A stretch of DNA of 33,892 nucleotides, from positions 1-33,892 of the forward strand of contig REEQ01000056.1 of the NCBI GenBank assembly GCA_007695005.1. The letters run 5' to 3'. How positions within the stretch are numbered: position 1 is the stretch's first letter; the number at the start of each line of letters is the position of its first letter. The notes under the pieces are model-generated. The model had not been told where the DNA came from and searched no databases. It saw nothing but the letters and a program-made list of their open reading frames with translations. Source of the stretch: Wenzhouxiangellaceae bacterium (lineage in GTDB: Bacteria; Pseudomonadota; Gammaproteobacteria; Xanthomonadales; Wenzhouxiangellaceae). Made by a program: the position numbers and the translations under genes. Shown piece by piece: positions 1 through 33,892 of this stretch.

Positions 1-508
1 TGCCCGCACCGGTCTTGACAATGGACTGTGGGAACGTCACCGAATGAGTCGTTCCAGCATAGCGCAGGCGCACCTCGTTAAGCGTGGCGCTGCCGTCGTT
101 GCGGATATCGATGCCGAACCAGCCGCCGGGAGCCGGGTCGCTTTCCGGGTCCAGATCCGTGCCCACCGAGCTATCGCGCACTTCGGTAAAGTGCACCGGA
201 GCGCCAGCCGTGCCGTTGGCCACCAGCCCGCCATCAACCTGGATCCTGACTCCGGAATTCGCCTTGAGCACCGTTCCGGCAGGCACGGTCAAGATGGCGT
301 CAGCCCCGACGGTCAGGGTGCCCGTGACATGGTAGGTCGCACCCGCCTCCAGCGTGGTGTCAGTCGCGATCGCCCCACTGATCTCGATCGCAGACCAGGC
401 CGGCACAGCCAAGGCAAGGGTCAGTGCGACAAGCGCTGCCGCCGCGGCGCGAAGCATGCTTGATGGACACCGCTGGTTCGGCGTTTCGGCTGTCAATGAA
501 TTCAGCAT
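1..508 (-). CDS. Secreted protein with probable beta-solenoid repeats, 5' part only
   Basis: The reading frame stays open from an ATG at 508 to the window edge (169 codons), so the C-terminal part is missing. GGAGGG at 515-520 sits 6 nt before this ATG, which decides the start. An in-frame ATG at 457 has no visible ribosome binding site, but it directly precedes the hydrophobic signal segment (LRAAAAALVALTLALAVPAWSA). The mature part begins IEISGAIATDTT and continues with short alternating segments such as HVTGTLTVGADAILTVPAG and GVRIQVDGGLVANGTAG, then GGWFGIDIRNDGSA. This rhythm of 'tT...tV.aGa.L.v..G' is typical of right-handed beta-helix surface or secreted proteins. The function is unknown. 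The gene is divergent from the symporter gene and shares a regulatory gap with it. I am confident of a secreted protein and moderately confident of the solenoid fold. Confidence 0.75.
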   Translation of the reverse strand, partial: MLNSLTAETPNQRCPSSMLRAAAAALVALTLALAVPAWSAIEISGAIATDTTLEAGATYHVTGTLTVGADAILTVPAGTVLKANSGVRIQVDGGLVANGTAGAPVHFTEVRDSSVGTDLDPESDPAPGGWFGIDIRNDGSATLNEVRLRYAGTTHSVTFPQSIVKTGAG

Positions 509-575
509 GGTGTACCCTCCTTTGACGTGAATTGTCGACGATTGCCGGAAAAAGCCCTCGTCCATTACTAATTTA

Positions 576-620
576 GATCTGATTCAAGTAAATCCCCTTG
601 ACCTGAATCAAACTCAGATC
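576..620. repeat. Nested inverted repeats in the divergent gap
   Basis: GATCTGA (576-582) pairs with TCAGATC (614-620), and TGATTCA (580-586) pairs with TGAATCA (604-610). The two left arms overlap and form one continuous 11-nt arm, while the right arms are separated by AAC. The structure encloses the FNR-like box and may be an operator for one or both divergent genes. It is not followed by a T-run, so it does not look like a terminator. Confidence 0.45.
598..611. promoter_or_regulatory. FNR/ANR-type box candidate
   Basis: The 14-mer TTGACCTGAATCAA matches the FNR/ANR consensus TTGAT-N4-ATCAA at nine of the ten fixed positions. Its centre is 50 bp before the symporter ATG and 97 bp before the start of the divergent secreted protein. 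On the minus strand, a TAAATT hexamer at 570-575 lies where a class II FNR-dependent -10 would be (about 29 nt past the box centre), which favours control of the secreted-protein gene. A CRP-family paralogue such as DNR would bind the same motif. Confidence 0.45.
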
Positions 621-654
621 AGTTCGCCGCAATACGCATCGAAAACTGCCCAGC

Positions 655-2052
655 ATGACAACCGAAACCACCCTGTACGCTGTCCTCACCATTGGCGCGC
701 TCATCCTCGTGGCCAAGTGGATCCGGCGCAAGCTGCGTCTGTTCCAGCGCCTGTTCCTGCCCAGCTCCATCATTGCCGGCACCCTGGCCTTGCTGCTGGG
801 GCCGCAGGTACTCGGCCGCCTGGTCACGGTCGATGGCTTCGAGCAAGGATTGTGGAACGAGGGGCTGATGGAGGTCTGGTCAGCCATGCCCGGTTTGCTG
901 ATCAGCGTGGTTTTCGCCACCTTGTTTCTGGGCAAGTCGATCTCCCCGCCCGGCGAGATCTGGCGCAAGGCCGGGCCCATGGTGGCCCACGGCCAGACCC
1001 TGGCCTGGGGTCAGTACGTGGTCGGTTTGTCTCTGGTTGTGCTGCTGCTGACTCCCTTGACCGGTATTGATCCCATGGCCGGAGCCCTGATCGAGATCGG
1101 CTTCGAGGGCGGACATGGCACGGCGGCCGGACTCGGTGATACCTTCCGGGAACTCGGCTTTGCCAGCGGCGCGGACCTGGCCCTGGGGATGGCGACCTTC
1201 GGGGTCGTGGCGGGCGTGGTCCTTGGCACCGTGCTGATCAACTGGGCAGTCTGGCGCGGCCATCTGGCGGCGCCGGACAAGCTCAGTGACGAGGAAAGCG
1301 AGGCGATGAGCAGCCCGGAAAACATGGATGCCACGGCCCCGGAAGAACGACTTCAAGACCAGTCCATCGAGCCGCTGTCGGTACACCTGGGCTTTGTCGC
1401 GGTCGCCATTGGCCTGGGCTGGCTGCTGCTGGAGGGCATGGTGCTGGCCGAACGGCATTTGCTGATGCCGCTGGGCTGGCCGGAATTGATGGAACACATT
1501 CCCCTGTTTCCGCTGGCCATGATTGGCGGTGTGCTGGTGCAGCTGGCAGGCTCGAAGCTGGGATACGCCCGCCTGATGGACCGGCGCTTGATGAACCGGA
1601 TTGGCGGTGTCGCGCTGGACCTGCTGATCGTGGCCGCCCTGGCCACCTTGTCGCTGCAAGTGCTGGGCGACAACCTGGTCGTGCTGCTGTCCCTGATCCT
1701 GGCCGGGGTGGCCTGGAACCTGTTCGGGTTCCTGGTCCTGGCGCGCTGGATGTTTCCGAGGGACTGGGTGACCAACGGCCTGGCCAACTTCGGCCAGGGC
1801 ATGGGCATGACCGTGGTCGGGCTGTTGCTGGTGCGCATGTCGGACCCGCGCGGACGCAGCGGGGCGATGGAGGCCTTCGGCTACAAGCAGCTGCTGTTCG
1901 AGCCGGTCGTCGGCGGCGGCCTGTTCACCGCCGCCTCGCTGCCCCTGATCTACCAGTTCGGACCGCTTCCAGTGCTGGCCGGGACCAGCGCGCTGATGCT
2001 GATCTGGCTGATCTTCGGGTTGTGGAAATTCGGGCCGGAACGCGGTTCCTGA
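655..2052 (+). CDS. Sodium:glutamate symporter-family (GltS/ESS) transporter
   Basis: The predicted 465-residue inner-membrane protein has about ten to twelve hydrophobic segments. It resembles the GltS family (Na+-coupled glutamate uptake). The N-terminal half has the family-style segment FLPSSIIAGTLALLLGP at about 34-50 and the glycine-rich re-entrant motif FEGGHGTAAGLG at about 150-161. The C-terminal half repeats the pattern with GQGMGMTVVGLLL and EPVVGGGLFTAAS. An internal duplication of this kind is expected in the family. A polar loop rich in Asp and Glu (about 210-235) separates the halves. At 465 residues it is longer than E. coli GltS (401). Substrate specificity cannot be read from the sequence, so the name reflects the family only. 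No strong ribosome binding site precedes the ATG. The gene converges on purF with only 7 nt between stop codons and no visible hairpin. Confidence 0.8.
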   Translation: MTTETTLYAVLTIGALILVAKWIRRKLRLFQRLFLPSSIIAGTLALLLGPQVLGRLVTVDGFEQGLWNEGLMEVWSAMPGLLISVVFATLFLGKSISPPGEIWRKAGPMVAHGQTLAWGQYVVGLSLVVLLLTPLTGIDPMAGALIEIGFEGGHGTAAGLGDTFRELGFASGADLALGMATFGVVAGVVLGTVLINWAVWRGHLAAPDKLSDEESEAMSSPENMDATAPEERLQDQSIEPLSVHLGFVAVAIGLGWLLLEGMVLAERHLLMPLGWPELMEHIPLFPLAMIGGVLVQLAGSKLGYARLMDRRLMNRIGGVALDLLIVAALATLSLQVLGDNLVVLLSLILAGVAWNLFGFLVLARWMFPRDWVTNGLANFGQGMGMTVVGLLLVRMSDPRGRSGAMEAFGYKQLLFEPVVGGGLFTAASLPLIYQFGPLPVLAGTSALMLIWLIFGLWKFGPERGS

Positions 2053-2059
2053 CCGTTTT

Positions 2060-3541
2060 TCAGCCCGTGTTCTGGCGTCGCTCCATGCGCACGGCATCGG
2101 CCCGTCGGGCTTCCAGTTCTTCCAGGTAACCGTGGTCCAGGCCGGTGACGTACTGACCGCTGAAACAGGAGGTATCGAAGCCGGCCAGCTTGCGGTTCTT
2201 GCCGCGCACGGCCGTTTCCAGCGCCTCGAGGTCCTGGTAGATCAAACGATCGGCGCCGATCAGGCGACAGACCTCTTCCTCACTGCGTCCGGCCGCAATC
2301 AGTTCGCTTGCCGCCGGCATATCGATGCCGTATACGTTCGGGTAGCGCACCGGCGGTGAGGCTGAGGCCAGGTAGACCTTGTTGGCCCCGGCTTCGCGGG
2401 CCATCTGGATGATCTGCTTCGATGTCGTACCGCGAACAATGGAGTCATCGACCAACAGAACATTCTTGCGCCGGAATTCCAGCGAGATGGTGTTGAGCTT
2501 GCGCCGCACTGAACGGGCCCGCTCTTCCTGCCCTGGCATGATGAAGGTGCGCCCGATATAGCGGTTCTTCATCAGGCCCTCGCGATACTTGACCCCCAGC
2601 ATGTGAGCCAGTGGCAGGCAGGCGGTGCGACTGGTATCGGGCACCGGGATGACCACGTCGATATCATGGTCCGGCCACTCGCGCAGGATTTTCTCAGCCA
2701 GGGCTTCGCCCATGCGCAGTCGGACCTTGTAGACCGACAGGTCGTCGATCATCGAGTCCGGACGGGCGAAATAGACATACTCGAAAATGCAGGGCGTGTG
2801 TGGTCTGGCTTCCGGGCTGACGTGGCGGTGGAGTTCCCCATCCAGAGTAACCAGTACGCTCTCGCCAGGAGCCAGGTCCGACACCAGACGGAAGTCCAGA
2901 ATATCAAGAACTACGGACTCCGAGGCGATGATGTACTCCTTGCCATCGTCGCTATCGCGCACACCCAGCACGGCCGGTCGGATCCCGTGCGGGTCGCGAA
3001 AACCCAGCAGGCCGACCCCCGCTATCAGGGCAACGGCTGCATATCCGCCACGACAGCGGCGATGAACACCGTCAACCGCGGCAAAGATCTGCTTTGGACC
3101 CAGGGCCAGGTCGGGGCCAGCCACCAGTTCATGAGCCAGACAATTGAGCAGGACTTCAGAGTCGGACTCGGTATTGATATGGCGGCGGTCTTCGTCAAAC
3201 AGCTCAGCACTGAGCCTTTCGGCATTGATCAGATTGCCGTTGTGACCCAGGGCAATGCCGAACGGTGAATTGACATACATCGGCTGCGCTTCGTCGGGCC
3301 GATCACAACCCGCAGTGGGATATCGAACATGACCAATGCCCACATCGCCGGTCAGACCGGCTACCGATCGTTCGCCAAACACATCCCGAACCAGGCCCAT
3401 ACCTTTGGCCGAGCGCATCCGACCGCGATCCAGGGTAGTCATGCCGGCAGCGTCCTGCCCCCGGTGCTGGAGGATGGTCATCGCATCGTAAAGACGCGCT
3501 GCCACCGGCGACTGACCAAAGATTCCTACAATTCCACACAT
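2060..3541 (-). CDS. purF: Amidophosphoribosyltransferase
   Basis: This 493-residue enzyme makes 5-phosphoribosylamine from PRPP and glutamine, the first committed step of purine synthesis. The Ntn-hydrolase nucleophile Cys2 follows the initiator Met (MCGIVGIFG), so no propeptide is present. Arg73 and the Asn101-Gly102 pair of the glutaminase site are present. The PRPP-binding loop VLLVDDSIVRGTT lies at about 361-373, within the type I phosphoribosyltransferase domain. The length is close to that of E. coli PurF (505). There are no cysteines arranged for the Fe-S cluster of the Bacillus-type enzyme. The gene is last in the truA-to-purF run, starting 2 nt after the cvpA stop, the usual cvpA-purF pairing in gammaproteobacteria. 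Confidence 0.97.
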   Translation of the reverse strand: MCGIVGIFGQSPVAARLYDAMTILQHRGQDAAGMTTLDRGRMRSAKGMGLVRDVFGERSVAGLTGDVGIGHVRYPTAGCDRPDEAQPMYVNSPFGIALGHNGNLINAERLSAELFDEDRRHINTESDSEVLLNCLAHELVAGPDLALGPKQIFAAVDGVHRRCRGGYAAVALIAGVGLLGFRDPHGIRPAVLGVRDSDDGKEYIIASESVVLDILDFRLVSDLAPGESVLVTLDGELHRHVSPEARPHTPCIFEYVYFARPDSMIDDLSVYKVRLRMGEALAEKILREWPDHDIDVVIPVPDTSRTACLPLAHMLGVKYREGLMKNRYIGRTFIMPGQEERARSVRRKLNTISLEFRRKNVLLVDDSIVRGTTSKQIIQMAREAGANKVYLASASPPVRYPNVYGIDMPAASELIAAGRSEEEVCRLIGADRLIYQDLEALETAVRGKNRKLAGFDTSCFSGQYVTGLDHGYLEELEARRADAVRMERRQNTG

Positions 3542-3543
3542 TT

Positions 3544-4071
3544 CTAATCTGACTCCAATTCAGCTTCCGCAGGCAGGTCGGCGGTGACCGGCACATGGGC
3601 CTGCAATGATTCCGGAAATTGTGCCACGGCCCAGATCGCCAGCCGCTCGAATTCCGGCAACAAACTTGACTGCTGCCACCAGGGGTCGTCGGGAAAAGGC
3701 GTGAACCGGGCGATGATCACTGCAGCAAGGACAATCGCCAGACCACGCAGTGCACCAAACACGGCACCCAGCAATCGATCCGTCCCGCTCAAACCGGTAC
3801 TCGCGATCAGTTTGCCCAGCAAGTAGTTGACCAAGGCCCCGACAACCAGCACCAGAACGAAGACCCCGACAAAGGCAACAACCAGCCGCGCCGAGGGCAT
3901 CTCGATCCAGCCGTCCATCTGCTCGGCCAACGGCCCGGATGCCTGCAAGGCACAATACACGGCGGCCATCCAGACCAGCAGCGAAAACACCTCGCGAATG
4001 AATCCACGAAACAGACTGACAATCATGGACACCAGCACTATGCCCAGGATCACCAGATCGGGGGTACTCAT
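3544..4071 (-). CDS. cvpA: CvpA family membrane protein
   Basis: This 175-residue protein has four predicted membrane segments (about 6-20, 24-42, 64-88 and 100-122). It carries the CvpA-family features RGFIREVFSLLVWMAA after helix 1 and GTDRLLGAVFGALRG before helix 4. CvpA was named for its need in colicin V production and is linked to envelope integrity. Its molecular activity is not settled. The start codon overlaps the stop of the SPOR gene (ATGA), and purF follows after 2 nt, so translation is probably coupled on both sides. The C-terminal tail is acidic and cytosolic or periplasmic; the sequence does not say which. Confidence 0.93.
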   Translation of the reverse strand: MSTPDLVILGIVLVSMIVSLFRGFIREVFSLLVWMAAVYCALQASGPLAEQMDGWIEMPSARLVVAFVGVFVLVLVVGALVNYLLGKLIASTGLSGTDRLLGAVFGALRGLAIVLAAVIIARFTPFPDDPWWQQSSLLPEFERLAIWAVAQFPESLQAHVPVTADLPAEAELESD

Positions 4072-5045
4072 GGATGCGAAACGACCAGTCCCTCGAGACC
4101 CATGCGGTCGGCAACCTGAGCCAGCAGGGCCTCAGCCTCGGACCGGCTCCCGACCGGGCCAATCCGCACCCGCCAGATCGTGCGGCTACCGGCCTGATCC
4201 TCGTGCAGGAAGCCTGGCAGGTCATGGCTCTGGATCTGGTCACGAAGACGCACGGCATTGCTGCGACTGGCAAAGGAACCCACCTGCGCTGCATAGGCGA
4301 CGCCACCCTCAACACCCGGCGCAGCGAGATCGGTCGGCACCGGACCCGAGCGCACGATCGGGTCGACGCCGGCCACCGTTTGTACAATCTGAGTGCGCGC
4401 CCGCTCGGCGTCTTCTCGAGCTGCATAGGGGCCTGCCACCACCCTGTACAAGGTGGTTTCTCCGCGCACCAGCGGATCGATGCCTGCCAGATGCCCCAGC
4501 CGGCCCAGTCGCTCGACCACCTCTGACGCCGCCTGGCGCGAACCGAAGCTTGCCACCTGCACCAGCCAGGCAGTGAGCGCCGCTTCGACCGCCGCTGGCG
4601 CTGTCTCCTGCCTGGGCAAGCTCGGCTCAGACCTCGGAACGGGGACAGTCTCTGTGATCGGCTCTGTGATCGGCTCTGGCTCCGGATCAGGAGCCTTCTC
4701 TGGCTCATATGTGACGACGTCCAGTTCAGGCAGTGGCTCCGGGTCTGGCTCAGGCAGTGATTCAAGCCGGATCTCTTCTGCCGGCGACTGAACCACAACC
4801 GGCGTCTCCGGAACGAACCGGCCAGGTGCCTCGGCGGTAGATTCCGAGGCGACTCGACGGGCCTGGTCTGGATCCAGCGGCAGTCGTCGAACCGGCGCCC
4901 GATCGCCAGGCGCATCTGGCAGCTCGATGGTCAGCTCGCGCGCCGGGCGATCATCAGGCGCATCGAACAGCATCGGCACGAAGATGACCGCCAGCGCAAT
5001 CAGGATCGTGGCACCGATCAGGCGCTGTTTCAAAACCTTGTCCAT
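4068..5045 (-). CDS. SPOR-domain cell envelope protein (DedD-like) with two SPOR domains
   Basis: This 325-residue protein sits where dedD lies in other gammaproteobacteria (folC-dedD-cvpA-purF). A short cytosolic N-terminus leads into one membrane helix at about 9-27 (LIGATILIALAVIFVPMLF). A long Pro/Glu-rich periplasmic linker follows (about 30-155). Two SPOR-like domains come next: residues about 159-233 (LVQVASFGSRQAA ... LYRVVAGPYAAREDAERA) and about 248-323 (YAAQVGSFASRSNA ... IWRVRIGPVGSRSEAEAL). SPOR domains bind denuded peptidoglycan glycan strands at division sites. E. coli DedD has one such domain, so a tandem pair is unusual for this locus. The gene lies 6 nt after folC and overlaps cvpA by 4 nt. 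Confidence 0.88.
   Translation of the reverse strand: MDKVLKQRLIGATILIALAVIFVPMLFDAPDDRPARELTIELPDAPGDRAPVRRLPLDPDQARRVASESTAEAPGRFVPETPVVVQSPAEEIRLESLPEPDPEPLPELDVVTYEPEKAPDPEPEPITEPITETVPVPRSEPSLPRQETAPAAVEAALTAWLVQVASFGSRQAASEVVERLGRLGHLAGIDPLVRGETTLYRVVAGPYAAREDAERARTQIVQTVAGVDPIVRSGPVPTDLAAPGVEGGVAYAAQVGSFASRSNAVRLRDQIQSHDLPGFLHEDQAGSRTIWRVRIGPVGSRSEAEALLAQVADRMGLEGLVVSHP
4651..4674. repeat. Perfect 12-bp tandem duplication in the SPOR-protein linker
   Basis: TCTGTGATCGGC occurs twice in direct succession and encodes two Pro-Ile-Thr-Glu units on the minus strand. The unit is a multiple of three, so changes in copy number would lengthen or shorten the Pro/Glu-rich linker without breaking the frame. 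The neighbouring linker DNA also repeats TCAGGCAGTG. Confidence 0.7.
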
Positions 5046-5051
5046 GTCATC

Positions 5052-6317
5052 CTATCCGAGCTTTTCCAGTTCCGGCCAGGCTTCGGCGATCGTATGAAAC
5101 GACCCGAATACCACCACCCTACCGCCGCGCCCACAGAATTCGAGTGCACGGCGAACGGCAGATGGGGGTGATTTTACCGTTTCCACGCTACCGGCGACAG
5201 GGACCGCGCCAAGACGGTTCGCCAGCAGCTCGACGGGCAGCGCCCGCACACCCGCCAGCCCGGTCACGATCCAGTGATCAAAGCAGACATCCAGCGTCTT
5301 CGCCATGGCCTCGACATCCTTGTCGGCCAGGGCAGCAAAGACGGCCACGCTGCGTCCTTCAGCGGGGCCAAGGCTGGAAGCAAGGACCCTCGCCGCAGCC
5401 GCATTGTGGGCCACGTCGATCATTACCAGCGGCTGCCTGCTCAAGACTTCCTGGCGACCCGCTAGCCGTGCCTGCCTGATGCCTCTGGCCAACGCGGCCG
5501 GATCACGCACAATTGGCTCACCAAGCTGAAGCAGGGCCAACGCCGCCGCGGCGGCGTTTTCCACCTGGCAAGCACCTCCAAGCGCCGGTATCGGCAGCTC
5601 AAGCTTCAGGGCCTGATGACGCAAACGAAACCCGGAACGATGGCGGCGAACCCGATACTCACGGCCGGAGCGAAGCAGTCTGGCGCCGCCAGCCTCCAGG
5701 ACATCGCTCAATCCAGCCGGCAGGCGACGCTCGGCAACGATCAACGGCCGGCCCGGACGCGCTATGCCTGCCTTTTCGCGCCCGATCGCCAACCGCGTCT
5801 TGCCCAGCCATTCAACATGGTCCAGGCCAATCGAGGTAATCACAGCGACATCCGGATCGACCACGTTGACCGCATCCAGGCGCCCACCCAGGCCCACTTC
5901 AAGAATCAGCAAATCGACCGCTGAGCGCGCTGCAAGATCAAGCGCGGCCAGTGTGATGTGCTCGAAATAAGTCAGCGGCATCCCGGCTCGCACAGCCTCC
6001 ACCCTGGCCAGGGCTTCAGCAATCGCATCATCGTTGGCTGGCTGACCCTGGATACGCATGCGCTCGGCAAAACGCAGCAGGTGCGGCGATGTGTAGGCGA
6101 AGCTGCGATGGCCGGCAGCGCTGGCCATGGCTTCAAGATAGGCAACGGTGGAGCCCTTGCCATTGGTACCCGCAACGGTAATCACCGGCAAGCCATCAAG
6201 GGCCGGATTGAGGCGCTGCAAGACCTGGCGAACACGATCCAGACCGAGCTCGATCCTGGCCTCCGGCGTTCGCTGTTCCAGCCTGGCAAGCCAGCCGGCT
6301 AGCTCGCTGCCGATCAA
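5052..6317 (-). CDS. folC: Bifunctional dihydrofolate synthase/folylpolyglutamate synthase
   Basis: This 421-residue ATP-dependent ligase adds glutamate to dihydropteroate and then to reduced folates. The Mur-ligase-type P-loop AGTNGKGST lies at about 49-57. It is followed by the omega-loop region FAYTSPHLLRFAERMRI, by LDHVEWLG and by the C-terminal domain segment MIDVAHNAAAAR (the DxAHN motif). The start is a TTG at 6317, since no ATG or GTG fits the family's N-terminus. GAGGAG at the end of accD lies 9 nt before it and can serve as the ribosome binding site. The gene begins 6 nt after the accD stop and ends 6 nt before the SPOR gene. The pairing of accD with folC is conserved in gammaproteobacteria. 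Confidence 0.95.
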   Translation of the reverse strand: MIGSELAGWLARLEQRTPEARIELGLDRVRQVLQRLNPALDGLPVITVAGTNGKGSTVAYLEAMASAAGHRSFAYTSPHLLRFAERMRIQGQPANDDAIAEALARVEAVRAGMPLTYFEHITLAALDLAARSAVDLLILEVGLGGRLDAVNVVDPDVAVITSIGLDHVEWLGKTRLAIGREKAGIARPGRPLIVAERRLPAGLSDVLEAGGARLLRSGREYRVRRHRSGFRLRHQALKLELPIPALGGACQVENAAAAALALLQLGEPIVRDPAALARGIRQARLAGRQEVLSRQPLVMIDVAHNAAAARVLASSLGPAEGRSVAVFAALADKDVEAMAKTLDVCFDHWIVTGLAGVRALPVELLANRLGAVPVAGSVETVKSPPSAVRRALEFCGRGGRVVVFGSFHTIAEAWPELEKLG

Positions 6318-6323
6318 CCCTGG

Positions 6324-7271
6324 CTACTCCTCGCTGGCAGGTGCCAGGTCGCCAGACGTCGCCTCGGGATCAGTCCCCGGCTCCGGATCCACCAGTTCTC
6401 CTTCGTGCACCGGCGCTGCGCGCTGCCCAACCAGGAGACTGAGAAGAACATGGACGCGCTTGCGCAAATCGCGACGATCAACGATCTGGTCAATAGCGCC
6501 TTTTTGCAGCAAAAATTCAGCGCGTTGAAACCCTTCAGGCAACTTCTCTCGCACGGTCTGCTCGATCACCCGCGGCCCGGCAAAACCGATCAGGGCGTTG
6601 GGCTCGGCCAGGTTGATGTCACCAAGCATGCCGAGGCTTGCCGATACGCCGCCGGTGGTGGGGTGGGTGAGGATGGAAATGAAAGGCAGACCGCACTCAG
6701 ACATTCGGGCCAGACCCGCCGAGGTCTTGGCCATCTGCATCAAGGAGAACAAGCCCTCCTGCATGCGCGCACCTCCCGATGCGGAAAAGCACACCAGCGG
6801 CAGCTCTCGATCGAGGCACTCGTTGACCGCGACCATGAACTTTTCCCCGACCACAGACCCCATCGACCCGCCCATGAACCTGAAGTCAAAAGCCGCCGCA
6901 ACCAGCGCTGTCTCCAGCACGGTGCCACGCATCACAACCATGGCATCGCGCTCCCCGGTCGCCTTCTGGGTGGCAACGAGTCGGTCGCGATACTTGCGGG
7001 TATCACGAAATCTCAACACATCTACCGGCACCAGCTCGGCACCCAGCTCGACCCGGTCCCCCTCGTCGAGAAACGACTCAAGACGCGCCCGGCCGCTCAA
7101 GGACATGTGGTGCCCGCACTTGGGACAAACGTTGAGATTGCGCTCCAGTTCGGGCTGATAAAGCACGGCGTCGCAGGACTTGCATTTGGTCCAGACCCCG
7201 TCCGGCACCTTGCGGCTCTTGCCGCCCTCGGTACGGATCCGGGCCGGCATCAATTTCTGGAACCAGCTCAT
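6324..7271 (-). CDS. accD: Acetyl-CoA carboxylase carboxyltransferase subunit beta
   Basis: This 315-residue zinc-binding half of the carboxyltransferase works with AccA to move CO2 from biotin carrier protein to acetyl-CoA, giving malonyl-CoA for fatty acid synthesis. A four-cysteine zinc ribbon is seen at Cys30, Cys33, Cys49 and Cys52. The crotonase-like fold follows, with [18 protein letters not shown], the oxyanion region [11 protein letters not shown] and [16 protein letters not shown]. The ending ([19 protein letters not shown]) is a short acidic tail. The start ATG overlaps the trpA stop (ATGA), which implies translational coupling. Family and context leave little doubt. Confidence 0.97.
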
Positions 7272-8103
7272 GTCGTTCTGACTGCCTGCTCAGCGTGAAT
7301 CGGGACGCTATTGTCCATCGCCTCGCGGACCGGGGCAAGGAAATCCCTGCTTGCCGCTACGGCCTCCTCTACCGTGGCGCATTGGTCAAGGCGGTCTACC
7401 AGCGCCGAGCCAATCACCACGGCGTCGGCCACCGCTGCCACCGCTGCGGCCTGGGCCGGCTCCCGAATGCCAAAGCCAACGGCCACCGGCAAATCAATAT
7501 GGCCTCGAACTTTTTCGATCATCGGGGCCAGCGCATCCACGTCCAGGCTGGCAGCACCGGTTACGCCCTTGATCGACACGTAGTAGACGAACCCACCCGC
7601 GAGACGAGCAGCATGATCAAGACGACGCTCAGTCGTAGTCGGTGCAACCAGGAAGATCTGATGAATACCCTGCCCCGCAAGCTGCGCCTTGAGCTCATCG
7701 GCTTCGTCGGCCGGACAATCGACGATCAGCAGCCCATCGACGCCGGCTTCGGCAGCTTCAGCGGAAAAACGCGCCGCACCGCGCCGCTCGATGGGGTTGG
7801 CGTAGCCCATCAGAATGACCGGCGTATCGGCATCTTCGTGTCGGAAGTCCCGAACCATGTCCAGCACCTGCTCCAGCCCAGTACCCTGGGCAAGCGCCCG
7901 CTCGTGGGCATTCTGAATCACAGGACCATCAGCCATGACATCGGAAAACGGCATGCCAATTTCGACCAGATCAGCTCCCGCCGCCACCGCCGCATGCAGC
8001 ACGGGAACGGTCGACTGCGGCTGCGGGTGCCCGGCTGTCACATAGGGCACCAGTGCCACTCTACCGGCGCGCTTGAGCTCGGCAAAACGTCGATCTATAC
8101 GAT

Positions 8104-8107
<4 letters not shown>
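7268..8107 (-). CDS. trpA: Tryptophan synthase alpha chain
   Basis: This 279-residue TIM barrel cleaves indole-3-glycerol phosphate to indole and glyceraldehyde 3-phosphate. Catalytic Glu49 and Asp60 fall exactly at the enterobacterial numbering ([15 protein letters not shown]). The phosphate-site segment [10 protein letters not shown] and the loop [11 protein letters not shown] are present. The start is a TTG at 8107, four bases of which overlap the trpB stop as TTGA. The N-terminal segment [11 protein letters not shown] matches the normal beginning of TrpA, so a later start is unlikely. The gene is coupled to trpB upstream and accD downstream. Confidence 0.96.
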
Positions 8108-9319
<1,212 letters not shown>

Positions 9320-9327
<8 letters not shown>

Positions 9328-9922
9328 GTCTGATGTTCTCCATGAATCGATTGATCAGCTTAACATCCTTGATGCCGGGCTGGATTTCCACGCCGCTGGA
9401 AAGGTCCACAGCGTCCGGCCGCAACAAGCGGCACGCCTCGGCGACATTGTCCGGGTTCAAGCCACCGGCCAGAATCCAGGGTCTATCAAGTTTCGGGATG
9501 CGGTTCCAGTCAAAGCTTTTCCCTGTCCCGCCCAGCTCGCCACTGGCATGTGAATCCAGCAGCAGGGCGTCGGCATTGGCATGGCTACGCCAGCTCTGCT
9601 CGGCATCGGCCATCGCAATGGCCTTGATCCATGGCCTTCCAAAGCCGGCACAGTAGGCTGCACTTTCCTTGCCGTGGAACTGAAGCCAGTCCAGCCTGGC
9701 CTCGGCCAGACAGCGCTCGACCCAGTCCGGATCGGCATCCATAAAAAGCCCGACTCGGCTTACGAAAGGCGGCAATGCCCGACAAATGGTCGCAGCCGCC
9801 TCTGGCGCCAGGAAGCGTCGCGAGGCTTTGACAAAGACCAGGCCGATGGCGTCAACGCCGGCGTCAGCCGCCGCCAGCGCATCCTCGAGCCGGGTGATGC
9901 CGCATATCTTGACCCTGATCAT
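9320..9922 (-). CDS. trpF: Phosphoribosylanthranilate isomerase
   Basis: This 200-residue TIM barrel carries out the Amadori rearrangement of phosphoribosylanthranilate. The catalytic Cys7 is in [11 protein letters not shown]. The general-acid aspartate is seen in [19 protein letters not shown], and the phosphate-binding ends are [12 protein letters not shown] and [14 protein letters not shown]. All family motifs are present and the length is typical. The ATG overlaps the truA stop as ATGA. The truA-trpF order is conserved in Pseudomonas and Xanthomonas relatives. Confidence 0.96.
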
Positions 9923-10719
9923 GGTGCCAGGCTGCGATCATCGGGCGGAAAATCAACCGGTCCGGCCGTTGGCAAAGATGGATAATCAGGATAACTCGGA
10001 GCCATGAAATACAAACCCTCGGCTGGCGCTGTGATACCAGCGCGTGTTCGATCCTTCTGCGCCAGCAGCAAGCTGATCCATTCCACCGGCTGATCTCCCT
10101 GTCCAACCGCAATCAGAGAGCCGGCAATGTTCCTGACCATATGGTAGACAAAGGCGTTGGCTTCGATGTCAACGAACACCTCATGGCCCTGCCTCCGCAC
10201 CGCCACCGAGTAGACCCGGCGAACCGGCGAGCGCGCCTGGCAACCAACGGCGCGAAAACTGGTGAAATCGTGCTCACCCAGCAGCGCCTGTGCGGCCTGA
10301 TCCATGCGCTCGGCGTCCAGTGGTCGGCGCCACCAGGTCAGGCGACTGCGGTCAATTGCGGGTCGGATCCAGCGGTTGAGAATGCGGTAACGGTAGCTGC
10401 GGCGACGGGCCGAGAAGCGTGCGTGGAAGGCGTCATCTACCTGGCGTACCCAGAGCAGACTGGCACCGGGATGCAGCCTGCTGTTCCCCCCCAGCACCCA
10501 GGAACGCTCACTGCGCTGGGCATCGGTGTCGAAATGAACGACCTGGCAAATCGCGTGGACGCCGGTGTCGGTACGGCCGGCGCAATGCACCGCGACCGGA
10601 TGATCGGCAACGCAGGCCAGGGCACGCTCGACACTCGCTTGCACCGTGGGTGTCTGGCGCTGGACTTGCCAGCCAAAAAATTGACTGCCATCGTATTCGA
10701 CGCCCACCGCAAGGCGCAT
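9919..10719 (-). CDS. truA: tRNA pseudouridine(38-40) synthase
   Basis: This 266-residue enzyme converts uridines 38, 39 and 40 of the anticodon arm to pseudouridine. The catalytic aspartate is Asp51 in CAGRTDTGVHA. The N-terminal VEYDGSQFFGWQVQ, the middle SRLTWWRRPLD and the C-terminal FVYHMVRNIAGSLIAVG are normal for TruA. An AGG 7 nt before the ATG can serve as ribosome binding site. It lies 92 nt after fimV and is the first gene of the overlapping run to purF. The 92-nt gap holds no clear promoter, so the run may depend on the fimV promoter or on transcription from farther upstream. Confidence 0.96.
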   Translation of the reverse strand: MRLAVGVEYDGSQFFGWQVQRQTPTVQASVERALACVADHPVAVHCAGRTDTGVHAICQVVHFDTDAQRSERSWVLGGNSRLHPGASLLWVRQVDDAFHARFSARRRSYRYRILNRWIRPAIDRSRLTWWRRPLDAERMDQAAQALLGEHDFTSFRAVGCQARSPVRRVYSVAVRRQGHEVFVDIEANAFVYHMVRNIAGSLIAVGQGDQPVEWISLLLAQKDRTRAGITAPAEGLYFMAPSYPDYPSLPTAGPVDFPPDDRSLAP

Positions 10720-10811
10720 GAGTCAGCCTGCAACGATCATGGCAGCAGGCCTGCCGATAACGGGAGTGCCGGCGCAGAGATACGCCTCTCCGAACACCAT
10801 TGGCTGACGAC

Positions 10812-13445
10812 TCAGGAAATGCTGTCGATGAGCTGGCGCGCCTGCTCACGCATCTCTGCAGAGCCTCCGGCAAGTACCTCTTCCAGCAAGGTCCGTGCCG
10901 AATCCGGGTCATCCATCGAAAGGTAGGCTCGCGCCAGATCCAGCTTGACCTCTGCGTCATCATCAGCCAAGCTGAAATCGCCGTCACCGACACCGGCATC
11001 TGACGGGTCGATTTCCTCGATGGGTTCATCAGCACCGGCGTGGTCGGCGGATGCATCAGCCAAAGCTTCTTCGCCTCGGTCACTCTCATCGCGGAGGAAG
11101 GCCTCGAATTCCTCATCAGATGGCTGCTCGCTTTCTGCCGCAGGTGTCTCCTGCTGAGAGTCATCACCGCCGGCACCCTCGATCTCCAGCAGGTCACGCT
11201 CGAAGTCGCTCATGTCGTCTTCATCAGCGTCGACAATGCCCGGCATGGTGTCGTCGTCCAGATCCAGCGGCTCGTCGGCCGAACTGGCATCATCGTCCGG
11301 CTTGTCGCTATCAGCGGCAGCATCATCCGAACGACTGGAGAAGTCGAATTCGTAACCCGCTTCGGCATTGGGCTCGACTGCTTCGCCCTCAGCGCGCTCT
11401 CCATCGAGGCGATCGGCAAGCTCGGCCAAATCGAGATCCACGCCTTCGATTTCCTCGCCTGCAGGCTCATCGTCCTCCGGGCCGGAGGACGGTTGGAGCC
11501 GCGTCCGCTGCTGTTCGTCTACCTGCGCGAAGAACTCGTCTTCCTCGTCCATGGTGTCATCGACATCGACCTCGGCGACAAACGCCTGATCATCCGGTGA
11601 TTCCGGCTTGTCGAGTATGCCCAGCATTTCGCGAGTTCGATCGTCGAGCCCCTCATCGCCATCCTCAAAACCGACTTGAGCGGTTTCAGGCGGCGTCAGC
11701 AACGGGTGCTCCGGAGCGCTGCTTGCAGCCAGGGTCAGGGCCTGTTGCCAGACCGAATCGCCATCATCATCGACATGGCGGTACATATCGTCCAGAGCCG
11801 CCGAGAATGCATCCGGATCGTCTCGCTCGGACAAGACTCGCAGCAGGGCCAGGTGGGCAGCCAGGTCTGTCGGCCGGGAGGCTAGCCGAGCCCGGGCCCT
11901 GGCCAGCGCGGCACCCTTGTCATCAGCGCCGGTCACAGTCGCAGCGCTGCGGCTGCGCAGCCAGAACAGGACGCCAACCAGACCACCGAGCACCACCACA
12001 ATCAACACCGCCCAAAGCAGCCAGCCCCAACCGCTGCGCTGCTCGCCAGCAGCAGGCGCCGGTGGCGCCTGAACTTCAGCGACAGCCGGATCCCTGGCAA
12101 GCGGCGCAGGTTCCTCGTCAGCGACCGTCTCTGCCGGGGTATCGCCAACGGCAAACTCTTCCTCGAGATCTCGGAAATAAGCGCTGACTTCATCGTCCTC
12201 CGGACCTATTTCGGCGAGTTGGCGATCTGCCTCTTCGCGCGCCAGCCGGGCATCACGCAGCCGCGTTTCCAGTCTCGCCATCTCCTCGTCGGCTACGGCC
12301 AAACCAGCGGTTTCCCCCGACTCTATTGCTTCGCGAATGCTGGCGATATGGCGGTAGAGTTCGTCGGACTCCAGGGAGTCTGCCCACATCTGGTCTTCCA
12401 GCCCGTCGAGTCGCGTGTGCGCCTCGCGCATGGCATCAGCAGAAACCATAGTCCCTTCGTCCATGGCCTCTCGATCAGGAGGCACCACTTCGAGACGATG
12501 AACCACCTCCGGCGCAACCGGCTCAGGCTCGGCTGCTACCCGTCGTTCAACATCAGGAACGGCCAGATCGGCAATGACCGGCACATCGCCTGGGCGCGTT
12601 TCCTGGCGCCAGGCTTGCATCTGTTCACGAATCCGGCGTTCCGCCTCTGCAGTCGACGTGGCCAGGACAGCGTCCACATCAGGCATGGTCAGCTCCGCAC
12701 CACGCCGCAAACGATTGACGTTGCCGTCGATAAAGGCCTGCGGGTTGCGCTCGAATATAGCCAGCATCACCTGATTCATCGTCATACTGGTATCCGGACG
12801 CCAGGCCATGGCGATACCCCAAAGTGTCTGTCCTGCACCAACCGGCCCAACGACGTCATCACGGATTCGAGCCTGGACGGCAGGCTCTGCTGTCGGCGCG
12901 GGTTCCGGACGCTGCTCAGGCGCGGGGCGAGCCGGTGCCGGCCGCACCTCGGCCGCAGGCGGCGGCGCAGGCTCTGCGACCGGCTCAGCGGGCACTGGCT
13001 GGATTTCGGGACGTCGCACGGGCGGGGCCAGATCAAGCAGCGGCGGGTCGAGAAACAGCGTGTATTCCCGCAGCACGCGACCGGAAGCCCAACGTGCATC
13101 GATCAGGACCTGAACCACCGGATCGTCCACGTTCCGCCGCGAACGAATGCGCAGTGTCGGAGGATCGACGCGTCGATCGACGGTGACATCCAGCCCAAGG
13201 GCAAGCGCTTCGGACGGCACGCCCAGCCGCTCATGGTCCGCTGCCGAGGCTGGCGCGATGGTCAGCGAGTCCAGCGCCATATCGTCCGCGCCAATAAGGC
13301 GTACGGTGACGTCAAGCGGCTGACCCAGGTAGGAACCGACCCTGGCCTCGCCCAGGCCCAGTGCCCTGAGGGCATCGCCCGGGGCCAGAAGCAGTGCCGT
13401 CCCCAGGGCACCGATCAACAGGGACTTGATACTCAGGATTCGCAT
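10812..13445 (-). CDS. fimV: FimV/HubP-family polar hub protein
   Basis: FimV-type proteins organise the cell pole, type IV pilus assembly and twitching. The order of parts matches: a signal peptide (MRILSIKSLLIGALGTALLLAPGD), a conserved N-terminal domain with GEARVGSYLGQPLDVTVRL, a Pro-rich stretch, and a LysM-like peptidoglycan-binding domain (GQTLWGIAMAWRPDTSM, about 202-256). A coiled region (about 335-415) and a membrane helix (about 472-496) follow. The cytosolic part (about 497-877) is very acidic and contains a TPR-like segment. It ends in the C-terminal FimV domain (KLDLARAYLSMDDPDSA). The ATG at 13445 has GAAGG 11 nt upstream. A GTG at 13457 would add four residues but has no usable spacing. 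The asd-fimV-truA order supports the name. Confidence 0.93.
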   Translation of the reverse strand: MRILSIKSLLIGALGTALLLAPGDALRALGLGEARVGSYLGQPLDVTVRLIGADDMALDSLTIAPASAADHERLGVPSEALALGLDVTVDRRVDPPTLRIRSRRNVDDPVVQVLIDARWASGRVLREYTLFLDPPLLDLAPPVRRPEIQPVPAEPVAEPAPPPAAEVRPAPARPAPEQRPEPAPTAEPAVQARIRDDVVGPVGAGQTLWGIAMAWRPDTSMTMNQVMLAIFERNPQAFIDGNVNRLRRGAELTMPDVDAVLATSTAEAERRIREQMQAWRQETRPGDVPVIADLAVPDVERRVAAEPEPVAPEVVHRLEVVPPDREAMDEGTMVSADAMREAHTRLDGLEDQMWADSLESDELYRHIASIREAIESGETAGLAVADEEMARLETRLRDARLAREEADRQLAEIGPEDDEVSAYFRDLEEEFAVGDTPAETVADEEPAPLARDPAVAEVQAPPAPAAGEQRSGWGWLLWAVLIVVVLGGLVGVLFWLRSRSAATVTGADDKGAALARARARLASRPTDLAAHLALLRVLSERDDPDAFSAALDDMYRHVDDDGDSVWQQALTLAASSAPEHPLLTPPETAQVGFEDGDEGLDDRTREMLGILDKPESPDDQAFVAEVDVDDTMDEEDEFFAQVDEQQRTRLQPSSGPEDDEPAGEEIEGVDLDLAELADRLDGERAEGEAVEPNAEAGYEFDFSSRSDDAAADSDKPDDDASSADEPLDLDDDTMPGIVDADEDDMSDFERDLLEIEGAGGDDSQQETPAAESEQPSDEEFEAFLRDESDRGEEALADASADHAGADEPIEEIDPSDAGVGDGDFSLADDDAEVKLDLARAYLSMDDPDSARTLLEEVLAGGSAEMREQARQLIDSIS

Positions 13446-13491
13446 GGACTCAGCCACCTTCTCAGCAGGTGAATTATCGATATTTCAAGCG

Positions 13492-13500
13492 AGTATACCA
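13492..13500 (-). promoter_or_regulatory. Extended -10 promoter candidate for fimV
   Basis: On the minus strand the bases read TGGTATACT: a TATACT hexamer with the TG dinucleotide of an extended -10. It lies about 47 nt before the fimV ATG. No good -35 is seen at 16-18 nt, which is tolerated at extended -10 promoters. It may drive fimV and perhaps the truA-to-purF run. Confidence 0.45.
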
Positions 13501-13578
13501 ATGACTTCAGCCAATAAGGAACCTGGGACGGCATGCCGCACCGGCAGATCGACCGATTGACCCGTCATTCAGCCAGCC

Positions 13579-14595
13579 TTATAGCGCAATCAGGCTCTCG
13601 GCGATCTGCACGGCATTGAGCGCCGCCCCTTTGCGGACATTGTCGGCAACCACCCAGAAAGCCAGTCCCCGCGGATGCGCAAGGTCACGGCGCAGACGGC
13701 AAACCCAGACCTCGTCATTGCCCGTGGCATGAGTCAGGGGCGTGGCCAGCTCCTCACCCTGCAACAGCTTCACGCCTGGAGCCACGGACAACAGTTCGGC
13801 CACCTCCGGTACTTCAATTGGCGCATTCGTTTCCAGGTGCACCGCCTCGCCATGACCGACAAACACGGGTACACGCACGGCAGTTGCGCTGACGAAGATA
13901 TCGTCACTGCCCAGAATGCGACGGGTTTCGCGGTGCATCTTCATTTCTTCGCGGGTATAGCCATTGTCTTCAAACACATCAATGGCCGGCAACACGTTGA
14001 AGGCAATCGGTAATTTGAAAACTTCTGGCTCCGGGTCGCGGAAGTTGAAGCGATCGGCGCATTGCCGGCCCAACTCCTCCATCGCCGCGCGGCCGGCGCC
14101 GGACACCGACTGGTAGGTGCAGACGTTGATTCTGGCGACACCTGCCTTGCGGTGGATCGGGGCCACGGCCAGCAGCATCTGGATGGTCGAGCAGTTCGGA
14201 TTGGCGATGATGCCGCCCTTGAATGCCTTCAGAACCTCGCCGTTGACTTCAGGCACCACCAGCGGCACCTCGGGGTCCATGCGGAAATGCGAGGTGTTGT
14301 CGATGACGATGCAGCCGGCGGCGGCCGCGCGCGGCGCATGCTCGGCCGACACGCTGCCACCGGCCGAAAAAAGGGCGAAATCCCAGCCCTTGAAGTCGAA
14401 AGTCGCCAGGTCATCAACCACCACCGATTTCCGCCCATAGGATACTTCGCGCCCCACCGACTGGCTGCTGGCCAACGCCGCGATCTCGGCAACTGGAAAC
14501 TTGCGCTCGGCCAGAATCTCGAGCATGGCCTCGCCGACGGCTCCAGTAGCGCCGACGACGGCAACGCGGTAGCCGTTTCTTGTGGGTGTTGTCAT
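13579..14595 (-). CDS. asd: Aspartate-semialdehyde dehydrogenase
   Basis: This 338-residue NADP-dependent enzyme reduces aspartyl phosphate to aspartate semialdehyde, for diaminopimelate, lysine, threonine and methionine. The Rossmann loop VVGATGAVG is at about 13-21. The active cysteine Cys135 is in ANPNCSTIQ, and the substrate-binding segment GAGRAAMEEL and the histidine in VGHGEAVHLET are present. The length fits the shorter class rather than the 367-residue E. coli Asd. In Pseudomonas the fimV-adjacent position is held by an asd paralogue called usg. Here the catalytic residues are kept, so an active enzyme is likely. A 128-bp gap separates it from aroC. Confidence 0.94.
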   Translation of the reverse strand: MTTPTRNGYRVAVVGATGAVGEAMLEILAERKFPVAEIAALASSQSVGREVSYGRKSVVVDDLATFDFKGWDFALFSAGGSVSAEHAPRAAAAGCIVIDNTSHFRMDPEVPLVVPEVNGEVLKAFKGGIIANPNCSTIQMLLAVAPIHRKAGVARINVCTYQSVSGAGRAAMEELGRQCADRFNFRDPEPEVFKLPIAFNVLPAIDVFEDNGYTREEMKMHRETRRILGSDDIFVSATAVRVPVFVGHGEAVHLETNAPIEVPEVAELLSVAPGVKLLQGEELATPLTHATGNDEVWVCRLRRDLAHPRGLAFWVVADNVRKGAALNAVQIAESLIAL

Positions 14596-14640
14596 GATGT
14601 CTGTAGACGGTAGTTGATGGAGCGAGCTTGAATGCTAACC

Positions 14641-14730
14641 GGGATGGGTCGGGGATTGGAAGGGATGAAGGGATAAAGGGATACGGGAAAGCGGCCTTTC
14701 CACGTTTCCCTTTTTCCGCCTTTTTATCCC
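14641..14730. repeat. Purine-rich tandem octamers and nested hairpin arms between aroC and asd
   Basis: Three octamers of the form AGGGATNN stand in tandem (14661-14684). GGGATAAA (14670-14677) can pair with TTTATCCC (14723-14730), which includes the aroC stop. Inside that, GGAAAG (14686-14691) pairs with CTTTCC (14696-14701) across a 4-nt loop. No T-run follows in the minus direction, so this is not a standard intrinsic terminator. It could stabilise the aroC 3' end or be a genome-wide short repeat. Confidence 0.5.
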
Positions 14731-15815
14731 GGCACCCTGGGCGTCTGCGCCGGCACGTCACCGCATTGGGCGCGATGCAGCAAGATATGGTCCAGCAGAG
14801 TCAGAGCCAGCATCGCCTCGACGATTGGGACGGCGCGGATGCCGACGCAGGGATCGTGGCGGCCGGTGGTGATGATTTCGACCGGGTTGCCGTCGGTGTC
14901 CACGGTCCTGCCCGGGAGGCGCAGCGAGGATGTGGGCTTGAAAGCGACGGATACTTCGACCGGCTGGCCGGAGGCGATACCGCCGAGAATGCCGCCGGCA
15001 TGATTGGACAGAAAGCCTTCGGGGGTGATTTCGTCGCGGTGTTCGGTGCCCTTGTGGGCAACGCTGCCGAAGCCTGCGCCGATTTCCACGCCCTTGGTGG
15101 CATTGATGCTCATCATCGCCGCGGCCAGGTCACCATCGAGCTTGGCATACACCGGCGCGCCAATACCGACGGGTACGCCGGTGGCCCGGGCCCGGACCAG
15201 GGCACCGACCGAGTCGCCGGACTTCCACAACGCTTTCATGTAGTCCTCGAGCTCGGGAACGCGCTTCTCATCCGGGCAGAAGAACGGGTTGCTGTTGATC
15301 ACCGCGGCATCGAAGTGCTGATCACAGACCAGCTCGCCGAGCTGACCCAGCCAGCCAACAATCTCGACACCGTAGCGCAGTTTCAGATACTTGCGCGCCA
15401 GCGCCCCGGCCGCCACCCGCATCGTCGTCTCACGCGCCGAAGAGCGGCCGCCGCCGCGATAATCGCGGATACCGTATTTGTGGTGATAGGTGTAGTCGGC
15501 ATGTCCCGGCCGGAACTGGGCAGCAATTTTGGAGTAGTCCTTCGAGCGGGCGTCGGTGTTGTAGATCAACAACGCAATCGGCGTACCGGTCGTCTTGCCC
15601 TCGAACATGCCGGAAAGAATCTGCACATCCTCGGCCTCCTTGCGCTGCGAGGTCCAGCGACTCTGTCCGGTCGCCCGTCGCATCAGCTCATCGCGGATCT
15701 CCTCTGCCGTTATCGCAAACCCCGGCGGAAACCCGTCTATCACGCAACCAATCGCCGGCCCATGACTCTCGCCAAAGGTGGTGACGGTCAGAACGTGGCC
15801 GAAAGAATTGGACAT
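14724..15815 (-). CDS. aroC: Chorismate synthase
   Basis: This 363-residue enzyme converts EPSP to chorismate with reduced FMN, the last common step before tryptophan, phenylalanine, tyrosine and folate precursors. The first signature [16 protein letters not shown] is at about 13-28 with His18. The second signature [16 protein letters not shown] and the third, [12 protein letters not shown], are also seen. Length and ends are normal. The gene begins 29 nt after the ETF-ubiquinone oxidoreductase stop on the same strand, so it may be co-transcribed with it. Aromatic synthesis thus lies just upstream of the trp and folate genes of the same strand. Confidence 0.97.
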
Positions 15816-15844
15816 GGTCGGAGCCTGCTGTTTGGCAGCGATGA

Positions 15845-17440
15845 TTAAAGATTCGTGTAATTCGGCCCTGATCCGCCCTCAGGTGTCACCCAATTGATCA
15901 CCTGATACGGATCGGCAATATCGCAGGTCTTGCAGTGCACGCAGTTGGCGGCGTTGATCTGGATGCGCTTGCCGGCCTCGTCTTCGACCTTTTCGTAGAC
16001 ATTGGCCGGGCAGAAACGGGTGCAGGGATTGCCGTATTCCTCTTCGCATTTCGTGAAACAGACATCCGGCTCAACAATCTTCAAATGGATGGGCTGGTCT
16101 TCATCGTGGGCGGTAGCGGCGAAATAGACCGAAGCCAGGCGGTCGCGTGGCGGCAGTTCGCGGTCGACCCAGTCGTAATCAAACCCTTCCTGGTCGAGAC
16201 GCCGGTACTGTTCGTGGTCGGCGTGGTTGCTCAGGGTACGCGGCAATCGTCCGCCGGTGACCGTCTCGATCGCCGCCGTGGTCATGCCGCGCCAGAAGCC
16301 CTTGTTGAAGCCCGGGCGGATATTGCGCACCTTCTTCAGCTCGGCGACGATGTCGGAGTCACGCAGGCGCTTGTCGAAGCCGTCGGCGGCCAGCTTGCCG
16401 GCCAGGTGTTCGGCCGCCAGCATGCCCGACTTCAACGCCTGGTGGGTGCCCTTGATCTTGGGCACGTTGAGCAGGCCGGCCGAGTCGCCAATCAGGATCG
16501 CGCCGGGCATTTCGACTTTCGGCAGCGACTGGTAGCCACCCTCGACCAGGGCACGGGCGCCAGCTGACAGGATTTCTCCGCCGTCCAGCAACTCGCGCAT
16601 CATCGGGTGGTGCTTGAACTGCTGAAAAGCCTCGAACGGGGAGAAGTTCGGGTCCTTGTAGTCCAGGCCACAGACAAAACCCAGCGCAATCCGATTCTTG
16701 TCCAGGTGATAGACGAAGCTGCCGCCGTAAATGGATTTGGGTAGTGGCCAGCCGACCGTATGCTGGATACGGCCCGGCTCGACCCGGCCCTCGGGCAGCT
16801 GCCAGAGCTCTTTCATGCCAATGCCATAGGTTTGCGGGTCGCAGTCGGCGTCGAGCTTGTATTTCGAGATCGCACGCTTGCTCAAGTGTCCGCGGCAGCC
16901 CTCGCCGAGCACGGTGACGGCCGCGTGGATCTCGATACCCTGGACGTAGCTGTCCTTTTCATTGCCCTGCCGATCCACGCCCATGTCGCCAATGATGACG
17001 CCCTTGACCGCGCCGGCATCATCGTAAGCCAGGTCAGCTGCGGCAAAGCCCGGGAACAGGTCTACGCCGAGCGCTTCGGCCCTGGGCGCCAGCCAGGCGC
17101 ACATCGCACCGAGTGAAACGATGAAGTTACCGTGGTTGTTCTGCTGCGGCGGGGTTGGGAGCTTGCGCTTGCCGGATTTCGACAGCAGCAGGAACTCATC
17201 GGTCCCGGCCGGCACACAGATCGGCGGCGGATCGTCGCGCCAGCCCTCGAGCAACTGATCCAGCGGTTCCGGCTCAATCACCGCCCCGGACAGGATATGG
17301 GCACCGATCTCGCTGGCCTTTTCAATCACGCAGACGTTGAGATCGTTCTTGAGCTGCTTCAGGCGAATGGCACAGGCCAGTCCGGCCGGGCCAGCCCCGA
17401 CGACCACAACATCGTACTCCATGATTTCACGTTCGGACAT
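15845..17440 (-). CDS. Electron transfer flavoprotein-ubiquinone oxidoreductase
   Basis: This 531-residue membrane-associated enzyme passes electrons from reduced ETF to ubiquinone, linking acyl-CoA and amino-acid dehydrogenases to respiration. The N-terminal FAD site is [18 protein letters not shown] further FAD segment ([18 protein letters not shown]) lies farther on. The C-terminal 4Fe-4S ligands are Cys477, Cys500, Cys503 and Cys506 (FCPANVYEK ... CVHCKTC). All parts are intact. The ATG at 17440 has no clear ribosome binding site. An in-frame ATG at 17422 would begin directly before the FAD strand (MEYDVVVV) and is a real alternative. etfA and etfB are not in this window. A 217-bp gap without a gene lies upstream. 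Confidence 0.95.
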
Positions 17441-17657
17441 GATTTTGTATCGTTTTGCTTTGGATCAATTGGGCAGTAACGCCAGTGGCTTTGCAATTAT
17501 GCCCGCATCGGGGCAGCCTGATGTCATTTCCGCCAAGTCTGAGCCCCCGGTTTTTTCAAAACCATCACCACCGAGCGCACCAAGTTTTTCAGCCTGAACC
17601 TTAAGTTGGTTGATTACTTCGTATTCGCAAAGCCTGCGGCCAGTCTTCTGTCCCGGC

Positions 17658-18680
17658 CTAAAGCGTCAGCTTGGCTTCTCGGTACTGACCGGGTTGCGCA
17701 CCGTAGCGCCTGAAAAAACACCGGCTGAAATACGATAAATCGCTGAACCCCCAGTTCTGCGCAATATCGCCGATGGTCAGATTTGCATTTGCTGGATCGG
17801 CCAGGGCCTCGGCGCAGCGCTCAAGACGCTGATCAAGTAGCCATCTCGACACAGTCGTGCCTTGCGCCTGGAACAGTCGTTGCACCTGGCGGACCGACAG
17901 GTCGAATCGCTCGGCGATCCATGCACTATTGACTTGCCCGTGCGGCAACGCTGCCAACAAGGTGCTCTGGATACGACTGAGCAGGATTTGCCGGGAGAAA
18001 GCCGGATCACTGGCCGACGCCAGCGCGATCGGCTCGATCGCACTCAAGACCAGGCCAACAAAGTGGTCGTACAAACGGCGCCCATTGCCCCACGGTTCGT
18101 TTTCGGCAAGATCGGCCGGGTTCGCCAGGGATTTGAGAAATGAATGCAGGGTAGCACCCACCGGCTCGCGAACGCGGCTGGCATGTGCGCCGGGCGCATG
18201 AGGCTGCAAGGCCAGCAGGTCTGCACGCGGCAGCATGGCGGATACGAAGGCAAAATCGGCGTCGAACTCCAGGCTATAGCTTTGCGCGGAATCGACAAAC
18301 ACGGTCTGCCCGGTCTCCACCAGCTCGCGCTTGCCGCGAGCATTCAACCAGCCATAGCCACGCGTCATCGTGCTGACAAACAGCCAAGGGCCAGTCCCTG
18401 CCGCTATCTCTTCGCGACCCCGATGCAGAATCTGGGCCGAGGCATCAATCGCCAGCCAGCCCGAGGGGCCGAAGCGACCAAGGCGCAGGCTTGCCTGGAA
18501 ATCACCGACCTCAGGCGCCTTGCCTGGCGCGAGGTCCACCTCCGCCCTGACCGGCAGCACCAGGTCTGACAGGCACCCCTGCCACTCGGCCACCCGTTCG
18601 CTGACGCTGACATGAGGATTGCTGGCGCGGGCCAGAAACTGGCCAATACCAACATCGGCGATAGGGGATGGTGCGGACAT
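17658..18680 (-). CDS. AraC-family transcriptional regulator
   Basis: This 340-residue protein has an N-terminal sensor part that resembles the AraC-binding-like domain of FeaR-type regulators (about 30-200: GWLAIDASAQILHRGREEI, LFVSTMTRGYGWLNARGKR). A C-terminal pair of helix-turn-helix motifs follows (about 235-335: WIAERFDLSVRQVQRLF and TIGDIAQNWGFSDLSYFSR, then FRRYGAQPGQYRE). The ligand is unknown. It is divergent from the large propeller-repeat protein at a 168-bp gap, the usual layout when an AraC protein controls its neighbour. No ribosome binding site precedes the ATG, and a promoter-like pair ends 9 nt before it, so the mRNA may be leaderless. The conserved domain order makes the family assignment safe. 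Confidence 0.9.
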   Translation of the reverse strand: MSAPSPIADVGIGQFLARASNPHVSVSERVAEWQGCLSDLVLPVRAEVDLAPGKAPEVGDFQASLRLGRFGPSGWLAIDASAQILHRGREEIAAGTGPWLFVSTMTRGYGWLNARGKRELVETGQTVFVDSAQSYSLEFDADFAFVSAMLPRADLLALQPHAPGAHASRVREPVGATLHSFLKSLANPADLAENEPWGNGRRLYDHFVGLVLSAIEPIALASASDPAFSRQILLSRIQSTLLAALPHGQVNSAWIAERFDLSVRQVQRLFQAQGTTVSRWLLDQRLERCAEALADPANANLTIGDIAQNWGFSDLSYFSRCFFRRYGAQPGQYREAKLTL

Positions 18681-18689
18681 GCCGACCGA

Positions 18690-18718
18690 ATTATCGGCGC
18701 TGCTGTCGTTTCAGTCCA
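18690..18718 (-). promoter_or_regulatory. Sigma-70-like promoter candidate for the AraC gene
   Basis: On the minus strand TGGACT (18713-18718), a 17-nt spacer and GATAAT (18690-18695) read as a good -35/-10 pair (4/6 and 5/6 matches). The -10 ends 9 nt before the AraC ATG at 18680, so transcription would begin within about 1-3 nt of the start codon. Confidence 0.5.
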
Positions 18719-18723
18719 GCGCC
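18696..18723. repeat. Inverted repeat overlapping the AraC promoter
   Basis: GGCGCTG (18696-18702) and CAGCGCC (18717-18723) are perfect 7-bp arms 14 nt apart. The left arm covers the promoter spacer next to the -10 and the right arm reaches into the -35. This is a position where a bound protein would block or modulate transcription. AraC proteins more often bind direct repeats, so another factor or an RNA hairpin in the divergent leader is possible. Confidence 0.4.
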
Positions 18724-18848
18724 CGTGTCGTTCTGGACCTAACGCTTGCAGCGGGAGCGACCGTAATATTCCGGTGCCGGGCATCCGTGCTGAAAGAGGT
18801 GATGCCAGCCTGGACGCCGGCCCTGATCTTCAACTGGAGCTTGAGACT

Positions 18849-21800
18849 GTGTGCCTGGAAAAATTGTTCGACAGACTGCCACAAGGCCGAATCCTCGCTC
18901 CGCCCTGGCTGATCCCGGTCCTGCTTGGACTGATCCTGAGTCAATCAGGCATGGCTGAAGAGACGCTGCTGCACGCATTCGCCCTGAACGAGATCGATGA
19001 AGGTGGCGCCACCCACGCTGTTGTCTGGCGCGGCGAGCGTCCTGCTCAGCTGCAGGTTCGAATCCAGGGGCTTCCGGATCGCATTGTCGAACATCGCGTG
19101 ATTGACGATCGCGTGACACTGCTCAGTCTCAGCCGTGTGCCCTCCTCGGTGCATTTTGATGTCCGAGACGAAAACGACGGCCTGCTGGCAACAACGCAGG
19201 CGCGTGCCATGCCGTTTGGCTGGCAGCCGGATGTGCCGGGTGTCGGCCCTGACAGGCCGATCGGTGCCGCCGTGATTTATCGGGATGAATTGGTCGTTGG
19301 CGGCTATTTTTCCGCCGTCGGCGGCTTCGCCTCCATGGCTTTGGCCCGTTTCGATGGCTATCGCTGGTTGCCTTTTGGCGACGACCAGGGTTCAGGCCTC
19401 AACCTGGGTGCTACCAGCGCGCAAGTCTTTGTCAACGATCTGGCTGTTTTCCAGGGCGACCTTTACGTTGCCGGCAGTTTCGGCGAAGCAGGCGACACCC
19501 CCGTCTTCAATATCGCCCGTTTTGACGGCAGTGGCTGGCATGCCGTTGGCGAGACGGGAAACATCGAGTGGATCGAGGGGCTACTGGCAACGGAAGACCG
19601 ACTCTACGTGACCGGCTCGTTCAGCGCCATTGGCGGACAGACCTCTCGACGCATTGCCGCCTGGGACGGTAAGACCTGGATTGGCATCAACCCTCAACCC
19701 CTTTCACCGGATGCTCCTCAGCCCAGCATCCACGCCATGGCCAAGTTCAACGGAGAGCTGATTGTTGGTGGCCAAATCGCCGAAATCGGCGGGGTCGCCG
19801 TCAACAACCTTGCCCGCTTCGATGGCAGCCAGTGGCACCCGCTGGATAATGGCACTACCGATGGCGTCAACGGCATTGTCCGCGCCCTGCAGGTTTTCCA
19901 GGACCATTTGATTGTCGCCGGAGGCTTCAGCGAGGCCGGCGGCGAGCCAGCCAATCGAATCGCGGCCTGGAATGGTGAAGCCTGGGGCGGTTTGGCCGTT
20001 GCGAACAACGGCTTTGATGGCCCGATCCTGACATTGGCGCTGTTCAACGGCCAAGTCGCCGCCGGCGGCGAGTTCAGTGGCGGCCTGTCCTTTTTCGGTG
20101 GCCACGGTTCCTGGACGCAAGCGATTGATTTATTCAATGTTCGAGTCATCCAGGATGTTGGATTCCTGACCGCGCTCGACCACCTGCTGGTCGTTTCCGG
20201 CACGTCAATCTTGGACACACCAACCGTGGGCCAGGCTGCCGTTTACTTGTATCACCCCAGCGGTTTCTGGACCGCGGCAGGTGAACGCTTCCAGCGCCGA
20301 CTCTTTGACTTCGTATCCGGCTTCCCTGTGAGCTTTTTTGGGTTTGGCAACACCTTGCTGGCAGGTGGCTTTCGGATGTGGGCACCGAATGTGAAGGACG
20401 CGGCTGTGTATTCCTATTGGGACGGCGAATCCTGGCGCGGCGCGGACTTTATTCCCGACCCCTCCTTCACCCGCGCTCACCAGTTCATCGAATTCCAGGA
20501 CGAGCTCTACCTGGCCGGTAGCTTTTTGACCGTCAACGACCAGACTTTCAATGGTATTGCGCGCTTTGACGGAGAAAACTGGCAGCCGCTGCCCGGGCCG
20601 GCAGGCATTGGCCTGGAAAGGGACAGCCCAGCGCCCACGCCGACGCTGAGCATGATCGAGTATCAAGGCCAGCTGGTTATCGGTGGCCCTTTTGACCGTG
20701 CTGGCGGGCTCCCGGCGGATGGGCTGGCCCGCTGGGACGGTGAAACCCTGCGACCATTCGATGCAGCGCTCGATGGCAAGCCATCGGGCCTGATCCGGAC
20801 CATGGCCGTGGTCGGCGACACCCTGTATCTGGGCGGTTCCTTGCAGTGGAGCAGTGACGATCGCATCTTTCTTGCCGGCTTCAACGGCGAGGAGTGGTTG
20901 CCCCGGCCCGGTTCTGACGGCCCCCGCCTCAACAATTCCGTATTGCGAATGACCGAGTTCAAGGGCGAGCTGGTTCTGACCGGGTTCTTCTCCCGCGTTG
21001 ATGATGAATACGTCGGCAGTGCGGTGCGTTTTGATGGCACCGAGTTTTTGCGGTTTCCCGGAGTGCCCAGCGAGGCGCCGACGCAGGGACAAGGTGGCAT
21101 CTCTTTTTCCGATTTCATTGCCGACGGTGATGACCTGGTGATAGCGGGATTAATGAGCCTGGATGACGGTCCTTATGAGTACCAGATCATCCGCTGGGAC
21201 GGGGAAAACTGGGGCGAGCGACTGCCGGACATTGCCCCTGTCTTCTCAGACAGGGTCTGGTCCGGCGCACGTTGGTTGACCCGGCTCAATGGCCAACTTC
21301 ACGCCCTCGCCAGTTTCGAGCGCGACGGCATAATCAACTTTGCCGAGGTATTCGCATTCGATGGCGAGGCCTGGCATCCAATAATCCCCCCGCCGGAACA
21401 GCTGCCAACCAGCGCCTGGTCAGTCCCGGCGAGAATCAACAGCGCGGCATGGCTGGATGATCAGCTAATGCTGGGAGGTGAATTCAGTCGCAGCCAGGGC
21501 CATCTGGCGGACTACCTGATCGCCTTCGACGGCCAGCACTGGACGCCAATGCCACCCGAGGACTCGCCCAACGGCGAAATCCTGGTGCTGATGCCGCACG
21601 AGGGCTGGCTTTATGTCGGGGGTCGCTTTACCCAGATCGGCGACGATTCGATGCCTTACCTGGCCCGCTGGAACGGCCAGCAGTGGGAAGGCATCGACGG
21701 TCTCAACGGGCCGGTCCATGCCATCGAGATCCACCAGGGGGAAATTTACGCAGGCGGTGAGTTTTCCCAGGCCAGCGCCACCCAGGTCAATTTCCTGGCC

Positions 21801-22799
21801 CGCCACGATGGCCAGCAGTGGCATCCGCTGACGGCCAGCGGACAGTCACCTGGCGTCAACTGCGGCAATGTCTGCTCAGACCCGCAGGTCTGGGCATTGA
21901 AGTCATTGGGCGACGAGTTGGCCGTAGGTGGCCGGTTCGTCGAGGCCGGCAATACACCTACCGGCGGTGTGGCCCGCTGGAACGGCGAGGGCTGGATCGC
22001 GCCCTGGCAAGGCGGCGACCTGCGACCCGTCGGGGAAGTGCGCGGTTTTGAAAGTTTCGACGATCATCTGATGGTCGCCTCGACGGGCGTTTCTTCACCG
22101 AACTTCCAACGCGCCTTCCCCAACCTGATGTTCTGGAGCGGCAGCGACTGGGAGACGCTCCCCGGCTTCAATGACGTGGATCGACCGCCCGGTGGCCTTG
22201 GGGCGATCAAACGCCTGGGCGATGAATTGTGGGTTGGCGAAACCTACCAGGGCTTCCTGAATCGTGGCACCGAGCTTAGGCGTAACGAGGAAGGCCACTG
22301 GGCCAACTTTGCTGCGCCTTCGGACGGATTGCTGCGCGGTGCGAACCAGATCCCCCGAACCCGGACCATCGTGCCATGGGACAACGGCGTAGCCATTGCC
22401 GGCGAGTGGTTCACTGTCGGCCGCCTCGGCTCTCATTCGTTCAGCCGCTGGCTGCCTGAGCCTGCTGAGGTCCGGATTGACAGTCTGTCGGCAGCGCTGA
22501 TCCCTGGCGGCGGCAGTGTCAGTGTCGTTGTCGCCGTCGACGGAGAAGTGCGCCGTCCACGCGGTGGCGTCGTGATTATCGAGTCCGAAAACGGTGAGCG
22601 CTGTGAAACTGCCCACTCCGCAAAGCTGGGTTCGAGCGTGCGGGTTTTTGAATGCGAACTGACCCTGGAAGGCAGCGGTGCAGTCAAGCTCAGCGCCCGC
22701 TATCTGGCCTCACCCAGCCACGAAACATCGCAGTCAGCACCCGCTCGTATTCTGGTCGGCGTGGCAGCCGAGCTGTTCCAGGATCGCTTTTCGGAGTAG
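18849..22799 (+). CDS. Giant secreted beta-propeller-repeat protein with C-terminal Ig-like domain
   Basis: I choose the GTG at 18849 (1,316 residues). GGAG lies 9 nt upstream, and the next hydrophobic stretch (APPWLIPVLLGLILSQSGMA) reads as a signal peptide. The in-frame ATG at 18612 would lie inside the AraC gene. After a roughly 100-residue N-terminal domain come about 21 repeats of 45-60 residues of the form '.LyvgG.F...gg....iArfdG..W.plg', for example LYVAGSFGEAGDTP and NIARFDGSGWHAVG. Some copies are degenerate. They resemble galactose-oxidase/kelch-like propeller blades. The last 100 residues form an Ig-like beta domain with a Cys pair (NGERCETA, VFECEL) and a terminal ELFQDRFSE. Function is unknown. 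Secretion, probably to the surface or outside, is likely. The start is uncertain; the frame is not. Confidence 0.85.
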   Translation: MCLEKLFDRLPQGRILAPPWLIPVLLGLILSQSGMAEETLLHAFALNEIDEGGATHAVVWRGERPAQLQVRIQGLPDRIVEHRVIDDRVTLLSLSRVPSSVHFDVRDENDGLLATTQARAMPFGWQPDVPGVGPDRPIGAAVIYRDELVVGGYFSAVGGFASMALARFDGYRWLPFGDDQGSGLNLGATSAQVFVNDLAVFQGDLYVAGSFGEAGDTPVFNIARFDGSGWHAVGETGNIEWIEGLLATEDRLYVTGSFSAIGGQTSRRIAAWDGKTWIGINPQPLSPDAPQPSIHAMAKFNGELIVGGQIAEIGGVAVNNLARFDGSQWHPLDNGTTDGVNGIVRALQVFQDHLIVAGGFSEAGGEPANRIAAWNGEAWGGLAVANNGFDGPILTLALFNGQVAAGGEFSGGLSFFGGHGSWTQAIDLFNVRVIQDVGFLTALDHLLVVSGTSILDTPTVGQAAVYLYHPSGFWTAAGERFQRRLFDFVSGFPVSFFGFGNTLLAGGFRMWAPNVKDAAVYSYWDGESWRGADFIPDPSFTRAHQFIEFQDELYLAGSFLTVNDQTFNGIARFDGENWQPLPGPAGIGLERDSPAPTPTLSMIEYQGQLVIGGPFDRAGGLPADGLARWDGETLRPFDAALDGKPSGLIRTMAVVGDTLYLGGSLQWSSDDRIFLAGFNGEEWLPRPGSDGPRLNNSVLRMTEFKGELVLTGFFSRVDDEYVGSAVRFDGTEFLRFPGVPSEAPTQGQGGISFSDFIADGDDLVIAGLMSLDDGPYEYQIIRWDGENWGERLPDIAPVFSDRVWSGARWLTRLNGQLHALASFERDGIINFAEVFAFDGEAWHPIIPPPEQLPTSAWSVPARINSAAWLDDQLMLGGEFSRSQGHLADYLIAFDGQHWTPMPPEDSPNGEILVLMPHEGWLYVGGRFTQIGDDSMPYLARWNGQQWEGIDGLNGPVHAIEIHQGEIYAGGEFSQASATQVNFLARHDGQQWHPLTASGQSPGVNCGNVCSDPQVWALKSLGDELAVGGRFVEAGNTPTGGVARWNGEGWIAPWQGGDLRPVGEVRGFESFDDHLMVASTGVSSPNFQRAFPNLMFWSGSDWETLPGFNDVDRPPGGLGAIKRLGDELWVGETYQGFLNRGTELRRNEEGHWANFAAPSDGLLRGANQIPRTRTIVPWDNGVAIAGEWFTVGRLGSHSFSRWLPEPAEVRIDSLSAALIPGGGSVSVVVAVDGEVRRPRGGVVIIESENGERCETAHSAKLGSSVRVFECELTLEGSGAVKLSARYLASPSHETSQSAPARILVGVAAELFQDRFSE

Positions 22800-22843
22800 C
22801 GCCGCGAGAACCACCTCAGGACGCCGCGGCCGAGACCGGTCAA

Positions 22844-22866
22844 GCCACCGTCACTTCGGCGGTGGC
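22844..22866. terminator. Hairpin between the convergent propeller-protein and tesA genes
   Basis: GCCACCG (22844-22850) and CGGTGGC (22860-22866) form a perfect 7-bp GC-rich stem with a 9-nt loop. It lies 45 nt after the plus-strand stop and only 2 nt after the tesA stop on the minus strand. The minus strand continues TTGACC, so the T-run is poor. A bidirectional terminator is the likeliest role. Confidence 0.5.
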
Positions 22867-22868
22867 GC

Positions 22869-23498
22869 TTACTCCACCAGCAGCGGCTCCAGCGCCGGCC
22901 ACAGGCGTTCGAGCATCAGCGGCTGGGCTTCGATGGTAGGGTGAATGCCGTCTTGCATCATCATGCCCGGCTGATCGAACAGGTCGTCGAGGAAGAACGG
23001 CAGCAGGGTAACGCCGTGTGCCTCGGCCAGGCGTGGATAGATGGCCTCGAAGCGGCTAACGTAGGCTGGCCCCAGATTCGGCGGCATGCGGATCTGCATC
23101 AGACCGACGCGGGCGCCCGAGCCCTTGCCCTTTTCGATCAGTGCCGCCAGATTCTGTTCTATCTGGCGCGGCGCCAGCGCACGCAGCCCATCGTTGCCGC
23201 CGAGGATGATCAGCAGCACGTCGGGCTCGAAGTCAGCCAGCAGACCGGCCAGGCGGCTCAAGCCCCCGGCCGTGGTTTCCCCGGATATGCTGGCATTGAT
23301 TACCCGTCGGTCTTCGCCCAGCCTTTCCGACAACAAGTGCGCCCAGCCAGCTTCACGCGGCATGTTGTAGGCGTCTGACAGACTATCTCCGATAACCAGT
23401 ACGGTAGCCGCGGCGGCCGGTGCCGCAATAATCATGGCTGCCAGCATGGCGGCGGCCGAAAGCATAATTCTGACAATGGACCAGCAATGACGGATCAT
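22869..23498 (-). CDS. tesA: SGNH-hydrolase, TesA-type lysophospholipase/arylesterase
   Basis: TesA is a periplasmic SGNH esterase with thioesterase, lysophospholipase and arylesterase activity. I choose the ATG at 23498 (209 residues), because the frame upstream of it runs through the ABC gene. The signal peptide is about 1-31 (SAAAMLAAMIIAAPAAA). Block I is VIGDSLSDAYNMP with nucleophile Ser39, block III is ILGGNDGLRAL, and block V (DGIHPTIEAQ) supplies Asp and His. AGGAGAG at 23511-23517 lies 12 nt before the ATG, somewhat far. An ATG at 23465 would give a shorter signal peptide. The tesA-ybbA divergent pair is conserved in E. coli and Pseudomonas. Confidence 0.93.
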   Translation of the reverse strand: MIRHCWSIVRIMLSAAAMLAAMIIAAPAAAATVLVIGDSLSDAYNMPREAGWAHLLSERLGEDRRVINASISGETTAGGLSRLAGLLADFEPDVLLIILGGNDGLRALAPRQIEQNLAALIEKGKGSGARVGLMQIRMPPNLGPAYVSRFEAIYPRLAEAHGVTLLPFFLDDLFDQPGMMMQDGIHPTIEAQPLMLERLWPALEPLLVE

Positions 23499-24227
23499 GG
23501 GCAAAAAATTCTCTCCTGTCGCAACGTGGGCTTCAGCGTCCAGGCGCCGGGCGGCCAACTCGATATTCTCAAGGATATCAACCTGAGCCTGAACGAAGCC
23601 GAAACGCTGGCCATTGTTGGCGCCTCGGGATCGGGCAAGACCACCCTGCTCGGCCTACTGGCCGGGCTGGAGCGCCCAACCACAGGTGAGGTATGGCTGG
23701 CAGGCGAGCATCTCAACCGCCTCGACGAAAACGAACGCGCCCGCCTGCGCCGGCGCCGGGTCGGCTTCGTGTTCCAGTCCTTTCATCTGCTGCCCAGCCT
23801 GACCGCGCTGGAAAACGTCATGCTGGCGCTCGAGATCGCCGGCCTGGACCGGCCTCGCCAGCGCGCCACCCGCGCCCTGGAGCAAGTGGGCTTGAGTCAT
23901 CGCATGGCCCACTACCCTCGCCAGATGTCAGGCGGTGAGCAGCAACGCGTGGCCATCGCCCGCGCTTTTGCCGGAGACCCGGCGGTGCTGTTCGCCGACG
24001 AGCCCACCGGCAACCTGGATCGCAACACCGGCGAATCCGTTGCCAGGTTGTTGTTCGACATCAATCGCGAGCACGGCACCGCCCTGGTCCTGGTGACTCA
24101 TGACCTGAACCTGGCCCGGCGCTGCGGCCGGATCGAGGAAATCGAGGACGGCAGCCTGATCAGCGGTCAGGATGGGGCCCAGAGCGAGAGCGGTCGCGAG
24201 CGCTTCCGCCTGGTCGACAAGGGATGA
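23487..24227 (+). CDS. ybbA: ABC transporter ATP-binding protein, YbbA family
   Basis: This 246-residue ATPase belongs to the MacB/LolD-like group that works with FtsX-type permeases. Walker A is GASGSGKTT (about 45-53). The Q-loop is [11 protein letters not shown], the signature [14 protein letters not shown], Walker [14 protein letters not shown], and the switch histidine lies in [10 protein letters not shown]. The ATG at 23487 is 12 bp inside the start of tesA on the other strand, so the two 5' ends overlap. The stop overlaps the permease ATG (ATGA). In E. coli ybbA and ybbP stand in the same order beside tesA. The substrate of this exporter group is not firmly known; lipids or toxic alcohols have been suggested. 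Confidence 0.94.
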
Positions 24228-26695
24228 GTAGCGGCATGAATGCCTTTGCCCTGTCCGGGCGCCTGCTGCTTCGCCAGGGCCGCTCTGGCGCCCTGGGCCT
24301 GCTGGCCGCCGGCCTGATTGTCGCAACTGCCGCGCTGGTCGCGGTCAGTCAGTTCACCGACCGGGTCGGGCGTGCGCTGGAGCGCGAGGCCGGAGAGGCC
24401 CTTGCCGCTGATCTGGTTGTCACCGGGCGCGACCGCATCAATCCAGAGATCGTCGAGCAAGCCCGCGCCATGGGCCTGGAGACCTCCGAAGTCATTCTAA
24501 TGAGCACCGCGGTGTTCATCGGCGACGACAGCATGCTGATCGACGTCAAAGGCGTGTCCGAGGGCTATCCGCTCAGGGGGCAGCTGCTGCTGGCCGACCG
24601 CCTGGGCGGTGAGGAACAGGGCCACGTCGGGATTCCCGAGCGCGGCCAGGCGTGGATGGAGCCGCGTGGGCTGCGCTACCTGGACGCCGACACCGGCGAC
24701 ATGACCGACCTGGGCACCCGTGAGCTGACCATCAGCCGCTCGCTGGTGTTCGAGCCGGATCGCGGCGGATCGCGCTTCATGCTCGCCCCGCGAATGATGG
24801 TCAACCTGGCCGACCTGCTGGAGAGTGAACTGCTGGGGCCCGGCGCCCGGGCGCGCTATCGGCTGCTGGTCGCCGGCGGCGAAGGCGATGTAGACGCCTT
24901 TCGCCGCTGGCTGGAACCGCGCCTGGACGATGCCGAGCTGGGCATCATCACGGTGCGAGATGCCGAAGACCAGACCGGCCTGGCCCTGACGCAGGCCAGG
25001 CGGTTCCTCGGGATTGCCGCCCTGACCACGGTGATCCTGGCTGCCGTTGCCATCCTGCTGTCGGCGCTGCGATTTGCCTCGGCCCAGCGTGACCTGGTCG
25101 CGCTGCTGAAATCTTTCGGCGCGACCGGCAACCAGGTCATGGCCGCCTTGTCGCTGATGCTGTTGTGGCTGGTGCTGGTGGCGGTGATCATCGGCGGGCT
25201 GGCCGGGCTGGGTGCCCAGGCAATGATTGCCGAGATCCTGGCCGACGGTCCCGCTGGCGCACTACCGCCGCCGCGCCTGGCGCCGGTGCTGGGCGGCGGC
25301 CTGTTCACTCTGCTGCTGGCCGCCGGCTTCGCCTTGCCGCCGCTGATCAATCTGCGCCAGGTACCGCCGATGCGGATTCTGAATCGGTCGCTGGACAACC
25401 GGATCGGCTTGTCACGGCTGCTTTGGCTGCTGCCCATTGCCGGCGCCCTGGCCATCCCGGTGTTCCAGCTCGGCCATACCCGGCTGGCCCTGATCGTACT
25501 TGGCGGCAGCGCCGTGCTGGCACTGGCCCTTGCCCTTTTCGGCTGGCTGGCGATGATCTTCACCCGGCTGCTGTCGCGCCGGGCTACGGCCGCCTGGCGC
25601 TTCGGCCTGGCCGGCCTGCATCGCCGTCGCGGCGCCGGCATTGTCCAGGTCACGGCCTTAGGGTTAGGCCTGATGGCACTGCTGTTGCTGATGATCGTGC
25701 GCGCCGAACTGCTGGAGCAGTGGCGCGGCAGCCTGCCGCCGGACACGCCGGATCACTTCCTGGTCAACATCCAGCCCGACCAGGTTGACGCGGTCCAGGA
25801 TGAGCTGATCCGGGTCGGTGCGCGCAATCTGCAGGTCCGGCCGATGGCCAACGTCAATCTGGTTGCCTCCAGCGGCGAGCTGCAGCGTGATGACCGTATG
25901 GCCGGCCAGATCAACCTGTCCTGGATTGATGAGCTGCCGCCGGCCAACCGAGTAATTGCCGGCGAGTTTTTCGCTCCCGATGCCACCGGAGAAGTGTCGC
26001 TGGCCGACATGTGGGCGCAGCGCCTGGGTGTCGAACTGGGCGACGAGTTGACCTTCGAGTCCGGTGCGCGGCGATTCACCGCCACCGTGACCAGCATTCG
26101 CGAGGTCGACTGGAACTCCTTCAACGTCAATTTCTTCGTCCTGCTGACCCCGGATGCCGGCGAACTGCTGCCGCACCAGTTCATTGCCAGCTTCTACCTG
26201 GCCGATGGCGACGGCAGCGTGCTCAGGCCCATGTCGAGGACATGGCCGAACGTGTCAGTGATCGACGTCGGGGCCATCATCGCGCGTATCGGCGACATCA
26301 TCGACCGGGTCAGTTCCGCCGCCCAGGTGGTGTTTTTGTTCACCCTGCTGGCCGGCCTGGTCGTGCTGCTGGCCGCGCTTGAGGCCACCCGCGACGAGCG
26401 TCGCCATGAATCCGCCCTGATCCGGACCCTGGGTGCCGACAACCCGATGGTCCGGCGCGGCCTGCTGATCGAGTACGGCATCATGGCCGTGATTGCCGCC
26501 CTGCTGGCCACGGTCGGATCGGCTGCCACCGGCTGGCTGCTGGCCCGCGAGCTGTTCGACTTTGCCTATCAGCCCTCGCTGCGCCTGTTCCTAACCGGGT
26601 TTGTCGCCTCGGTGGTTCTGGTGGTAGGCAGCGGCTGGTTGGGCAACCGGTCGGTGCTGTCGACACCGCCGGTTCGCATCCTGCGCACCGGCTGA
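24224..26695 (+). CDS. ybbP: ABC transporter permease with FtsX-like domains, YbbP family
   Basis: This 823-residue permease is the partner of YbbA. A first helix near the N-terminus (LGLLAAGLIVATAALVAV) leads into a periplasmic domain (about 45-260, VVTGRDRINPEIVEQA, FEPDRGGSRFMLAPRMM). Three helices with the first FtsX core follow (about 262-375). Then come a pair of central helices, a second large periplasmic domain (about 505-690) and a C-terminal FtsX core (about 700-815). Two FtsX units in one chain is normal for YbbP, so no separate second permease is needed. An in-frame ATG five codons later (MNAFALSG) could also be the start. Translation is coupled to ybbA by an ATGA overlap. Confidence 0.92.
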   Translation: MSSGMNAFALSGRLLLRQGRSGALGLLAAGLIVATAALVAVSQFTDRVGRALEREAGEALAADLVVTGRDRINPEIVEQARAMGLETSEVILMSTAVFIGDDSMLIDVKGVSEGYPLRGQLLLADRLGGEEQGHVGIPERGQAWMEPRGLRYLDADTGDMTDLGTRELTISRSLVFEPDRGGSRFMLAPRMMVNLADLLESELLGPGARARYRLLVAGGEGDVDAFRRWLEPRLDDAELGIITVRDAEDQTGLALTQARRFLGIAALTTVILAAVAILLSALRFASAQRDLVALLKSFGATGNQVMAALSLMLLWLVLVAVIIGGLAGLGAQAMIAEILADGPAGALPPPRLAPVLGGGLFTLLLAAGFALPPLINLRQVPPMRILNRSLDNRIGLSRLLWLLPIAGALAIPVFQLGHTRLALIVLGGSAVLALALALFGWLAMIFTRLLSRRATAAWRFGLAGLHRRRGAGIVQVTALGLGLMALLLLMIVRAELLEQWRGSLPPDTPDHFLVNIQPDQVDAVQDELIRVGARNLQVRPMANVNLVASSGELQRDDRMAGQINLSWIDELPPANRVIAGEFFAPDATGEVSLADMWAQRLGVELGDELTFESGARRFTATVTSIREVDWNSFNVNFFVLLTPDAGELLPHQFIASFYLADGDGSVLRPMSRTWPNVSVIDVGAIIARIGDIIDRVSSAAQVVFLFTLLAGLVVLLAALEATRDERRHESALIRTLGADNPMVRRGLLIEYGIMAVIAALLATVGSAATGWLLARELFDFAYQPSLRLFLTGFVASVVLVVGSGWLGNRSVLSTPPVRILRTG

Positions 26696-26702
26696 TGCCA
26701 TC

Positions 26703-28118
26703 GTGAGCACACCGGCGCCGACCCAGCATGACCCCCAGGCAAGGCTGATCCTGACCGGTTCACCCTGGCGGGTGACCTGGACCATGGGCTGGCCGGCCGT
26801 GGCCGTGATGCTGCTGTGGGGCCTGAACGCGATCCTGGATGCGGTCTTCATCGGCCAGCTGATTGGCGAGCAGGCCCTGGCCGGGGCCGTGCTGGCCTAC
26901 CCGATCACCCAGCTCACCCTGGGTTTGAGCTCGCTGGCGGGCATCGGCGGTGGCGTTGCCCTGTCGATTGCCATCGGCCGCGGCGACCGCGAGTTGATGC
27001 GCTGCCTGCCCGGCACGGTGCTGGCCATTGCCGGCCTGCTGGCGCTGGGCTACGCGGTGATCGGTGCTCTGTTTGCAGAACCCCTGGTCCGGGCCATGGG
27101 CGGGCGTGGCGAACTGATCGATATCGGCGCCAGCTACCTGCGTGCCTCGGCCCTGGGCGGGCTGGGCGCCATCGCCGGCATGAGCCTGAACATGCTTCTG
27201 CGCGGCGAAGGCAAGATGCGCCTGGCTGCAGGCTACATGGCCATCGGTCTGGCCATCAATATCCTGCTCACGCCGCTGTTCATTGCCGGCTTCGGCTGGG
27301 GCGTGGCCGGAGCGGCCTGGGCAACCAATGTTGGCGGCCTCGTCGGCGCCGCGCTGGTCTGGATGCGCTTCGCCCGCGGCCGTGCCAGCTACCCGGTCGA
27401 TGCACGCTGGGTCGGCCTGCATCCCGCGCTGTCCCGCCGCATCGTCAAACTGGGCATGCCAGCCATGATCATGAGCTCCATGGGCCTGATCCAGGCGATC
27501 GTGGTTTTCAATGTGCTGGTTCGAATCGGTACCGAGTCGGATATTGCGTTTTACGGCGCGGTCTGGCGGGTGCTGATCTTCATGCTGACGCCGTTATTCG
27601 GGCTGATGCGTGCCTTCCAGCCGGTGGCCGGCATCAACTACGGCGCCGGCAACTGGCTGCGGATACGCCAGAATTTCTGGACCTTCGTCGGCGCCGGCCT
27701 GCTCATCATTGTGCCGATCTGGGCCTTGATGACGCTGTTTCCAGCACAGACCCTGATGCTGATGCTGCCGGAAATGACATTTTCCAGCACCGATCTGCAT
27801 CATTTTCGAGTCATGATGCTGGTGCTGCCGCTACTGCCGGTCACCTTCACCGCCCTGGCCCTGCTGCCGGCCATTGAACAGCCTGGCAAGGCGACCCTGG
27901 TCTCGGTCTCGCGTCAGCTGGTGTTCTACGTGCCGGTAATGCTGATTGTTCCCGGACTGGTCGGTCTCCCCGGCGTCTATTACGGGGCTACCGGCATCGA
28001 CCTGCTCTGCGGCTTGTGGCTGCTGATAATGGTGCTGGCGATTTTCCGTCGCCAGGGCCATGACACTGTTGCCGACCGTGGCAGCGGCTATGCCAGCCAG
28101 GAGGGTGCTACAAGATAA
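26703..28118 (+). CDS. MATE-family multidrug/cation efflux transporter
   Basis: This 471-residue protein has about twelve hydrophobic helices and a two-fold internal repeat. The first half has NAILDAVFIGQLIG and LSSLAGIGGGVALSIAIGRG. The second half has RAFQPVAGINYGAGNW, the family's MepA/DinF-type signature for helices 7-8. The likely role is drug or metabolite efflux driven by Na+ or H+; the substrate is unknown. The start is a GTG 7 nt after the ybbP stop without a clear ribosome binding site, so coupling to the ABC genes is likely. An ATG a little farther on (MGWPAVAV) would cut into helix 1. The stop faces the small unknown gene at 28159-28551 with 40 nt between them and no visible hairpin. 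Confidence 0.9.
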   Translation: MSTPAPTQHDPQARLILTGSPWRVTWTMGWPAVAVMLLWGLNAILDAVFIGQLIGEQALAGAVLAYPITQLTLGLSSLAGIGGGVALSIAIGRGDRELMRCLPGTVLAIAGLLALGYAVIGALFAEPLVRAMGGRGELIDIGASYLRASALGGLGAIAGMSLNMLLRGEGKMRLAAGYMAIGLAINILLTPLFIAGFGWGVAGAAWATNVGGLVGAALVWMRFARGRASYPVDARWVGLHPALSRRIVKLGMPAMIMSSMGLIQAIVVFNVLVRIGTESDIAFYGAVWRVLIFMLTPLFGLMRAFQPVAGINYGAGNWLRIRQNFWTFVGAGLLIIVPIWALMTLFPAQTLMLMLPEMTFSSTDLHHFRVMMLVLPLLPVTFTALALLPAIEQPGKATLVSVSRQLVFYVPVMLIVPGLVGLPGVYYGATGIDLLCGLWLLIMVLAIFRRQGHDTVADRGSGYASQEGATR

Positions 28119-28158
28119 GCCACCTGACTGGCCGGCTAAACCACGAGACGACTATTGA

Positions 28159-28551
28159 TCAACCCCGGCGAGCATCGCGCAGGATATCGAAGGTAGTCAC
28201 GAAACGATCGCGATCCTGCTCGCCCCGCTTGCCGGGTGTCGAGGCCTTGTAGCGGCCGACATACTTGAGATCCTGACCGGGAGGCTTGCGAAACACCAGC
28301 AAGGCATGACGGCAGGCCTCCAGCGGCTCATCCGAGATCAGGGTAAACCAGGGTTTGTCGCCATTTTCGGCAACCACAACCGAAGTGTTGCGCCCCCTGG
28401 GCTGCTCAAGATCGGTGACGGCACCGTTGTAGAGGTGCGCCTGGCCGCGCCTGTCCAGGCTCATCGACAGTGACAGCCCCGAGCACAGCTCTTCTGCCCG
28501 CCGCATGGTCTCCTCGGATAAGGTATCGAATGTATCCTTGCCCTGACTCAT
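28159..28551 (-). CDS. Small soluble protein of unknown function
   Basis: This 130-residue protein has no signal peptide or membrane segment. I choose the ATG at 28551 (MSQGKDTFDTLSEETM) because GGAGG stands 6 nt before it. A GTG at 28569 would add six residues (MMRRKL) that are encoded by the ribosome binding site itself. The N-terminal part looks helical (TMRRAEELCSGLSLSMSL). The rest is a mixed beta region (GQAHLYNGAVTDLEQ, NTSVVVAENGDKPWFTLIS) with a basic C-terminus (STPGKRGEQDRDRF). I recognise no family. It is divergent from the sigma factor at a 151-bp gap, so shared regulation with the signalling genes is possible but not shown. Confidence 0.7.
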   Translation of the reverse strand: MSQGKDTFDTLSEETMRRAEELCSGLSLSMSLDRRGQAHLYNGAVTDLEQPRGRNTSVVVAENGDKPWFTLISDEPLEACRHALLVFRKPPGQDLKYVGRYKASTPGKRGEQDRDRFVTTFDILRDARRG

Positions 28552-28636
28552 AAGTTTCCTCCGCATCACTTACCCACCGCTCATCATACACCGGCCTGAA
28601 AAGCGTGCAAGAACAGCACTTCGGCCGTTGGGAACC

Positions 28637-28666
28637 TTGGAATATCGACAGCCTGGAGAGTAGAAT
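28637..28666 (+). promoter_or_regulatory. Sigma-70-like promoter candidate for the sigma-kinase pair
   Basis: TTGGAA (28637-28642), an 18-nt spacer and TAGAAT (28661-28666) match the -35 (4/6) and -10 (5/6) consensus. Transcription would start near 28673, about 30 nt before the GTG. A GGAACC just upstream resembles an ECF -35, but no matching ECF -10 lies at the right distance. Confidence 0.5.
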
Positions 28667-28702
28667 CGACGGCATTCGCAAGCATCAAGGGGCAGGAAAC
28701 AT

Positions 28703-29293
28703 GTGAGCCAGTCCAACCAGGTAACTCGGCTTTTGCAGGCCTGGGCCTCGGGTGACCGGGCAGCGGGCGACGATCTGATGCCGATCGTCTACGCCGAGCT
28801 GAAACGCATATCCAGGGCGCAGCTGCGCGCCAGCGATGTGCCGGTCACCATGCAGGCCACCGAGCTGGTCAACGAAGCCTGGATGCGCCTGGCTGGCCAA
28901 CGCCAGGCTGACTGGAATGACCGAACCCATTTCTTCGCGCTCGCCTCGACCATGATCCGTCGAGTGATGCTGGATCATGCGCGCAAACGCTGTGCGCAAA
29001 GGCGTGATCGTCGTCTGGAGGTTCCGATCGACGACCAGTTCGAAGTCATGAGTGAAGCGCGGGCAGAAGAACTGGTACAACTGGATGAAGCCTTGGCTGA
29101 ACTCGAGCAGTTGGACCCCCGCCAGGCCCGGCTGGTCGAGCTGCGCTACTTCGGCGGTCTGACCATTGAGGAGACCGCGCACGTACTCGACATTTCGCCC
29201 TCGACGGTCAAACGCGACTGGCTACTTGCCCGGGCCTGGCTATTCCGCCGCGTCCAGGGCGAGGACGCCGAAGATGACGAAGCCGGTCAATAG
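28703..29293 (+). CDS. ECF-type RNA polymerase sigma factor (Sigma70-ECF family)
   Basis: This 196-residue sigma factor has region 2 at about 20-100 (PVTMQATELVNEAWMRLAGQ, FFALASTMIRRVMLDHARKR) and region 4 at about 130-185 (DPRQARLVELRYFGGLTIEE, ISPSTVKRDWLLARAWLFR). The ELVNEAW and FFALAS segments are typical of the sigma subfamily found beside Ser/Thr kinases in Xanthomonadales-like and planctomycete genomes. There is no anti-sigma gene; the kinase gene follows and overlaps it by 20 nt. The start is a GTG with AGGA about 6 nt upstream. An ATG one base earlier (ATGTGA) runs at once into a stop. The sigma factor is probably controlled by phosphorylation from the kinase, which is an inference from gene order. 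Confidence 0.92.
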   Translation: MSQSNQVTRLLQAWASGDRAAGDDLMPIVYAELKRISRAQLRASDVPVTMQATELVNEAWMRLAGQRQADWNDRTHFFALASTMIRRVMLDHARKRCAQRRDRRLEVPIDDQFEVMSEARAEELVQLDEALAELEQLDPRQARLVELRYFGGLTIEETAHVLDISPSTVKRDWLLARAWLFRRVQGEDAEDDEAGQ

Positions 29294-31766
29294 CATGGAT
29301 CCGGTCCGCTGGCGCAGGGTCAACGAGCTCTTCGACCAGCTGATTTCCATTGACGACCTGGCCCAACGCAAGTCTCGCCTTGAGGCCGCCTGCGGCGAAG
29401 ACGCGACGCTGAAATCGGAGGTGGCGTCGCTTCTGGCCGCGCATGATGCGAGCACCGGGTTTCTTGATCAAGCCGTCGTCACCGAGTCGGCGGCCATTCT
29501 CGATATGGAGGGAAAGTCTCGCTGGCTTGGCAGACAGATCGGGCCATGGCAAATCGAACAGCTCATTCACGCCGGCGGCATGGGATCGGTTTACCGCGCC
29601 CGCAGAGTTTCGGGCGACTTTGCCCAGACGGCCGCCCTCAAGCTGGTTCGGATGGAGTTGCCCGGCAGCGACCAGCTGCGCCGCTTTGCGCTCGAGCAGC
29701 AGGTACTGGCCAGCCTGCAACATCCCAACATCGCCCATCTGCTCGATGGTGGAACGACCGAGGACGGTGTGCCGTGGCTGGCCATGGAATACATCGATGG
29801 CGAACCCATTGATCACTGGTGCAATCAGAGGCGCCTGACCGTAGCCCAGCGCCTGGGCCTGTTCGAACAGGTATGCGATGCGGTCTCGTTCGCGCATCGC
29901 AATCTGGTCATTCATCGCGACATCAAGCCTGACAATATTCTTGTCAACCGGGAATCGGTACCGAAACTGCTGGATTTCGGCATTGCCAAGCTGCTCGACG
30001 AGCACAACATCGGGCATGCCCAGACCATCACCCGGCAACGCATGCTGACACCAGCCTACGCCAGTCCCGAACAATTTCTGGGCAAGCCCGTCGGAACGAC
30101 CAGCGATGTCTATTCGCTGGGCATGTTGCTGTATCAGCTGCTGACCGGCCAGCCAGCCTATCGCATTACCGCTGAAACCGCCCTGCCCGACTGTGAACGC
30201 CTGATCTGTCGTACCGACCCTCCGCCCCCAAGCCTGACGGCGATCAGCACTCGCGATGGCGGCCGCGCTGCGGCCGAACGCCGGGTCAGCCCGGAGCAGC
30301 TCAAGCGGCAGATCAAGGGCGACCTGGATGTCATTGTCCTGAAGTGCCTGCGCAAGGAGCCCGAGCGACGCTACCCTTCGGTGGATGCGCTGATCGAGGA
30401 CATTCGACGCTACCGCGAAGGCTTCCCGGTCAGCGCAAGGCCGGACACCATGAGCTACCGGGCATCTCGATTCGCACGTCGTCACTGGCTGGGTCTCTCG
30501 GCCACCACGTCCATCATGCTGGCACTGGGCATCGGCCTGATCATTGCAGTGGTGCAAACCGACAAGGCCCGCGAGGAGCGCGATCGCACCTTGCAGATCA
30601 ACCGTTTTCTGCAGGAGATCCTGGTCCAGGCCGACCCTTTCGAGACCGGCGCAGACGCGACCATTCGCGAAGTCGTGGCCCGAGCCGACCGCATGGTTCA
30701 GGAGCGCTTCATCGGCCAGGACGACCTTAGAGGCAGCCTGCTGCGCACCATCGGCTACATCCAGCTGGGCCTGATGGATCTGGACGCATCGGAGGCCAGC
30801 ATTCGGGAGGCAGTCAACATCAAGCATCGTCTTTATGGGCCCAATGATGAGCGCAGCCTGCGGGCAAGATCACATCTGGCCTGGATCGAGTTTCGGCGCG
30901 ATCGTCCGGAAACCGCGCTGGTCCAATATGAGGCGATCATCGACAAACTGCCGCACCGCGCATCCAAAGAATTCGTCGGTACGCTGCTGAATGATTCTGC
31001 GGTGATCCTCAATAATCTCGAACGTTACGAGGAAAGTATTGCTCGACTGGAGCGATCACTGGCCCTGTGGCTGGCCGTTGACCCGGAGCGCCCGGACATC
31101 GCCAGCATTCACAACAACCTGGGTTATGCCTGGCACGGATTGGGCGACCTGGAGCAAGCTGAACACCATTACCGACAGGCTATTCTGATTGAGAAAGCTG
31201 CCTCCCCCAGACCTAACGCCAACCTTGCGATTGCACTGAACAACCTGGCCATCCTGGTTCAAGACCTGGGCCGACTGGACGATGCCCTGGAACTTCAGCG
31301 CCAGGCGATGAGCATTCGGCTCGATACCTTGGGTCCGAATCACCTGCAAACCGCCCTTGGCCACCTCAATCTCGGGCGGCTCTTGCTGCGCATGGAACAG
31401 CCTGCCCAAGCCCGGGTCGAGCTGCAGCAAGCCTTGTCCATCAGTCGCCGGAATCTGGAAGAGGATTCTCTTTTTGTACAACTGAGCCTTGCTTCGCTGG
31501 CTCGCAGTGACGCTCTGGAAGGCGATCCGTTGGCTGCCGCTGCGCGCCTGCGGGAGTCGCGCCAGACCCTGGAGCGGATCGGAGCACCGTGGCCTTTCAC
31601 GCTGGGTGTTGGCTTGTGGCAGGTCCAGGCATTGCTGGCAGCCGAGCGGAATCCGGAGGCCAGGACAGCGGCGCTCCGTGACCAGGTCCTTGCCCTGGAA
31701 CAGCTGGGAGAAGATCACGACATCAGCATGGAACTTCGCAAGATTCTTGCCGACCTTCAGCCTTGA
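29274..31766 (+). CDS. Membrane-anchored Ser/Thr protein kinase with TPR-rich C-terminal half
   Basis: I choose the ATG at 29274 (830 residues) with GAGG 9 nt upstream, inside the end of the sigma gene. An ATG at 29295 is also possible. After a helical N-terminal extension (1-85) comes a Hanks-type kinase (about 92-385). Its parts are the glycine loop HAGGMGSVY, Lys123 (AALKLV), HRDIKPDN with Asp216, DFG at 234-236, and TPAYASPEQ in the activation region. The first glycine of the loop is replaced by His. One membrane helix follows (about 405-427, SIMLALGIGLIIAVV). The rest is helical TPR-like sequence (AWHGLGDLEQAEHHYRQAI, ALNNLAILVQDLGRLDDAL), probably in the periplasm. All catalytic residues are otherwise present. 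It likely senses an envelope cue and acts on the overlapping sigma factor; substrates are not shown. Confidence 0.92.
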   Translation: MTKPVNSMDPVRWRRVNELFDQLISIDDLAQRKSRLEAACGEDATLKSEVASLLAAHDASTGFLDQAVVTESAAILDMEGKSRWLGRQIGPWQIEQLIHAGGMGSVYRARRVSGDFAQTAALKLVRMELPGSDQLRRFALEQQVLASLQHPNIAHLLDGGTTEDGVPWLAMEYIDGEPIDHWCNQRRLTVAQRLGLFEQVCDAVSFAHRNLVIHRDIKPDNILVNRESVPKLLDFGIAKLLDEHNIGHAQTITRQRMLTPAYASPEQFLGKPVGTTSDVYSLGMLLYQLLTGQPAYRITAETALPDCERLICRTDPPPPSLTAISTRDGGRAAAERRVSPEQLKRQIKGDLDVIVLKCLRKEPERRYPSVDALIEDIRRYREGFPVSARPDTMSYRASRFARRHWLGLSATTSIMLALGIGLIIAVVQTDKAREERDRTLQINRFLQEILVQADPFETGADATIREVVARADRMVQERFIGQDDLRGSLLRTIGYIQLGLMDLDASEASIREAVNIKHRLYGPNDERSLRARSHLAWIEFRRDRPETALVQYEAIIDKLPHRASKEFVGTLLNDSAVILNNLERYEESIARLERSLALWLAVDPERPDIASIHNNLGYAWHGLGDLEQAEHHYRQAILIEKAASPRPNANLAIALNNLAILVQDLGRLDDALELQRQAMSIRLDTLGPNHLQTALGHLNLGRLLLRMEQPAQARVELQQALSISRRNLEEDSLFVQLSLASLARSDALEGDPLAAAARLRESRQTLERIGAPWPFTLGVGLWQVQALLAAERNPEARTAALRDQVLALEQLGEDHDISMELRKILADLQP

Positions 31767-31820
31767 CCTCGCTGCGTGCTGCAGCCATCATTGCGCGTTG
31801 ACCAACATTCCGATTGTCAC

Positions 31821-32573
31821 GTGAACACGGCCCGCAGCAAGGCCAGCGTCGAGCACACCAACCAGGTCTTTTACGACCGTCTCTGGTCCAGTGCCCGGCT
31901 GGTTCAACCCCAACGTTTCAATACCTGGCCCGTCGTCAGCGAACTGGCCGCCGGCGCTAGCCAGCGCCTTGAGGTCGGTCCCGGCCTGCGGCCGCGTCTG
32001 CCGATCAAGGACACGCACTTTGCCGACATCAGCGAACCGGCGCTGGACGCGCTGGCCAGCCAGGGCGGCAAGACGCATCAGGCCGGCATCGGACGGCTTC
32101 CCTTTGCCGACGGCAGCTTCGATCTGGTTTGTGCGCTCGATATCATCGAGCATGTGGCCGACGACCTGGGGGCCGTCTCGGAACTGGCCCGGGTCAGTCG
32201 TCCTGGCGCCAACATTCTGCTGTCAACACCGCTGCATCCGGAATATTGGACCCCGTTCGACGAAATCGTGGGACACTACCGGCGCTACCCGCCGCAACAG
32301 CTGCTGGAGTTGCTGGACAGGCACGGTATCGTTGTCGAACGCAGCGCCGTTTTCGGCATGAAGCCACGTTCGTCCTGGTTACTGGATCTTGGCATGTGGT
32401 TCCTGAAGCATCATCCGCGCACCGCCATGCGCTTCTACAACCGCCTGTTCATGCCACTGGCCCTGAAACGCCAGCAAGCCCTGGTCCTGAATGACGGCAT
32501 GATCGACACCGATGGTGTCGACGAAGTGTTCCTGGTCTGTCGTCGCCGTGCCGCTGCATTCACCGGTGCTTGA
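31821..32573 (+). CDS. SAM-dependent class I methyltransferase
   Basis: The frame gives about 250 residues from a GTG at 31821. An earlier GTG at 31776 would add 15 residues, and neither has a clear ribosome binding site. The Rossmann signs are RLEVGPGLRPRLP (motif I), HFADISEPAL (motif II) and FDLVCALDIIEHVADD (motif IV, where the EHV motif is typical of the methyltransferase-11/UbiE-like group). STPLHPEYWTPFDEIVGHYR follows as the post-IV loop. The substrate is unknown. It begins 54 nt after the kinase stop on the same strand and could be transcribed with the signalling pair. The acceptor might be a small molecule or lipid quinone precursor, but nothing in the sequence decides this. Confidence 0.85.
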   Translation: MNTARSKASVEHTNQVFYDRLWSSARLVQPQRFNTWPVVSELAAGASQRLEVGPGLRPRLPIKDTHFADISEPALDALASQGGKTHQAGIGRLPFADGSFDLVCALDIIEHVADDLGAVSELARVSRPGANILLSTPLHPEYWTPFDEIVGHYRRYPPQQLLELLDRHGIVVERSAVFGMKPRSSWLLDLGMWFLKHHPRTAMRFYNRLFMPLALKRQQALVLNDGMIDTDGVDEVFLVCRRRAAAFTGA

Positions 32574-32597
32574 CACGCCAAGCGCACACTCTCGCGC

Positions 32598-33176
32598 ATG
32601 AAAACAGGGTGGATCAGCAAATTCTTGATTCTGCTTGCCGTGGTGGCAATTGCTACCGCCGGCTGCATGGCGCGCGGAGACAAACGCATGGACGACAGCC
32701 TGGAACGTTACCGACAAGCGCTCGTCGACTTTCCGGGGCATGTCGACGGTATCGAACGGGGCCTGGAGCGCTTTGCCCGCGCTTACGCCGACCTGACCGC
32801 GCCCGAGATTAGCCAACTCATGGCCGAGCTTTACGCCGAGCGGCTGTTTTTCAACGACACCATCCACACCTTTGAAGATCGCGACAGTCTGGCCGGCTAC
32901 ATGGGCAAGACCGGGGCAAGTCTGGACAGCAGCGTCATCAGCATTGATCAGATCATCAGGGATCAAGATGATGTGTTCGTGCGCTGGACCATGGAATTCA
33001 AGACCCGAGCCGCCGGGCGTGACATCCACTCCCGCTCCATTGGCGTCTCTCATCTGCGTTTCAACGCCGACGGAGAGGTCGTATTGCATCAGGATTTCTG
33101 GGATAGCGGTCATGCTCTCTATGCCCATCTGCCGCTGGTCGGCTTCGCGGTGCGCAGAGCGAGGGCTCGCCTGTGA
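32598..33176 (+). CDS. Putative lipoprotein with NTF2-like domain
   Basis: This 192-residue protein has a lipoprotein-type signal (MKTGWISKFLILLAVVAIAT) ending in AGC with Cys23. The residue at -3 is Thr rather than Leu, so the lipobox is imperfect and a plain secreted form is possible. The rest resembles the SnoaL/NTF2-like fold: a helical region (ERYRQALVDFPGHVDGIERG, ERFARAYADL), then FFNDTIHTFEDRDSLAGYMG and strands VFVRWTMEFKTRA, IGVSHLRFNADGEVVLHQDF. In other gammaproteobacteria an NTF2-like gene often stands beside a chalcone isomerase-like gene, as here. Its stop overlaps the next start as GTGA. No enzyme activity can be assigned. Confidence 0.75.
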   Translation: MKTGWISKFLILLAVVAIATAGCMARGDKRMDDSLERYRQALVDFPGHVDGIERGLERFARAYADLTAPEISQLMAELYAERLFFNDTIHTFEDRDSLAGYMGKTGASLDSSVISIDQIIRDQDDVFVRWTMEFKTRAAGRDIHSRSIGVSHLRFNADGEVVLHQDFWDSGHALYAHLPLVGFAVRRARARL

Positions 33177-33736
33177 ACCTTCAACGCGCTGCCGGTCTGG
33201 TCTGGGGGGGCTGGATGCTCGCTTGCCCGGCCCTGGCCGAAAGCACGCCTGGTCCGCTGGACATGCCCGTTTGCTCCGAACTGGAGCTGCGCGTCGGTGG
33301 CTTGTTCAGAGTCGGCACCGCCAGGCTTTACCTGGATGACTGCGGACGCGCCCGCGACGATGTGCTGGCACCGGTACCGAAGCAGTTTTCGCTGGAGCTG
33401 GCACGGCGATTCTCCGGTCAGGATCTCAGCGATGCCGCATACGACCTGCTGCGCCGCAACCTTGGTCTGGAAACGGACGACCCACTGCCTGAGCCCCTGG
33501 CCTGCCTGGCTCGAGCCTACGTCGACGCCGACGTCGGTGATCGTTACGATGTCAGCTTCTCACCTGAACGGGGTCTGGCCCTGCATCTGAATGGCGAGCT
33601 GTTGCAGAGCTGCGACGAGCAAGGCCCCGCAGAAAAGTATTTCCTGATCTGGTTTGGCGACCAGCCTTTCCATCGGCGGATGCGCGATGCGCTGCTCGAG
33701 CGCGCCGAGTCGACGGCCCGATCACCCTACTCCTGA
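33173..33736 (+). CDS. Secreted chalcone isomerase-like protein
   Basis: This 187-residue protein starts with GTG at 33173, overlapping the stop of the NTF2-like gene. The signal peptide is about 1-22 (AGLVWGGWMLACPALA). The mature part follows the bacterial chalcone-isomerase-like pattern: LRVGGLFRVGTARLYLDDC, FSLELARRFSGQDLSDAAYD, YVDADVGDRYDVSFSPERGL, LHLNGELL and YFLIWFGDQPFHRRMRDALL. This fold family in bacteria is periplasmic and not known to act on flavonoids. The name describes the fold, not a reaction. The C-terminus (AESTARSPYS) is polar. After its stop the last 156 bases of the window hold no gene I can support, only a small GC-rich stem without a T-run. Confidence 0.82.
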   Translation: MNLQRAAGLVWGGWMLACPALAESTPGPLDMPVCSELELRVGGLFRVGTARLYLDDCGRARDDVLAPVPKQFSLELARRFSGQDLSDAAYDLLRRNLGLETDDPLPEPLACLARAYVDADVGDRYDVSFSPERGLALHLNGELLQSCDEQGPAEKYFLIWFGDQPFHRRMRDALLERAESTARSPYS

Positions 33737-33892
33737 ACCCTGGACCGCCATTGACCAACGGAATGCTTCGGGCCCTGGCGTCGGCCCGGCAAGAGCGGTT
33801 TGGCGCGACTGTCAGGCTTTGATATTAACCCGGCAGGTATGTAGATCACATTCAGGGTGCCAAGCAGGCCCCGAATCAAGGCGTCGCTCGCA

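Follow-up and report, generated by a model that had tools for sequence, protein, structure and literature searches.

The window, which is the whole 33,892-nucleotide stretch of contig REEQ01000056.1 from a Wenzhouxiangellaceae bacterium, carries on its forward strand one long open reading frame for a protein of repeated propeller-like units (Table 1). The frame, strand and coordinates given for it in an earlier note are correct, and a GGAG stands 9 bases upstream of the GTG at 18849. RNA genes were not found. The AraC regulator gene beside the frame, to which the same note drew attention, is present here and in the ortholog locus L004, where the gene order read by eye from translations is AraC, propeller, GDSL esterase, ABC and FtsX. 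The neighbours in view of the G022 ortholog (54%) are an epimerase and an amidohydrolase, but AraC is absent, and coupling to the AraC gene was rejected accordingly. Phage origin was rejected too: viral contigs held no relative in a search for close relatives only. Among phages there was a single match, to a Leptospira phage, which was partial and covered 18% of the query (E 2e-9), and three Hymenobacter plasmids gave partial matches with 37-60% covered.

Table 1. Features of the propeller gene, in window coordinates; ring, domain and signal assignments are proposals
Feature	Residues	Position	Strand	Basis
Whole gene, 1316 aa, GTG start, stop codon ending at 22799	1-1316	18849..22799	+	Open frame, GGAG, dN and dS against L004
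Putative signal peptide	~1-36	18849..18956	+	Hydrophobic core; similar N-termini in L004 and L007
N-terminal domain	37-121	18957..19211	+	Similarity to L007, weak to L036 and L059
W-strand preceding unit 1, with FGWQPDVPG; proposed closing strand	122-137	19212..19259	+	
Proposed ring 1, units 1-7 (6 and 7 worn)	138-495	19260..20333	+	Boundary proposed
Proposed ring 2, units 8-14 (8, 13 and 14 worn)	496-862	20334..21434	+	Boundary proposed
Proposed ring 3, units 15-21 (19-21 worn)	863-1212	21435..22484	+	Boundary proposed
Unit 21, last of proposed ring 3, without a W-strand of its own				
Ig-like (Big_3_5-type) domain, Cys pair 1252/1269	1213-1308	22485..22772	+	Similarity to L063
C-terminal tail LFQDRFSE		22773..22796	+	Loose tail motif in family ORFs; related motif genome-wide

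Between residues 138 and 1212 the protein consists of 21 units in succession, each about 50 residues long, with boundaries set by hand and strands lying around 'AL.VF.G.LYVGG.F', 'N.IARFDG' and 'W.PLG'. A blade HMM built on a dozen of the protein's own units gives 18 matches in the protein, as compared to a top match of 1.1 bits in 20 shuffles. The scores of 55-71 bits for the 12 seed units are circular; among the remaining units, unit 1 reaches 35 bits, unit 13 reaches 16 and unit 14 reaches 11, and none of the others exceeds 5. A family blade profile from which the window protein and its orthologs were left out supports units 1-5 and 8-19 with a probability of 82-99.5%, and units 6 and 21 weakly (55%); unit 20 (10%) and unit 7 (4.5%) were placed by their spacing and pattern. 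Eight of the 21 units are worn (6-8, 13-14 and 19-21). The earlier note's count of about 21 copies agrees with the hand-set units, with units 7 and 20 weak and an automatic count of 19 (18 in L004 and 19 in L007), and the copies it described as worn, in the middle and at 19-21, are close to those found here.

That note regarded the family as known only loosely, but both Pfam Rax2 (PF12768, 58.5 bits, cut-off 28.8) and DUF5122 (PF17164, 62.5 bits, cut-off 27) lie above their cut-offs. When ten 14-unit relatives are combined into a profile, it matches a kelch domain of solved structure, that of influenza NS1A-binding protein (6n3h, 5yy8), with E of about 2.7e-7 over 262 positions; the window protein searched singly against the PDB gave no match better than 0.55. 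The family profile also matches release factor 3 over 46 positions (E 0.003-0.02), which we regard as chance. The protein belongs to a known kind with an ordinary propeller fold and stands out by its unusual size.

Export of the protein is probable from its N-terminus, where the hydrophobic core reaches a 12-residue Kyte-Doolittle maximum of 2.4, and the predicted signal-peptide cleavage would fall after ...SGMA. Past residue 36 there are four cysteines, in the close pairs Cys1005/1009 and Cys1252/1269. Both pairs are kept in both orthologs, L004 and L007, which is consistent with an exported protein. Over residues 37-137 the protein agrees with L007 at 62 of 101 positions (61% identity), and the N-terminal domain is weakly similar to L036 (E 0.00065) and L059 (E 0.008). 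The Ig-like domain resembles a stretch of L063 (E 1.5e-11 among 8 sequences of our choice), which itself scores 28 bits against Pfam Big_3_5, below the cut-off of 35.5. The same domain is also present in L036, L050 and L069. Inside it lies the highest 19-residue hydropathy beyond residue 41 (1.71 at 1212-1230), just above the classical membrane-helix threshold of 1.6.

Three seven-bladed rings, as the earlier note had guessed from the number 21, are most likely the best reading of the units, and the relatives provide much of the support. After gap filling, the 87 family ORFs contain 7 units in 13 cases, 14 in 46 and 13 in 17, so that 59 have exactly 7 or 14, or 76 if 13 is counted as 14. Before gap filling the exact number is 51 of 87, and some ORFs have raw counts between 8 and 13 or of 15 to 17. 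Unit wear in the window protein follows a period of 7 and not 6 or 8 (R2 0.76, p 0.002), although this p value is generous, as the units are hand-set, the scores are autocorrelated (r 0.58 at lag 1) and 7 was one of eight periods tried. Moreover, among the 26 relatives for which 14 units were detected, unit 7 scores on average below the other inner units (mean -9.2 bits, p 2e-5). Alternatively, the 21 units could close unequally, for instance as 8+6+7 or 7+8+6, or a ring could be incomplete or degraded. The worn block of units 6-8 spans the proposed 7/8 seam, and the lowest inner unit (3-12) in the 26 relatives is unit 7 in seven cases, unit 6 in six, unit 9 in six and unit 8 in four. Relatives with filled counts of 9 (L038), 15 (L110), 16 (L111) and 2+7 (L129) are off the sevens as well, and a 15-blade WD40 protein has been modelled as 7+8 (PMC9218822). 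Against this stand the wear period of 7 and the gathering of filled counts at 7 and 14, and we consider unequal rings unlikely.

The reading of the whole protein that we favour, with moderate confidence and from sequence comparison, is a Sec-exported binding scaffold of Rax2/kelch-like type. The mature chain would consist of the N-terminal domain, three seven-bladed propellers, the Ig-like domain and the short tail. Ring 1 would be closed through a strand swap by the W-strand ahead of unit 1, ring 2 by the W-strand of unit 7 and ring 3 by that of unit 14, with unit 21 ending without one. A W within 30 residues ahead of unit 1 was counted by eye in 42 of 45 ORFs, as strand-swap closure predicts, and inspection by eye downstream of the last unit of relatives revealed no D-G-x-x-W. 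Outside the cytoplasm the protein would most likely serve as a rigid multi-site scaffold whose ring faces bind protein or glycan ligands. Repeats, family membership, the gathering of unit counts at 7 and 14, the period of the wear and purifying selection can be read from the sequences, whereas we infer closed rings, export, ligand binding and the role of the tail. Instead, the propellers might carry a secreted enzyme, e.g. of the galactose-oxidase-like or lyase type, and many secreted kelch-like propellers are enzymes. However, searches of Pfam and NCBIfam at E up to 1 match the window protein to no family of enzymes. Galactose oxidase has a Cys-Tyr cofactor that needs a free cysteine, and the two cysteine pairs leave no obvious one. 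We consider an enzyme quite improbable. It is also conceivable that the protein is a spacer or structural stalk without a specific ligand, or that it is decaying: more than a third of its units are worn, and a long ortholog occurs in just 3 of the 30 genus genomes searched (own included, several incomplete). Yet the comparison with L004 over residues 37-1316 (dN 0.063, dS 0.372, dN/dS about 0.17) indicates that the gene is under purifying selection. Worn units are 36-54% identical to L007 (71% for unit 21), as compared to 29-70% for clear units. A stalk or a decaying protein seems to us rather unlikely, and we retain the binding scaffold.

The rings are not recent copies of one another. Whole-ring duplication was rejected since neither the equal-phase similarity residual (-0.004, p 0.51) nor lag 7 (-0.061) shows an excess. 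The highest similarity between units is at lag 13 (0.286, error 0.185), and the test is weak for units 6, 7, 19 and 20, which retain few alignment columns. Amplification from single blades followed by divergence would fit as well. The old duplication suggested earlier is borne out only in part, and whole-ring copying finds no support.

The window protein shares its unit sequence with Rax2 and DUF5122, but it is bacterial and has three proposed rings, whereas Rax2 of fungi is a polarity protein bound to the membrane by a transmembrane anchor. With kelch-repeat propellers the units have the GG doublet and a conserved W in common; the kelch match spans one domain as against 21 units here. DDB1 and CPSF160 are eukaryotic, intracellular proteins with three propellers in one chain, the number also proposed for the window protein. 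The relatives seem mostly to have one or two rings. Relatives from the same order such as L035 (7 units) and L036 (14) have the unit, the W ahead of unit 1 and often the tail in common with the window protein, which has 21. One relative has propellers joined to LRR, DUF11 and VWA domains, all of which are common in surface proteins. A filled count of 21 was obtained for L137 (G211) with irregular gaps and 16 detected units; it is not put forward here as another three-ring protein. The likely 7/14/21 series in one family is a clean case of whole rings being gained while the blade number stays fixed. PMC9218822 describes blade amplification and multi-ring propellers in fungi, with 15 blades (as 7+8) and 47 blades, and a disrupted 7-bladed Kelch-like propeller in a Verrucomicrobia bacterium. 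Those two fungal proteins have nearly identical repeats and the window protein's blades are well diverged; like them, the window protein as proposed here builds several rings out of blades in succession.

The tail LFQDRFSE resembles the motif FxD[GR]FE. A loose form of this motif is present in 57 of the 87 family ORFs (0.3 expected) and a strict form in 43, and a related motif occurs 35 times genome-wide. A literature search on the motif spellings found no paper on it, and the signal is possibly unreported. The tail probably serves as a signal for targeting or retention. More tentatively, as something that could be true but on which we would not rely, the tail (approximately [IL]FxD[GR]FE) may be an undescribed sorting or surface-retention signal of many exported proteins in this bacterial order, read by an unknown machine, with the three-ring propeller among its largest passengers. 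If this is true, the tail singles out a group of exported proteins throughout the order and points to a machine yet unfound, and it would matter more than the ring series. Rhombosortase and exosortase as handlers of the tail found no support in 30 genomes of our choice. Rhombosortase (GlyGly-CTERM) is above cut-off in two, both tail-poor, with rhomboid-like matches below cut-off in all 30. Exosortase (PEP-CTERM) is above cut-off in nine, 6 of 15 tail-rich and 3 of 15 tail-poor, and has no match at E 1e-6 in the protein's own genome. Export by the type II secretion system is possible and would not explain the tail: its secretin GspD is above cut-off in all 15 tail-rich genomes and in 13 of the 15 tail-poor ones, with two copies in the protein's own genome.

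Our results bear out the earlier note's claim that the protein encoded by the propeller gene contains about 21 copies of a unit of roughly 50 residues: 21 units were placed by eye (residues 138–1212), and automatic counting finds 19 in this protein, 18 in L004 and 19 in L007, the two long orthologs. An HMM built from 12 of the units gives 18 matches in the protein, 13 of them at 35 bits or more; 12 of these 13 are the seed of the HMM and only unit 1 is independent. The best score among 20 shuffles was 1.1 bits. A family blade profile (472 rows), from which the window protein and its orthologs were excluded, matches units 1–5 and 8–19 with 82–99.5% probability and units 6 and 21 with about 55%, the weakest being unit 20 (10%) and unit 7 (4.5%). 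For unit 7 and the final two units, the assignment from spacing and pattern is our own reading.

The suggested arrangement of the units as three rings of seven, tested from sequence alone, also stands up well as a prediction: blade counts in the family cluster at 7 and 14, the wear of the units has a period of seven, and in 14-unit relatives unit 7 is low on average. Blades were counted in two sets of ORFs, gaps being filled with one unit per 51 residues. Set 1 comprised 39 hand-picked gene places among the matches listed, together with the flanking locus L074, the window, L004, L005 and L007; ORFs with at least 5 units of at least 10 bits were kept and those below that excluded (n = 45). The filled count was 7 in 5 ORFs, 14 in 30 and 13 in 4; counts of 6, 8, 9 and 18 occurred once each and 19 twice. 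Both the 6 and the 8 come from L070 (2249–4779), a single gene whose units (6 + 8) are divided between two overlapping frames, the split being a frameshift or an assembly error. Set 2, 40 further hand-picked loci with 42 ORFs, none used in building the HMM, leans to 14-unit proteins, as it was mostly found with a profile of such proteins; some of its loci were chosen for long frames. Here the filled count was 7 in 8 ORFs, 14 in 16 and 13 in 13, with 9 (one end open), 15, 16, 21 and 2+7 once each. Exactly 7 or 14 units are thus seen in 59 of the 87 ORFs after filling, and filled counts of 10–12 are absent among the 87; unfilled, the number is 51 of 87, and some raw counts fall between 8 and 13. 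In several ORFs counted 13 (L108, L115, L117, L118, L119) the final unit scores 43–54 bits, as compared to a mean of 20.5 bits for the closing unit of 14-unit proteins. Therefore several of the 13s have probably lost their closing unit in detection, a reading based on some, not all, of the 17 ORFs with this count.

Some relatives deserve separate mention. L038 (1584–3257), with nine very regular units, departs from multiples of seven, possibly through collapse of repeats during assembly. L035 (2349–4421, contig C203 of the same assembly as the window) is a 7-unit paralog with an open frame of 691 codons, the tail IFHDRFE and, C-terminal to the ring, a Flg_new_2 match just at the cut-off. L137 (326–5182), from a different family of the class, has a propeller frame of 1619 codons with several near-identical units.

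Unit scores of the window protein against the family blade profile fit a period of 7 (R2 0.76, p 0.002, a generous value because scores of adjacent units are correlated), and periods 3–6 and 8–10 are not significant for these scores. Among relatives in which 14 units were detected (n = 26), unit 7 lies below the other inner units by a mean of 9.2 bits (Wilcoxon p 2e-5, test spanning ten units), being the very lowest among units 3–12 in only 7 of the 26; unit 14 is the lowest of all. It is well known that propellers close by strand swap. By eye, a W is found within 30 residues N-terminal to unit 1 in 42 of the 45 set 1 ORFs; it is absent in both ORFs of locus L058, and the second L070 frame was not counted as positive. 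No D-G-x-x-W strand was seen by eye after the last unit of the set 1 relatives, the rows of the window, L004 and L007 being excluded as they display an inner unit there, and in relatives the last unit often joins the tail directly. The W before unit 1, together with the missing W-strand after the last unit, fits strand-swap closure and would explain the truncated look of unit 21.

Units in the same ring position of the window protein are no more alike than other units, so recent copying of whole rings is not supported by our data. The structure 2ymu_A is presumably a WD40 propeller. It was the best template for the DUF5122 model of PMC8078820, and PMC9218822 describes multi-ring products as well as amplification from single blades.

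Features of the window and of the window protein
Feature	Position	Strand	Remarks
AraC gene	17658–18680	−	divergent
Propeller gene	18849–22799	+	open frame, 1316 codons, start GTG
N-terminal domain	residues 37–121		no family match; weak similarity to the related loci L036 and L059
Ig-like domain	residues 1213–1308		similar to a stretch of the related locus L063 that matches Big_3_5
Tail LFQDRFSE	22773–22796		C-terminus of the window protein
GDSL esterase, divergent from ABC ATPase + FtsX-like permease	22869–26695		order matches L004 (by eye)
Protein kinase domain, then TPR repeats	29166–31766

As to the function of the protein, our preferred choice is a putative binding scaffold, which appears most likely in view of its fold, its exported setting and its Ig-like partner, and of the relative L061 (1919–6685), where 14 units are followed by LRR, DUF11 and VWA domains and the contig end leaves the frame open. 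The match of L063 to the Ig-like family Big_3_5 is below the cut-off (28 vs 35.5 bits). Enzyme activity is possible, though the window protein has no enzyme family match. Three-ring propeller proteins exist in eukaryotes; with both the fold and multi-ring forms already known, the window protein is a large version of a known protein type. In the literature searched, no paper was found pairing Wenzhouxiangella with a propeller, or combining Rax2, bacterial and beta-propeller domain.

There is a hydrophobic core within residues 1–36. After residue 36 there are four Cys (1005, 1009, 1252, 1269); L004 and L007 retain every one of them, and this conserved set fits disulfides in an exported protein. 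Past residue 41 the 19-residue hydropathy peaks at 1.71 (residues 1212–1230, within the Ig-like domain), slightly above the classical threshold of 1.6; we take this stretch for a putative beta-strand. A GGAG is located 9 bases upstream of the GTG, and a longer frame from 18612 overlaps the AraC gene.

The top relative in the genome collection is L004, from the MAG Wenzhouxiangella sp. CSSed162cmA_42 (87–88% identity). Comparison of the two gives dN 0.063 against dS 0.372, which shows the protein to be under purifying selection. Among the matches listed, the long form occurs in 3 of 30 genus genomes (the window's own, which is one of the 30, G012 and G022, the last at 54%), several of the 30 being incomplete. 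Relatives beyond the order are scarce: a class-wide draw found them in 3 of 228 other genomes (E 1e-10), at least two of the 228 belonging to the window's own order.

The tail is a common feature of the family. Within their final 35 residues, 57 of the 87 ORFs carry a loose form (0.3 expected from shuffles) and 43 a strict form; in the remaining 30 it is absent or the end is open, and these include a set of long proteins that end differently. In L137 a hydrophobic, basic stretch close to the C-terminus stands in place of FxD[GR]FE. When six ways of writing the motif were looked for in the literature searched, no paper turned up. Rhombosortase and exosortase are not supported as partners of the tail, as the presence of neither tracks the distribution of the motif among 30 hand-picked genomes; the T2SS protein GspD is present nearly everywhere among the genomes compared. 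At the DNA level, FxD[GR]FE has 35 matches in the window's own genome vs 2 for the reversed pattern, the window tail itself not being among them (S where the pattern has E). For the 30 of these 35 loci that were listed, the motif is at most 12 residues from a stop in 20 and not in 10. Over the order (121 genomes, hand count) the motif is patchy: at least 10 matches are found in 18 of the 19 genomes from the window's own family, and in 1/18, 2/18 and 3/18 genomes of families f2, f8 and f12, respectively.
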